A stretch of DNA of 50,468 nucleotides, taken from NCBI GenBank assembly GCA_001790575.1, contig MGCV01000018.1, positions 1-50,468 of the forward strand, written 5' to 3'. The stretch comes from Candidatus Saccharibacteria bacterium RIFCSPHIGHO2_12_FULL_47_17. Lineage in GTDB: Bacteria > Patescibacteriota > Saccharimonadia > Saccharimonadales > UBA10212. Numbering within the stretch: position 1 is the stretch's first letter; every line of letters starts with the position of its first letter. The position numbers and the translations under genes are program-made. Below are positions 1-50,468 of this stretch, piece after piece. A model generated the notes under the pieces. The model had not been told where the DNA came from and did not search any database. It worked only from the letters and a program-made list of their open reading frames with translations.

Positions 1-2
1 AG

Positions 3-377
3 GCCGAATACCGAAGTGCTAGAGTTAGTCCACGCAAAGCTTCTGATGTGGCCGCTTTAGTTCGCGGCCGTTCGGTTAATGATGCGCTGACCATACTTGA
101 TCATACGCCACGGCGAGCGGCCAGCACCATTAAGAAGGTTATAGTAAGTGCCAAAGCTAATGCTGTTCATAATCATAGCTATAAACCGGATAGTCTATTT
201 ATAAGTGAAATTTCTGTTGGGGCTGGTATTCGCTTAAAACGTTACCGGCCAGCTGCCCGCGGCCGAGCCTTACCCTACCAGCATAAAACCAGCCATATTA
301 AAGTCTTGGTAGACGGTGAGAAGCGCCAAGCCAAAACTGATAGAGCCAAAGCGGCAGCCAAGAAGGAGACAGACTGA
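3..377 (+). CDS. rplV: 50S ribosomal protein L22 (5' partial)
   Basis: This is the C-terminal part of L22, which lines the peptide exit tunnel of the large subunit. The frame is already open at position 3 and reads through the family motif R-V-S-P-R-K-A before the GTG at 48, so the true start lies outside the window and 48 is not the start. The body shows the conserved segments SVNDALTILDHTPRRAA and the basic loop GIRLKRYRPAARGRA, followed by TSHI and a Lys/Ala/Asp-rich tail of about 20 residues. The stop TGA overlaps the rpsC start (ATGA-type, 1 bp), so translation is probably coupled. It is the first visible member of the S10-type ribosomal operon. Confidence 0.95.
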   Translation, partial: AEYRSARVSPRKASDVAALVRGRSVNDALTILDHTPRRAASTIKKVIVSAKANAVHNHSYKPDSLFISEISVGAGIRLKRYRPAARGRALPYQHKTSHIKVLVDGEKRQAKTDRAKAAAKKETD

Positions 378-1009
378 TGGGTCAGAAAGTTAATCCAATC
401 AATATGAGACTGTCTGTTACTAAAGACTGGCGTAGTAAATGGTTTGCCACCAAGCGCGACTATGCCGAATTTTTACGCCAAGACCTGAAGGCTCGCAAAC
501 TAATCGAATCAAAGCTTGGCTCTCGAGCAGCCATCAGTAAAGTAGATATTGAACGCTCTCCTAATCTAGTAACTGTTACTTTGCAGACAGCCAAGGCCGG
601 TGTGGTAATCGGACGAGGTGGGACTGGGGCGACTGAGCTTAAAACCGAAATTGAAAAAATCTTTAAGACACCAGTCAGAGTTAACATAGAAGAGATTAAG
701 CGGCCTGAGCTGCAGGCTAAGCTAGTGGCTGAAAATATTGCTCATCAGCTCGAGAAGCGAATAATGTTCCGTCGGGCGATCAAGTCTGCGGCGGCAGCAT
801 CGATGCGAGCTGGCGCCAAGGGCGTAAGAATCGAGGTTGCTGGCCGGCTGGGTGGGACAGAGATGAGTCGCCGGGAAAAAGAAGTTCAAGGCAGTGTACC
901 CCTGCATACCATTAGAGCTGATGTTGATTTTGCCAAAGCCAGAGCCTTATATCCGGGCGCCGGCATTATCGGTGTCAAAGTTTGGATATATCGAGGGGAG
1001 TTGCAGTAA
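377..1009 (+). CDS. rpsC: 30S ribosomal protein S3
   Basis: S3 of the 30S head, at the mRNA entry channel; 210 residues, normal for the family. The N-terminus MGQKVNPI is diagnostic. The KH type-2 domain carries its G-x-x-G loop as GRGG at residues 79-82, and the C-terminal domain shows AGRLGGTEMSRRE and the ending GVKVWIYRGE. The start ATG overlaps the rplV stop by one base and the stop TAA overlaps the rplP ATG by one base, so the three genes are tightly coupled. No tail or truncation is seen. Confidence 0.97.
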   Translation: MGQKVNPINMRLSVTKDWRSKWFATKRDYAEFLRQDLKARKLIESKLGSRAAISKVDIERSPNLVTVTLQTAKAGVVIGRGGTGATELKTEIEKIFKTPVRVNIEEIKRPELQAKLVAENIAHQLEKRIMFRRAIKSAAAASMRAGAKGVRIEVAGRLGGTEMSRREKEVQGSVPLHTIRADVDFAKARALYPGAGIIGVKVWIYRGELQ

Positions 1010-1425
1010 TGCTAATGCCGTCTCGGTCCAAATACCGTAAAGTCCGAAAAGGTCGAATTCATGGCGGCCGGGCAACCACTATTAACGAATTGGCTTACGG
1101 GCGCTACGGCTTGATCAGTCTTGATTCGGATCGGATTAGCTCGCGTCAGATTGAGTCAGCCAGGCAGGCCATGACCCGATACATTAAGCGCGGTGGCTCA
1201 ATTTGGATTCGTATCTTTCCGCATACGCCTGTGACTCGCAAACCACAAGACGTCAAAATGGGTAGCGGCAAAGGAAATCCGGAATTTTTTGTGGCTAAAG
1301 TTAAACCAGGCACTGTTTTGTTTGAGATGGACGGCGTAACGCAGGAAAACGCTCGGGAAGCCATGCGTTTGGCCGGCCACAAGCTACCGGTTAAGACTGA
1401 ATTTCTGATGAAAGAAGTTCAATGA
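1009..1425 (+). CDS. rplP: 50S ribosomal protein L16
   Basis: L16, a late-assembling 50S protein near the A-site and peptidyl transferase centre; 138 residues. The N-terminus MLMPSRSKYRKVRKGR, then the loop PVTRKPQDVKMGSGKG and VKPGTVLFE, identify it. An in-frame TTG lies 27 nt upstream inside rpsC, but the ATG at 1009 is chosen because it gives the family N-terminus, overlaps the rpsC stop (taATG) and has GAGGGGAG just upstream. The stop TGA is followed at once by a second TGA, and this is where repeat element copy 1 begins. Confidence 0.97.
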   Translation: MLMPSRSKYRKVRKGRIHGGRATTINELAYGRYGLISLDSDRISSRQIESARQAMTRYIKRGGSIWIRIFPHTPVTRKPQDVKMGSGKGNPEFFVAKVKPGTVLFEMDGVTQENAREAMRLAGHKLPVKTEFLMKEVQ

Positions 1426-1611
1426 TGACCCCGCTTAGAAGTAGCATGTCAAAGACATCTTCTGATTTGTTTAAGACAAATCAGACTTCTAACGGGGTCT
1501 ATCCCGTTAGAACCTCACCCCTAACCAGTGATAATTCTTGGGCGGTGGTCTCTCTATTGGATGTAAATTCAAAATTAAACTTTAAGATGCAGGCTGAGGT
1601 CTAATGGGATG
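1423..1611 (+). repeat. Bridging repeat element, copy 1 (rplP-rpmC)
   Basis: A ~185-bp element between rplP and rpmC, related to copies at 5764, 11450 and 19244. The first half (to about 1510) is nearly identical among copies: a long stem GACCCCG/CGGGGTC plus TTAGAAG/CTTCTAA encloses two hairpins (ATGTC/GACAT and GATTTGT/ACAAATC). The middle (about 1515-1580) diverges. The end GCTGAGGTCTAATGGGATG is conserved and supplies the GAGG ribosome-binding site and the rpmC start. ATCCCGTTAGA at about 1500-1512 can pair either with the upstream CTAACGGG or with the downstream TCTAATGGGAT that covers the start. A reading frame runs through the whole element. Confidence 0.9.
1425..1604 (+). CDS. Small ORF inside bridging element copy 1
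   Basis: A 59-codon open frame from the ATG at 1425 (ATGACC; its first base is the last base of the rplP stop) to a TAA 4 nt before the rpmC ATG. The peptide begins MTPLRSSMSKTSSD, has SNGVYPVR in the middle and ends LNFKMQAEV. The equivalent frame is open in all four copies, and the one visible length difference is a single codon, in the P3 hairpin loop. That suggests either a real small protein or a frame kept open so that ribosomes can cross the element. No domain is recognised. The peptide motif is imposed partly by RNA stems, so coding status is uncertain. Confidence 0.45.
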   Translation: MTPLRSSMSKTSSDLFKTNQTSNGVYPVRTSPLTSDNSWAVVSLLDVNSKLNFKMQAEV

Positions 1612-1809
1612 AAAATTGCTGATATTCGCAAACTAGACACCGGGGAGCTAGCCAAAGAAAGCACCAAACTTCGTGAAGAAATTGCTCAGCTAAGACTCAA
1701 GCTCTACGCCGGCGAACTGATGAATGTGCGGCTTATCCGGGGAAAACGTCGTGACCTAGCCAGAATGATGACAGTTATGAGTGAACAGTTATCTAAGGAG
1801 AGAATCTAA
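1609..1809 (+). CDS. rpmC: 50S ribosomal protein L29
   Basis: L29, a small helical hairpin protein at the exit of the 50S tunnel; 66 residues. The N-terminus MKIADIRKLDTGELAKE and the central LREEIAQLRLKLYAGEL match the family, as does the basic C-terminal helix RGKRRDLARMMTVM. The ATG lies inside the 3' strand of the predicted start-sequestering stem of repeat copy 1, with GAGG 9 nt upstream. Its translation is therefore probably dependent on the element's conformation. The stop TAA overlaps the rpsQ ATG by one base. Confidence 0.95.
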   Translation: MKIADIRKLDTGELAKESTKLREEIAQLRLKLYAGELMNVRLIRGKRRDLARMMTVMSEQLSKERI

Positions 1810-2255
1810 TGGCTCGTCTGATTTTAGGAATCGTCTCAAGCGACAAGTCCGATAAAACCATTGTTGTGACTCTGTCCCGGCGCAAAACTCATCCGATCTA
1901 TAAAAAGCAATACGGCGTCAGTAGAAAAATCATGGCCCATGATGAAAAAAACGAAGCTAAGGTTGGCGATAAAGTTATGATTAGGGAAAGTCGTCCTCTA
2001 AGTGCCCGTAAACGGTTTGTTCTAGATAAAATTGTCGAGAAAGCACACCGCGGCTTTGAAGAAGCTGATGCCACAGCTGATGTACCGGAGGAACAGAAGA
2101 CTGAAGACAGTAGACAGAAGACGGATGAAAAAGCCGAAGATCAAAAAGCTGTGGGCACGAAAAAGAGTACCCAGAAGGTGATAGATGAAAAGCCCCAGCC
2201 CAACAAGGTTTCTAAGACAGAGGTCAAAGTTCAAACTAAAAAGGAAAACAAATGA
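1809..2255 (+). CDS. rpsQ: 30S ribosomal protein S17 with C-terminal extension
   Basis: S17, an OB-fold 16S rRNA binding protein. Residues 1-80 are canonical: [57 protein letters not shown]. The family is normally about 80-90 residues, but this protein has 148. The extra ~60 residues are Lys/Glu/Gln-rich and low in complexity, probably disordered. The start overlaps the rpmC stop by one base, and the stop overlaps the rplN start as ATGA. Confidence 0.94.
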
Positions 2256-2623
2256 TTCAACAACAATCACGTTTGATTGCCGCCGACAATAGCGGTGCTC
2301 GCCAACTTCTGTGCATCCGCGTACTCGGCGGTAGTGGTCGCCGCTATGGCCGGGTCGGTGATGTTATTGTGGCGAGTGTTAAAACAGCTAATCCAACCGG
2401 TGGTGTCAAGCGTAAAAGTGTTGTCCGAGCTGTGGTGGTGCGGACCCGCTCACCAATCAAACGCAAAGATGGTTCAAGCATTCGATTTGACGATAACGCA
2501 GCGGTTCTTTTGGCCGAAGATGACAAGTCTCCACGTGGCACTCGAATTTTTGGGCCAGTACCCAGAGAGCTTCGGCGTAAAGGCTTTACTAAAATTGCAT
2601 CACTGGCTCCGGAGGTTCTGTAA
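2252..2623 (+). CDS. rplN: 50S ribosomal protein L14
   Basis: L14, at the subunit interface; 123 residues, the usual length. Signature segments are [19 protein letters not shown], the central [15 protein letters not shown] and [13 protein letters not shown] near the C-terminus. The ATG overlaps the rpsQ stop by 4 nt (ATGA), and the stop TAA overlaps the rplX ATG by one base. Confidence 0.97.
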
Positions 2624-2949
2624 TGACTTATAAGATGCGATTAAAAAAAGGCGATACAGTGATCATCAGAAGTGGCAAATATAAGGGTATTAGTGGCAAA
2701 ATCATCGAGGTTCACCCAAAGCTCAATAAAGTCACCGTTGAAGGCGTTAATGTTGTTAAGCGGCACTTTAAACCGTCTCGATCTAATCCCCAAGGCGGAG
2801 TGGTTGAATTGACTAAACCAATTTGGACTTCAAAAGTAGGCGCCTATGACTCAGCTGCAAAAAAGGCAGCTAGAGTTGGCTATAAGCTAAACAAAGACGG
2901 CAGCAAAGTCCGAATTTACAAAACTTCCGGCAAGGAAATCAAGTCATGA
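2623..2949 (+). CDS. rplX: 50S ribosomal protein L24
   Basis: L24, an early 50S assembly initiator; 108 residues. The KOW motif is seen as KGDTVIIRSGKYKGISGKI at residues 9-27, followed by NVVKRHFKPS and the QGGVVE turn. The first ATG overlaps the rplN stop, and the final TGA overlaps the rplE start. No unusual features. Confidence 0.96.
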   Translation: MTYKMRLKKGDTVIIRSGKYKGISGKIIEVHPKLNKVTVEGVNVVKRHFKPSRSNPQGGVVELTKPIWTSKVGAYDSAAKKAARVGYKLNKDGSKVRIYKTSGKEIKS

Positions 2950-3542
2950 CCGAGGCGGTTACCAAGACCAAATCACAGACTAAGCCGGCTGAACGGGCCA
3001 GACTAATGATTGCATTCCATCAACAGTATGCCAACGAGCTCAAAAACCAACTTGGTCTTAAAAATCTGCACCAGGTTCCTAGATTGGAGAAAATAGTCGT
3101 GGGCGTTGGACTAGGCAAAGCTCAAGATGATAAACGACTAATCGAAGTCGCCACCAATACACTCAAAAAAATAAGCGGGCAGATGCCACTACAAACTGTC
3201 GCCAAAAAGGCGATTGCCAGCTTTAAACTACGCGAAGGAGCGGTTATCGGCCTGAAAGTTACACTCAGGGGTGAGCGGATGTATGAATTCGCTGATCGTC
3301 TGATAAACTTAGTGTTGCCTCGGCTGCGCGATTTTCACGGTCTGAGCAATAAATCATTTGACCGTGAAGGCAATTATAGTCTTGGCCTGCAAGACCAATC
3401 GGCTTTTCCAGAATTATCTTACGAGGATACGGCCACGGCCCACGGTCTGCAGGTAGTTTTTCATATTAAGTCCCGCTCCGCCCAGCACTCCAAAGCTCTG
3501 CTTGAGAAATTGGGGGCACCCTTTGAGAAGGAGAATGAATGA
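2946..3542 (+). CDS. rplE: 50S ribosomal protein L5
   Basis: L5, which binds 5S rRNA in the central protuberance; 198 residues, slightly long because of a 15-residue polar N-terminus (TEAVTKTKSQTK) before the family start near ARLMIAFHQQYANEL. Conserved stretches include VPRLEKIVVGVGLG, KKAIASFKLREGAVIGLKVTLRG and RLRDFHGLSNKSFD. The ATG overlaps the rplX stop by 4 nt. A ~100-bp gap follows before rpsN, the first sizeable gap after rpmC. Confidence 0.96.
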   Translation: MTEAVTKTKSQTKPAERARLMIAFHQQYANELKNQLGLKNLHQVPRLEKIVVGVGLGKAQDDKRLIEVATNTLKKISGQMPLQTVAKKAIASFKLREGAVIGLKVTLRGERMYEFADRLINLVLPRLRDFHGLSNKSFDREGNYSLGLQDQSAFPELSYEDTATAHGLQVVFHIKSRSAQHSKALLEKLGAPFEKENE

Positions 3543-3593
3543 TGTTACACATTAAGCAATTAGTAATTAGCAATCAGAAATTAGCAGCGAATC

Positions 3594-3621
3594 TATTTCC
3601 TAGTTTCTATTTCCTAGTTTC
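3594..3621 (+). repeat. Tandem 14-bp direct repeat in the rplE-rpsN gap
   Basis: Two perfect, adjacent copies of TATTTCCTAGTTTC. The gap (3543-3645) also holds several overlapping attag/aatcag words, so it is AT-rich and repetitive, unlike the 0-10 nt gaps around it. The rpsN ribosome-binding site (AAAGGAG) follows 16 nt later. Function unknown; it may be replication slippage. Confidence 0.8.
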
Positions 3622-3645
3622 TAGGTTGACTGAAAGGAGCAGCTA

Positions 3646-3915
3646 ATGGCTCAAAAATCTAACTTAGCTCGTGACTTGAAACGCCTGAAGATGATTGACA
3701 AATATGCCACCAAACGGGCCCAACTTAAAGCAGTTGGCGATTTCGAAGCTTTGGCTAAACTGCCTCGGAATTCCTCACCGACACGTCGAAAAAACCGCTG
3801 TGTGGAAACTGGTCGGCCACGCGGTTATATACGCCTGTTTGGCTTGTCACGCATTGCCTTTCGCGAACACGCCTCCAAAGGCGAGATTCCGGGTGTAACA
3901 AAGAGCAGCTGGTAG
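3646..3915 (+). CDS. rpsN: 30S ribosomal protein S14, zinc-free form
   Basis: S14 of the 30S head; 89 residues. The C-terminal half is diagnostic: [35 protein letters not shown] and the ending [11 protein letters not shown]. Only one Cys remains where zinc-type S14 has a C-x2-C...C-x2-C ribbon, so this is the longer zinc-independent class. AAAGGAG lies 7 nt upstream of the ATG. It is followed 10 nt later by rpsH. Confidence 0.96.
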
Positions 3916-3925
3916 GAGAAAGACT

Positions 3926-4321
3926 ATGAACACAACTGATCCAATCGCCGACATGTTAACCAGAATTCGCAACGCTATTGCTATTGGCCAAAGCGAGGTT
4001 AGCTTGCCACACTCTAAGTTAAAAGAACAGGTCGCTAAAATCCTAGCCGATAGTGGCTTCTTAACTTCCATCAAGACTACTCGGGCCAATAGTCGCAAAG
4101 AAATGCAAATTGTCATCAATGACAAAGATAATCCTCCGGTCATTACGCAGATAAATCGCCTCAGCCGGCCCGGTAGACGTCAATATGTATCGGTCGGCAA
4201 GATACCAAAGGTTAAAAGCGGACGTGGTATTGTCGTGCTGTCAACTTCCAAAGGCATAATGAGTGGCCCTCAAGCCAAGCAAAAAGGCATTGGCGGTGAA
4301 TTAATTTGTGAGGTCTATTGA
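3926..4321 (+). CDS. rpsH: 30S ribosomal protein S8
   Basis: S8, a primary 16S rRNA binder in the platform; 131 residues. MNTTDPIADMLTRIRNA and the C-terminal GRGIVVLSTSKGIMS with GGELICEVY are family signatures. GGAGAAAG precedes the ATG at about 7 nt. In many bacteria S8 represses the spc operon, but no S8 target hairpin was recognised here. The stop lies 2 nt before the rplF ATG. Confidence 0.97.
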   Translation: MNTTDPIADMLTRIRNAIAIGQSEVSLPHSKLKEQVAKILADSGFLTSIKTTRANSRKEMQIVINDKDNPPVITQINRLSRPGRRQYVSVGKIPKVKSGRGIVVLSTSKGIMSGPQAKQKGIGGELICEVY

Positions 4322-4323
4322 GC

Positions 4324-4869
4324 ATGAGTCGCATTGGCAAACAACCAATAGCTTTACCTGCTGGCGTATCAGTCACGGCAGATAATCAGATGGTTAGTGT
4401 TAGCGGGCCAAAAGGCAACCTGACTCAGTCTAGCTTGCCGGGCATTAAAATAGCCTCGCAGGCAGACCAAGTATTGGTGACTAGAGACAGTGATGAACCG
4501 TCAACCCGCGCTAAACACGGCCTTATGCGAGCCTTAATTAACAATATGGTTCTAGGGGTCAGCCAGGGCTATGAAAAGAAACTGGAGATAAGTGGCGTTG
4601 GTTATCGAGTTCAACAGGTAGGCAGTGAACTAAAATTTGCGCTTGGCTTTTCGCATGAAGTCACATACAAAATCCCAGAGGGCGTCAATGTCACGCTTGA
4701 GCAAAACTTCATAACCCTAAGTAGTCCTGACAAACAGCAGATCGGTCAAGTGGCAGCTGAAATAAGATCTTTAAAGAAGCCCGAGCCCTACAAAGGTAAA
4801 GGTATTAAGTTTGTCGATGAGCGAATTATCCGCAAAAGCGGTAAAAGTGGTAAAGAGGCTACGGCATAA
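4324..4869 (+). CDS. rplF: 50S ribosomal protein L6
   Basis: L6 of the 50S stalk-base region; 181 residues with the two repeated beta domains. MSRIGKQPIALPAG starts the first and GYEKKLEISGVGYR the second; the conserved C-terminal EPYKGKGIKFVDE is present. A TTG two codons upstream also opens the frame, but the ATG at 4324 gives the canonical MSRIGKQPI start and follows GAGGT by 9 nt. Confidence 0.96.
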   Translation: MSRIGKQPIALPAGVSVTADNQMVSVSGPKGNLTQSSLPGIKIASQADQVLVTRDSDEPSTRAKHGLMRALINNMVLGVSQGYEKKLEISGVGYRVQQVGSELKFALGFSHEVTYKIPEGVNVTLEQNFITLSSPDKQQIGQVAAEIRSLKKPEPYKGKGIKFVDERIIRKSGKSGKEATA

Positions 4870-4872
4870 ATT

Positions 4873-5229
4873 ATGGATAGATTGAAACATAAGAAAATCG
4901 CAGCAGCCCGCCGGGCGGGCAGAGTCCGAACAACTATTAAAAAATCGGCTGAGCGGCCGCGGCTGAGTATCCACATCAGTAACCGAAATGTCTTGGCCCA
5001 AATAATTAACGATCAATCTGGTAAGACATTGATTTATATAACATCGGCCGCTAAAGATGCTCCAAAAGGTAACTTGACCACAAAAGCTACTTGGGTGGGT
5101 GAGCAAATAGCGGCCTCGGCCAAAAAAGCTAAGATCGGTCAAGTAGTTTTTGACCGCGGTGACAAGAAGTATCATGGTCGTCTAAAAGCTCTGGCTGATG
5201 CCGCCAGGGCCCAAGGAATGGAGTTTTAA
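4873..5229 (+). CDS. rplR: 50S ribosomal protein L18
   Basis: L18, the second 5S rRNA-binding protein; 118 residues. Seen are ERPRLSIHISNRNVLAQIIND, TLIYITSAAK and the C-terminal VVFDRGDKKYHGRLKALADAAR with GMEF, all typical. It sits 3 nt after rplF and directly abuts rpsE. A 134-codon frame on the other strand here is a shadow. Confidence 0.96.
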   Translation: MDRLKHKKIAAARRAGRVRTTIKKSAERPRLSIHISNRNVLAQIINDQSGKTLIYITSAAKDAPKGNLTTKATWVGEQIAASAKKAKIGQVVFDRGDKKYHGRLKALADAARAQGMEF

Positions 5230-5766
5230 ATGGTAGATAAAAGAGTTGGTCCCACGACTTTGCCGTCAGATGATAAATCATTCGATGAAAGAGTATTATT
5301 CGTCAATCGTGTGGCGCGGGTCGTCAAAGGTGGTCGTCGTTTTCGCTTTCAGGCCTTGGTAGTAGCAGGTGACCATGCCGGCCAAGTTGGTATGGGCGTT
5401 AGTAAAGGTGCTGACGTGATGGCTGCCATCACCAAAGCCACTAACACAGCCAAGAAGAATCTACTAAAAGTGCCTATCAGAGGCGGCACTTTGACACATG
5501 AGGTTGAGGCCAAAGTCAGCGGCTCTAACATTTTACTTAAACCGGCTGCTCCAGGTACTGGCTTGATTGCCGGCGGGGTGGTTAGAACGGTACTTGAAGT
5601 GGCTGGCTATGAGAATGTTTTGAGCAAGTCGCTAGGATCAAACAATAAAGTCAATACCGCTTATGCTACTTTACTGGCTTTGACTAGAATGACAACACCC
5701 GACAAGTGGGTTACCCGTAAGAACCAGCAACCCAAAACTAAGCCCAAGAAAAAAGTTGTCAAATGA
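5230..5766 (+). CDS. rpsE: 30S ribosomal protein S5
   Basis: S5, needed for decoding fidelity; 178 residues. The double-stranded RNA-binding-like domain shows ERVLFVNRVARVVKGGRRFRF, and the C-terminal domain shows APGTGLIAGGVVRTVLEVAG and NTAYATLLAL. A short basic tail (KTKPKKKVVK) ends the protein. The stop TGA is the first base triplet of repeat element copy 2. rpmD (L30), usually next in bacteria, is absent, as is general in CPR genomes. Confidence 0.97.
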   Translation: MVDKRVGPTTLPSDDKSFDERVLFVNRVARVVKGGRRFRFQALVVAGDHAGQVGMGVSKGADVMAAITKATNTAKKNLLKVPIRGGTLTHEVEAKVSGSNILLKPAAPGTGLIAGGVVRTVLEVAGYENVLSKSLGSNNKVNTAYATLLALTRMTTPDKWVTRKNQQPKTKPKKKVVK

Positions 5767-5939
5767 CCCCGATTAGAAGTAGTATGTCAAAAACATCTTC
5801 TGATTTGTTCACAAATCAGACTTCTAACGGGGTCTATCCCGTCAGAAACTCACCCCTAGCTAATGATTATTGTCAGACGTTGGCGAACCTTTTAGTTCTC
5901 AACGCAAGATTAAACTTTAAGATGCAGGCTGAGGTCTAA
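5763..5939 (+). CDS. Small ORF inside bridging element copy 2
   Basis: A 58-codon frame from an ATG that overlaps the rpsE stop (ATGA) to a TAA 4 nt before the rplO ATG. The peptide starts MTPIRSSMSKTSSDLF, contains SNGVYPVRNSPLANDYC and ends LNFKMQAEV. It differs from copy 1 by one missing codon in the P3 hairpin loop and by many substitutions in the second half, yet stays open. No domain or signal is recognised. It may be a peptide or a translated bridge. Confidence 0.45.
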   Translation: MTPIRSSMSKTSSDLFTNQTSNGVYPVRNSPLANDYCQTLANLLVLNARLNFKMQAEV

Positions 5940-5946
5940 TGGGATG
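5764..5946 (+). repeat. Bridging repeat element, copy 2 (rpsE-rplO)
   Basis: Nearly identical to copy 3 at 11450. I count four differences, all in the loops of the two small hairpins near 5790 and 5810. The element starts on the rpsE stop codon and ends on the first rplO ATG. The 3' half contains an extra hairpin (CGTTG and GAAC pairing with GTTC and CAACG, about 5878-5905). GACCCCG/CGGGGTC and ATCCCGTCAGA/TCTAATGGGAT form the two long-range stems; the alternative hairpin is TCTAACGGG/CCCGTCAGA. Confidence 0.9.
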
Positions 5947-6423
5947 ATGAAATTTCACGAGCTCAAAATCAAGCGGCGCAAAACTGCACGTAGAGTTGGA
6001 CGTGGAATATCGGCCGGACGTGGTAAAACCGCTGGTCGGGGCACTAAAGGTCAGGGAGCTCGTAAAAGTGGTGGTGTGCGTCCTGGTTTTGAAGGTGGGC
6101 AGATGCCAATTTATATGCGTTTACCACACTTAGGGGGTTTCAAAAGCCACCGACCAAAGGCTGAAGTTGTATATACCGGCCAGTTGTCGCTCGTCAAGAA
6201 AACAACCATCGATAGTACATCTTTACATGAGGCTGGACTAGTTAGCAGCCCTTTTAACAACGTGAAGCTGATTTTAGGCGGTGAAGTTGCCGGCAAAAAA
6301 GAAGTCAAACTTCAAGCCGCTAGCCAAGCTGCTCAAAAGGCCTTAAAAAAAGCCGGCGGTAGCTTTACGGCCGTCGATCGTCTGGCCCGTTCCAAACAAT
6401 CTCCCAAAAGTGATAAAAAGTAG
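5944..6423 (+). CDS. rplO: 50S ribosomal protein L15
   Basis: L15, a 50S protein buried in 23S rRNA; 159 residues. The Gly/Arg-rich N-terminal region (RRVGRGISAGRGKTAGRG, TKGQGARKSGGVRPGFEGGQMP) is diagnostic. The C-terminal part ends with a short basic tail. There are two consecutive ATGs, 5944 and 5947; both lie at the 3' edge of the repeat element's predicted start-burying stem. The next gene, secY, has its own likely promoter. Confidence 0.96.
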   Translation: MMKFHELKIKRRKTARRVGRGISAGRGKTAGRGTKGQGARKSGGVRPGFEGGQMPIYMRLPHLGGFKSHRPKAEVVYTGQLSLVKKTTIDSTSLHEAGLVSSPFNNVKLILGGEVAGKKEVKLQAASQAAQKALKKAGGSFTAVDRLARSKQSPKSDKK

Positions 6424-6424
6424 C

Positions 6425-6452
6425 TTAAGCTTATCTGATGGTTTGTTATACT
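6425..6452 (+). promoter_or_regulatory. Predicted promoter for secY
   Basis: TTAAGC, a 16-nt spacer and TATACT preceded by TGT (extended -10). It lies in the 60-bp gap after rplO. The predicted start site near 6459 leaves a short leader containing AGAGGG before the TTG start of secY. Confidence 0.45.
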
Positions 6453-6483
6453 TAGTGCCATAAAGAGGGTAATTACTTAAGCC

Positions 6484-7995
6484 TTGAACTGGAAATTAAT
6501 TTTCAAATCACTCGGTCACAGCGAAATGCGCAAACGTATTTTAGCCGTGCTGGGTATGTTGTTAGTGTTTCGCATTTTGGCGCACGTACCGGTACCACTA
6601 TCTGATCCGCAGACCCTTAAACAAGTTTTAGAGAACCTTTACACCCAAACTAACGCCAATCAGCTGCTCGGCTTTCTGGATGTCCTCTCAGGCGGCGCCT
6701 TGGCGAATTTCTCCATTTTGCTTGTCGGCCTGGCACCATATATTAATGCTTCCATTATCATGCAGCTGCTGACTCGAGCTATTCCCAAACTGGAAGCCAT
6801 GAACAAAGAAGGTGAGTTCGGCCGCAAGAAAATTAACCAATATACCCGCATGCTAACCTTCCCGCTGGCCATCGTGCAGTCAATCGGTTTGATCTACCTT
6901 ATTAGGCAAGCCGCTTCATCGATCGGCGGTCTAGGTGATATTACGGCTAATTCTAGCAGCGGCGAATGGGTATTAATGATTACCGCTCTAACTGGTGGTT
7001 CGATGGTCTTGATGTGGTTGGGTGAATTAATAACTGAACGCTCGGTTGGTAATGGTATTTCACTACTGATTACGGTAGGTATTGTAAGTCGCCTGCCAGA
7101 TTTGATCGTCGAACTAGCCCGATCCACAACTTGGACAAATAATGTAGCGACCGACAAGCTGACAGTGTTGAACCACAATTTTAGCCGCCATGGACTGATT
7201 ATCGTCGCAGTCATTGCCCTGGCGACAGTTTTTGTTATTTGGGCTGTCGTCAAACTCAACGAGGCCTCTAGGCGCCTAACCGTCAATTATGCCAAACGAG
7301 TTCAAGGTAGCCGAACCTATGGCGGCGTCACTACTACCCTACCAGTCAAGTTGATTACCGCCGGTGTTATACCAATCATCTTCGCTGTGGCCTTTTTATC
7401 GGTGCCTAGCTTTGCGGGGCAGCTACTGACCCAAGGTCAAGGGGTGGCGTTTGCTGCTCAGAATGTTTGGGAGCGCCTGGGAGTACAACTATCTGAGCTA
7501 TTTCAAAATCCAACCGCAGCCACATTTGCCGCCGGCGGTTGGAAACCTTGGGTCTATCCATTCACCTATTTCATGTTGGTGTTTGTTTTTACTTATTTTT
7601 ATACCAGTGTTACTTTCAACTCCAAAGACATAGCCGAAAACCTGCAAAAACAAGGCGGCTTTATCGCTAATGTTCGCTCTGGTAAGCAGACCGAAAAATA
7701 CTTGAGCAAAATTGTTAACCGCCTAACGCTTTTTGGGGCTATCGCCTTAGGTCTTTTAGCGGTAATGCCGATTATCGGCCAAATCTATTTGAGCCAAAGT
7801 ATAGCCATCGGTGGAACAAGCATTCTGATTTTGGTATCAGTATCGCTGGAAACATTGCGACAGGTTGAATCTAGAGCTTTAATGATAACTTACGACCAAT
7901 ACGAGCAGCCTGATTACTTTTATGAAGATGCGCCGCCAGGGACCGCTGCCAGACGTCTACGGTTTATTCCACGGCCGAGATGGCGTCGAAAATGA
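6484..7995 (+). CDS. secY: Preprotein translocase subunit SecY
   Basis: SecY, the channel subunit of the Sec translocon in the cytoplasmic membrane; 503 residues, somewhat longer than the typical ~430. About ten hydrophobic segments are visible. Family signatures include RILAHVPVPLSDP, the plug region GGALANFSILLVGLAPYINASI, WLGELITERSVGNGIS and the C-terminal TYFYTSVTFNSKDIAENLQKQGGFI. The frame begins with TTG at 6484; no ATG gives the conserved N-terminus. The nearest SD-like run (AGAGGG) is ~15 nt upstream, further than usual. adk and map, commonly downstream, are missing. Confidence 0.96.
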   Translation: MNWKLIFKSLGHSEMRKRILAVLGMLLVFRILAHVPVPLSDPQTLKQVLENLYTQTNANQLLGFLDVLSGGALANFSILLVGLAPYINASIIMQLLTRAIPKLEAMNKEGEFGRKKINQYTRMLTFPLAIVQSIGLIYLIRQAASSIGGLGDITANSSSGEWVLMITALTGGSMVLMWLGELITERSVGNGISLLITVGIVSRLPDLIVELARSTTWTNNVATDKLTVLNHNFSRHGLIIVAVIALATVFVIWAVVKLNEASRRLTVNYAKRVQGSRTYGGVTTTLPVKLITAGVIPIIFAVAFLSVPSFAGQLLTQGQGVAFAAQNVWERLGVQLSELFQNPTAATFAAGGWKPWVYPFTYFMLVFVFTYFYTSVTFNSKDIAENLQKQGGFIANVRSGKQTEKYLSKIVNRLTLFGAIALGLLAVMPIIGQIYLSQSIAIGGTSILILVSVSLETLRQVESRALMITYDQYEQPDYFYEDAPPGTAARRLRFIPRPRWRRK

Positions 7996-8022
7996 AGCTT
8001 GAGTGGAACCTTTTTAAATCAC

Positions 8023-8052
8023 TTTACAAACAGCTACCGTTTTTGATACAAT
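8023..8052 (+). promoter_or_regulatory. Predicted promoter for infA
   Basis: TTTACA, an 18-nt spacer and TACAAT. The predicted start site near 8059 gives infA a leader of only about 9 nt with no Shine-Dalgarno sequence. Confidence 0.5.
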
Positions 8053-8067
8053 CTTCAGGTTATATTT

Positions 8068-8289
8068 ATGGTCCGTGAAAAAGAGGTAATTGAGTTAGCC
8101 GGGACGATTGTAGAAGCTTTACCGGGCACTCAATTTAAAGTTGAACTCGAAAACGGCCATGTAATTATAGCTCACATCGCAGGGCGGATGCGGAAACACT
8201 ATATCCGTCTGGTGCCCGGCGACCGCGTTAAGGTTGAATTGACACCTTACGATCTGACGAAGGGTCGGATAACCTACCGCGAAAACTAA
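8068..8289 (+). CDS. infA: Translation initiation factor IF-1
   Basis: IF-1, an OB-fold protein that occupies the 30S A-site during initiation; 73 residues, normal. Segments [55 protein letters not shown] are signature. It starts MVREKEVIE (many relatives start MAKED). There is no visible ribosome-binding site, but a promoter -10 box ends 15 nt upstream. It is followed by a ~125-nt leader before rpmJ. Confidence 0.96.
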
Positions 8290-8332
8290 CTAAGTAGTGC
8301 CTCAATCAGCACGCTAAGGAGTAATAATCGGC

Positions 8333-8418
8333 ATGAATCCCGTTAGAAATTTCTCTATATTACTAGACAAACGAGAAATGGAAGCGGGATACCCACAGAA
8401 AGGATTTCTAACAGGATG
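8333..8418 (+). promoter_or_regulatory. rpmJ leader: short relative of the bridging element
   Basis: This region carries ATCCCGTTAGAAAT (8337-8350), the same word as in the four large elements, and a partner ATTTCTAACAGGAT (8404-8417) spanning the rpmJ start. Pairing them (13 of 14) would bury the ribosome-binding site AAGGA and the ATG. The same 5' strand can instead pair with AGCGGGAT near 8390 while ATTTCTC pairs with GAGAAAT, leaving the start free. It lacks the first long stem of the large elements. Confidence 0.65.
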
Positions 8419-8419
8419 A
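8333..8419 (+). CDS. 28-residue upstream ORF overlapping the rpmJ start
   Basis: ATG at 8333 with AAGGAG 11 nt upstream; the frame ends at TGA 8417-8419, which overlaps the rpmJ ATG as ATGA. The peptide is [16 protein letters not shown] followed by [12 protein letters not shown]. It crosses the whole structured leader, so its translation would control access to the rpmJ start. It shares the P-V-R word with the ORFs of the large elements. Whether the peptide itself has a role is unknown. Confidence 0.5.
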
Positions 8420-8532
8420 AAGTACGTGCTAGTGTTAAAAAAATTAGCCCCAGCGATATCATCGTTCGTCGTAAGGGCAGAGTCTATGTTATTAATAAAA
8501 CTAAACCCCGCAATAAACAGAGGCAGGGTTAA
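8416..8532 (+). CDS. rpmJ: 50S ribosomal protein L36, cysteine-free form
   Basis: L36, the smallest 50S protein; 38 residues. [11 protein letters not shown] at the N-terminus, RRKGRVYVI in the middle and the ending PRNKQRQG identify it. The usual zinc ligands (C-x2-C, C, H) are replaced: there is no Cys at all, and S-P-S-D stands where C-x2-C is expected. The start overlaps the upstream ORF stop. It is followed 2 nt later by rpsM. Confidence 0.93.
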
Positions 8533-8534
8533 AT

Positions 8535-8921
8535 ATGGCTCGAATCGCTGGTGTTAATATTCCAGACGAAAAACAGCTTCAGATTGCTCTGACCTACATC
8601 TACGGAATAGGACCTAGGCTTAGTCAAGAAATAATTGCTAAAGCCAATATTGATCCGACGCTGAGAGTTAAAAAGTTAAATGATAGTGAGGTTTCGAGGC
8701 TTCAGGATATTATAACTTCCGACTATACGATTGAGGGCGAACTGCACAAGAGCGTCACTGCCAATATTAAACGCCTAAAAGATATTAATGCTTATCGCGG
8801 GCTACGCCACAGTCTGAATTTACCGACGCGTGGACAACGGACTAAGACTAATGCTCGCACCCGTAGAGGCAAGCGTGTAACGGTTAGTGGTACAGCTAGA
8901 AAAGCACCATCCAAGACTTAA
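8535..8921 (+). CDS. rpsM: 30S ribosomal protein S13
   Basis: S13 of the 30S head, contacting P-site tRNA and bridging to the 50S subunit; 128 residues. MARIAGVNIPDEKQLQIALTYIYGIG at the start, the helix-two-turn-helix region and the C-terminal GLRHSLNLPTRGQRTKTNARTRRG are typical. The tail is basic (SGTARKAPSKT). Confidence 0.97.
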   Translation: MARIAGVNIPDEKQLQIALTYIYGIGPRLSQEIIAKANIDPTLRVKKLNDSEVSRLQDIITSDYTIEGELHKSVTANIKRLKDINAYRGLRHSLNLPTRGQRTKTNARTRRGKRVTVSGTARKAPSKT

Positions 8922-8932
8922 GAGGAACTCCT

Positions 8933-9388
8933 ATGGCTAAAGAAGAAGATAATAATAAAGAAGAAGCAGTCGCCATTGATACTACTGTCGCAACTCCGGA
9001 GAAACCGAAAGCCGCTCCCAGAAGGAAAAAAATTAAGCGTCAAGTTAGCCACGGCCAAGTTCATATTTTAGCCAGCTTCAATAACACAATCGTCTCGATC
9101 ACCGACGAGAATGGTCATGTTTTAGCAGCCTCAAGCGCTGGCAGCTGCGGCTTTAGAGGTTCCAAAAAAGGCACTGCTTACGCCGCTCAAGTAGCGGCTG
9201 AAAAAGCCCTAGAGGCTGCTAAAACCTTTGGTATTTCTAAAGTCGATGTGATCGTTCAAGGCATCGGCTTGGGGCGTGAATCAGCCATTCGCACACTGTC
9301 TGGCCAAAAAATAGCTATCGAAAGTATAAGGGATAAAACCGGCATTCCTCACGGCGGTGCTCGGCCAAGAAAGCCGAAGAGGAACTGA
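8933..9388 (+). CDS. rpsK: 30S ribosomal protein S11 with N-terminal extension
   Basis: S11 of the 30S platform; 151 residues. The core from about residue 35 shows QVHILASFNNTIVSITDENG, SAGSCGFRGSKKGTAYAAQ, GIGLGRESAIRTLSG and the C-terminal GIPHGGARPRKPKR. The first ~33 residues are a charged Lys/Glu stretch (AKEEDNNKEEA, KPKAAPRRKKIKR), longer than usual. Its ATG is preceded by AGAGGAA. It ends 1 nt before rpsD. Confidence 0.96.
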   Translation: MAKEEDNNKEEAVAIDTTVATPEKPKAAPRRKKIKRQVSHGQVHILASFNNTIVSITDENGHVLAASSAGSCGFRGSKKGTAYAAQVAAEKALEAAKTFGISKVDVIVQGIGLGRESAIRTLSGQKIAIESIRDKTGIPHGGARPRKPKRN

Positions 9389-9389
9389 T

Positions 9390-10007
9390 ATGGCGCGCGA
9401 CTTAACTTCTATTGTTAAACGTTCTAGGCGCGAAGGCTACGCCCTTCATCCTAAAGCTCACAAAGTGCTAGTCAAGCGGACGAACGCTCCAGGCACAACC
9501 CCAGGATCAACCCGGAGAGCCAAGCCTAGCCAATATGCTCTACAGCTTCGCGAAAAGCAAAAGGTTAAGCGCTTGTATGGTCTGCTGGAAAGACAATTCA
9601 CCAAGTTGATGAAGGAAGCGGCCCGAACTCGCGGCGAATCCGGCATCACTCTACTAGAATACCTGGAAAGACGTTTGGATAATGTTGTTTATCGTGCTGG
9701 TTTTGCCATCAGCCGACGGGCAGCTCGGCAATTGGTAACCCACGGCCATTTTATGCTAAATGAAAAACGAACTGACACTCCGTCAATCAGATTGAAGACC
9801 GGTGACCAAATAGTTCTTCGTGAGGCTGCTAAGAAATCTGACTATTTTAAAAGTATCGACGATCTTTCGCCCCCGCCAGCCCTTGTTCCAACCTGGCTAA
9901 AAGTCGACCGCCGGAATCTGAAAATCGAAGTTAGTGGCAAGCCGACTCGCGACGACACTGAACCTGATATCAAAGAGCAACTAATAGTTGAATTTTATTC
10001 AAGATAA
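9390..10007 (+). CDS. rpsD: 30S ribosomal protein S4
   Basis: S4, a primary 16S rRNA binder; 205 residues. The S4 RNA-binding domain reads LEYLERRLDNVVYRAGFA, then RRAARQLVTHGHFMLN. The frame is open from 9357 inside rpsK, but the ATG at 9390 is chosen because GAGGA lies ~7 nt upstream and the family N-terminus follows. The N-terminal zinc-knuckle cysteines found in some S4 proteins are not present. S4 represses the alpha operon in some bacteria; no target structure was identified. Confidence 0.96.
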   Translation: MARDLTSIVKRSRREGYALHPKAHKVLVKRTNAPGTTPGSTRRAKPSQYALQLREKQKVKRLYGLLERQFTKLMKEAARTRGESGITLLEYLERRLDNVVYRAGFAISRRAARQLVTHGHFMLNEKRTDTPSIRLKTGDQIVLREAAKKSDYFKSIDDLSPPPALVPTWLKVDRRNLKIEVSGKPTRDDTEPDIKEQLIVEFYSR

Positions 10008-10022
10008 GGAGGTTTTAAGATA

Positions 10023-10967
10023 ATGAGTAAATATATTCACAGCCCTACACTATCCAAGATTGACGATCATGGTCCTAACAGCGCCACATTTGTCATCGAG
10101 CCATTGCACACTGGTTATGGCATGACTTTGGGCAATAGCTTACGACGAGTCTTACTGTCGAGCATTTCCGGTGCCGCTGTAACCGGTTTTCGGATTGACG
10201 ATGTCAGCCACGAATTTACAACTATTTCTGGAATTAAAGAAGATGTAGTGGCCATCATGCTCAACCTCAAAGGTATTAGATTCAAAGTCTTTAGCAACGA
10301 ACCACAAACTTTGAAAATTTTTAAAAAAGGCAAAGGAAAAGTTACCGCTAAAGATATTCAGCTGAATGCCGACGTCGAAGTAGTTAATCCCAGTCACGTC
10401 ATCTGCACAATTGACGATGTTAAGGCCTCTTTCAACGCTGAGATCGTGGTGGAGACCGGCCGTGGATACCGCGTGCTTGATGAGCAGGGTGGCAATAAGA
10501 AATCAACTGACTTCATTATGATGGATGCTCTTTTCTCACCTGTTCTCCGAGTCCGCTACAAAGTTGAAAATACCCGAGTGGGTCAAATGACTGATCTCGA
10601 TAAACTACTGATCACGATTAATACCGATGGCAGCCTGACGCCCAGGGAAGCCTTTGAAGAAGCAGCCGCTATTTTAGTCAATCAGTATACGGCTTTAGCT
10701 GGACAGACTACGGTTGAGGCCGGCTCCATATTAGCTGAAGAAGCTGGCGAGGAAACTGCTAGCGAAGGCGAAGAGCCAGCCGAGTTAATGACTACAATTG
10801 AAGATCTTAACCTAAGCGCCAGGACAACCAATGCCCTGATCAATAACGAAATTCACACTATTAAGGACCTTATTTCACTGTCTGAGGCCGAACTACGAGA
10901 CTTAAAAGGTTTTGGCAATAAGGCCCTTGATGAAGTTAAAGAAAAACTATCCAGCCTAGAAATCTAG
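10023..10967 (+). CDS. rpoA: RNA polymerase alpha subunit
   Basis: Alpha subunit of RNA polymerase; 314 residues. The N-terminal dimerisation domain has FVIEPLHTGYGMTLGNSLRRVLLSS and the later DALFSPVLRVRYKVENTRVGQ. A short acidic linker (EEAGEETASEGEEPAE) joins it to the C-terminal helix-hairpin-helix domain IEDLNLSARTTNALINNEI to the end. AAGGAGG lies 8 nt before the ATG, one of the best ribosome-binding sites in the window. Confidence 0.97.
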   Translation: MSKYIHSPTLSKIDDHGPNSATFVIEPLHTGYGMTLGNSLRRVLLSSISGAAVTGFRIDDVSHEFTTISGIKEDVVAIMLNLKGIRFKVFSNEPQTLKIFKKGKGKVTAKDIQLNADVEVVNPSHVICTIDDVKASFNAEIVVETGRGYRVLDEQGGNKKSTDFIMMDALFSPVLRVRYKVENTRVGQMTDLDKLLITINTDGSLTPREAFEEAAAILVNQYTALAGQTTVEAGSILAEEAGEETASEGEEPAELMTTIEDLNLSARTTNALINNEIHTIKDLISLSEAELRDLKGFGNKALDEVKEKLSSLEI

Positions 10968-10975
10968 GAGAGCAC

Positions 10976-11452
10976 ATGCGGGCAAAAGCTAAATTCGGAC
11001 GAGAACGCGATGGGCGACGAGCCTTAATCAAATTGTTGGCTGACTCCTTAATCATTAATGAATCCGTACAGACGACTCTGCCAAAGGCCAAACAACTGGT
11101 AAGCTACACCGAGCGCCTGATTACTCGGGCCAAGAAAGGCGATTTGCATAGTCGAAGGTTGATCATTCGATCCTTGGCTACCAAAGATGCCGCCCATAAA
11201 CTAGTTGATGAGATTTCGCCTAAATTGGGCGGACGTTCTAGTGGTTACTTTAGAATCATCAAGGCCGAGACTCGCCGCGGTGATTTAGCTCAATTGGCAA
11301 AAGTCAGTTTTGTTGATAATTTAACTGAAATCAAAGCGCCTAAAGCCGAAAAAAAGGCAACTGCTGCCAAAGTGGCGTCCAAAAAGACCGTCGCTAAAGT
11401 TGTTAAAAAGCCAGCTGCGAAGACTAAACTAAAAACAAAGGCTCTCAAATGA
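10976..11452 (+). CDS. rplQ: 50S ribosomal protein L17
   Basis: L17, near the tunnel exit; 158 residues. FGRERDGRRALIKLLADSLI, ESVQTTLPKAKQLVSYTERLITRAK and the GRSSGYFRIIKAETRRGD segment are recognisable. The usual R-H-R-x-x-x-K-L N-terminus is shortened to MRAKAKFGRERD. After residue ~120 there is a Lys/Ala-rich tail. The stop TGA is the first triplet of repeat element copy 3. Confidence 0.93.
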   Translation: MRAKAKFGRERDGRRALIKLLADSLIINESVQTTLPKAKQLVSYTERLITRAKKGDLHSRRLIIRSLATKDAAHKLVDEISPKLGGRSSGYFRIIKAETRRGDLAQLAKVSFVDNLTEIKAPKAEKKATAAKVASKKTVAKVVKKPAAKTKLKTKALK

Positions 11453-11625
11453 CCCCGATTAGAAGTAGTATGTCAAAGACATCTTCTGATTTGAAGACAA
11501 ATCAGACTTCTAACGGGGTCTATCCCGTCAGAAACTCACCCCTAGCTAATGATTATTGTCAGACGTTGGCGAACCTTTTAGTTCTCAACGCAAGATTAAA
11601 CTTTAAGATGCAGGCTGAGGTCTAA
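11449..11625 (+). CDS. Small ORF inside bridging element copy 3
   Basis: A 58-codon frame, again starting ATGA over the upstream stop and ending TAA 4 nt before the rplM ATG. The peptide differs from that of copy 2 at one residue (Phe to Lys in the P3 hairpin loop); the other change (AAA to AAG) is silent. No known domain. See copies 1, 2 and 4. Confidence 0.45.
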   Translation: MTPIRSSMSKTSSDLKTNQTSNGVYPVRNSPLANDYCQTLANLLVLNARLNFKMQAEV

Positions 11626-11632
11626 TGGGATG
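11450..11632 (+). repeat. Bridging repeat element, copy 3 (rplQ-rplM)
   Basis: Copy 3 starts on the rplQ stop and ends on the rplM ATG. Outside two small hairpin loops it is identical to copy 2, including the ~115-nt 3' half that differs strongly in copies 1 and 4. The P3 hairpin here is GATTTG/CAAATC with loop AAGA. All the long-range stems described for copy 2 are present. The near identity implies recent duplication or gene conversion between copies 5.7 kb apart. Confidence 0.9.
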
Positions 11633-12085
11633 AAAACTTATAGTGCCAAGCCAAAAGATATTACCAGAAGCTGGTATTTACTCGACGCCTCTACCATGAC
11701 ACTCGGTCGGTTATCAACTGTTGCTGCTAGTCTATTAATTGGCAAAGGCAAGCCGCAATTTACACCTCATATTGACGTTGGTGATTACGTGATCGTAACC
11801 AATGCCGTCAAACTAACTGTTACTGGTAATAAAAAAACTGGCAAAGATTACTGGCGTCATAGCGGCTTTCCCGGCGGACTTTATAAGCGTACCTTGACGG
11901 AACAAATGACGCGTGATCCGCTTAAAGTAGTTATCAAGTCAGTTCGCGGCATGTTACCAGTTAACAAACTTCGTCCAGCTCGTCTTAAAAGATTAAAAGT
12001 CTACGCCGGTACTAATCATGAGCATGTTGGCCAAAAACCGATCGAATACTCAAACCCCCGGGAGACTAAATACAATGGCCGCTAG
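11630..12085 (+). CDS. rplM: 50S ribosomal protein L13
   Basis: L13, an early 50S assembly protein; 151 residues. MKTYSAKPKDITRSWYLLDA, LGRLSTVAASLLIGKGKPQFTP, GDYVIVTNA and the C-terminal RLKRLKVYAGTNHEH are typical. The ATG lies in the predicted start-burying stem of copy 3 with GAGG 9 nt upstream. The 3' end overlaps rpsI by 11 nt. Confidence 0.96.
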   Translation: MKTYSAKPKDITRSWYLLDASTMTLGRLSTVAASLLIGKGKPQFTPHIDVGDYVIVTNAVKLTVTGNKKTGKDYWRHSGFPGGLYKRTLTEQMTRDPLKVVIKSVRGMLPVNKLRPARLKRLKVYAGTNHEHVGQKPIEYSNPRETKYNGR

Positions 12086-12473
12086 TTACTTCTATGGTCT
12101 TGGCAGGCGCAAAAGTTCAACGGCCCGCGTCAGATTGTCAAATGGAAAAGGTGTATTTTTGATCAATGGCAAGTCCTGGAAGGACTATTTTGCTGACAAT
12201 AAATACTTACAGTACCATTTACTCAAACCATTTAATGTCTTGGAGCTAGATCCTGAAAAATACGATGTTAGCGTCAAAGTTCAAGGCGGCGGACACCCTA
12301 GCCAAACTGGCGCTACCAGCCTCGGTATTGCCAAAGCCTTAATCGAAATGAATCCTGACTTCCACAGTACCCTTAAAAAGGCCGCTCTATTAAGCCGCGA
12401 CCCGCGTGAGAAAGAACGTAAAAAGTTCGGTCTGCGTGGTGCTCGCAAAAAACAACAATACTCCAAGCGATAA
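12075..12473 (+). CDS. rpsI: 30S ribosomal protein S9
   Basis: S9, whose C-terminal tail reaches P-site tRNA; 132 residues. YGLGRRKSSTARVRLSNGKG at the start and GLRGARKKQQYSKR at the end are diagnostic. The ATG at 12075 overlaps rplM by 11 nt; an upstream in-frame start at 12018 would lie deep within rplM and is rejected. It is the last gene of the ribosomal block. Confidence 0.96.
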   Translation: MAASYFYGLGRRKSSTARVRLSNGKGVFLINGKSWKDYFADNKYLQYHLLKPFNVLELDPEKYDVSVKVQGGGHPSQTGATSLGIAKALIEMNPDFHSTLKKAALLSRDPREKERKKFGLRGARKKQQYSKR

Positions 12474-12517
12474 AGTTCCCCATTGCAATAGTATTGAAAC
12501 ATTGCTAAGTTAAGTTC

Positions 12518-12589
12518 ATGGTTACCTACATGATTAGCTACCTCTGGTTTATTCCCAGACCGCTGGCGGCTAGTTCTGTGTGTGCTTAA
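12518..12589 (+). CDS. Possible 23-residue leader peptide before terminator 1
   Basis: ATG GTT ACC TAC ... TAA. The peptide is MVTYMISYLWFIPRPLAASS plus VCA, with one Trp and two Tyr near the middle. Downstream, TGGCGG (12564-12569) with GTTC can pair with GAACCGCCA of the terminator's 5' arm, so a ribosome stalled at the Trp codon could favour antitermination. There is no Shine-Dalgarno sequence, so its translation is doubtful. The 12474-12651 gap holds nothing else recognised. Confidence 0.25.
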   Translation: MVTYMISYLWFIPRPLAASSVCA

Positions 12590-12612
12590 ACAAATTAAAT
12601 AAATAAAGGACG

Positions 12613-12635
12613 AACCGCCAACAAGGCGGTTTTTT
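12613..12635 (+). terminator. Intrinsic terminator 1
   Basis: Stem AACCGCC/GGCGGTT with loop AACAA, followed by a T-run. It lies 17 nt before the start of the next small gene, so it can end the ribosomal operon transcript or act as an attenuator. Confidence 0.85.
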
Positions 12636-12651
12636 AGTTTACGGAGTATAT

Positions 12652-12867
12652 ATGAGTTTTGATAGAATCGAGGAAAGTGACGTTTTAAAAGGTCTAAGTG
12701 ATAGAAGACTGGCATGGCCTGGACCCGATCCGCTAAGACAGCCGGGTGTAATCTTACATGCCAAGGAATTTCGAAGACGTCGAATCGATGGGTCAAGACT
12801 GAGATCCGTGGGTGAGGGCACGCTTGTCTTAGCCAATTTGGAACCAACTTTCGTACCTGATGCCTAA
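12652..12867 (+). CDS. Small hypothetical protein (71 aa)
   Basis: No family recognised. The protein is polar and basic (for example KEFRRRRIDGSRLRS), with no signal, membrane segment or Cys pair. GGAG lies 5 nt before the ATG, a good ribosome-binding site, which supports translation. It sits directly downstream of terminator 1. Its stop TAA forms part of the TAAGGA ribosome-binding site of the next short ORF. A long frame on the minus strand covering this gene and rpsI is a shadow. Confidence 0.55.
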   Translation: MSFDRIEESDVLKGLSDRRLAWPGPDPLRQPGVILHAKEFRRRRIDGSRLRSVGEGTLVLANLEPTFVPDA

Positions 12868-12877
12868 GGATTTAAGT

Positions 12878-12940
12878 ATGAAAAAGAACCTAAGAAAGTT
12901 TTTCTACTGGAAATACACCATGACATGGCGGTACTGCTGA
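12878..12940 (+). CDS. Possible 20-residue leader peptide rich in Trp and Tyr
   Basis: ATG at 12878 with AAGGA 7 nt upstream, ending TGA 12938-12940. The peptide is MKKNLRKFFYWKYTMTWRYC: two Trp and three Tyr in 20 residues. The second Trp codon is part of GGCGGT (12927-12932), which is complementary to ACCGCC in the 5' arm of terminator 2 (12967-12972). This is the layout of a translation-dependent attenuator. The rest of the 140-nt gap holds only the terminator. Confidence 0.4.
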   Translation: MKKNLRKFFYWKYTMTWRYC

Positions 12941-12965
12941 AATTACTTTTAATCATCAAACAGAC

Positions 12966-12988
12966 AACCGCCGCCACGGCGGTTTTTT
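12966..12988 (+). terminator. Intrinsic terminator 2
   Basis: Perfect 7-bp stem AACCGCC/GGCGGTT with loop GCCAC and six T residues. It has the same stem sequence as terminator 1 and lies 20 nt before the next small gene. Confidence 0.88.
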
Positions 12989-13007
12989 AAATTTCAAAGG
13001 AGATATT

Positions 13008-13193
13008 ATGGAACGGAAAAACGGACCAGAAGATAGAAAAAAACTAACGGTTGAAGAGGCCGCTCTAGCTATGGGCGTGAGTTCAGTTCGTGCGGTAGCG
13101 AGGATTGAAAAGGAAATTAGTCAGCTAGAAGCCAACGGCCATATCGTAGACCCGGAAGAGCACACGAGAAGAGTGCTCACACGTGTAGAATAG
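13008..13193 (+). CDS. Small hypothetical protein (61 aa), helical
   Basis: No family recognised with certainty. It is charged and predicted helical; KLTVEEAALAMGVSSVRAVARIEKE could form a helix-turn-helix-like unit (residues 17-41), so a small regulator is possible but unproven. AAGGAG precedes the ATG by 5 nt, which supports translation. It lies between terminator 2 and trpS. Confidence 0.6.
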   Translation: MERKNGPEDRKKLTVEEAALAMGVSSVRAVARIEKEISQLEANGHIVDPEEHTRRVLTRVE

Positions 13194-13228
13194 AGATAAT
13201 GAAGGAATATGTGTCAAGGTTGCTAAAA

Positions 13229-13234
13229 TATAAT
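13229..13234 (+). promoter_or_regulatory. Predicted -10 box for trpS
   Basis: TATAAT upstream of trpS. A 9-codon frame (ATG 13240, MVYHERTE, stop 13264-13266) begins 5 nt after it and ends over the GTG at 13263, so a short coupled leader ORF is possible. Confidence 0.45.
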
Positions 13235-13271
13235 TAATGATGGTTTACCATGAGCGAACAGAGTGAGTCGA

Positions 13272-14342
13272 ATGGCTAAGGATGTAATCCTAACCGGGCT
13301 TAGGTCCAATGACGAATTCCATATAGGTAACTATCTGGGAGCCATCTTACTTATGGTCGAGCTACAAAGAAAGCATGCGGGTGAGTATCAGCTAAACATG
13401 TTCATTCCTGATCTACATAGTTTTACGACGCCAATTGACCACGCCAGTCTCTATGATCAAACTCACCAAAATCTGAAGGTTTTCGTCGCTGCCGGCCTAG
13501 ATATTGATCAGCCAGATACGTTTATATACCGCCAAAGCTACATACCGGCGCACTCTGAACTGACTTGGATTCTGGATTGTTTTACTGGCTTTGGCGAAAT
13601 GAGCCGAATGACCGAATTTAAAGATAAAGCTGCTAAGCTTCGCGGATCACAGATGATCGAGGAGGTCTGGAAGGAAGAAGATGTCGCCGGAAGCAGCGAC
13701 AGGATTTCGGTTGGGTTATTTAACTATCCAGTGTTGATGGCGGCGGACATCTTAATTTACGGTGCCAAGTACGTACCAGTTGGCGAGGACCAAAGACAGC
13801 ATGTGGAATTTGCTCGTGATTTAGCAATACGTCTGAACAACAAATTTGGTGATCTCTTGGTTGTACCAGCAGACAATAAAGAACAGCTGAAATTCGCCGG
13901 CCGGCAAACACCAGTACGCATCCGCAGCTTACGCAATCCCGCCAAAAAAATGAGTAAAAGCATTGATGACCCAGCTGGAACTATCATGCTAAGTGATAAA
14001 CCAGAGGCAGCTGCCAAAAAAATATTGGCAGCCACCACCGATAATCAAGAAAGGGTGGGCAATCCTGATTTTGAATCCAGGCCAGGTGTAGCAAACCTTG
14101 TTCAAATTCTGAGACTGCTTGGCGGGGAAGCCAATGTTGCCGATATGAACTACAAAGACCTTAAAGAGCTAGTAGCCAAAAACGTCAGTCAGTTTCTAGC
14201 TAATCTCCAGACCAAACTAACGGCTGTCGATGAAAAAAAATTGATTCAGAAACTGGAAGCCGACGAAGCAGCCATGCGCCAAGTTGCCGGTGCGACACTA
14301 GCCAAAGTTCAAAAAGCAGTTGGCCTAAGACCGGCTGCTTAA
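13272..14342 (+). CDS. trpS: Tryptophanyl-tRNA synthetase
   Basis: Class Ic aminoacyl-tRNA synthetase that charges tRNA-Trp; 356 residues. The Rossmann-fold signature HIGN is at residues 17-20 and KMSKS at 226-230. Other family marks are PDLHSFTT, GFGEMSRMTEFKDKA, YPVLMAADILIY and VGEDQRQHVE. The frame extends to a GTG at 13263, but the ATG at 13272 gives the family-like MAKDVILTGLR. The matching tRNA-Trp gene is ~5 kb downstream. Confidence 0.95.
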   Translation: MAKDVILTGLRSNDEFHIGNYLGAILLMVELQRKHAGEYQLNMFIPDLHSFTTPIDHASLYDQTHQNLKVFVAAGLDIDQPDTFIYRQSYIPAHSELTWILDCFTGFGEMSRMTEFKDKAAKLRGSQMIEEVWKEEDVAGSSDRISVGLFNYPVLMAADILIYGAKYVPVGEDQRQHVEFARDLAIRLNNKFGDLLVVPADNKEQLKFAGRQTPVRIRSLRNPAKKMSKSIDDPAGTIMLSDKPEAAAKKILAATTDNQERVGNPDFESRPGVANLVQILRLLGGEANVADMNYKDLKELVAKNVSQFLANLQTKLTAVDEKKLIQKLEADEAAMRQVAGATLAKVQKAVGLRPAA

Positions 14343-14355
14343 AAATTTGCGCTCA

Positions 14356-15228
14356 ATGCAAAAGTTGACTGTATCAAATAAAGAGTCCGGCCTGAGGGCC
14401 GATATTTTTGTAACTAAGCAAAAATCGAGATTTTCACGCGCTTCTCTAAAAAAATTATTTGACCGCGGCCTGGTGCAAATAAATGGCCATCAAATAAGAT
14501 CAAGCTACAAATTAAAGACCGGCGATAATATCGAGATTGACACGACGCAACTGACAAAAAAACCACCGTCAATGAAATTGCCAATCATTTACGAAGATGG
14601 TGATGTCCTTGTTATTGACAAACCCAGCGGTATTTTGACCCACTCCAAAGGTGTATTGAACATTGAAGCTACCGTAGCCAGCTTCATAAAGCCAAAACTT
14701 AATGATAGAACTTTTAGGGGTAATCGAGCCGGCATCGTCCACAGACTAGATAGAGGCACGAGTGGCGTGATTATTACCGCTAAAAACCAAAAAAAACAGC
14801 GCTTCCTGCAAAAGCAATTTTCAGCCAGAAAGGTAAAAAAGTATTACATTGCCATTGTTGAAGGTAAACCAAAAGAGCAAGCGGCTATAATCGACGCCCC
14901 GATAGCGCGCAATCCCCGCCGGCCTCAGACTTTTAAAGTCTCCGCCCGTGGTCGGCCAGCCAGAACTAGTTATCGAGTACTAAAAACATTACAGAAGGAC
15001 GATAAAATCTACTCGCTTGTCGAATTTGAACCTGAGACTGGGCGGACTCATCAAATAAGGGTTCATGCCACTTATATCGGCCATTCGATAGTTGGTGATC
15101 CAGTTTACGGCAAAGCCGACGGCCAACTGTTGCTACATGCCAAAACTCTAGAGATTAAATTGCCAAATGGCGAATCTAAAAGATTCGTGGCCGAAGTTCC
15201 AACTCGATTTACGGAGTTCGTGAAGTGA
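14356..15228 (+). CDS. RluD-type 23S rRNA pseudouridine synthase
   Basis: Isomerises uridine to pseudouridine in rRNA. An N-terminal S4-like RNA-binding domain (SRASLKKLFDRGLVQINGHQI, LKTGDNIEI) is followed by the catalytic domain with HRLDRGTSGV, where D is the catalytic Asp, and later ETGRTHQIRVH. 290 residues, usual for RluA/RluD. A TTG three codons upstream also opens the frame; the ATG at 14356 is preferred. Which uridine it modifies cannot be read from sequence. The stop overlaps holB (GTGA). Confidence 0.9.
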   Translation: MQKLTVSNKESGLRADIFVTKQKSRFSRASLKKLFDRGLVQINGHQIRSSYKLKTGDNIEIDTTQLTKKPPSMKLPIIYEDGDVLVIDKPSGILTHSKGVLNIEATVASFIKPKLNDRTFRGNRAGIVHRLDRGTSGVIITAKNQKKQRFLQKQFSARKVKKYYIAIVEGKPKEQAAIIDAPIARNPRRPQTFKVSARGRPARTSYRVLKTLQKDDKIYSLVEFEPETGRTHQIRVHATYIGHSIVGDPVYGKADGQLLLHAKTLEIKLPNGESKRFVAEVPTRFTEFVK

Positions 15229-16115
15229 CTGAGTTTGAAAGATTGTTAATGCACATGCAGACATCTCAGCAGATAGAGCTATTTTTAAAAAAACCGCATC
15301 ATTTTTTACTACTGGCCGGTCCAACCGGTTCGGGCAAACTGACCATCGGTCTTTTAGTCGGTTCTAAATTGCTCAATTTCGGCAGCTATCAAGATATACA
15401 TAAGTACCCTTTTTTCGATCATATTGTTCGTCCTCATGACAAAAAAGAGATTTCTATTGACGCAGTCAGAGATTTAACCGCTAAATTGAGATTGCGCACA
15501 ACCGGCCGTAGTCCTGTCAGACGTATCATCCTAATAGAGAATGCCCAACATTTAAGCGAGGAAGCCCAAAATGCTCTTCTAAAAACGCTCGAGGAACCAC
15601 CGGCTGACAGCATATTTATTTTCACGGTTGATAGCTTATCTAATCTTCTGCCAACCATTGTTTCCCGGGCTCGAATTATCGATGTCCAACCAACTAATCC
15701 AGAAGCAGCTGAAAATTTTTTTAATACCAAATTTGATTCTAGGAAAATCGATAACGCTTGGCAGCTCAGTAGAGGAAGGGTAGGGCTAATGCACGCTTTA
15801 TTGGACGATGGACAGCAACATGAACTCAAGCAAGCTATTGACCACGCTAAATTGTTTTTAGCGCAAGCAAAATACGAAAGGTTGCTAGATAAATCTACGT
15901 TGGCGCAAAATAGAGAAAAGCTGGGACTTCTTTTGGACGCTTTACAAATCGTGATACAAGCACTCCAAAAACTAACGGTTCAGAAGCGCAAAAAAGTCAA
16001 CCCGACTAAATTTATCAAATCACTACAACTTATTCAAAAACTGAAAATGTCTTTAGATGCTAATGCTAACAGCCGGCTAATTTATCTAACACTGTGTCTT
16101 GATCTCGAACTTTAG
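15225..16115 (+). CDS. holB: DNA polymerase III delta' subunit-like clamp-loader ATPase
   Basis: AAA+ clamp-loader subunit; 296 residues. Walker A GPTGSGK is at residues 32-38, the Walker B-like strand is RIILIENAQHLS (Glu-Asn-Ala in place of D-E-x-x), and NALLKTLEEPP and the sensor SRAR follow. The family zinc-module cysteines are absent. The degenerate Walker B fits delta' rather than DnaX, whose gene is at 27121. It starts with GTG overlapping the previous stop. Confidence 0.85.
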   Translation: MTEFERLLMHMQTSQQIELFLKKPHHFLLLAGPTGSGKLTIGLLVGSKLLNFGSYQDIHKYPFFDHIVRPHDKKEISIDAVRDLTAKLRLRTTGRSPVRRIILIENAQHLSEEAQNALLKTLEEPPADSIFIFTVDSLSNLLPTIVSRARIIDVQPTNPEAAENFFNTKFDSRKIDNAWQLSRGRVGLMHALLDDGQQHELKQAIDHAKLFLAQAKYERLLDKSTLAQNREKLGLLLDALQIVIQALQKLTVQKRKKVNPTKFIKSLQLIQKLKMSLDANANSRLIYLTLCLDLEL

Positions 16116-16130
16116 GCACCTCTAATCTGT

Positions 16131-16136
16131 TATAAT
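16131..16136 (+). promoter_or_regulatory. -10 box for a predicted leaderless gene
   Basis: TATAAT ending exactly 8 nt before the ATG of the TPR gene. Transcription would start at or next to the start codon. It represents the class described in the findings. Confidence 0.6.
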
Positions 16137-16144
16137 AGCGGCAG

Positions 16145-16798
16145 ATGTATTCTGTTCTTTTATTTTGTATTTTTGCCTACATTGTTTTTTATCACGGTGG
16201 TAAGTCGGCCAGCTATTTAGTTGATGTTCCTCGCTTAATAGGCGATCGTTTGGGCAAACTTTGGGAAATAGCCCACCATGGTATGCGCGAAAACCGTCTG
16301 CTGCGAGCCGAGAAGGCCCTACTTACAATTTTGAAAATCGACGAAAAAAATGCAGCCGCCTATAACCGTCTCGGTATTTTGTATGCTAAGCAACGCGAGT
16401 ACCGTGATGCCATTGATTGTTTTGAGATCGCCAGCAGTATCGAGCCCAGCGCATCTAGCCTACATAATCTCGGCCTTATCTATTACGAGACCGAAAACTA
16501 TCCAAAGGCCGCCACTGCCTTTGAGCAAGCCTTAAGATTGGAGGACAATCTAGCGGCCAGACATATTGCTTACGCTAAGGTCCAGGAAAAATTAGGTAAT
16601 GATAAGCTGATGCTACATGAATTAGAAACCGCCGCTAAAATAGAACCGACGCCAGAGTCCTACAATTTACTATTGAGCGCCTATGAATCACGCGGTATGA
16701 ATGATGAGGCTACCAAGGTGCGAAAAAGAATAAACCGCATAGCAGACTCGACAGGGCAGCCCAAGAGATTGGTTCGTCCTCGCCGAGTTGTTATTTGA
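16145..16798 (+). CDS. Membrane-anchored TPR protein
   Basis: 217 residues. A short hydrophobic N-terminus (VLLFCIFAYIVFY) anchors it. From about residue 55 there are tetratricopeptide repeats: NAAAYNRLGILYAKQREYRDAIDCFE, SSLHNLGLIYYETENYPKAATAFEQAL and a third, weaker one. The C-terminus is basic (PKRLVRPRRVVI). TPRs mediate protein contacts; the partner is unknown. The gene has no ribosome-binding site and a -10 box 8 nt upstream, so it is likely leaderless. Confidence 0.82.
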   Translation: MYSVLLFCIFAYIVFYHGGKSASYLVDVPRLIGDRLGKLWEIAHHGMRENRLLRAEKALLTILKIDEKNAAAYNRLGILYAKQREYRDAIDCFEIASSIEPSASSLHNLGLIYYETENYPKAATAFEQALRLEDNLAARHIAYAKVQEKLGNDKLMLHELETAAKIEPTPESYNLLLSAYESRGMNDEATKVRKRINRIADSTGQPKRLVRPRRVVI

Positions 16799-16831
16799 CC
16801 CCTGTTTTGATAAACTCACTTATGTCTTTTT

Positions 16832-16907
16832 GCCACCTTAGCTCAGCGGCTAGAGCAACACTTTTGTAAAGTGAAGGTCGTCGGTTCGAATCCGACAGGT
16901 GGCTCCA
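16832..16907 (+). tRNA. tRNA-Thr (anticodon TGT)
   Basis: Cloverleaf of 76 nt with acceptor GCCACCT/AGGTGGC, D-arm GCTCAGC...GAGC, anticodon loop TTTGTAA (TGT), T-arm with GTTCGAATC and an encoded CCA. Confidence 0.93.
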
Positions 16908-16944
16908 GGTTCAGTTTTGGGAAGTGTTACAATTGCTTTTACGA

Positions 16945-17031
16945 GCTGGGGTAGCGAAGTGGCCAAACGCATCTGACTGTAAATCAGACGGCTTTATGCC
17001 TTCGGGGGTTCGAATCCCTCCCTCAGCACCA
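16945..17031 (+). tRNA. tRNA-Tyr (anticodon GTA)
   Basis: Class II tRNA of 87 nt with a long variable arm. Acceptor GCTGGGG/CCTCAGC with one G-U pair; anticodon stem TGACT...; anticodon GTA; T-loop TTCGAAT; CCA encoded. TGTTACAAT just upstream is a likely extended -10. Confidence 0.94.
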
Positions 17032-17036
17032 TATCT

Positions 17037-18095
17037 ATGACTGAAGCTGAGAAATTTAAATCATTAATTGAGAGTTCAGAGCGAACTCTTATAACTTCGC
17101 ATATTTCGCCGGATCCGGACGCCGTCTGTTCGGTTATGCTTCTAGGCCAGACTTTGAGAAAGAATTTTCCAAACAAGCAAATTCAGATGGCCCTTGAGGA
17201 AAATATCCCCCAAGACCTAAGTTTCCTAAAAGGTTATAGCGAAATTAAATTCGGGCCCCTGTTGAAGACAGCCTCTGAGCTTAAACCAGATCTAATTGTA
17301 ATTGTCGATGCAGCAGACATCTCGCGACTATCTAGAAATCAAAATCAAGAGCTCGAGAGACTGATCCATGACGAGCTTAAGGCTAAAATTGCAGTTGTTG
17401 ACCATCACCAGGCTGACGATAATTTCAAGATTGATGGCAGGATCGACGTTAACATCATTGAGGACAAGCCAGCCACGGCGCAGCAAATTTATGAACTTTG
17501 CTTTGAGCAGTTAAATCTGGCAAAGCCTGATGGTTACGCCGAAACCGCACTGCTTGGCATTCTGCGCGACACCAGCCGCTTTAAATACGATAATTCAGAT
17601 CATAAAAATACCTTCCGAATTGCCAGCGAGCTTCTTGATGCCGGTGCCAGTATAGAGCAGCTCGAATATAGATTGTCCCGATTTAATAAAGAAGAGCTAA
17701 TGGTTTTGGCCCATCTATTGGGGAATGTTACTGATAGCAAGCAAGGTTACACCTATAGCTTTATAGATGATCAGTTTGCGTCAGACTGGAAAACAGCGGG
17801 CCGACCGGATACAGCTCTAAAAACCGGCTGTGATATTTTTAGCAATCAATACCTTCGGAATCTAAATAGTAACTTCTGGGGATTTGTAATTTATCCAGAG
17901 CTTTTAGCAGAAGCAATTTCATACTCAGTGTCTTTTAGAGCGGTGAGCGGCGGAGTTGATGTGGCAGCAATTGCTGCTAGACTCGGTGGTGGTGGACACA
18001 AAGAAGCTGCCGGCGCCAAGAACATTCAAGCTAATGATATCTCTGGCGCCATAGAAATTATCAAGAAAGCAATAGCCGAATCGCTGGCAGCGTAG
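17037..18095 (+). CDS. DHH-family phosphoesterase (NrnA-like), paralogue 1
   Basis: 352 residues. DHH domain: SPDPDAVCS at residues 24-32 (usually D-x-D-A-x-x-S), VDAAD, and VVDHHQ with D122-H123-H124, all manganese ligands; C-terminal DHHA1 domain with GGGGHKEAAGA. Such enzymes degrade nano-RNA, pAp or cyclic dinucleotides; the substrate cannot be told from sequence. It starts 5 nt after the tRNA-Tyr CCA and has no ribosome-binding site, so it is likely read from an mRNA end created by tRNA processing. A second DHH protein is at 32441. Confidence 0.88.
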   Translation: MTEAEKFKSLIESSERTLITSHISPDPDAVCSVMLLGQTLRKNFPNKQIQMALEENIPQDLSFLKGYSEIKFGPLLKTASELKPDLIVIVDAADISRLSRNQNQELERLIHDELKAKIAVVDHHQADDNFKIDGRIDVNIIEDKPATAQQIYELCFEQLNLAKPDGYAETALLGILRDTSRFKYDNSDHKNTFRIASELLDAGASIEQLEYRLSRFNKEELMVLAHLLGNVTDSKQGYTYSFIDDQFASDWKTAGRPDTALKTGCDIFSNQYLRNLNSNFWGFVIYPELLAEAISYSVSFRAVSGGVDVAAIAARLGGGGHKEAAGAKNIQANDISGAIEIIKKAIAESLAA

Positions 18096-18126
18096 TATTA
18101 ACTTTAGTAAAATACACACAGCCATC

Positions 18127-18201
18127 GCCGTCCTAGCTCAGGGGTAGAGCACCTCCATGGTAAGGAGGGGGTCACGGGTTCAAATCCCGTGGACGGCTCC
18201 A
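18127..18201 (+). tRNA. tRNA-Thr (anticodon GGT)
   Basis: 75 nt; acceptor GCCGTCC/GGACGGC, anticodon stem CCTCC/GGAGG with loop ATGGTAA (GGT), T-loop TTCAAAT and an encoded CCA. Second threonine tRNA in the window. Confidence 0.94.
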
Positions 18202-18240
18202 ATTGAATAAGTCTTTGTAATCTGTTAAAATCTCCTGGAT

Positions 18241-18444
18241 ATGGCTAAGAAAAGCGATAAACGGAAAATTATTGGTTTGGTTTGCAAGGCTTGTGGCGGC
18301 CGACACTACTACACAACCAAGAACACTATGAATGTGCCAGATAAAATTGAGCTACTAAAGTACTGTCCGGTTAAGCGCGTTAGGACCAAGCAGACTGAAA
18401 CAAAGAAGAATCTCGGCCGCAACGTTGTTCCAGTCCGCCGTTAG
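18241..18444 (+). CDS. rpmG: 50S ribosomal protein L33
   Basis: L33; 67 residues, a little longer than usual. LVCKACGGRHYYTTKN and KIELLKYCPVKRVRTKQTETK match the family. The zinc ribbon is incomplete: C-x2-C is present, but the second pair is reduced to a single Cys (YCPVK). No ribosome-binding site is seen; TGTTAAAAT (extended -10) ends 9 nt before the ATG, so the mRNA is probably leaderless. Confidence 0.93.
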   Translation: MAKKSDKRKIIGLVCKACGGRHYYTTKNTMNVPDKIELLKYCPVKRVRTKQTETKKNLGRNVVPVRR

Positions 18445-18460
18445 GACAACGGTTATAAGA

Positions 18461-18466
18461 TATAAT
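18461..18466 (+). promoter_or_regulatory. -10 box upstream of hairpin leader and tRNA-Trp
   Basis: TATAAT with a predicted start near 18473, immediately before the first hairpin of the leader. Confidence 0.5.
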
Positions 18467-18476
18467 GTAGCTATTA

Positions 18477-18588
18477 CAATTTTGTAAAAACACGCACCAG
18501 AGCAGGTTTTTGCAAAATTGAGAGGAGAAGCATAGCATTAGGTTGAAGCTTTTGCAGTCATGCGAAACGAGACTTTTGCGAAAGCTTC
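18477..18588 (+). ncRNA. Structured double-hairpin leader before tRNA-Trp
   Basis: Two strong hairpins. The first (18477-18520) pairs CAATTTTGTAAAAAC with GTTTTTGCAAAATTG: 15 bp with one G-U and a 14-nt loop. The second (18545-18588) pairs GAAGCTTTTGCA with TGCGAAAGCTTC: 12 bp with an inner GTC/GAC. The linker contains AGAGGAGAAG. A -10 box lies just upstream and tRNA-Trp starts 6 nt after the second hairpin. Neither hairpin is followed by a T-run. It could be a processed 5' leader or an independent small RNA. Confidence 0.55.
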
Positions 18589-18593
18589 GACGA

Positions 18594-18670
18594 AGGGGTG
18601 TAGCTCATCTGGCTAGAGCGTCGGTCTCCAAAACCGAAGGTAGGGGGTTCAAGTCCCTCCACCCCTGCCA
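18594..18670 (+). tRNA. tRNA-Trp (anticodon CCA)
   Basis: 77 nt; acceptor AGGGGTG/CACCCCT, anticodon loop CTCCAAA (CCA), T-loop TTCAAGT, discriminator G and encoded CCA. The next gene's ATG follows the CCA with no gap. Confidence 0.95.
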
Positions 18671-19207
18671 ATGAGTTTTATGAATATTTGCATTTTTTGC
18701 TCGGCTGTCATTTTAGACGAAAAATATATTAAGCCGGCCGAAGAAGTTGCATCCCTAATTGCCAAAGCCGGTCATCATTTGGTTTGGGGCGGTAGCCATG
18801 TTGGGACTATGAAGGCAGTGGCCGATACTGTCAGACAGTACGGTGGAAAAATCTACGGAGTATCACTTATGACCTACAAGGACAAAGCCCACAAAACCGC
18901 TGATGAAATGATCGTTGCCAAAGATCTCGGTGAACGCAAAGCGGCGATGCTAGAAAAATCAGATGTTCTTATCGCCTTGGCGGGCGGCATCGGTACGCTT
19001 GATGAAATCATGCATGTCTTAGAACTCAGGAAACAGGACCACCACAACAAACCAGTAATAATTATTAACAGCGGTGGCTTTTATGACGGACTTTATAATC
19101 AGCTTCAAAGAATGAGGAGAGAAGGTTTCATAGTCAAAAAACTAGAGGATTTGATTTATTTTGCTAATACACCCAAAGCCGCCATGGAATATATAAGTCA
19201 ATTATGA
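18671..19207 (+). CDS. LOG-family protein (lysine decarboxylase-like Rossmann fold)
   Basis: 178 residues. MNICIFCSA at the start of the fold, then LVWGGSHVGTMKAVAD, ERKAAM and GGIGTLDEI (family P-G-G-x-G-T-x-x-E with Ala for Pro). LOG proteins are phosphoribohydrolases that release free bases from nucleoside monophosphates; the physiological role in bacteria is often unclear. The ATG at 18671 directly abuts the tRNA-Trp CCA; the ATG at 18680 is the alternative and gives the more typical N-terminus. No ribosome-binding site. Confidence 0.85.
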   Translation: MSFMNICIFCSAVILDEKYIKPAEEVASLIAKAGHHLVWGGSHVGTMKAVADTVRQYGGKIYGVSLMTYKDKAHKTADEMIVAKDLGERKAAMLEKSDVLIALAGGIGTLDEIMHVLELRKQDHHNKPVIIINSGGFYDGLYNQLQRMRREGFIVKKLEDLIYFANTPKAAMEYISQL

Positions 19208-19242
19208 TGTTATATTCGAACAATTTTGTTAGTATCAAGTAG

Positions 19243-19422
19243 ATGACCACGATTAGAAGTAGTATGTCAAAGACATCTTCTGATTTGTTTAAAACAAATC
19301 AGACTTCTAACGGGGTCTATCCCGTTAGACCTCACCTACTATCTATTGGTTATTTAGGGGCGTTGGAAAACACCGATGGTTTTAACAATAAACTAACTTT
19401 AAAATTTAAGGCTGAGGTCTAA
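19243..19422 (+). CDS. Small ORF inside bridging element copy 4
   Basis: 59 codons, MTTIRSSMSKTSSDLFK at the start, SNGVYPVRPH in the middle, KFKAEV at the end; TAA lies 5 nt before the kinase ATG. The second half shares few residues with copies 1-3 but has no stop codon. In this copy the ATG does not overlap a gene stop. However, the frame that ends at TGA 19244-19246 is the one that runs past the preceding gene's stop codon. Confidence 0.42.
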   Translation: MTTIRSSMSKTSSDLFKTNQTSNGVYPVRPHLLSIGYLGALENTDGFNNKLTLKFKAEV

Positions 19423-19430
19423 TCGGGATG
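19244..19430 (+). repeat. Bridging repeat element, copy 4 (upstream of P-loop kinase gene)
   Basis: The only copy outside the ribosomal block. The first half matches the others (one mismatch in the first stem, GACCACG). The second half is largely different but keeps GCTGAGGTCTAATCGGGATG at the end. The start-burying stem is longer here: ATCCCGTTAGACCTCA pairs with TGAGGTCTAATCGGGAT with one bulged base, and the inner hairpin is AAAAC/GTTTT where copies 2-3 have GAAC/GTTC. These are compensatory changes that support the fold. The upstream gene ends 37 nt earlier. Confidence 0.88.
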
Positions 19431-20087
19431 ACCAAGATCCAGCTGAATAAGCCGATTTTGATATGTTTGTATGGCTTTCCGGGTTCTGGCAAATCCTTTT
19501 TTGCTCGGAATCTGGCGAATTACGTTCAGATAGCCCACCTTGACGCTGATCGAATCCGAGGAGAATTATTCAAAACTCCACGGTTTGACGCCCAAGAGAA
19601 TGCCGTTATTTTTCATTTGATGAACTATCTGGCGGAAACTCTACTTAGCGCTGGAGTAAGTGTAATTTATGACGCTAATGCGCTGAGGATTGGCCAGAGA
19701 CACCGCCTGCGTCAATTAGCCGCCCACCACCGGGCAGACTATTTATTAGTTTGGCTGCAAATCGACACCGACAGCGCTTACGTGCGAACCCAGCGACGCG
19801 ATCGACGTACCTATGATGACAAATTCGCTCAACCGCACGTAAAAGAATCGTTTACTCGTCAGCTATCAAACATGCAGAACCCCGGAGATGAGCAATATTT
19901 GGTTGTTTCCGGTAAGCATGCCTTTGTTACCCAAAAAAGCGCCTTAATGAACCGGCTTTATCAGATGGGTCTTATTTCATCAGAGACTGTTCAAAAAAAT
20001 GTCGCCAAACCGGAACTGGTTAACCTCGTTCCTAATCCAACTGGCGGCCGGGTAGATCTAAGTCGTCGAAATATCTCGATCATCTAG
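19428..20087 (+). CDS. P-loop kinase / AAA_33-type ATP-binding protein
   Basis: 219 residues. Walker A GFPGSGKS at residues 16-23, then AHLDADRIRGELF (the DAD-R-x-R pattern of adenylylsulfate-kinase-like and zeta-toxin-like kinases), YDANALRIGQRHRLR and LQIDTD. These proteins phosphorylate small molecules or nucleotides; the substrate is unknown. The C-terminal ~40 residues are not recognised. Its start lies in the predicted stem of repeat copy 4. The next gene follows 6 nt later. Confidence 0.75.
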   Translation: MTKIQLNKPILICLYGFPGSGKSFFARNLANYVQIAHLDADRIRGELFKTPRFDAQENAVIFHLMNYLAETLLSAGVSVIYDANALRIGQRHRLRQLAAHHRADYLLVWLQIDTDSAYVRTQRRDRRTYDDKFAQPHVKESFTRQLSNMQNPGDEQYLVVSGKHAFVTQKSALMNRLYQMGLISSETVQKNVAKPELVNLVPNPTGGRVDLSRRNISII

Positions 20088-20093
20088 CACGAA

Positions 20094-20804
20094 ATGTCTA
20101 AAAAGATAGTGAACATTGCGGGCTTAGGTCCGGTTGTAATGAACAAACGCCGGGGCATGAGAAACATTAGGATTGCTGTTATGGCTAACGGAGTGGTGAG
20201 AGTAAATCTGCCAAAATGGGCTTCATTTTGGACAGCCGAGCGTTTTGTGAAGAAACATAGCGATTGGATCGTCCGCCAAAAAAGCAAAGTAGAAGTTTTG
20301 GTTATCCGGCCGGGCGATAAAATTGGCCGTTTGGCAATTGTTAAGTTCGAACAAAAAGCCGCTAAGCGAACTACCGCCAAAATTTCGGCCGAAACTATCC
20401 TTGTTCGATCACCCTTTGCCTGGAGCTCACCGCAAGTTCAAAAGACGCTACATCAGGCTGCTGAACGAAGTCTAAAGATGCAAGCCAAAGTAATACTTCC
20501 GGCCCGTACCGAGGTTCTAAGTAAGAGATCCGGACTCAAGTTTAATGAACTGCGAATTCGCAAAATGACCTCGCGTTGGGGCAGTTGCTCGGCCAAAGCT
20601 AATATTTCGCTTAGCCTATTTTTAATACAGCTGCCTGATGAATTGATGGACTATGTGATTATGCATGAACTTGTTCACACTAAACATTTAAACCACGGCC
20701 GAGCGTTTTGGGGACTAATGCAAAAGTTGTCACCGAACACTAAGACTTTACGTAAGCGTCTACGGCGGATCGGCCCAGCTCTGCGGCCGGTAAACAGATA
20801 TTGA
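20094..20804 (+). CDS. YgjP/SprT-like metal-dependent hydrolase
   Basis: 236 residues. The C-terminal domain has WGSCSAKANISLSLFL then YVIMHELVHTKHLNHGRAFW, with the zinc motif H-E-x-x-H at residues 191-195 and a third His. The N-terminal beta-rich region (KRRGMRNIRIAVMANGVVRVNLP) is typical of the YgjP/DUF45 family. The family is related to WLM/SprT metallopeptidases; some members hydrolyse nucleotides. Ends shortly before a terminator. Confidence 0.85.
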   Translation: MSKKIVNIAGLGPVVMNKRRGMRNIRIAVMANGVVRVNLPKWASFWTAERFVKKHSDWIVRQKSKVEVLVIRPGDKIGRLAIVKFEQKAAKRTTAKISAETILVRSPFAWSSPQVQKTLHQAAERSLKMQAKVILPARTEVLSKRSGLKFNELRIRKMTSRWGSCSAKANISLSLFLIQLPDELMDYVIMHELVHTKHLNHGRAFWGLMQKLSPNTKTLRKRLRRIGPALRPVNRY

Positions 20805-20840
20805 AAAAAATACCCGATTTTGATAGTATTGACTTTGGAC

Positions 20841-20865
20841 ACCTACCATTTAAGGTAGGTTTTTT
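20841..20865 (+). terminator. Intrinsic terminator
   Basis: Stem ACCTACC/GGTAGGT with loop ATTTAA and a T-run. It separates the YgjP gene from secE. The following stretch (about 20881-20925) can form an imperfect long hairpin (TTTACC with GGGTAA at the tip) and ends with TACAAT, a possible -10 for secE. Confidence 0.85.
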
Positions 20866-20963
20866 GATAGGAGAGGCTTGTCCGCCAAACTTTACCTGAA
20901 GGATAGGGTAAGTTGTCGGGCGAGAAAAAAGTTACAATGAGCACAGAAAGTTTAGCCGGATAA

Positions 20964-21341
20964 ATGGCTGATATAAAGCCGAGAATTCGCAAGGCGCCCA
21001 CGGTCCGCGAAACCGTTGAGACAAAGTCGGGTCAAGATCGAGTTCCGAAAGCGCCGAGATTTAAAATTTTATCTAAAGCCGCCAGTGGCCTGACCTTCTT
21101 GAAGCCTGTATTCAGAGCTCTTGGAGTAATTCTTCTCCCTATCAAAAAGATTTTGGGTTGGCTGGTGCCACGTTATTTCGTCAATGCCTGGCATGAGGTC
21201 AAACAAGTCACTTGGACAACTAGGCGAGAGACTTGGCGGCTGACTTTTGCAGTTTTTTTGTTTGCCCTGATATTTGGTTCGCTAATCGCAGGGGTCGATA
21301 AAGTGCTTGATGAGTTCTTTAAGAAAGTAATTTTAAAGTAA
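20964..21341 (+). CDS. secE: Preprotein translocase subunit SecE
   Basis: SecE clamps SecY in the membrane; 125 residues. The first ~50 are polar and extend the short bacterial form. The family motif FVNAWHEVKQVTWTTRRETWRL precedes a single membrane segment, FAVFLFALIFGSLIAGV. It lies before nusG and rplK, the standard order. Confidence 0.94.
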   Translation: MADIKPRIRKAPTVRETVETKSGQDRVPKAPRFKILSKAASGLTFLKPVFRALGVILLPIKKILGWLVPRYFVNAWHEVKQVTWTTRRETWRLTFAVFLFALIFGSLIAGVDKVLDEFFKKVILK

Positions 21342-21353
21342 ATAAGGAAGGTT

Positions 21354-21896
21354 ATGAATAAGCGTTACGATTCAAGCAAGCAATGGTATGCCATTCACAC
21401 TTATTCTGGTTATGAAGAAAAGGTAGCCGAGAGTATTCGCCAGAGGGCCGAATCGCTTGATATGGGTGACAAGATCTTCCTGGTGCTGGTTCCAAAAGAA
21501 AAGATGATTGAGATTAAAAACGGCAAGCGCAAGGTTGTTGAAAAACGAATCTTCCAAGGCTACGTTTTAGTCGAGATGAAATTATCTGAAGATGCTTGGT
21601 ATATTGTCCGCAACACACCCAACGTTACTGGTTTTGTGGGCACCGGTACCGAACCGACACCACTCGAAGAAGACGAGATCGAAAAAATCATGAAGCGCAT
21701 GGGTCGCGAGGAACCAAAGCACAAGTTCGATTATCGGGTCGGCGAGGTCGTCAATATTATCGATGGTCCGTTCAAGGGCTTTGACGGCGCTATTAATGAA
21801 ATTGACGCCCAAAAGGGTAAACTAAAAGTACTGGTTAATATGTTCGGCCGCGAAACACCAGTCGAACTCGACGGTCTACAGGTCAAGCGAGTTTAG
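21354..21896 (+). CDS. nusG: Transcription termination/antitermination factor NusG
   Basis: 180 residues. The NGN domain shows WYAIHTYSGYEEKVAESI, IFQGYVLVEM and RNTPNVTGFVG; the KOW domain shows VGEVVNIIDGPFKGFDGAI. It binds RNA polymerase and links it to Rho or ribosomes. AAGGAAGG-like sequence precedes the ATG. Followed by rplK after 9 nt. Confidence 0.96.
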   Translation: MNKRYDSSKQWYAIHTYSGYEEKVAESIRQRAESLDMGDKIFLVLVPKEKMIEIKNGKRKVVEKRIFQGYVLVEMKLSEDAWYIVRNTPNVTGFVGTGTEPTPLEEDEIEKIMKRMGREEPKHKFDYRVGEVVNIIDGPFKGFDGAINEIDAQKGKLKVLVNMFGRETPVELDGLQVKRV

Positions 21897-21905
21897 GAGT
21901 AATTT

Positions 21906-22334
21906 ATGGCTAAGATAGTTAGCGCAAGTTTAAAGATAAAAATCCGGGGCGGTCAAGCTAACGCCGGACCGCCGGTTGGTAGCACGCTTGGGCAATACGG
22001 CGTTAATATGATGGATTTCGTAAATCCGTTTAACGAACAAACCAAGGACCGGATGGGCCAAAATCTAACGGTTCATATCAAAATTTATGAAGACCGAACT
22101 ATGGATTGGCGGATTGTCGGCACACCCACTGATGAACTGATACTGGCAGCTTTAAAAGAGGACAAAGGCTCTGGCGAACCAAATAAGGCCAAGCTGGAAA
22201 AGAAACTTAGCCAGACGCAGCTGACTGAAATTGCCCAAGCCAAAGCTGCAGATATGAATACTAAAGATGTTGAGGCTGTTAGAAAAATGGTAGCCGGTAC
22301 GGCTCGGAGTATGGGGGTAGAGATAGAAATGTAA
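21906..22334 (+). CDS. rplK: 50S ribosomal protein L11
   Basis: L11 of the GTPase-associated centre; 142 residues. ASLKIKIRGGQANAGPPVGS, LGQYGVNMMDFVNPFN and the C-terminal AGTARSMGVEIE are diagnostic. GGAG lies 7 nt before the ATG. A strong GC hairpin follows the gene. Confidence 0.97.
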   Translation: MAKIVSASLKIKIRGGQANAGPPVGSTLGQYGVNMMDFVNPFNEQTKDRMGQNLTVHIKIYEDRTMDWRIVGTPTDELILAALKEDKGSGEPNKAKLEKKLSQTQLTEIAQAKAADMNTKDVEAVRKMVAGTARSMGVEIEM

Positions 22335-22353
22335 CTAAATTAATGAAGTGGGA

Positions 22354-22380
22354 CCCCGCCCTTTCTGAGAAAGGGCGGGG
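22354..22380 (+). promoter_or_regulatory. Perfect GC-rich hairpin between rplK and rplA
   Basis: CCCCGCCCTTTC and GAAAGGGCGGGG pair over 12 bp with a TGA loop. No T-run follows (GCTTGAACC), so it is not a standard intrinsic terminator. It sits 23 nt before the rplA start. It may set the ratio of L11 to L1 or mark a processing site. Confidence 0.7.
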
Positions 22381-22403
22381 GCTTGAACCACAAAGGAGTA
22401 ACG

Positions 22404-23387
22404 ATGGTAGATAAGAAAACGGGCGTAAAACCTAAGCAAGCAAAAAGCGAAAAGCCAAAAGCGAAAAGCCAGGAAAAACCAGCTGTTGAGAAAAAGGCAG
22501 AGGTTAAAGCCGACCCAGAGACAGCCACAGCTGCTATTGAAGAAAATGAGGTTGAGGCTAAACCAACTACGAAAGCCGGCAAAAGAAGCCCTAAAGCCCT
22601 AAAGGAAGAGCAGGAAAAACAGGCCAAAGAAGAACGAAAAGCCAAAGTGGTTGCCGGTGAAGCCGAAGCCAAGCCCAAGCCTAAACAAAAACCGCCGCGC
22701 TCCAAGCTAGAACGTGCCGGCAAGAAATACCGCCAAGTAGCGAAATTGATTGAAAAAGATAAAGTCTATGAACTGGCTGAAGCCATCGAGCTAGCCATTA
22801 AAACCAGTCTGGTCAAATTCGACGCTTCGGTGGAGATACATTTTAACCTCAATGTTGACCCCAAAATGGCTGATCAAAATGTTAGGGACATCGTTAATTT
22901 GCCGTCTGGAACAGGTAAAACCGTCAGAGTGGCTGTTTTTGCTGAAGAGGAAGAAGCTAAAATAGCCAAAGAGGCTGGTGCTGTCATTACCGGCAGTGAT
23001 GCTTTATTGGCCAAACTTGACCACGGTGAGCTAGATTTTGATATTTTAATCACAACTTCATCACTCATGCCAAGACTTGGTAAATATGCCAAAATCCTCG
23101 GACCGAAAGGGTTGATGCCTAATCCTAAAAGCGGTACCATCACGGCTGATATTGCCGGCGCTGTTAAGGCGGCCAAAACCGGCAAGGTTGAATATCGAGT
23201 TGATCAGGCCGGTATTGTCCATCTAGCGATTGGTAAGGTTAGTTTTGGTAAAGACAAGCTTGTGGCCAATGCCGAGGCAGTAGTTGCTAGTGTCAAGACT
23301 GCCAAGCCGGCTTCTGTCAAAGGTGCTTACATAGATTCGGTTTACCTATCAACTAGCATGGGACCGTCAATCCGGACGGCCGTTTAG
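22404..23387 (+). CDS. rplA: 50S ribosomal protein L1 with long N-terminal extension
   Basis: L1 of the ribosomal stalk; 327 residues against a usual ~230. The core starts near SKLERAGKKYRQVAKL and has KFDASVEIHFNLNVDP, LPSGTGKTVRVAVFAE, LGPKGLMPNPKSGTI and SVYLSTSMGPSIRT. The first ~95 residues are Lys/Glu/Ala-rich and low in complexity. The ATG at 22404 follows AAGGAG; the in-frame TTG at 22383 is in the hairpin tail and is rejected. Confidence 0.94.
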   Translation: MVDKKTGVKPKQAKSEKPKAKSQEKPAVEKKAEVKADPETATAAIEENEVEAKPTTKAGKRSPKALKEEQEKQAKEERKAKVVAGEAEAKPKPKQKPPRSKLERAGKKYRQVAKLIEKDKVYELAEAIELAIKTSLVKFDASVEIHFNLNVDPKMADQNVRDIVNLPSGTGKTVRVAVFAEEEEAKIAKEAGAVITGSDALLAKLDHGELDFDILITTSSLMPRLGKYAKILGPKGLMPNPKSGTITADIAGAVKAAKTGKVEYRVDQAGIVHLAIGKVSFGKDKLVANAEAVVASVKTAKPASVKGAYIDSVYLSTSMGPSIRTAV

Positions 23388-23461
23388 TCAATCTTGCTTA
23401 TGCTTGCCGACTTTAATCACCATAAGTTAGACTTTTAGTTACTAATAAACCAGGAGTGAAA

Positions 23462-24175
23462 GTGGGAGTCTACAGCAACCTACAAATCAGGCAAGCCGTG
23501 GCCGAAGGTCACATTGTTTGCCGACCTTTTAATCCAAAGCATGTATCCTATGCTAGCTTGGACGTCACGCTCGGCCACTACTACTATCGAACCGAAAAAG
23601 TTGGCGACAAAAGGGTCTATAATCCATTCGATAAAAGTGACGTACTTCGCTATTTTGAAGGACCTTATCAAGCCGTAAGACACAAGGATTGGTGCCAGCT
23701 TAATGGTGTTCAGTTACTGGCTGGCATCCCAGCCAATCACCTTGTTATCCCGCTTAAACCTGGCGAGCGCCTTTTAGGCCACACTCATGAATTTTTCGGC
23801 ATAAAACCGCCAGGTGCTTTTGAGCTTAAATCACGTTCCAGCTGGGGACGAAATGGCATTGCTGTTTGTTTTGACGCCGGCTGGGTGGATCCTGGTTATA
23901 TTAATCGTCTAACGCTTGAAATTTATAACCTCAACCAAAAGGACATCATCCTATTACCAGTTGGTGAGAGAATAGCCCAAGCGGTTTTCCACGAAACCGG
24001 ACCGGTGGAAGGCAGTTATGGTATTGGTCGTGGCCAAGGTTTTTCTGGCAAATATCAGTCTGGTAGTAATCTCGACAAAATTATAAAGCAGTGGTCGCCA
24101 GACCAAATGCTGCCTAAAGCTTACAAAGACTCACGCACTAAACCACCAAAAATTGAAGGCTTAAAAGCCCTTTAA
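23462..24175 (+). CDS. dcd: dCTP deaminase / dUTPase-family protein
   Basis: 237 residues. The conserved trimer core shows KSRSSWGRNGIAVCFDAGWVDPGYINRLTLEIYN and LPVGERIAQAVFHETG, as in dCTP deaminases. They convert dCTP to dUTP, feeding dTMP synthesis; some also hydrolyse dUTP. Two GTGs are possible; 23462 is chosen because AGGAG lies 5 nt upstream. It is next to tmk, which fits a pyrimidine-deoxynucleotide pair. Confidence 0.85.
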   Translation: MGVYSNLQIRQAVAEGHIVCRPFNPKHVSYASLDVTLGHYYYRTEKVGDKRVYNPFDKSDVLRYFEGPYQAVRHKDWCQLNGVQLLAGIPANHLVIPLKPGERLLGHTHEFFGIKPPGAFELKSRSSWGRNGIAVCFDAGWVDPGYINRLTLEIYNLNQKDIILLPVGERIAQAVFHETGPVEGSYGIGRGQGFSGKYQSGSNLDKIIKQWSPDQMLPKAYKDSRTKPPKIEGLKAL

Positions 24176-24182
24176 GCTAACT

Positions 24183-24974
24183 ATGAATCACCCGGGGTTA
24201 TTTATCGTAATCGAAGGTTCCGATGGCGCTGGCAAGTCCACTCAACTTAAATTGACCGAAGGCCGTCTGCTGGCTCTTGGTTATGAAGTTGCCACTGTTA
24301 GCTTTCCGCGCTACCGAGCCAAATCAAGCTATTTTATCAGGCAGTATTTAGCCGGCGCCTACGGCCCGGCCTCAGAAATCAGTCCCTACACGGCTTCGCT
24401 TTTCTATGCCGTCGATAGATACGAGGCAGCCGCCAAAATCAGAAATGCTTTAAGCGAGGCAAAAATAGTGCTGGCTGATCGTTATGTCGGCTCCAATATG
24501 GCGCATCAAGGCTCGAAATTTGCCTCGCACGGCGAAAAACGCGGTTTTTTTATATGGGCAGAAAGTTTGGAATTTGAATTACTCGGCATTCCTCGGCCGG
24601 ACATTAATATTTATCTTCATCTGCCTACAGACATATCTGTGCAACGGATTAATTCTCGCGCCAAAGAAGCTTCTTTATCGACCGACGAACATGAAAAAGA
24701 TCACACCCATCTGAAAAATACGGTTGAGACATATGAGCTGCTTTGCAAGTTGTTCCCCAAAGATTTTATTAGGATAAACTGTAGCGCAGCTGGCCGGCAA
24801 CTGGCCGTGAAGGAAGTCAGCGATAAGTTATGGCAAGTTATAAAACCTCTTTTGCCACCTAATCCGCCGAATAAATCCAGATCACTGACTGTCAAACTGG
24901 TATCAGAACATACTACCCAAAGAGGCGATCCCAAAAATCGGACAAAAAACCGTCGTCGGTCAAAGAAAAAATAA
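24183..24974 (+). CDS. tmk: Thymidylate kinase
   Basis: Phosphorylates dTMP to dTDP; 263 residues. P-loop GSDGAGKST at residues 12-20, the TMP-binding FPRYRAKSS, the DRYVGSNMAHQGSK motif and DINIYLHLPTDIS are present. The last ~45 residues are a basic, Pro/Lys/Arg-rich tail not typical of the family. The ATG follows dcd by 7 nt; they are probably one transcript. Confidence 0.9.
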   Translation: MNHPGLFIVIEGSDGAGKSTQLKLTEGRLLALGYEVATVSFPRYRAKSSYFIRQYLAGAYGPASEISPYTASLFYAVDRYEAAAKIRNALSEAKIVLADRYVGSNMAHQGSKFASHGEKRGFFIWAESLEFELLGIPRPDINIYLHLPTDISVQRINSRAKEASLSTDEHEKDHTHLKNTVETYELLCKLFPKDFIRINCSAAGRQLAVKEVSDKLWQVIKPLLPPNPPNKSRSLTVKLVSEHTTQRGDPKNRTKNRRRSKKK

Positions 24975-24979
24975 AGATG

Positions 24980-25008
24980 TTGAGAAACAGTCGCGCCTGT
25001 GTTAAGAT
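24980..25008 (+). promoter_or_regulatory. Predicted promoter for rplJ-rplL
   Basis: TTGAGA, a 17-nt spacer, TAAGAT. The predicted start at about 25015 is just before the L10 leader. Confidence 0.7.
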
Positions 25009-25018
25009 TTCATCTATT

Positions 25019-25095
25019 GACCGAAGACAGTAGCTTCCCGCCCTTTTAAGTGACAATCAATGGTAAAAGAACGGGATTAATCTGCTACCGAGGTA
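25019..25095 (+). promoter_or_regulatory. L10 ribosomal protein leader
   Basis: Matches the known L10 leader by eye: GACCGAAGACAGTAG at the 5' end, a hairpin arm with TCCCGCCCTT and AACGGGA, and CTGCTACCGAGGT at the 3' end pairing back with ACAGTAG. L10 (with L12) binds this fold and represses its own operon, an established mechanism. A terminator follows, so regulation is probably by attenuation. Confidence 0.82.
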
Positions 25096-25118
25096 AAGAA
25101 ATTTTTTACTGGACTAGT

Positions 25119-25146
25119 CTTTGGTTTAAAACCAAAGTTTTTTTAA
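25119..25146 (+). terminator. Attenuator terminator of the L10 leader
   Basis: Stem CTTTGGTTT/AAACCAAAG with a tiny loop and seven T residues, ~24 nt before the rplJ GTG. Confidence 0.82.
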
Positions 25147-25169
25147 TTTTAGCTGAATGAGAGGACACT

Positions 25170-25700
25170 GTGGCTCGAACTAAGGAATCGAAAAATCAAG
25201 TAGTTGATGAGGTTAAAGCGCATCTGGGATCGTCAAAGTTGACGGTGGCGGCCCGATACAGCGGCACAGCTGTCAAAGACATGCAAATTCTTCGGCGTGA
25301 AGCCAGCGCTGGCGGTACTAAGATTATGGTTGTCAAAAACCGGCTTTTCAAAAAAGCGCTTACAGACATTGGATTTAATGAGGCTGCCGCAAACATGCCG
25401 TTGACCGGACAGCTGATATATGCCTTTAGCGATGCTGATGAAGTCGCGCCAGCCCAAGTGCTGGCCAATTTTGCGAAGACTAATCCGCAAATCGAACTGG
25501 TCAGTGGCTTAAACGGTGATGGACAAATTTTAGAGTCCAGCGACTTAACTGCCTTGGCCAGTTTGCCAACCAAGGAGCAACTGCACGCTCAACTGACTGG
25601 CACACTTGGCGCACCTTTCAACAATTTCATCAGTGCCTTGGTCGCCAGCAATCGTCGGATATTGTATTTACTCAACGCTAGAGTGCAACAAGCAAGTTAA
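25170..25700 (+). CDS. rplJ: 50S ribosomal protein L10
   Basis: L10, base of the L7/L12 stalk; 176 residues, normal. VDEVKAHLGSSKLTVAARYSGTAVKDM, KIMVVKNRLFKKAL and the C-terminal helix that holds L12 dimers (NNFISALVASNRRILYLLNAR) are present. It begins with GTG, preceded by GAGAGGA. Regulated by the leader and attenuator above. Confidence 0.95.
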   Translation: MARTKESKNQVVDEVKAHLGSSKLTVAARYSGTAVKDMQILRREASAGGTKIMVVKNRLFKKALTDIGFNEAAANMPLTGQLIYAFSDADEVAPAQVLANFAKTNPQIELVSGLNGDGQILESSDLTALASLPTKEQLHAQLTGTLGAPFNNFISALVASNRRILYLLNARVQQAS

Positions 25701-25726
25701 ATTAACTAAAGGAGAAGGAGAATAAT

Positions 25727-26305
25727 ATGGTAAATAGCGAAAATGATAACGAACAAAAAGAAGATGCAAAAGCGCAGACTCATGAAAAGGATAAGACAGA
25801 ACAAAACCCCGAACCGGCGGAAAAGGCGGCCGAAGCCCCAACCGAAGTCTCAAAAGAAGAGACTAAATCTGAGCCGAAGGCTGAGCCTGAAAGTAAACCG
25901 GCAAAGCCAAAAGCCCAAATTCCTAAAGAGTTTGAATCGCTTATCAAAGAACTCGATAAGATGACTGCTTTAGAGGTAAGTAAGTTTGTTAAAGTCTTGG
26001 AAGAGCATTGGGGTGTTAGTGCAGCCGCACCAGCAGTGGCGGTGGCTGGTCCAGCAGCCGGCGCTGAAGGTGCGGCGCCAGTCTCTGAAGAAAAAAGTGA
26101 GTATGATGTAATACTCAAAGATCCCGGCGCCCAGAAAGTAGCCGTCATCAAAGCCGTTAAGGACGTAACTGGCCTCGGTTTAGGCGAAGCCAAAGCCATC
26201 GTTGATGGTGCACCAAAGGCCGTTAAAGAAAAAGTTAAGAAGGATGAAGCCGAGGAGGCTAAGAAAACTTTGGAAGAGGCCGGCGCAACAGTCGAACTAG
26301 CCTAA
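25727..26305 (+). CDS. rplL: 50S ribosomal protein L7/L12 with N-terminal extension
   Basis: L7/L12, the stalk protein that recruits translational GTPases; 192 residues against the usual ~125. The N-terminal dimer domain starts near [25 protein letters not shown], followed by an Ala/Pro/Gly hinge and the C-terminal domain with [25 protein letters not shown]. The first ~65 residues are acidic and low in complexity. AAGGAGAAGGAG precedes the ATG. Confidence 0.94.
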
Positions 26306-26326
26306 CTATCAGCTTGCTGGCCAAAA

Positions 26327-26361
26327 ATATCCGGAGGTTTATATAGCTTCGGATATTTTTT
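26327..26361 (+). terminator. Intrinsic terminator after rplL
   Basis: Stem ATATCCGGAG/CTTCGGATAT with one G-U, 10-nt loop and a T-run. Confidence 0.88.
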
Positions 26362-26438
26362 ATGTCCAATATTCAAAATTCATCTAACCGATTGGGGGCA
26401 CGAGTAAAAAAATTATCCACAATATGCGACTTGACACT

Positions 26439-26467
26439 TTGACGCATCTAAACACCTATGGTACGAT
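26439..26467 (+). promoter_or_regulatory. Predicted promoter for the conserved unknown gene
   Basis: TTGACG, a 17-nt spacer, TACGAT. TTATCCACA, identical to the Escherichia coli DnaA-box consensus, occurs 18 nt upstream (26413-26421). Confidence 0.6.
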
Positions 26468-26530
26468 TGCTCGGAGAAGTCTTAAGTTCAAACAAATACC
26501 TGAATACAAGACTTGGGTAGGATAAACAAA

Positions 26531-27043
26531 ATGGCAGACATACCAGAAAAACAAGTAAAACGCCTAAAAGCTTTAATCGTCGAGGCCGAAACCTCTCTAG
26601 CAGCCGCCAAAGAGCTGTTAGTGAGTCTGGTTGGCGATGATAAGGTATTGACTGAAAAAGTCAAAGACGCGGCGCTTGGTAAAGTCATTGAGGGCGTTTT
26701 TGATGGTCAAACCATGGTCGGTTCTGATGGTAAAACTTATCCAGTGCCTGCCAACTATGCTAGTAAGTCTAAGTTAGTCCAAGGCGACATTCTTAAACTT
26801 ACCATCGGCGATGATGGGTCTTTTATGTATAAGCAAATTGGTCCGATTCCTCGTAAACAGTTGGTTGGTATCTTGTCTCAAAAAGATGGGCATTACTTTG
26901 TCGATGTTGGCAAAAAACAGTATCGAGTGCTTCTGGCCAGCGTGACTTACTTTAAGGCCAAACCAAGCGATCAGGTGAGTGTTAATGTACCGGCTGATGA
27001 CAGTGTCAACGTCGAATGGGCCGCTTTGGAAGCCGCACTTTAG
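26531..27043 (+). CDS. Conserved-looking hypothetical protein, coiled coil plus beta domain
   Basis: 170 residues, family not named. The N-terminus (residues 1-50) is helical and charged: EKQVKRLKALIVEAETSLAAAKELLVSL. The rest is beta-rich: VIEGVFDGQTMVGSDGKTYPVP, QGDILKLTIGDDGSFMYKQIGPIPRKQLVGIL and YRVLLASVTYFKAKPSD. From memory, similar proteins occur widely in CPR genomes, but I cannot confirm. No membrane segment. The ATG at 26531 follows GTAGGAT; the upstream TTG is less likely. It has its own promoter. Confidence 0.7.
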   Translation: MADIPEKQVKRLKALIVEAETSLAAAKELLVSLVGDDKVLTEKVKDAALGKVIEGVFDGQTMVGSDGKTYPVPANYASKSKLVQGDILKLTIGDDGSFMYKQIGPIPRKQLVGILSQKDGHYFVDVGKKQYRVLLASVTYFKAKPSDQVSVNVPADDSVNVEWAALEAAL

Positions 27044-27120
27044 GTCGGGCTACAACATTTCCTATTTAGAAAGAAACACAACAGTCTTTGTAGCCCAAGA
27101 AAGCTATAATATAGGTAGCG

Positions 27121-28557
27121 ATGGGGCAGGCCTTATATCGGAAATATCGACCGCGTAAATTCTCACAAATTGTCGGCCAAGATGCAATTGTTGACACGCT
27201 AATCAAGGCAATTAAATCTGGTCGTATTAGCCATGCTTATTTATTTAGTGGTCCGAGAGGCGTCGGCAAGACTAGTGTAGCCCGAATTCTAGCCCACGAG
27301 GTTAATAAATTACCTTATACCGATGAGGCTATACATTTAGACATCATTGAAATTGATGCTGCTAGCAACCGCCGCATAGATGAAGTCAGGAATTTACGCG
27401 ATAAGATTCATATCGTCCCAACGGCCGCCAAGTTTAAGGTTTATATCATCGATGAAGTTCACATGTTAACTAAAGAAGCCTTTAACGCTCTTTTAAAGAC
27501 CCTGGAGGAACCGCCAACCCATTGCATCTTTATCCTGGCCACAACTGAGCCGCATAAATTACCCGAAACAATTGTCAGTCGCACCCAGCAATTTAGCTTT
27601 AAACCGGTTGGCGTGGTGGTAGCGACCGATCATATTAATCACATTGCCAAAACCGAAAAAATTGATGTCGAGCCAGAAGCGTTAGAGTTATTGGCCGAAT
27701 TTGGTGAAGGTAGTTTCCGCGATAGTATCAGCCTACTTGATCAAGTCAGCGGCCTTAGCGGCAAAATAACAGCTGATAGGCTACGTGACCTGCTCGGTTT
27801 GCCAACTCGGCAGCTAGTAGAGCAGTTTAAAAAAGCAACTGCCGGCGGTAATTTGAGCGAGATTTTAAAACTAGCAGGCGACTTTCGCGATCAAGCTGTC
27901 AATCCGGTTTACATTGCTAAACAACTAGCCAGATCGCTCCGCGATGATTTGATAGACGCCAAGCCAGATTATGCCCTTTGGCTAACAGAATTTTTGAAAC
28001 AGTTGAGCGAGGTTTCGGCCTTTAAGCAACCAGCCGAAAAATTAGAAATAGTTTTGCTAGAGGCTACAGTCAAATCTCCGGCCTATAAACAATCAGGGCA
28101 GCACGTAGCTCAAACAATCGACAATGCAAATACAGCAGAAGCGCGCTCTGAACCCACACATCCAAAAAAATCAACAGCAAAAGCAAACGGCCACCGAAAC
28201 TTAAAGGGTCATTTCTCGCTAGAGCTTTGGCCTAATGTCCTAGCTGCCGTCAAAGACCAAGCTGGCCCGTTACATTCAGCACTCCGTTTGGCAGCACCAG
28301 ATTATGAAGATGGTGTATTGAAACTAGGCTTTAGCTTTCCGTTGCACCGCAATAAAGCCAAAAAGGCCGAAAATCTCCAACTGCTTGGTCAAATTATTCG
28401 CCGTCTTAGCGGCGAGAACGTTATGATCGATTGCGTAGTTGATAAAAATAAACCGCTCAAAATTACCTTAGCTGATGGCAGTAGACATCCGCCACCTGCT
28501 AATGAGCTTCAAACCATAAGCAATATTTTCGGCCCGTCCGAAATGCTAGAATCATAA
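27121..28557 (+). CDS. dnaX: DNA polymerase III subunit gamma/tau, zinc-module-free
   Basis: Clamp-loader ATPase; 478 residues. Walker A GPRGVGKTS at 44-52, Walker B DEVH at 111-114, NALLKTLEEPP and SRT at 153-155. The four zinc cysteines normally found between Walker A and B are missing; the segment reads AHEVNKLPYTDEAIHLDIIE. The C-terminal third is Lys-rich then a tau-like domain. A_AAA_AAA at 28164-28170 lies in the phase needed for -1 slippage and leads to a stop at 28233, which would give a ~370-residue short form. Leaderless start: TATAAT 10 nt upstream. Confidence 0.94.
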   Translation: MGQALYRKYRPRKFSQIVGQDAIVDTLIKAIKSGRISHAYLFSGPRGVGKTSVARILAHEVNKLPYTDEAIHLDIIEIDAASNRRIDEVRNLRDKIHIVPTAAKFKVYIIDEVHMLTKEAFNALLKTLEEPPTHCIFILATTEPHKLPETIVSRTQQFSFKPVGVVVATDHINHIAKTEKIDVEPEALELLAEFGEGSFRDSISLLDQVSGLSGKITADRLRDLLGLPTRQLVEQFKKATAGGNLSEILKLAGDFRDQAVNPVYIAKQLARSLRDDLIDAKPDYALWLTEFLKQLSEVSAFKQPAEKLEIVLLEATVKSPAYKQSGQHVAQTIDNANTAEARSEPTHPKKSTAKANGHRNLKGHFSLELWPNVLAAVKDQAGPLHSALRLAAPDYEDGVLKLGFSFPLHRNKAKKAENLQLLGQIIRRLSGENVMIDCVVDKNKPLKITLADGSRHPPPANELQTISNIFGPSEMLES

Positions 28558-28559
28558 AA

Positions 28560-29921
28560 ATGGGTAAGACGCAGATTAGCGAACCACAAAGCTCTGATGC
28601 TGAAGCTAGCTTGCTTGGCGGTTTGATAATTGATAGTGATGCCTTTATTAAAATTGCCGACTCGCTTAAAGACGAGGATTTTTTTAACGAGCAGCATAGA
28701 CGGATTTTTAGTTCGATGCGAAAATTATTTGATAAACACCGACCAATAGATATCCTCACTCTATCTGAACAGTTAAAAAGTAGCGGTGAACTTGAAGACG
28801 TTGGTGGGGCTGGCTATTTGACGGAGTTAACCAATTTTGTGCCAACCGCTTCGCATGTTGAACACTACGCTGAAATCATAGCCGAAAAGTCAATTCGCCG
28901 CCGCTTGATCGAGGCTTCAGAGAAAATTGCAGAAATTGGTCAGCAAGAAGGTAAAGGTTTACAAGAACTAATTGAAGAGGCTGAAGCTCGGCTGTTTGAA
29001 GTCAGCCAGCGTAGCGTTAAACAGGATATAACCTCTTTAGAATCGATTTTAGGCGAGAGCTTTGATCGCCTAGATGACTTGCATCGCCACAAAGGACGGA
29101 TCAGAGGCCTGCCAACTGGTCTGCGTGATCTGGATAAATTACTAGCCGGCTTGCAACGGTCTGACTTGGATGTTATCGCCGCCCGTCCTTCAATGGGTAA
29201 AACTGCACTGATGCTTAATATAGCACTCAATATTGCCACCAAAACCGAGCAGGGAACCGTGTTGTACTTCTCTTTAGAGATGAGTAAGGAGCAACTGGTA
29301 GATAGACTACTGGCAGCTGAAGCTGGTGTTGATGCCTGGAAACTACGGACCGGCGATGGTTTAACAGATGCAGATTTTGAGAAGCTAAGTTCAGCTATGG
29401 GCGCCTTGGCCGAAGCGCCGATCTTTATTGATGATACTTCAGGTATTACCGTTACCGATCTTCGAACTAAGGCTCGACGCCTACATCATCAGCACCCGCT
29501 GGCTGTAATTATGGTTGATTACCTTCAGCTGATGAGCGGCGGCTCACGCTTTGCAACAGTCGCCAACCGCGTTCAGGAGATTTCTGAGATCAGCCGCAGC
29601 CTGAAAATCCTGGCTCGTGAGCTTAACCTGCCGGTGGTAGCTGCCAGCCAGCTCAGCCGGTCGGTCGAAAGTCGCTCTCCCCAAATACCACAGTTGGCTG
29701 ACCTGCGTGAATCCGGCTCAATTGAACAAGATGCTGATATAGTCATCTTTTTGTATCGTGAAGAGTACTACAATCCGGACACTGAACGTCAAAACATTAT
29801 GGATCTAATGGTCAAAAAACACCGCAATGGCCCGGTTGATAATCTGGAAGTTTACTTCGACCGAGTTAGGCAACAGATTCGCGATCTTGATACAAGACAC
29901 GAAGAACCCTTCGAAACATAA
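28560..29921 (+). CDS. dnaB: Replicative DNA helicase DnaB
   Basis: Hexameric helicase of the replication fork; 453 residues. The N-terminal domain begins SSDAEASLLGGLIIDSDAF; the RecA-like domain has Walker A ARPSMGKTA at 208-216, VIMVDYLQLM (Walker B), SRSLKILARELNLPVVAASQLSR and LRESGSIEQDADIVIFLYR. It starts 2 nt after dnaX; the two replication genes are probably one transcript. It ends where repeat family 2, copy A, begins. Confidence 0.96.
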   Translation: MGKTQISEPQSSDAEASLLGGLIIDSDAFIKIADSLKDEDFFNEQHRRIFSSMRKLFDKHRPIDILTLSEQLKSSGELEDVGGAGYLTELTNFVPTASHVEHYAEIIAEKSIRRRLIEASEKIAEIGQQEGKGLQELIEEAEARLFEVSQRSVKQDITSLESILGESFDRLDDLHRHKGRIRGLPTGLRDLDKLLAGLQRSDLDVIAARPSMGKTALMLNIALNIATKTEQGTVLYFSLEMSKEQLVDRLLAAEAGVDAWKLRTGDGLTDADFEKLSSAMGALAEAPIFIDDTSGITVTDLRTKARRLHHQHPLAVIMVDYLQLMSGGSRFATVANRVQEISEISRSLKILARELNLPVVAASQLSRSVESRSPQIPQLADLRESGSIEQDADIVIFLYREEYYNPDTERQNIMDLMVKKHRNGPVDNLEVYFDRVRQQIRDLDTRHEEPFET

Positions 29922-30042
29922 CACATCCACACTTGGCTCATCGCTGCGTCAGTAACTGCAGTACTCCTTCTCTGTATGTCACTATACAGTTCAGTCCGTT
30001 TCTCGTTGCTTCCTTGTGCTGCATCCAAGTCTGAACGTGTGC
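29922..30042 (+). repeat. Structured repeat family 2, copy A
   Basis: Starts directly after the dnaB TAA with CACA and ends GTGTGC. It aligns over ~110 nt with copy B (31264-31432): shared words include GCGTCAG, TCGTTGCTTCCT and CTGCATCCAAGT. ACTTGG/CCAAGT and CACA/TGTG can close the structure, and CTGTAT/ATACAG forms an inner hairpin. Indels between copies are not multiples of three. Unrelated to the bridging elements. Confidence 0.8.
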
Positions 30043-30075
30043 AATACAATAGATATCCTTTGATATAGTAATATC

Positions 30076-31263
30076 ATGCTTAATCGCTTAAGGTGGCTAA
30101 CGGCGAGACTTAATTTTAAAGTTATTCTGTTTTCGATCATTGGAATTGGCCTTTACTATCTTTTATATATATGGCGACTTGGTTCTCTGACGCCAGGCTT
30201 AAGCCCAGTTGAGGCTGCCGCGGCAGCTGACAGTACCACAATAGATCAAATTGTAGATAACCCTCTTTACGCGCCACATAAGATTGTCCAATTTGGCTTG
30301 CAATCTGTGCTTGGTATCTCTCCATTAAGTCTGCGCCTAGCCTCCGCAATATTTATCGTTATATTTATTGTCTACTTCTATCTCTTGGTCATTAAGTGGT
30401 TCGGTAAATTAATTGGCCTGACTGCCACGGTTTTACTGGCCTCACTGCCTTGGACAATTATTATAGCGCGCGACGCTACTCCATCAGTCCTCCTGCTGGC
30501 GCCGATTGCTGTTTTCGGCAGTTATTATTGGTTAGCTAGAACTTCGAAGCGAATTACTTTGGCCTGGTTGTTACTGTCTGTAGTTGTCGGCCTGAGCCTG
30601 TATATACCAGGTATGCTTTGGATTATATTGGTGGCCTCCTTAGTAGGTCGTAAGCTTATTTGGTTTAATCTCAAACGCATCAACAAATTTGTTTTAACCT
30701 TAAGTATTTTATTATTTCTTCTAGTAGGAACGCCGCTAGCTTACGGCATCTGGTATAACCCCGATTTACTAAAACAGATCGCTCTAATCCCTAATGACTG
30801 GCCCTCGCTATTAGATTTTGTCAAAAACACTGGTTGGTCCTTGGCGGCCTTTTTTTTACGAGCCCGTGAACACTTTCAATATCTAATTGGTACAATACCC
30901 ATCCTGAGTGTATTGATATCGGTTATGGTTCTATTCGGTGTCTATGCTATGAATGTTTCGGCTCGCCAGAAGCTGCTTCTGATGGCTAGCCTAGCTGCAT
31001 TTAGCATAGTTACGGCTGGACTAAACGATAGCTTAATTTATCTGACATTGGCCTTGCCAGCACTGGTTGTTATCGCAGCTGCCGGACTGCGTTTTTTATT
31101 TCTGGAGTGGCAGAGTATTTTTCCCCGCAATCCGATCCCCAAGAATTTTGCTTATCTGTTAATATTGTCGCTGGCTCTGATTCACATTATTTACGGTGCT
31201 AGCTACGGCTTGGCGGCATGGCCAAATACACCTGAAACTCGATCGGTTTACATGATAAAATAA
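30076..31263 (+). CDS. Polytopic membrane protein, GT-C-like
   Basis: 395 residues with about 9-10 hydrophobic segments. The layout (a membrane segment, then a loop GSLTPGLSPVEAAAAADS, then paired helices) resembles GT-C glycosyltransferases of the PMT/ArnT group, but the usual Asp-Glu in that loop is not clear (S-P-V-E). It may be a divergent or inactive member. Flanked on both sides by repeat family 2. Leaderless start: TATAGT 6 nt before the ATG. Confidence 0.6.
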   Translation: MLNRLRWLTARLNFKVILFSIIGIGLYYLLYIWRLGSLTPGLSPVEAAAAADSTTIDQIVDNPLYAPHKIVQFGLQSVLGISPLSLRLASAIFIVIFIVYFYLLVIKWFGKLIGLTATVLLASLPWTIIIARDATPSVLLLAPIAVFGSYYWLARTSKRITLAWLLLSVVVGLSLYIPGMLWIILVASLVGRKLIWFNLKRINKFVLTLSILLFLLVGTPLAYGIWYNPDLLKQIALIPNDWPSLLDFVKNTGWSLAAFFLRAREHFQYLIGTIPILSVLISVMVLFGVYAMNVSARQKLLLMASLAAFSIVTAGLNDSLIYLTLALPALVVIAAAGLRFLFLEWQSIFPRNPIPKNFAYLLILSLALIHIIYGASYGLAAWPNTPETRSVYMIK

Positions 31264-31432
31264 CACACCATTTGCACCGTGCTTCATCAAGCCGAGCAAA
31301 GCTCGCCTTGCATAAAGCGCTCTTGGCACATTGTGGCGTCAGCTGCCTGCGGTATTCGCTCAATCTATGTCTGTATACGGTTCGCTCATCCTCGTTGCTT
31401 CCTAGCACTGCATCCAAGTGCAAATCGTGTGC
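31264..31432 (+). repeat. Structured repeat family 2, copy B
   Basis: Follows the membrane gene's TAA at once. CACACCATTTGCAC at the start pairs with GTGCAAATCGTGTG at the end (13 of 14 positions). Compared with copy A it has an extra ~45 nt near its 5' end that includes a hairpin CAAGCCGAGC/GCTCGCCTTG. It precedes ybaB. Confidence 0.8.
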
Positions 31433-31466
31433 TAAACTTTAAATTGATAAAGACAGAGGAGTTATT

Positions 31467-31760
31467 GTGACTAGATTTGATCAGGCCAAGTTACTTATGA
31501 AGGCCCGTAAACTTCAGAAGGAGTTGCAAAAGGAAATTATTACGATTGAAAAGGGTGATGGAGCGGTCCGCGTCGAAATTAGTGGTGAGCAAAAAATAAA
31601 GAAAATTCGCATCGATCCGCAGGTTGTTGATTTGGATGATATTAGCCAGCTGGAGATGTGGTTGGAGGAAGCTGTTAAAGAGGCTATTTCTAGGAGCCAG
31701 CAACTGGCAGCCGAAAAAATGAAGCCCATGATGGGAGCGCTAAGTAACCTTGGACTCTAA
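31467..31760 (+). CDS. YbaB/EbfC nucleoid-associated protein
   Basis: 97 residues. QAKLLMKARKLQKELQKEIIT forms the N-terminal helix and EISGEQKIKKIRIDPQVVD the beta hairpin typical of YbaB. Dimeric DNA-binding protein, usually next to recR as here. Starts with GTG, AGAGGAG 7 nt upstream. Confidence 0.9.
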   Translation: MTRFDQAKLLMKARKLQKELQKEIITIEKGDGAVRVEISGEQKIKKIRIDPQVVDLDDISQLEMWLEEAVKEAISRSQQLAAEKMKPMMGALSNLGL

Positions 31761-31769
31761 ATTAAGGCC

Positions 31770-32378
31770 ATGAAGAGGGTAATTCCTCAGCCGCTAGCCA
31801 ATCTAATCGAGGCTATTGGCCAGCTGCCAGGCGTCGGGCCCCGCACGGCCGAGCGTTATGCCTACTGGCTGCTACGAGCCGATCCGTCTAGATCGACCTT
31901 GCTGGCTAAGACAATCAAAGATCTCCACACCTCGGTTAGTTACTGTCCGAAAACCTTTGCCTTAATCGAGGCTGGCCAAAAAATAAGTCCACTTTATACC
32001 GACCCCAAACGTGATAAGCAAGTTGTGGCCGTTGTAGCTGATCCTTTCGACATCGTAGCCCTTGAAAAAACCGGCACTTTTTTTGGTACCTACCATGTGC
32101 TCGGCGGTCTAGTCTCACCGATTGAAGGCATTGGCCCAGACCAACTTCGGATTAAAGAACTGCTTGTTCGACTAGATGAAGACAAGGTCAAGGAACTAAT
32201 TTTGGCTACTAATGCCAGTGTAGAAGGTGAAAGCACGGCTTTACTGATTACTCAAGAAGTTGGTAAGCGCAAACTTAAAATTACCCGTTTGGCCCGCGGG
32301 CTACCGGTTGGTTTAGATTTAGAATACGCCGATCAAATAACTCTAACTAGAGCTTTGGAAGGCCGCCAAATTGTCTAG
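31770..32378 (+). CDS. recR: Recombination protein RecR, zinc-finger-free
   Basis: 202 residues. Helix-hairpin-helix LPGVGPRTAERYAYWLL at 19-35, Toprim domain VVAVVADPFDIVALEKTGTFFGTYHVLGG and a Walker-B-like end. The zinc finger between them (normally C-x2-C...C-x2-C) is reduced to one Cys (C59, SYCPKTFAL...). RecR loads RecA in the RecFOR pathway. It follows ybaB by 9 nt. Confidence 0.93.
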   Translation: MKRVIPQPLANLIEAIGQLPGVGPRTAERYAYWLLRADPSRSTLLAKTIKDLHTSVSYCPKTFALIEAGQKISPLYTDPKRDKQVVAVVADPFDIVALEKTGTFFGTYHVLGGLVSPIEGIGPDQLRIKELLVRLDEDKVKELILATNASVEGESTALLITQEVGKRKLKITRLARGLPVGLDLEYADQITLTRALEGRQIV

Positions 32379-32440
32379 GAACAAGAAGGTTGGAAGTTTC
32401 AAGTTTAGATATTAGAGCTCAGAGCTTATACTTCTAATGT

Positions 32441-33463
32441 ATGTCTAAAGAAGTAGATCAGATTCGCAAAATTATCGATCCAGCAGACCACATCGTGATT
32501 ATTCAAGCCGATAACCCTGATGCTGACAGTCTGGCCAGTTCTTTGGCGCTAGAGGACATATTGACAGATCAAGGCAAGCAAGTAAGCCTTTATTGCGGCG
32601 TCGATCTACCAACCTATCTACATTATCTACCAGGTTGGGGGAGAGTTGTCAGTAAACTGCCAAAACAATTCGACGCAGGGATTATTGTCGATACCGCCAG
32701 CCAAAAACTGCTGGAACAACTTGACAGGCAAGGCGCCAAAGGCTGGTTGGCTAGCCGACCGGTAGTGGTGCTGGATCATCATTCAACTGAACCTGATATC
32801 AACTTTGCCAAAATCATTTACCGGCCACCGGCAGTCGCAACCGGTGAGATTATTTATGAACTGGCTCAGAGCTTTGGCTGGCAACTTAGTAAAGAAGCTA
32901 TGGATTTGATCGCGGTGGCTATTTTAAGCGACAGCTTAGGGCTAATGAGCGCCGCCACTTCCGCCCGCTCAATCCAAATTATCGCCGAACTGGTCGAGCA
33001 GGGTGTCAACTTGCCTGAGTTGGAAAGTGCTAGGCGTGAAACGTTGCGCCGCGAGGCCGAACTAATTCACTATAAGGGGGAGCTATTGAAGCGAGTTGAG
33101 TTCCATGACAACGAGCGGATCGCGACCGTTACTATCCCGTGGGAAGAAATCGAAAAATACAGTCCACTTTATAACCCGCCAATGCTGGTATTAGATGATA
33201 TGCGCCTGGCCAAAAACACCGAGGTGGCTATTTGTTTTAAGCTTTACAAGGATGGTAAAGTAACGGCCAAAATCCGTAGCAATTATGGCTATGGGGTGGC
33301 TGATAAATTAGCTGAGCATTTCGGCGGCGGTGGGCACCCGTTAGCCAGCGGTTTTAAAGTCACCGACGGACGGTCATATGAAGATATTAAAAAGGAGGCA
33401 ATCTCGGTCGCCAGTGTGTTATTAGATAAAGTTGAGAAAGAAAAAGCCGGTGAGACTATTTAA
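32441..33463 (+). CDS. DHH-family phosphoesterase (NrnA-like), paralogue 2
   Basis: 340 residues. DNPDADS at 24-30, VDTAS, VVLDHHS with the DHH motif near 113, and C-terminal GGGGHPLASGF. Same fold as the protein at 17037, but the two differ clearly; one may process nano-RNA and the other another substrate. TATACT ends 8 nt before the ATG and no ribosome-binding site is visible, so it is probably leaderless. It overlaps the cysS start by 14 nt. Confidence 0.88.
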   Translation: MSKEVDQIRKIIDPADHIVIIQADNPDADSLASSLALEDILTDQGKQVSLYCGVDLPTYLHYLPGWGRVVSKLPKQFDAGIIVDTASQKLLEQLDRQGAKGWLASRPVVVLDHHSTEPDINFAKIIYRPPAVATGEIIYELAQSFGWQLSKEAMDLIAVAILSDSLGLMSAATSARSIQIIAELVEQGVNLPELESARRETLRREAELIHYKGELLKRVEFHDNERIATVTIPWEEIEKYSPLYNPPMLVLDDMRLAKNTEVAICFKLYKDGKVTAKIRSNYGYGVADKLAEHFGGGGHPLASGFKVTDGRSYEDIKKEAISVASVLLDKVEKEKAGETI

Positions 33464-34808
33464 CAGCCTGACCAGAAAAGTAGAAGATTATAAGCCAATC
33501 AAGTCTGGGAAGACATCTATTTATACCTGCGGTCCAACAGTCTATGATCATGTCCATATTGGCAACTTGCGAACATATGTTTTTGAAGATACGCTGCGAC
33601 GAGTTCTAAAAGCCGGCGGCTATCAAGTTAATCACGTCATGAACATCACCGATATTGAAGACAAAATCTTCGCTCGAGCCAATGAAACCAATCAAGACTT
33701 CAAGACTTTGACCGCTAAATACGAAAAAATATTCTTCGAAGACATCGCCAAGACAGGTATAGATCTGCACGAATCTAAACTGATTCGGGCCAGTGAAGCG
33801 ATTACCGATATGCAGGAACTGATACGTCAGATTCCCAATAAGTATATTGTGGATGATGGCATCTATTTTGACATTGGTAACGATAAAGATTATGGACGGT
33901 TTGTGACACTTGACCGCCGTCACGAGCACCACCGAATTAACAACGATGAGTATGATAAAGAGCAAGTGGCTGACTTTGCCCTCTGGAAAGCTAAAAAGCC
34001 AAGCGAACCCAGCTGGGACTTCAAGATCGATGGCAGGAATATCGAGGGCCGGCCGGGCTGGCACATTGAGTGTTCGGCCATGTCGGTTAAGTATCTAGGT
34101 CAACCATTCGATATCCATACCGGCGGAGTCGATTTAATGTTTCCGCATCACGAAAATGAAATCGCCCAAAGCCGGGCGGCCACTGGCAAGAAGTTGGCTA
34201 ATTTTTTCGTCCACGCTGAACACCTCTTAGTTGACGGACGCAAGATGAGCAAAAGCTTCGGTAACTTTTTGACACTTGAGAACATTGAAGCTAAAAAGTT
34301 TGAGCCAATGGCCTTGCGCTTATTGTTTCTGCAAGCCCACTACCGTAGCCAACTGAATTTTGCATGGGAGTCGTTATCGGCAGCCCAAGCATTCCTGCAA
34401 CGACTGCGTTCATGGGCAGATTTAGTTCTACAGCCAAAGCTTGGCCATAAAAGAACCGCAAGCATAAATTATCAGAGCGCCTTAAAAGTTATTAAGCATT
34501 CTCTAAGTGAGGACTTAAACACCCCTAAAGCATTATCTATGTTATCTCTTTTAACCATTGATGCAGAAGCTTATGGCGTAGATGTTAAGAAGTTAAAACC
34601 CTTGCTTGCTGAAATCGACGATCTTATTGGCCTTGATCTTTCAAAACGAAAAGATATCACACCAGAGCAAAAACAACTTATTTTGCAACGAGAAGAGGCT
34701 AGAACTTCAAAGGACTGGTCTAAAGCTGATCAGATGCGACATCAGTTGAAAAAGCAGGGGATAGAGCTAAACGATACTGATCTCGGACCGATTTGGTACC
34801 GAGCTTAA
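33450..34808 (+). CDS. cysS: Cysteinyl-tRNA synthetase
   Basis: 452 residues from the GTG at 33450, which gives MRLFNSLTRKVEDYKPI, the family start; a TTG six codons earlier is less likely. Zinc ligands are kept: C27 in YTCGPTVYD, the Cys of WHIECSAMS, and His/Glu in MFPHHENEIAQ. HIGN is at 36-39 and KMSKS in GRKMSKSFGN. The C-terminal part is typical. The 3' end overlaps the convergent permease gene by 4 nt. Confidence 0.95.
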   Translation: MRLFNSLTRKVEDYKPIKSGKTSIYTCGPTVYDHVHIGNLRTYVFEDTLRRVLKAGGYQVNHVMNITDIEDKIFARANETNQDFKTLTAKYEKIFFEDIAKTGIDLHESKLIRASEAITDMQELIRQIPNKYIVDDGIYFDIGNDKDYGRFVTLDRRHEHHRINNDEYDKEQVADFALWKAKKPSEPSWDFKIDGRNIEGRPGWHIECSAMSVKYLGQPFDIHTGGVDLMFPHHENEIAQSRAATGKKLANFFVHAEHLLVDGRKMSKSFGNFLTLENIEAKKFEPMALRLLFLQAHYRSQLNFAWESLSAAQAFLQRLRSWADLVLQPKLGHKRTASINYQSALKVIKHSLSEDLNTPKALSMLSLLTIDAEAYGVDVKKLKPLLAEIDDLIGLDLSKRKDITPEQKQLILQREEARTSKDWSKADQMRHQLKKQGIELNDTDLGPIWYRA

Positions 34809-35881
34809 CTGCCAACTACCTGACGCCGCCGCCTGAGGTAATCTTCAATTAAAATCTTAACCGCGCTGGCAGCCGGGATGGCCACAATGGCACCTAAAAT
34901 TCCGCCAAAACCAACACCTATAAGAGCAGCGATAAAGACTGTCAATGGCGTCAGTTCGTTCAGCCGCGATTGAATGTATGGTTGGAAAGTGTGATTTTCG
35001 ATAAAGAAATAAATCATAAAGTAGACCGCCATAACGATCGCCAAAGTAAATGAATTGAGTAGACTAACTAAAACTACTATGGCAGCCGCTAGCGGATTAC
35101 CAAACAGTGGGATGATACCAAAAACCGCCACGATACCTGCTAACGCCACAGCATTACTTGGTACATCCAAAACCTGGCCGGTAATGCCCAGCGCCAAAAA
35201 GGCAAATGCACCAGCCACGGCCGCTAAAATGACCTGGCCATTAACAAACCCGGTAACTGATCGGTACATTCTTAGTGCTAGGTTATGCTGATGTAGGCGT
35301 TTTCTTTCTGGCAAAGCTTTGAAGTATGCCTCTACCCAAGCCGGACCTTCCACCAACATCATAAAAGTCAGCACTAAGACCGCCAAAAATGAGACTATGG
35401 CTACTACTACCCGTTTACCGGTATCCAGAATTTTGGTGCCAAAGCCGCTGTAACTTTTGGCAAAATCTTTCGAGGCCTCACTAAGTTTTTCGTCTAGGTC
35501 ATAGCGTTTAATAGTCCGAGCCAGGCTGCTGTCTTGGCTTTGAAAGTTCTCAACTTTTTGAGGCACATCTCTAATAAAATCGCGCGTCTGTGAAACTAAT
35601 GGTGGAATCACTAGTGTAAAAAAGGCCACCAAAAAGGCCACCACCAAAAGATAGGCTATGGCCGTAGCTCGGACTCGGCTCTTAACATGCAGGCGTCGGC
35701 GGATGTAGCTGACGACTGGGTTGAGGGCTAGCGCCAAAAAAATGGCCGCTGCTATTAAGGTTAAGACGTGGCTGATTTGTCCGATAAATTGATAAGCCAA
35801 AACGGCAGCGGCTATCCAAAGAATCGCCCGAATAATAGTACGGTTGGTGACTACAACCGTTATTTTTCTCGGCCCTTCCAT
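34805..35881 (-). CDS. AI-2E / PerM-family membrane protein
   Basis: 358 residues with about eight membrane segments. GIVAVFGIIPLFGNPLAAAIVVLVSLLNSF and IENHTFQPYIQSRLNELTPLTVFIAALIGVGFGGILGAIVAIPA are the family core. Members export autoinducer-2 or ions; the substrate is unknown. The ATG at 35881 lies 4 nt after the upstream glycosyltransferase stop; a TTG 36 nt earlier overlaps that gene. It is the last gene of the minus-strand operon. Confidence 0.85.
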   Translation of the reverse strand: MEGPRKITVVVTNRTIIRAILWIAAAVLAYQFIGQISHVLTLIAAAIFLALALNPVVSYIRRRLHVKSRVRATAIAYLLVVAFLVAFFTLVIPPLVSQTRDFIRDVPQKVENFQSQDSSLARTIKRYDLDEKLSEASKDFAKSYSGFGTKILDTGKRVVVAIVSFLAVLVLTFMMLVEGPAWVEAYFKALPERKRLHQHNLALRMYRSVTGFVNGQVILAAVAGAFAFLALGITGQVLDVPSNAVALAGIVAVFGIIPLFGNPLAAAIVVLVSLLNSFTLAIVMAVYFMIYFFIENHTFQPYIQSRLNELTPLTVFIAALIGVGFGGILGAIVAIPAASAVKILIEDYLRRRRQVVGS

Positions 35882-35885
35882 TGGC

Positions 35886-37040
35886 TTAATTATGCCTTTT
35901 CTTGGTTCGCTTGGCAATTGCCTGACGGTAGATATCTAACAATCGAGGTCCAACCGTTGATACATCATATTTGGCTATTTCCTGACTTTGCCACTCGTGC
36001 AACTGCTTTGCTAAATCTTCATCTTCAAGAAGTAGCTGCAGGCGTTTAGCAAAATTTTTGGTATCTTTCGGATTAATAAGCAGCTCTGACCGAGCTCCAA
36101 GCACACTTCTGTAACCTTGGTTATAGCCACCCAGGACTACGCCACTACCAGCAGCCATGGCCTCGATTAGGACGATGCCAAAACTTTCTCCGTATAAAGA
36201 TGGAAAGCAAGCTACTTGCGCTTCGGCTAACAGTCTTGGTTTGTCAGCCTCATTAATAAAGCCTAAGAAAGAAACCTTGTTTTCAAGCCCGTGGGCTTTG
36301 ACGAACTTCTCTAGCTTGGATCTAAGTGGTCCATCGCCGGCTATAGTTAAATGGACTCGCGAATCATCCTGGCTTAATAGGGCAAAAGCCTTTAATAATT
36401 GTAGCGGACCTTTGCGTCTTACTAGACGGCCGAGGAAGACGATATGCTTGGTCTTATTGCCCAATTTTGAAGTAGCCTTTTTGTAGCTAGCTAGATCAAT
36501 AGTGTTTGGTAAAATCTTGGATTGTTTTTTAAAAGCGCTTTGAGCGTAAGCCTGGGCAGCCGAACTGACACTCAACAGATCATCAAGCCGATGTAAACTT
36601 TTGCCATAAATAGTTTTGAGCAATTTTGATCCGGCACTTGCCAGCCGATGCGCTGGATAGACATGAACTGTGCCAACAAGGGCTGTCTGTGGCCCAATGG
36701 CACTAATTACCAGTTGCGCCATAAAAGGTGAATAAGGAAATTGGACATGTACGACATCAAAATTTTGTTCTTTAAAAAGCCGTTTTATGGTTTTGAGCCT
36801 TGGCAGCAAGGCCATGGACAAGCGATTGCCGCTCCATCTGACTTTTAGATTTTTGGAAAGGGAGTAGACCTTACCGCCGGACCATGAATTCAGGTTCGAC
36901 TCACCAACCAGGTATGTGACCCGGTGACCGTTTTGAGATAGCCAGGTGCCAATTGTCTTAACGTACTGAGCCACACCGTCAGTGGTATCAAGACTGTCGT
37001 CGTAGAGCAAGGCGACGTCTAATTTGCCAGAAGCGGACAT
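35886..37040 (-). CDS. Glycosyltransferase family 4 (second)
   Basis: About 384 residues. GT-B fold: N-terminal ALLYDDSLDTTDGVAQYV and VVHVQFPYSPFMAQL, C-terminal IVFLGRLVRRKGPLQLLKAF, then PSLYGESFGIVLIEAMAAG with the E-x7-E motif. These retaining transferases use nucleotide or lipid sugars. ATG at 37040 (MSASGKLD) is preferred because GGAGG lies 11 nt upstream; earlier ATGs at 37049 and 37058 are possible. It overlaps the first GT by ~50 nt. Confidence 0.85.
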   Translation of the reverse strand: MSASGKLDVALLYDDSLDTTDGVAQYVKTIGTWLSQNGHRVTYLVGESNLNSWSGGKVYSLSKNLKVRWSGNRLSMALLPRLKTIKRLFKEQNFDVVHVQFPYSPFMAQLVISAIGPQTALVGTVHVYPAHRLASAGSKLLKTIYGKSLHRLDDLLSVSSAAQAYAQSAFKKQSKILPNTIDLASYKKATSKLGNKTKHIVFLGRLVRRKGPLQLLKAFALLSQDDSRVHLTIAGDGPLRSKLEKFVKAHGLENKVSFLGFINEADKPRLLAEAQVACFPSLYGESFGIVLIEAMAAGSGVVLGGYNQGYRSVLGARSELLINPKDTKNFAKRLQLLLEDEDLAKQLHEWQSQEIAKYDVSTVGPRLLDIYRQAIAKRTKKRHN

Positions 37041-38229
37041 GTTTACCATTGCCTCCATTTAGGTGCCGCTCCAGCCGCCACTTGACCAAAGCTTCGCCAT
37101 AAGCAGCTTCGTACTGATCGACAATTTTGGGATAATCATATTTTTTAACTTCCGTAAGGTTCCATTGGCGTAAAAATTTGCGTAAGCCTTCGTCAGTCAA
37201 AAAAACATTCAACCGGTTAGCAAAATCGACCGTTGCTTTGGGATCAATCAACCCAATCCGACCGTGTCCGGTCATAATATTAATATAACCAAGGTTGTTG
37301 CCAGCCAGTAGTGGCGCACCCATAGCCATAGCTTCAAGCAAGACTATGCCGAAACTCTCACCATACAGCGCTGGCGCGCAAACCACATCGGCATTGCCCA
37401 ACAGTCGTCGTTTTTCTTCATCAGTCACATAGCCAACAAACTGAGCATTATGAATTTTTTCGGTTTTAACTATCTCCAGTAGACGTGTTCGGTAACTGCC
37501 CTCACCAGCCACAATTAAATGGAGGTTTGGCATATCCGCTTGCAGCTGAGCAAAAGCTCTAAGTAGCCAGTGAATGCCTTTACGTCGGTCTAGGCGGCCG
37601 ACATAGACTACCGTTTTGGTATTTGGCCCGGATAGTGGCTGGCGTTTTTTAAATGGTTTGTATAGTTTGAGATCAACGCCGTTGGGAATGTAGCGTATGT
37701 TACGAATCAGGTCATCTTCCCATTTTTTGGAGGCCTTAGAGATTAATAGACTGGCAGGGGCTGGTGAGACAGCTGTTAGCAAGTGCATTCTAGCGCCAAT
37801 GCCACGGGCATACGGTGTAAAAATACGCGGCCACGATTTAGCAGCGATATTATCTATTAAATTGGCATGGAAGGTGCCAACGTGCGCGGCCGCCGAGTAA
37901 GGTAGCATTGACCAGGCCAGAATTGGCACCCATGGTTCGTGAAAATTAATGACATCAAATTTTTCCCGATCCAGGGCTTGTTCTATTTCTTCACCATTAA
38001 CTGGCATGCCCCAGTTGCCAGCTACGCCAAAACCGCCTTTGAAATCACGAGTTATGCCAAGTAGGATGTAATCATCAGGCACACTGCCCTTAAAGCCAGA
38101 TGGCCGCTGGGTGATGATCTTTACCGTATGGCCTTTTTTAGTCAGTCCGTCATGCAGGTGCTGAACGACTTGCTGGACTCCACCGGCCCGCTCAAACATG
38201 TTATAAGGACAGACCAACCCAATTTTCAT
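36988..38229 (-). CDS. Glycosyltransferase family 4, PimA-like (first)
   Basis: 413 residues. KIGLVCPYNMFERAGGVQQVV at the start is characteristic of PimA-type phosphatidyl-inositol mannosyltransferases; FHEPWVPILAWS, VGRLDRRKGIHWLLRAF and PALYGESFGIVLLEAMAMG (E-x7-E) follow. A role in making a glycolipid is likely; the acceptor is not known. TATACT lies 6 nt before the ATG on the minus strand, so transcription may start at the start codon. Confidence 0.88.
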   Translation of the reverse strand: MKIGLVCPYNMFERAGGVQQVVQHLHDGLTKKGHTVKIITQRPSGFKGSVPDDYILLGITRDFKGGFGVAGNWGMPVNGEEIEQALDREKFDVINFHEPWVPILAWSMLPYSAAAHVGTFHANLIDNIAAKSWPRIFTPYARGIGARMHLLTAVSPAPASLLISKASKKWEDDLIRNIRYIPNGVDLKLYKPFKKRQPLSGPNTKTVVYVGRLDRRKGIHWLLRAFAQLQADMPNLHLIVAGEGSYRTRLLEIVKTEKIHNAQFVGYVTDEEKRRLLGNADVVCAPALYGESFGIVLLEAMAMGAPLLAGNNLGYINIMTGHGRIGLIDPKATVDFANRLNVFLTDEGLRKFLRQWNLTEVKKYDYPKIVDQYEAAYGEALVKWRLERHLNGGNGKHVRFWQIRRRLALRRQS

Positions 38230-38243
38230 TACTTAAGTATACT

Positions 38244-39185
38244 TTAATCCTTGCTTAACAACCGTCTTATATGTGATGGAACGAATGGTGCTGCCTCTTC
38301 GGCGGTAGCGATTATCGACGGCGCATGAGCCGGCATCTTGGTCTTTACCAGATGGAAGTCTTTGTAAATGGCTCGCATATGTTGTTCGACTCTGACATTG
38401 TTAAAGTATCTATCGGTGCTGATCGCCACATGGTAAACCTTTTTGTCGATATGCTGACCGCTAAGGTTGAGTCTAAGCATGGCGTGGGCCACAGACACAT
38501 AAGTCCGCGGATCATTGCACTTCCAAAGATAAACCTCAAAGTCAATCCGTTTTTTCCGCTCCCCCTCGTCAACACCGCGTATTTTGGTATTGGCCTCCTT
38601 AATAAGTAGCGGTTCAAGCATCGCATATGCCAGCCTAATTTGCGGACCACGGAAGAGAAAATATTTTACAAAAGTTCCGGTCAGGCGATGCGAGCACAGC
38701 CAAGTTAGACCGCGGAAGAACCAATAAGTGCGGGGTTTGTACTTGAAATCGTCCTTGTGAGCAAAGCCAGCAAAACTAACCAAGTAATCTATTTGTTTGG
38801 CAATTTGGGGATATTTTTGCAGCATTCTGGTAATGATAGTAAAGCCGAGACTCAAGCCCGTTAGGCTAAAGCGTCGGCCACGGTAACGCAGCTTAATAAC
38901 AGTTGCTAGATAGTCGGCCAGGTTATCCAGTGTTGGCTTTTCGCCAATCTTATAAAAGGGGTCCATGCCGCCAAAACCGGGTAGATCCGGCGCTGTCACG
39001 CCACCATAGCGGTTCAAATACAAAGCCAGACCAAAGTTACGTTCAATGCTGGAGTGGTGACCGTAAATATACATAATTTCGCGCTTCTTTCCTTTTGGTG
39101 GTGGCAGCCGTAACAGACGACCATGAAGCCCATTTATATAGAGCGGCTGAATATAATCAGCCGGTTTTTTACCGGTTTTTGCCAT
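38244..39185 (-). CDS. Alpha/beta-hydrolase-fold protein
   Basis: 313 residues. IMYIYGHHSSIERNFGLALYLN and APDLPGFGGMDP are early fold motifs; the nucleophile elbow GLSLG is at 110-114 with Ser as nucleophile, and KMPAHAP may supply the catalytic His. Substrate unknown; being upstream of two glycosyltransferases suggests lipid or glycan work. An upstream GTG (39194) is also in frame; the ATG is preferred. TATAAT lies 12 nt before it. Confidence 0.75.
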   Translation of the reverse strand: MAKTGKKPADYIQPLYINGLHGRLLRLPPPKGKKREIMYIYGHHSSIERNFGLALYLNRYGGVTAPDLPGFGGMDPFYKIGEKPTLDNLADYLATVIKLRYRGRRFSLTGLSLGFTIITRMLQKYPQIAKQIDYLVSFAGFAHKDDFKYKPRTYWFFRGLTWLCSHRLTGTFVKYFLFRGPQIRLAYAMLEPLLIKEANTKIRGVDEGERKKRIDFEVYLWKCNDPRTYVSVAHAMLRLNLSGQHIDKKVYHVAISTDRYFNNVRVEQHMRAIYKDFHLVKTKMPAHAPSIIATAEEAAPFVPSHIRRLLSKD

Positions 39186-39264
39186 ACCTAGCACAAGATT
39201 ATAGTTGCTTTAGACTCATCTGTAAAACTTAACCGTTAAAGGTGTTACAATATCAGAGCTCCGT

Positions 39265-39339
39265 TGGGGAGTAGCCAAGTGGTAAGGCACATGGTTTTGG
39301 TCCATGCATTCGGGGGTTCGAATCCCTCCTCCCCAGCCA
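39265..39339 (+). tRNA. tRNA-Gln (anticodon TTG)
   Basis: 75 nt; acceptor TGGGGAG/CTCCCCA (U1-A72 as usual for tRNA-Gln), anticodon stem CATGG/CCATG, loop TTTTGGT (TTG), encoded CCA. TGTTACAAT upstream is a likely extended -10. Confidence 0.94.
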
Positions 39340-39377
39340 TTGATTTTTATAATATTTAATGTTATAATAAAAATTAA

Positions 39378-40034
39378 ATGGTTAGCTTAGAGACATTGGC
39401 ACGACTCCCGACTAAGCCTCACACTGATGAAAGAGATTTTGTTTACCATGTAACTCTAAGAAGCCGATTGGGTGATATTGTCTCCGGTCTTGCTTCAAAC
39501 CAGTCCAGAGGTAGTCAGGATTGGCAGAGAATGGAAAATCTGATGGATTTAGTCCGGCCAGACTGTATTGCTTGCATGGGTATCTCTCGAGTAAGTTCCA
39601 TCTATGCCCTTCCTGACTCTTCTGTAGAAGCCATTTACGCCAAGAATACAGCTCCTCTGAAGAACGGAAAGGATTTTCTTGTGACGCTTGAGATAGAAGT
39701 TGATCCGGAGAATGTGATTGTTTGCGATGCGGCCAATATTTCATTTATTGTGGGCGGGATTAGAGGCAGGCGCAAAGCTCGCTTCTCGAAAACATCAGTT
39801 GAATATGCGCAACGATATTGGCAGGCCTCGCTTAGCCTCAAAGACTTTAGATGTTCTTACTCATTAGAGGTAAATAAGAGTGGTTTGCGTTGCGTTCGTA
39901 AACCAAATGTTTCTGAGCAGCTGCCGTACACATTTATTTATCCTGAAGTATTAGTGCCAGCCCCGGTTAATCCAGGCCGTTTACGTTGGGTAAGTTCAAG
40001 CGCACGACCGGTTAAGGAGTATCTCGACTGGTGA
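39378..40034 (+). CDS. Hypothetical protein, unknown family
   Basis: 218 residues, not recognised. DFVYHVTLRSRLGDIVSGL near residue 20, ISRVSSIYALPDS near 70 and LEIEVDPENVIVCDA near 105 recall the His...Tyr...Glu layout of ADP-ribosyltransferase-like folds. This is speculative. No membrane segment or signal. TATAAT ends 9 nt before the ATG, so it is likely leaderless. Its 3' end overlaps the convergent riboflavin kinase gene by 23 nt. Six Cys, none in paired motifs. Confidence 0.6.
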   Translation: MVSLETLARLPTKPHTDERDFVYHVTLRSRLGDIVSGLASNQSRGSQDWQRMENLMDLVRPDCIACMGISRVSSIYALPDSSVEAIYAKNTAPLKNGKDFLVTLEIEVDPENVIVCDAANISFIVGGIRGRRKARFSKTSVEYAQRYWQASLSLKDFRCSYSLEVNKSGLRCVRKPNVSEQLPYTFIYPEVLVPAPVNPGRLRWVSSSARPVKEYLDW

Positions 40035-40401
40035 ACCACTGCCGGGCGGCCAGTTCGTCGTCGCGCATGGCGTGTTTCAATTCATTTTTCGAGGCAAATT
40101 TCTGGTTTGGTCGGTGAAATTTTTCCAAACTTAGCATTAGCTTCTGACCATAGTAGTCGCGATCAGGAATATCTAAAAGATAAGCCTCAACCCGGCGATC
40201 TTTTTTACCGACAGTTTCGGGTGCGCCCACAAAAATTAGTGCCGGTTTATGTTTATATTGTCCGAGCGTGGCATGACCAAAATAGACTCCGTCATCAATT
40301 TTGATATCAGATTTTTTAAGGTTGGCCGTAGGGTAGCCTAGCATACGTCCCATACCATCAAAGCGACTGGTCATACCGCCGATTTTGACAGGCAGTTCCA
40401 T
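40012..40401 (-). CDS. Stand-alone riboflavin kinase domain
   Basis: 129 residues. It matches only the flavokinase half of bifunctional RibF: GMGRMLGYPTANLKKSD, DDGVYFGHATL, VEAYLLDIPDRDYYGQKL and RPNQKFASKNELKHAM. The usual N-terminal FMN adenylyltransferase domain is absent, so FAD synthesis would need a separate enzyme. The ATG directly follows the prs stop (TAG-ATG). Converts riboflavin to FMN, which the PyrD enzyme encoded nearby uses. Confidence 0.82.
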   Translation of the reverse strand: MELPVKIGGMTSRFDGMGRMLGYPTANLKKSDIKIDDGVYFGHATLGQYKHKPALIFVGAPETVGKKDRRVEAYLLDIPDRDYYGQKLMLSLEKFHRPNQKFASKNELKHAMRDDELAARQWFTSRDTP

Positions 40402-41373
40402 CTATATCTGATTTTGACCGCCAAAAATGGCCGAAACCGAACTTTCTTCGAAAATCGCTTTGATGGCTGCCGCCAACAACCCGGCCACTGAAACCACTTC
40501 CAGTTTTGGCGTTCTGAATTTTATGTTTTGCGGGGCGGTATCGGTAACTATTAGAAAATTGATTGGTGATTTGGCTAAACGTTTTTGAGCCGGCGGCGAA
40601 AATATACCGTGACTGGACATGGCCGATATTTTTTCGGCACCGTGTTTTTTGAGCTGTTCGGCTGCCGCGCACATGGTGCCGGCTGTATCAATCATGTCAT
40701 CAATAATTACGCAGTTTTTACCATCAACTTCACCTATAACATCTAGTGCTTCGGCAACATTAGGGCCCATGCGGCGTTTGTGAACAATCGCCAAATCAGT
40801 ACCCAGATAACTGGCATAGCGCTCGGCCAACTTAACTCGTCCCGCATCCGGCGAAACAATCACAAAATCATTGCCAAACTTGGCCTTGAGATGGTCAGCT
40901 AAGGCCGGCAGGGCAGTCAAATGATCAAATGGCCCGTCAAAAAAACCCTGAATCTGGCCGCTGTGCAGATTAAGGCTAACTATACGATTAGCCCCAGCCG
41001 TCGCCAAAATATCCACTATCAGTTTGGCGGCAATTGGTTCGCGGCCGGAGGATTTCCGATCCTGCCGGGCGTACCCAAACAACGGACAAACGGCGGTTAT
41101 GTGTTTGGCGGAAGCCCGTTTAGCGGCATCGATAATTATAGCTTGCTCGATAATGGCATCATTTACCGGGTTGTTATGGCTCTGAAAAATAAAAACGTCG
41201 GCCCCGCGGACCGACTCTTCTAACTGACATTTAATTTCGCCGTTAGCGAAGCGCTTAAGTTCAATTGATCTGACATGTGTACCGAGTCGCTTGGCCACAT
41301 CGGCGGCCAGTTTTGGATGATGTGAACCGCTTAAAATTTGCAACTGTTTCTTATGATTTGTTATCACCATCAC
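40402..41373 (-). CDS. prs: Ribose-phosphate pyrophosphokinase
   Basis: Makes PRPP from ribose 5-phosphate and ATP; 323 residues. KRFANGEIKCQLEESVRGADVFIFQS, FGYARQDRKSSGREPIAAK, DHLTALPALADHL and the PRPP loop CVIIDDMIDTAGTM are diagnostic. PRPP feeds PyrE, encoded nearby. The frame starts GTG-ATG-GTG; AGAGG lies a few nt upstream. Together with the kinase it forms a two-gene operon. Confidence 0.96.
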   Translation of the reverse strand: MMVITNHKKQLQILSGSHHPKLAADVAKRLGTHVRSIELKRFANGEIKCQLEESVRGADVFIFQSHNNPVNDAIIEQAIIIDAAKRASAKHITAVCPLFGYARQDRKSSGREPIAAKLIVDILATAGANRIVSLNLHSGQIQGFFDGPFDHLTALPALADHLKAKFGNDFVIVSPDAGRVKLAERYASYLGTDLAIVHKRRMGPNVAEALDVIGEVDGKNCVIIDDMIDTAGTMCAAAEQLKKHGAEKISAMSSHGIFSPPAQKRLAKSPINFLIVTDTAPQNIKFRTPKLEVVSVAGLLAAAIKAIFEESSVSAIFGGQNQI

Positions 41374-41425
41374 TTAGCCTCTTTAGCTGTAGTGTAACAA
41401 GATATCATTTTGATGCAAACTAAAT

Positions 41426-42523
41426 TCAAATAGTCTTTTTGATTTGAGCTGCCAGTTGCGGATTCCACATCGCGCCGGTAGCTGATTGCACGACGTCGGC
41501 GCCAGCTTGGCGATAGTGATGAAAGTCGGCCGGCGTCATGACTCCTCCAACTCCGACGATCTCAAATTCTGCTTTTGTTTTACGGCGCAATTGATTCAAA
41601 CGTTTGACCATATCAAGACCAGCCCATTTAATAGCCGCCCCGCAAATACCGCTAACTAGGCGGTTTGGTCCGGGCAATGCTTGGTTGCCGTTTTTGTCAA
41701 CCACCGGCGCCGGGATGGTATTGATAGCCGAAATAGCGGCAATATAGGGTGATATTTCCTTAATTACTTTTTCCAGTAGTAATTGCTGCTCGGCTGAGTA
41801 ATAACCGACTTTAACAATCAACGGAATGTTGCCAATTCGCTCTTTAACTCTCCGCGTGATATCAATCACCGGCTCTAATGTATAGCAAAGAATGCCTTCG
41901 TTGGCCACGTTAGGGCAGGACAGGTTTATCTCGATTGCTTCTACATCACTAGATTTAGCCAAGCCGGCGGCTTTGGCAAAATCCTCATAATAATCTTCAT
42001 TGGAGAAGCCTTCTTTAATGGTGCCAACCGCACTTGAAATCAACAGCTGACCTTTGTCTTGATAGCTATGAGCTTTTTTAGTATCGGCCACCCAAAAGAC
42101 TGGGCCCCGCGAAGGATTACCAAAAGAGTTGGTGATCGAAAGCTGCTGGATTGGCTGGTCTGTATCAGTCTTACCCAGCAATGGCTTTGACGTTTTGGCG
42201 AGCGTTAGGTCACCATCTATATCAAGATAGAGTACATTTGGAAATCTGTTGACTTTAAACTCCATGCTTCGTTGGGTCTTGTAAACCACAACGTCAAAAC
42301 CACGCTCAAAGGCATACTTCACATATTTACTGTTCAGGATCGGGCCGGCCGGAATACCAAAAGGTGAGTATAGTTTTTTGCCTAAAAATTTGAATTTTGG
42401 TTGACCGCTATTTTTGTATGGCTTGTCGGTGGGTGATACTAACGTTGGTCCGTCATCAAAATTATCGTCATAAGGTTTAGTCGGATCATAGAACGCTTTG
42501 AGCGCCGAGGTGGTTTTTCCCAT
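41426..42523 (-). CDS. pyrD: Dihydroorotate dehydrogenase, class 1-like
   Basis: Oxidises dihydroorotate to orotate with FMN; 365 residues. SPFGIPAGPILNSKYV, VVVYKTQRS, EINLSCPNVANEG (Cys in the catalytic loop as in class 1; class 2 uses Ser), LIVKVGYYS, and GVGGVMTPADFHHYRQAGADVVQSATG. The first ~45 residues are an extra N-terminal segment. It is divergent from pyrF with 24 bp between the starts. Confidence 0.87.
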   Translation of the reverse strand: MGKTTSALKAFYDPTKPYDDNFDDGPTLVSPTDKPYKNSGQPKFKFLGKKLYSPFGIPAGPILNSKYVKYAFERGFDVVVYKTQRSMEFKVNRFPNVLYLDIDGDLTLAKTSKPLLGKTDTDQPIQQLSITNSFGNPSRGPVFWVADTKKAHSYQDKGQLLISSAVGTIKEGFSNEDYYEDFAKAAGLAKSSDVEAIEINLSCPNVANEGILCYTLEPVIDITRRVKERIGNIPLIVKVGYYSAEQQLLLEKVIKEISPYIAAISAINTIPAPVVDKNGNQALPGPNRLVSGICGAAIKWAGLDMVKRLNQLRRKTKAEFEIVGVGGVMTPADFHHYRQAGADVVQSATGAMWNPQLAAQIKKTI

Positions 42524-42547
42524 TACTTATTACTATACTAAGTTACG
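42524..42547. promoter_or_regulatory. Overlapping divergent promoter pyrD/pyrF
   Basis: The 24-bp gap holds ACTATACT. On the plus strand this gives TATACT (42534-42539), 8 nt before the pyrF ATG. On the minus strand it gives TATAGT (42537-42532), 8 nt before the pyrD ATG. The two -10 boxes share four bases, so both genes should be leaderless and compete for one RNA polymerase site. Confidence 0.7.
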
Positions 42548-43282
42548 ATGCCGACTTTTGGAAGTAAGCTTGGGATAGCCCAACGAATTATCTTGGCGAT
42601 TGACACCTCAAATGCCGATGAAGCTGAAAATTTAGCGCAACTCGCCAAGTCCGCCGGCGCTCGCTTTATCAAATTTGGTTTACAGATAGCCACAGCCAAG
42701 AGCTGGCAATGGTGCGCCGAACTGTCCAAAAAATACGGCCTGGAGTGGGTAGCCGATGCCAAATTGGCTGATATCCCTAATACTATTGAGGCTAGTGTGG
42801 CCAGTTTAGTTGAACTGGGTTATTCGCCATACGCCATTACCATTCACGCCACAGCTGGCCATCAAGCCATGGTTAAAGCCCAAGCTAGTGCCGGACAAGT
42901 CCTGATATTTGGCGTCACCATATTAACCTCGCTTAGCGATGAAGAGTGTCACCGGATTTACGGTTCGTCGGCAAAAGATAAAGTGATGGAACTGGCTCAG
43001 TCAGCCGCGGCGGCGGGAATCGCCGGTATCGTCGCTTCACCAAAAGAAGTCGGCATGATTAAACAAAATGAGGTAACAAAAAGCTTGCTGACTATGATTC
43101 CTGGTTCTCGTTCAACCGAGGCACAGGCGGCCGACCAGGCCAGAGTCGCAACTCCCTCCCAAACTATCACCGCCGGTGCCGATTTGCTGGTTATAGGCCG
43201 TGAGATCACACATGCCAAAGATCCGGCTGTAGCTTTTGCTAAAATTGTCAATGACATCAAGGAAGCAGTAAATGAATTATAA
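42548..43282 (+). CDS. pyrF: Orotidine 5'-phosphate decarboxylase
   Basis: Decarboxylates OMP to UMP; 244 residues. The active-site motif is [10 protein letters not shown], with D70, K72 and D75; also IKFGLQI and the phosphate loop PGSRS. It overlaps pyrE by 11 nt, so pyrF and pyrE make one unit for the last two steps of UMP synthesis. Predicted leaderless. Confidence 0.94.
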
Positions 43283-43871
43283 AGATTTAATTGTTGAACT
43301 TCATTCCATCGGCGCCATAAAGTTCGGCAAGTTTACGCTTAAGAGCGGGATGGTTTCACCAATCTATATTGACTTGCGTGTCCTAGTTTCATACCCGGCA
43401 ACTATGCAAAAAGTGGCCGCAGCCTACGGCCAAATATTAGAACAGCTAAAATTTGATCGAGTGGCAGCTGTGCCGTATGCCGCTTTGCCGATTGTGGCAG
43501 CAATCTCGGTGCTAAACAATCGACCATGGATATACACTCGTAAAGAAGCCAAAAACCACGGCATTAAAAAGCCGATCGAAGGTGAGTATCGATCTGGGGA
43601 GACCATAGTATTGATAGACGATATGGTAACTACTGGTGCTTCTAAATTCGAAGTTATCAGACCTTTCGAATCAGAAGGATTGAAAGTCAACAATATAGTA
43701 GTCTTACTGGATCGGGAACAGGGAGCTAAAAAAATTCTGTCTGATAAAGGCTACAGTCTGCAGGCGGCCTTTACTTTAAGTGATGTCCTTAACATCCTAC
43801 TGGCTGAACAAATTATCACCCGAAAAGTATTTGATGAAGTCAAAAAATACCTTGCCGACAATCAGGCATAA
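43272..43871 (+). CDS. pyrE: Orotate phosphoribosyltransferase
   Basis: Joins orotate and PRPP to give OMP; 199 residues. [20 protein letters not shown] at the start, [15 protein letters not shown] and the PRPP loop [14 protein letters not shown] are diagnostic. The ATG lies within the end of pyrF. It uses PRPP from prs. No carA/B, pyrB or pyrC is seen in the window. Confidence 0.95.
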
Positions 43872-43899
43872 ACTACAACATTTATACACAGCACTTTAG

Positions 43900-43928
43900 T
43901 TGACGGCCTAATTATCGAAGCGTAAATT
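43900..43928 (+). promoter_or_regulatory. Predicted promoter of a small RNA
   Basis: TTGACG, a 17-nt spacer, TAAATT, with a predicted start at about 43935. The spacer itself can form a hairpin CCTAATT/AATTAGG. Confidence 0.6.
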
Positions 43929-43934
43929 AGGTAC

Positions 43935-44016
43935 TTGCCATCGTGAGGTGGCTACAGCGTAATCACTTCGGTGACCAAACTGTAGAAAAGACGCCCCTTA
44001 AACAAGGGCGCCTTTT
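43935..44016 (+). ncRNA. Candidate ~80-nt small RNA between pyrE and pgl
   Basis: Transcript predicted from the promoter to an intrinsic terminator. GCCA/TGGC hairpin (43937-43952), then CTACAG/CTGTAG (43952-43985) enclosing an internal loop and TCAC-TTCG-GTGA, a stable UUCG tetraloop, then the terminator. No open frame of note. No known riboswitch or housekeeping RNA was recognised; it does not match SRP, 6S or RNase P motifs. Confidence 0.6.
43992..44016 (+). terminator. Terminator of the candidate small RNA
   Basis: Stem CGCCC/GGGCG with a 9-nt loop, then CC and four T. Rather short T-run. Confidence 0.7.
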
Positions 44017-44106
44017 CATTTTCTTTGACTTACATCTTATGAGCTCTACTCAAATGCAAGCGTGTGGGCAAGCATGAAATACGTGACTTTTGTATAATCG
44101 AGGCTA

Positions 44107-44775
44107 GTGATTTTTAGGAAAATTTCCTCGGTTGAACCGGTTGTTGATCATTTAGCCCAAAGTATAAGCAAGCATCTAGAAAAAGGCGGCGAGGTCCTGT
44201 GGCTGCTGTCTGGTGGTTCATTTATCCCCGTTCAGGTTGAAGTGGCCAAGCAGCTAAATGGAACTAATTTATCAGGTTTAACAGTTACTTTGACTGACGA
44301 ACGCTACGGCCCCGTTGGGCATCCAGATTCTAATTGGCAGAAACTGCTCAATGCCGGTTTTAGTTTAAGCGGAGCCCAGTTGCGACCGGTTTTAGAAAAT
44401 AAGGATCTTGTACAAACTACTGGCGATTTTACGGCTTACCTTAAGAGCGAATTTGCAAATTCAGATTATAAAATCGCCTGCATCGGTATTGGTACTGATG
44501 GTCACGTCTTAGGCGTCAAAGCTGAAAGCGCCGGGGTTAACTCACCAGAGGTTGCGATTAGCTACAGAGCGGAAGATTTTGAGCGCATTACCATGACTTT
44601 GGCAGCGCTAAAACTTTTGAATGAAGCAGTTGTTTATATGGTTGGTGATGACAAGCACGAACTGATTCGACAAATCGCCGAAGAAGATGTAGAACCCATC
44701 CAACAACCGGGACAAGCTATTAAGACAGTAAAAAAAGTAACCGTATATAATGATTACAAAGGGGAGGCAGTATGA
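44107..44775 (+). CDS. pgl: 6-phosphogluconolactonase
   Basis: Hydrolyses 6-phosphogluconolactone in the oxidative pentose phosphate pathway; 222 residues. VLWLLSGGSFIPVQVEVA, LTDERYGPVGHPDSNWQ, ACIGIGTDGHVLGVKA and ERITMTLAALKLLNEA match SOL/DevB-type. It starts with GTG, TATAAT 8 nt upstream, so likely leaderless. It overlaps gnd by 4 nt. zwf is not in the window. Confidence 0.88.
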   Translation: MIFRKISSVEPVVDHLAQSISKHLEKGGEVLWLLSGGSFIPVQVEVAKQLNGTNLSGLTVTLTDERYGPVGHPDSNWQKLLNAGFSLSGAQLRPVLENKDLVQTTGDFTAYLKSEFANSDYKIACIGIGTDGHVLGVKAESAGVNSPEVAISYRAEDFERITMTLAALKLLNEAVVYMVGDDKHELIRQIAEEDVEPIQQPGQAIKTVKKVTVYNDYKGEAV

Positions 44776-45680
44776 AGATAGCTATCGCTGGGCTCGGTCG
44801 CATGGGCGGACAGATCGCCCAGAAATTAGCAGAGGCTGGACATAAAGTGATCGCACACAATCGCAGCCGCGAACCAATTCATGAGGCTGTGAAATATGGT
44901 GCTATGGCGGCTTATGAAAAGACCGATGTAGTTCAGGCTTTTGAAAACGAACAGCTAATTCTCTGGGTTATGATACCGGCTGAGGTTGTTGATGAACAAT
45001 TGACTGAGTGGCTGGCTATCATTCCTAAAGGTTCGATAATTATTGATGGCGGCAATTCAGACTACCGTCTCACCAAAGAACGTTCCAAGAAAGTTAGTGC
45101 CAAAGGTTCTATGCTTTTAGATGTAGGCACTAGTGGCGGGGTTTGGGGTCTGAAAAATGGCTTCTCAATGATGGTTGGTGGAGGCAAGCAGGCCTTTAAA
45201 AAAATCGAGCCGGTACTTTCGACTTTATCCGGGCCAGCTGGTGCCTACGCTTATTTTGGACCGAGTGGGGCAGGTCATTTTGTCAAGATGGTCCATAATG
45301 CCATTGAGTATGGCATGATGGAAAGCTTGGCCGAAGGCTACCGCATGCTTAAAGAGGGACCTTACAGGGAACTTGATTTAGCAGCTGCCGGTGGTGTTTG
45401 GCAAAAGGGCAGTGTAGTTAATTCTTGGCTTAACGAGCTAACTCGTCAAGCCTTATCAGAGAATCCGCAACTTGAGGGCATTGACGGCGTAGTTGCTGAG
45501 TCCGGCGAAGCTCGCTGGACACTGGAAACTGCCAAGGATATGGAACTGCCAATGCCGGCTATTCAAACCGCCTTCGATATCCGCTTAAAAAGTCAGAAAG
45601 GTGAGGTCAACTTTGCCACTAAACTACTGGCTGCGATGCGTAATAAATTCGGCGGACACGACCTCAACCCCAATAAATAG
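44772..45680 (+). CDS. gnd: 6-phosphogluconate dehydrogenase, short (YqeC-type)
   Basis: Makes ribulose 5-phosphate, CO2 and NAD(P)H; 302 residues, the short form. Rossmann GLGRMGGQIA, DGGNSDYR, DVGTSGGVWGLKNGFSMMVGG, GAGHFVKMVHNAIEYGMM (catalytic Lys and Asn) and GGVWQKGSVVNSWL are present. The ATG overlaps the pgl stop (ATGA), so the two enzymes are co-translated. Its product feeds prs-dependent PRPP. Confidence 0.93.
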   Translation: MKIAIAGLGRMGGQIAQKLAEAGHKVIAHNRSREPIHEAVKYGAMAAYEKTDVVQAFENEQLILWVMIPAEVVDEQLTEWLAIIPKGSIIIDGGNSDYRLTKERSKKVSAKGSMLLDVGTSGGVWGLKNGFSMMVGGGKQAFKKIEPVLSTLSGPAGAYAYFGPSGAGHFVKMVHNAIEYGMMESLAEGYRMLKEGPYRELDLAAAGGVWQKGSVVNSWLNELTRQALSENPQLEGIDGVVAESGEARWTLETAKDMELPMPAIQTAFDIRLKSQKGEVNFATKLLAAMRNKFGGHDLNPNK

Positions 45681-46502
45681 TTACTGGCCGGTTTTGAGCT
45701 GATATATTTCAGATGGATAAGTTTCGTATACTGGCAGTCCAAAAAATTGTTCAAGTGTTTGACCGGTTTTATTAATTTCGGCGGCTAGGTCAGTACCGAC
45801 AAAACGAAGGTGCCACGGCTCATATTCGTATCCGGTTATATTTTTTTTACCGCTCGGATAGCGGATGATAAAGCCATACTTGTAAGAGTTAGCAGCCAGC
45901 CATTTACCTTCGGCCGTATAAGTAAAACACTGCTCTAAGGTGCATTTACCACTGGTTGATGAAACATCGGCTGCTAGTCCGGACTGATGTTCGCTATGTC
46001 CTGGTCGAGCGCTAAATTGCTCGGCTGTTTGCTTACCTTGGCTTTTGACAAAGTTATTATAGATAGTGGTCTGATAGGAATAAGAACGGTAACCGCTATA
46101 TAACACAAGGTCGTAGCCGGAAATGAGTGCGTCGGAGAACAGCCTTTCTAAAGCCGTGGCCGCATCATCGCGAAGGGTCTGGTTTGAATTAGCACCGCTT
46201 GGCTGGCGCAGATTGGCTGGCACATAATCGCTTGGCAATATGCGGCCTTTATTAATCACCGCCCAAAGACTTGAGGGATCGTTAACTGAATATAAGTTCT
46301 TATTGAAAAGATTTTCTTTAGTTTTGTCGACCGCCTTTTTTTGGCCTGATTGGGTCGGAGTAGACTGAATTGAATTTGATTGGCTGTTATCGCGCCACCA
46401 CCAGACTAGCAGTGCCGATAATAATATTAGTGCAATCAGCAGAAGAATTATTTTGTCATTTTTTCTAGAAGCTCTAGTCCGACTGAAACGATTAATGTAC
46501 AT
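45681..46502 (-). CDS. VanY-type D-Ala-D-Ala carboxypeptidase
   Basis: Trims peptidoglycan stem peptides outside the membrane; 273 residues. An N-terminal membrane anchor (IILLLIALILLSALLVWWW, residues 18-36) leads into a linker. The catalytic domain has SGYRSYSYQTTIYNNF, SARPGHSEHQSGLAADV (zinc His and Asp) and EYEPWHLRFVG (His of the zinc site). Divergent from the VKOR gene with 42 bp between; TAAAAT lies 7 nt before the ATG. Confidence 0.92.
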   Translation of the reverse strand: MYINRFSRTRASRKNDKIILLLIALILLSALLVWWWRDNSQSNSIQSTPTQSGQKKAVDKTKENLFNKNLYSVNDPSSLWAVINKGRILPSDYVPANLRQPSGANSNQTLRDDAATALERLFSDALISGYDLVLYSGYRSYSYQTTIYNNFVKSQGKQTAEQFSARPGHSEHQSGLAADVSSTSGKCTLEQCFTYTAEGKWLAANSYKYGFIIRYPSGKKNITGYEYEPWHLRFVGTDLAAEINKTGQTLEQFFGLPVYETYPSEIYQLKTGQ

Positions 46503-46544
46503 GCCCCTTATTTTAGCTCATAGGCTCGTGCTAGAATCAAGCCA

Positions 46545-47156
46545 GTGGCCAAAACTAAACAAAATAACCTTAGTCTTTCGACCATCCTGCCGTGGCTTTT
46601 TATTATCTTAGGCTCAATTGCCCTAATCGCTTCTATTTTACTTAGTGTTGAGGTCTTCAATCGGCTTAAAAATCCGGGTTACATGCCGCCTTGCAACCTA
46701 AGCCCAATATTGAGCTGCACAGATGTAGCTGATAGTCCACAATCCCATATTTTTGGCTTTCCTAACTACTTTCTTGGTATAGCCGCCTATGGGGCTGTGA
46801 TTACTATTGGCGTAGCCATGTTAGCTGGCGCTAAATTCAAACGCTGGTTTTGGCAAGCCGTTCAGGCTAGCATGACATTTGCTTTCGGATTTATAACCTG
46901 GCTGCAATTTCAATCGCTTTATCGGATCGGCGCGCTGTGTTTGTTTTGCACGATAGTCTGGGCAACCACCGGTCCACTTTTTTGGTACACCACACTTTAT
47001 AATCTTCGCGAAGGACATATTAAAACGCCGCCCCGATTGAAATCAGCCGCAGCCTTCGCTCAGCGTCATCACAGCGAAATTTTGGTAGTTTGGTTTCTAA
47101 TTATTATCGGCCTGATCTTGAAGCGTTTTTGGTATTACTGGAGCTCCTTACTTTAA
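46545..47156 (+). CDS. Vitamin K epoxide reductase (VKOR) family protein
   Basis: Membrane enzyme that re-oxidises a periplasmic disulfide-bond partner; 203 residues with about five membrane segments. Redox Cys: C50 and C58 in PPCNLSPILSC, and the C-x2-C at C132-C135 (CLFC) followed by WATTGP. The conserved Ser/Asn loop FGFPNYFLG is present. No DsbA-like domain is fused. It starts with GTG, TAGAAT 7 nt upstream. Its 3' end overlaps the convergent PAP2 gene by 53 nt. Confidence 0.92.
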   Translation: MAKTKQNNLSLSTILPWLFIILGSIALIASILLSVEVFNRLKNPGYMPPCNLSPILSCTDVADSPQSHIFGFPNYFLGIAAYGAVITIGVAMLAGAKFKRWFWQAVQASMTFAFGFITWLQFQSLYRIGALCLFCTIVWATTGPLFWYTTLYNLREGHIKTPPRLKSAAAFAQRHHSEILVVWFLIIIGLILKRFWYYWSSLL

Positions 47157-48021
47157 ACCATACCGACTTTGACCATTCCATTAGACGCGGCGTGATTAAA
47201 TAGGCAGACACTGCGTAGGCAGCGCCGACAATCAAATCAAATACATAATGCTCGCCTTCGTAAACTGTTCCAAGATATATCAATAAAGGATAAACCGACG
47301 CTAAGGCACCCCATCTGCGCCCATAAAGTTTGAATATCAAAATTGCAAACAAGGTTGAAGCCGCGGCGTGTAATGAAGGAATAGCCGCCACGGTGTTTGG
47401 TGATATGGCGTTATATACCGACGGAAAATCATGAATGCCAAGCGCAGACCAAACATAGCTTGAAATGCGGGTAATTGGCTCTATAACTTGGTCTTGGGCA
47501 GCTAGCCAGGGCGGGGCCGCCGGAAATAGTAAAAATGTCAAAAAAGCCGCAAAAAAGACTAACGAATACATGATGACTGCTCGCCAATAATAATGTTCGC
47601 GAGTCTTCCATATCAGGATGGCAAGAGCAAATGGCATTATAAAAAAGAGCAGGTAAGGAATGTACAAAATGATGTCGTACCATTGGGTGTGCCCGCTCCA
47701 TAGCCAATTTTGAAGATAGTTCGTCGGTAAATCTCCAAACAAAAATTTGTCGATGTTCGGCGCTAAGGTGTAATTAACTTGAGAATTGAGATTGTCGGCT
47801 ACTCCGCGGAACGATTCGTACACTAAAATTACGGCCGTAAAAGGCAGCAGGTGTTTGACCAAATCAATTGTCTGGTGAAAGATCATGAATAAGAAAATTG
47901 AGAATATTAGCAGTTTATCCGGCGTCGGAAAGCTAGGGCTCATGATAAACAGAGTGGTCAAGACTACTACTCCAATTATTCCAAGCGTGGTAGTAATTGG
48001 GATTTTCGTATTGAAAGGCAT
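47104..48021 (-). CDS. PAP2-superfamily phosphatase / inositolphosphotransferase-like
   Basis: 305 residues with about six membrane segments. The PAP2 motifs PSLHAAA and YEGEHYVFDLIVGAAYA (His of the third motif) are clear; the first basic motif is weak. Resembles the AUR1/inositolphosphorylceramide group; a lipid phosphatase or phosphotransferase is likely. TACAAT lies 7 nt before the ATG on the minus strand. Confidence 0.82.
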   Translation of the reverse strand: MPFNTKIPITTTLGIIGVVVLTTLFIMSPSFPTPDKLLIFSIFLFMIFHQTIDLVKHLLPFTAVILVYESFRGVADNLNSQVNYTLAPNIDKFLFGDLPTNYLQNWLWSGHTQWYDIILYIPYLLFFIMPFALAILIWKTREHYYWRAVIMYSLVFFAAFLTFLLFPAAPPWLAAQDQVIEPITRISSYVWSALGIHDFPSVYNAISPNTVAAIPSLHAAASTLFAILIFKLYGRRWGALASVYPLLIYLGTVYEGEHYVFDLIVGAAYAVSAYLITPRLMEWSKSVWFKVRSSSNTKNASRSGR

Positions 48022-48117
48022 TAGGACTATTGTAGCTTATCGGTTTTAATCGCCGAGCTTGCAAAACGCTGGCAATAGGATTATCTTAAAAGCGTAAGCG
48101 TAAAAAGTGGGGTTTAC

Positions 48118-48648
48118 ATGTCAATCACTAAAAATGATCACAGCCTGCTCGTCTGGGCATTGCTCCGGATTGGGCTGGGCCTAATTTTCCTTTGGGCATT
48201 TTTGGATAAACTTTTCGGACTTGGTTTTGCGACTTGCCGCGATAAAGCCGGCGAGATACATACGCTATGCTCCTCGTCGTGGTTGGATGGCGGCTCGCCG
48301 ACAACCGGCTTTTTGGGCAAGGCAGTCAAAGGTCCATTTGCCGATTTTTACCATAACCTAGCCGGCAACGCACTTGTTGACTGGGCGTTTATGGCCGGCC
48401 TGTTAGTGGTTGGGATTGGTCTGACGTTGGGCATCTGGATACGAGCAGCTGCCGCAATTGCCATCATAATGCTAGCTTTAATGTGGAGCGCTCTATTGTG
48501 GCCAGCTAACAATCCTGTGCTTGATGATCATATTATCTACATAGTTGCCTTGTTTGGTATTTTTGGTACAGCCGATCAAGCCAGATGGAGCCTGCAGGGC
48601 TGGTGGCAAGCCATGGCTCTAGCCAAAAAATTCCCATTTTTGAGATAG
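48118..48648 (+). CDS. DoxX-like membrane protein
   Basis: 176 residues with about four membrane segments. LLRIGLGLIFLWAFLDKLFG at the start and the C-terminal LVVGIGLTLGIWIRAAAAIAIIMLALMWSALLWPANNPVLDDHIIY are typical of DoxX-like proteins. Function uncertain. GGGG lies upstream of the ATG. Two Cys in the first loop (FATCRDKA, TLCSS) could be redox active. Confidence 0.78.
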   Translation: MSITKNDHSLLVWALLRIGLGLIFLWAFLDKLFGLGFATCRDKAGEIHTLCSSSWLDGGSPTTGFLGKAVKGPFADFYHNLAGNALVDWAFMAGLLVVGIGLTLGIWIRAAAAIAIIMLALMWSALLWPANNPVLDDHIIYIVALFGIFGTADQARWSLQGWWQAMALAKKFPFLR

Positions 48649-48718
48649 AACTTATTTAAATCTTGCATCCCGCTTATGCTTGCCGTTGCAAGTAAAGCTT
48701 TCTAGACTGTAAGTATCT

Positions 48719-49969
48719 ATGGCTGAGAGAGTCTTATTGCTTAAAGATATTAGTCCTGCCGCCGGCGAGGCATTTACTGAGGCCGGCTTTGCTGTCGATA
48801 CTTTTCCAAAGGATATTGCAATACGATCTCTTGGCAGAGCAGTTAAACAGACAGGTGCTCGAGTTGTCGGAGTTCGCTCTGGACCAAGACTTACAGATGG
48901 CATAATCGGCTCGCCAACGCTGGAGGCAGTTGGTGTGTTTGCCACCGGCTTGGATGCCGTTGATACAACAAAAGCATTAAGAAAAGGAGTTGCGGTTCTG
49001 GCGGTGAAGGACGAAAGCGCACTGGCCGTAGCCGAGTATGTGACGGGCACAATTTATGGTATATCAAGGGGTCTTTTTCAAAACACACATGAGATGAAAC
49101 GCGGCAACTGGAATAAAGGCCATGAAGGCAGCCGTCAGGTTGAAGGTAAAATCCTTGGCATCGTTGGCTTTGGACGAATCGGTAAAAAAACAGCTAGGAA
49201 AGCTCTGGCCAACGGAATGAAAGTATTAGCTTATGACGTAAACCCTGATGTCGAAATTAAAGGCCGGATTAAGAGAGTTGATTTGGATGAGTTACTGGTT
49301 AAATCTGACTATGTAAGCCTTCATGCCTCCAGTAATAAAGGTGATCCGCCAATACTGGATGAAGCGGCTCTATTTGTCATGAAGGGAGGTAGCTATTTAA
49401 TCAATGCCGGCCGAGCGAGCCTAGTCGATTACGAGGCGTTATACAAAGTGCTGAAAAAGGGTTATTTGGGCGGAGCGGTTATCGACGTTTGGGGTAAAGA
49501 TGAGCCTAAATCTTCAAGAGCCAAATTCCATCATCGATTAGCTCGATTGCCGAATGTTGCGGCGACTTCACACATCGCTGCTTCCAGTGTCGAAACGCAG
49601 GATGGTATTGGCCGAGGTGTAGCCGGTCAAATTATTGATTTTCTTCAGACGGCTAACTCTGAAGAAGTAGTTAATTTTTCTGAAAATATGAAAAAGGACC
49701 CAGGCCCAATGGATCCTGACTTTCTAAGATTGGCGTGGATACATAAAAATATGGCCGGAGCAGTCGCAGCCGCCACTCGAATAGTGAGCCGTTTGGGAGG
49801 AAATCTGGTCGGCGCTGAGCTCGGCTCGCCTTATAAAGTCGAGATATTCCATGAGATAGGCTATCTGACGCTGGATTTTGAAGACCTCGCGCCCTACCGA
49901 GTGCCGGGTTTACAGAGAAAGCTTTCGGAAACTCCTTTCGACATAAAGTCGCGGGTTATTTTTGGTTAA
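48719..49969 (+). CDS. D-3-phosphoglycerate dehydrogenase-like oxidoreductase
   Basis: D-isomer-specific 2-hydroxyacid dehydrogenase; 416 residues. GIVGFGRIGKKTARKA (NAD Rossmann), NAGRASLVDYEAL (catalytic Arg), VIDVWGKDEP (Glu) and TSHIAAS (His). A C-terminal ~85-residue ACT-like part (GAVAAATRIVSRLGGNL, KVEIFHEIGYLTLDF) suggests regulation. The substrate-binding loop looks like SerA, but other 2-hydroxyacids are possible. No serB/C nearby. Confidence 0.85.
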   Translation: MAERVLLLKDISPAAGEAFTEAGFAVDTFPKDIAIRSLGRAVKQTGARVVGVRSGPRLTDGIIGSPTLEAVGVFATGLDAVDTTKALRKGVAVLAVKDESALAVAEYVTGTIYGISRGLFQNTHEMKRGNWNKGHEGSRQVEGKILGIVGFGRIGKKTARKALANGMKVLAYDVNPDVEIKGRIKRVDLDELLVKSDYVSLHASSNKGDPPILDEAALFVMKGGSYLINAGRASLVDYEALYKVLKKGYLGGAVIDVWGKDEPKSSRAKFHHRLARLPNVAATSHIAASSVETQDGIGRGVAGQIIDFLQTANSEEVVNFSENMKKDPGPMDPDFLRLAWIHKNMAGAVAAATRIVSRLGGNLVGAELGSPYKVEIFHEIGYLTLDFEDLAPYRVPGLQRKLSETPFDIKSRVIFG

Positions 49970-49981
49970 TATTCTTAGGCA

Positions 49982-50468
49982 CTAAAAACTTTGGCGGATG
50001 TGGGACATTGAGAAGTCCCAATCGGCGTCGGTTTTTTTGTGTGGGTTGAAGATGTTTTCCGGATCAAAGATTGCTTTGGTCTGGCAGAAAAAGTCAGTAA
50101 CTTCTTTGCCGTACATTTCTTCCAGCCATGGACCGCGAATCATACCATCGTTATGTTCGCCGGAAATACTGCCACCATAACCTAGAACTAATTCGTTAAC
50201 CTCGCGCATAGCAGGTGCTAGTTTGGCGCGTTCTTTCGGATCTTCGATTTTCATCAATGGAATAACGTGAAAATTGCCATCACCCATATGACCGGCGATG
50301 GTAGCTAATAGGTTGTATTTTTTGATAATGGCCTGAAGCTTCGGGAAAAATTCAACCAGATGCTGGGGCGGCACCACAAAATCATCAATGAACGGCGCCG
50401 TGTGCTTGTCTTTGACTTTATTACGCAGTAGGTTGAAACTCTCACGACGCATGATTCTAAACTTCCAA
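49982..50468 (-). CDS. FAD-linked oxidase, C-terminal part (5' partial)
   Basis: The frame is open to the window edge on the minus strand; the ATG at 50452 is internal, since the residues W-K-F-R-I precede it. HMGDGNFHVIP, GEHNDGMIRGPWL and AIFDPENIFNPHKK match the C-terminal domain of glycolate oxidase/D-lactate dehydrogenase-type flavoproteins. The FAD-binding half lies outside the window. Confidence 0.87.
   Translation of the reverse strand, partial: WKFRIMRRESFNLLRNKVKDKHTAPFIDDFVVPPQHLVEFFPKLQAIIKKYNLLATIAGHMGDGNFHVIPLMKIEDPKERAKLAPAMREVNELVLGYGGSISGEHNDGMIRGPWLEEMYGKEVTDFFCQTKAIFDPENIFNPHKKTDADWDFSMSHIRQSF

Follow-up and report, generated by a model that had tools for sequence, protein, structure and literature searches.

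A candidate 24-bp bidirectional promoter with a shared -10 box and two predicted leaderless starts between pyrD and pyrF of a Saccharibacteria genome

Introduction

Bidirectional promoters, in which a single -10 region serves two divergent transcripts, account for 19% of the detected E. coli RNAs (Warman et al. 2021, as reported in PMC12825309 and PMC10268837). According to the two latter papers, the commonest geometry in E. coli places the starts 18 bp apart with reciprocal -7T and -11A, distances of 10 and 23 bp are also common, and opposite-strand starts separated by 7–25 bp serve as the criterion for a bidirectional promoter.

Mixtures of leaderless genes and genes led by a Shine-Dalgarno (SD) sequence are known in other phyla (PMC3160421, PMC12340547). 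The leaderless genes in these studies, the second one on Deinococcus-Thermus, show a TANNNT or TATAAT-like box some 12 nt upstream of the start, lack an SD and give a genome-wide signal. Both analyses dealt with single-direction promoters, and a text search of the two papers turned up nothing on divergent or bidirectional sharing. The prpD/Rv1129c pair of M. tuberculosis (PMC3898074) consists of adjoining divergent leaderless genes with mapped transcription start sites; the passages found on this pair and on juxtaposed divergent promoters describe no shared -10 box. Our literature search found no promoter study of leaderless genes in Patescibacteria or Saccharibacteria, nor, in the literature searched, a description of a 20–26 bp palindromic unit that unites a bidirectional promoter with leaderless starts throughout an order. 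Bidirectional promoters and leaderless genes are thus already known, and the novelty of the fused, recurrent minimal form considered here is modest.

Results

The gap between pyrD and pyrF

In the window (the whole stretch of 50,468 nucleotides that was analysed) the pyrD (-) and pyrF (+) genes are divergent, and the gap between them contains ACTATACT. The elements of the gap are as follows.

42524..42547, no strand: pyrD/pyrF intergenic gap, TACTTATTACTATACTAAGTTACG, exactly 24 bp, candidate bidirectional core promoter
42534..42539, + strand: candidate -10 box TATACT of pyrF-pyrE, read from the sequence; 8 nt AAGTTACG, then ATG
42532..42537, - strand: candidate -10 box TATAGT of the pyrD-prs-riboflavin kinase operon; 8 nt AATAAGTA, then ATG; conserved in the relative G001
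42546..42548, + strand: predicted pyrF transcription start zone, deduced from -10 spacing
42523..42525, - strand: predicted pyrD transcription start zone, deduced from -10 spacing

The start codons are the ATG at 42523–42521 (pyrD, -) and the ATG at 42548–42550 (pyrF, +), and on both sides alike the -10 box ends 8 nt from the ATG, the distance found in leaderless genes. A sequence-only reading had pointed to the 24-bp gap and to TATACT and TATAGT within it, both of which end 8 nt short of the start codon they face, and this was confirmed from the sequence. The two boxes overlap by 4 bp (TATA) within 42532–42539 and form a near-symmetric core, as in the shared -10 of a bidirectional promoter. 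The 18-bp reciprocal geometry, usual but not defining for such promoters, is not the one found: in ANTATANT, position -12 of one box faces -9 of the other, -11 faces -10, and each -7T falls outside the partner box. Judged by spacing, transcription of pyrD and pyrF could start at the A of the ATG or 1–2 nt upstream, and the opposite-strand starts are predicted to lie 21–25 bp apart.

No SD-like motif occurs on either strand of the 24-bp gap, as would be the case for leaderless pyrD and pyrF. An extended TG is absent upstream of both TATACT (+) and TATAGT (-), and no Rfam leader matched at the gap. The same early reading had located the -35 regions inside the opposite genes; the location is right, but no sigma-70-like -35/-10 pair was scored by the promoter scan there or anywhere else at the gap and in its flanks. 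When the AT-rich gap was shuffled, 1.5% of the shuffles had a -10 match of 5/6 or better at 6–9 nt on both strands, and among arbitrary 24-mers of the genome sample 256 of 194,691 (0.13%) satisfied the same two-strand definition.

Compared with the bacterial bidirectional promoters of Warman et al. (2021), as far as the available accounts describe them, the gap shares the near-symmetric -10 core on both strands, the short distance between starts and the dispensability of a strong -35. Unlike the E. coli promoters in those accounts, the predicted RNA in each direction is an mRNA beginning at a start codon, the TATA is shared within ANTATANT at a predicted 21–25 bp instead of the favoured 18, and the promoter would be the entire intergenic region. 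The position of the box, the missing SD and the genome-wide signal (see below) liken the gap to the leaderless genes of PMC3160421 and PMC12340547, whose promoters differ in being single-direction. It also resembles prpD/Rv1129c in that two adjoining divergent genes have leaderless mRNAs, with starts mapped in that pair and predicted from sequence in ours.

Genes and operons on both sides

The genes flanking the gap are listed below.

42548..43282, + strand: pyrF, orotidine-5'-phosphate decarboxylase (TIGR01740 above cut-off, PF00215)
43272..43871, + strand: pyrE, orotate phosphoribosyltransferase (TIGR00336 above cut-off), overlapping pyrF; SD-like AAGGA before the ATG
41426..42523, - strand: pyrD-like dihydroorotate dehydrogenase of a divergent subfamily (PF01180 above cut-off, NCBIfam DHODH models below)
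40402..41373, - strand: prs, ribose-phosphate pyrophosphokinase (TIGR01251 and NF002320 above cut-off); GTG start, SD-like AGAGG
40012..40401, - strand: riboflavin kinase (PF01687), directly adjoining prs

The idea that two operons of one pathway meet at the gap held, with pyrF-pyrE on one side and pyrD-prs-riboflavin kinase on the other; pyrB is located elsewhere in the genome, away from pyrD/pyrF. The steps from dihydroorotate to UMP use PRPP as a co-substrate and FMN as a cofactor. By their gene content, the two arms cover the conversion of dihydroorotate to UMP together with the makers of PRPP and FMN.

The genes pyrD, prs and riboflavin kinase (40012–42523) form one apparent operon, which places PRPP and FMN supply beside orotate synthesis. 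In the PyrD-like protein (41426–42523), Pfam DHO_dh covers residues 129–364 only, every NCBIfam DHODH model scores far under its cut-off and PDB matches are weak (E about 1e-8); the named relatives belong to Candidatus Nomurabacteria, at about 50% identity.

The leaderless -10 signal in the genome

The sample of the genome itself comprised 195 kb in stretches, approximately a quarter of the genome, with 159 genes. A -10-like hexamer ending 6–10 nt before the longest-ORF start preceded 34 of them versus 6–8 at equally wide control offsets, which is about a fifth of the sampled genes and several times the background. The 6–10 nt peak was also present in most of the relatives sampled. TATAAT and TATACT were the commonest hexamers 6–9 nt before starts in the genome sample, and no -35 consensus was seen at the leaderless promoters of this genome. 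Within the two operons, pyrE and prs are preceded by SD-like sites and the first genes, pyrD and pyrF, are not. Since the -10 peak and SD-like sites both occur, the genome appears to be a mix of leaderless and SD-led genes.

Conservation of the gap in relatives

G001, the only other species of the genus seen, also has divergent pyrD/pyrF genes with an ATG-to-ATG gap of exactly 24 bp. The two gaps differ in 4 of 24 bases and share 14 consecutive invariant bases, TTACTATACTAAGT, whereas about 60% of four-fold sites have changed between the species (52/93 in pyrF, 91/146 in pyrD); the binomial P for this difference, with sites treated as independent, is about 4e-5. The 24-bp pyrD/pyrF gap was found in these two species of one genus only. 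In two more distant relatives the genes are likewise divergent with a longer gap, and SD-like sites precede both genes in G088 and pyrF only in G061, so the minimal leaderless form is not common to all divergent pyrD/pyrF pairs.

Recurrence at other gene pairs

The pattern CAT-N8-ANTATANT-N8-ATG had 18 matches in 295 genomes of the order. Seven of them have an ORF of 100 aa or longer on each side, namely two pyrD/pyrF pairs, tsaD/murE in two families, truB with a PIG-L-like gene, two glycosyltransferase-like genes and one unnamed pair (apart from the pyr genes, names were read from translations by eye). All seven carry a core of the type A[CG]TATA[CG]T. The control core TNATATNA had two-sided ORFs in 3 of 30 matches, all from one genus, with similar sequences and ORF lengths, seemingly a single orthologous pair. 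The comparison of 7/18 with 3/30 (p 0.03) is conservative, because the control core can itself contain TATAAT, but weak alone. Raw counts of the pattern in the order showed no enrichment (18 forward vs about 25 for the reversed pattern), and signal can be told from noise among the matches only by asking whether real ORFs flank them on both sides. Phylum-wide, the strict AGTATACT version matched twice in 240 genomes, once between two long ORFs. The sampled DNA contained 66 divergent pairs, of which three had overlapping boxes with each box at leaderless distance. Two of these are the pyr pairs, and the third is in G090, where a 20-bp version, CAT-N6-AGTATACT-N6-ATG, stands before ruvA.

Divergent tsaD/murE genes with 23–26 bp between the starts and a palindromic AGTATACT core were observed at L113, L114, L123, L134, L137, L139, L142 and L048, a spread over several genera and families of the order. 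At L048, the gap estimate from blast is thrown off by an insertion close to the N-terminus of TsaD; the 24-bp layout is still present.

The murE gene as a natural control

TATACT or TATAAT occurs near the murE ATG in nearly all of the 31 loci examined. An A two bases before this TATA lies outside the murE -10 hexamer; it corresponds to the -7T of the reverse strand and completes AGTATACT. This A was present in 11 of 11 loci with a close divergent gene start versus 3 of 18 without one (Fisher p 1e-5). The divergent state is scattered over the murE tree, with about 10 changes; six branch-independent pairs could be drawn, of which about five were informative and all agreed (sign test p 0.06), with state labels set by hand and L125 added as divergent. 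The pattern of the A base, a result from murE and not from pyrD/pyrF, is the strongest indication that the reverse box matters.

Discussion

The boxes, their spacing, their conservation and their recurrence were all observed at the level of sequence. They are best explained, with a probability of roughly 0.8, by a bidirectional promoter of the sigma-70 type, in which one -10 box serves both directions and gives two leaderless or near-leaderless mRNAs, and the promoter is very probably functional. The comparative evidence lends good support to what the sequence-only reading suggested, a divergent promoter whose symmetric -10 boxes overlap and whose two starts are leaderless. In the proposed mechanism, the symmetric TATA core would be the -10 element in both orientations and, as one core would serve both strands, RNA polymerase could load either way. 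The rightward transcript would be the pyrF-pyrE mRNA and the leftward one the pyrD-prs-riboflavin kinase mRNA, each with its 5' end presumably at its own ATG or within about 2 nt. An mRNA starting at or near the ATG implies that the first cistron would be translated leaderless; downstream cistrons, such as pyrE and prs, would be translated via SD sites. From the sequence-level picture we infer that each box drives a transcript, where exactly each transcript starts and that translation is leaderless. The gap could be so short because a shared 8-bp core and two 8-nt discriminators would suffice, with no -35, leader or SD.

An addition to this explanation is that the overlapping promoters would make the two operons compete for RNA polymerase, as the sequence-only reading held, and that this would be a regulatory balancing of pyrD against pyrF-pyrE. 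Overlapping boxes exclude simultaneous occupancy by two polymerases, interference is known once one direction is activated (PMC12825309), and the EcoRV restriction-modification system offers a case of overlapping divergent promoters with a regulatory role (PMC5333194). We nevertheless find such competition unsupported and doubtful, as all five E. coli bidirectional promoters tested (5/5) were too low in basal activity for competition unless one side is activated (PMC12825309), an activator would have little space in a 24-bp gap, and gene pairs that do not obviously need balancing, e.g., tsaD/murE, have the same layout.

It is unlikely that only one direction has a genuine leaderless promoter, with the other box arising merely from the symmetry of TATA and the second operon being transcribed from a promoter inside the opposite gene. 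TATA is near-symmetric by nature and the divergent RNA at bidirectional promoters is often non-coding (PMC10268837), but pyrD and pyrF both lack an SD before the ATG, the distance to the start codon is exactly 8 nt for either box, both boxes are kept in G001, the flanks hold no alternative sigma-70-like pair, and at murE the reverse-completing base goes with the divergent gene.

The conservation of the near-palindrome TTACTATACTAA in both species, together with the membership of both operons in one pathway, would also suit an operator for a repressor of both operons, overlapping separate promoters. We regard this as improbable, because the conserved core fits the -10 consensus of the order and the AGTATACT/ACTATACT core is found at unrelated gene pairs with different flanks. 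Chance occurrence of TATA in an AT-rich gap, although 1.5% of same-base shuffles do equally well, is hardly credible given the conservation in G001 far above four-fold sites, the genome-wide -10 peak at the same distance and the recurrence at other gene pairs; we take the G001 conservation and the recurrence as stronger evidence against chance than the shuffle and 24-mer figures.

Beyond the shared-box promoter at pyrD/pyrF, we lean slightly towards an order-wide minimal divergon of about 20–26 bp in these small-genome bacteria, in which one palindromic -10 (AGTATACT or ACTATACT) between leaderless starts is under selection and has been gained or lost repeatedly. The reverse-completing base would be kept only where a gene lies across, which implies that a single -10 may be the entire intergenic control region of two operons. 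Such a unit would unite two space-saving features, the bidirectional promoter and leaderless translation, in these genomes, and 20–26 bp between start codons may be close to the smallest size at which a divergent control region can work. The symmetric base is predicted to be retained or lost together with the divergent neighbour, as the murE/tsaD comparison already suggests. For annotation, the choice of starts in these bacteria should weigh the -10 distance besides the SD.

Elsewhere in the window, a ribosomal protein L10 leader (RF00557, 54 bits, Rfam) lies at 25003–25153. A second divergent pair, a VanY-type carboxypeptidase (-) and a VKOR-family protein (+), is separated by a 42-bp gap at 46503–46544, with -10-like boxes 7 nt before both starts and no overlap between them; its G001 counterpart has a 41-bp gap with similar boxes (L061 3981–4021).
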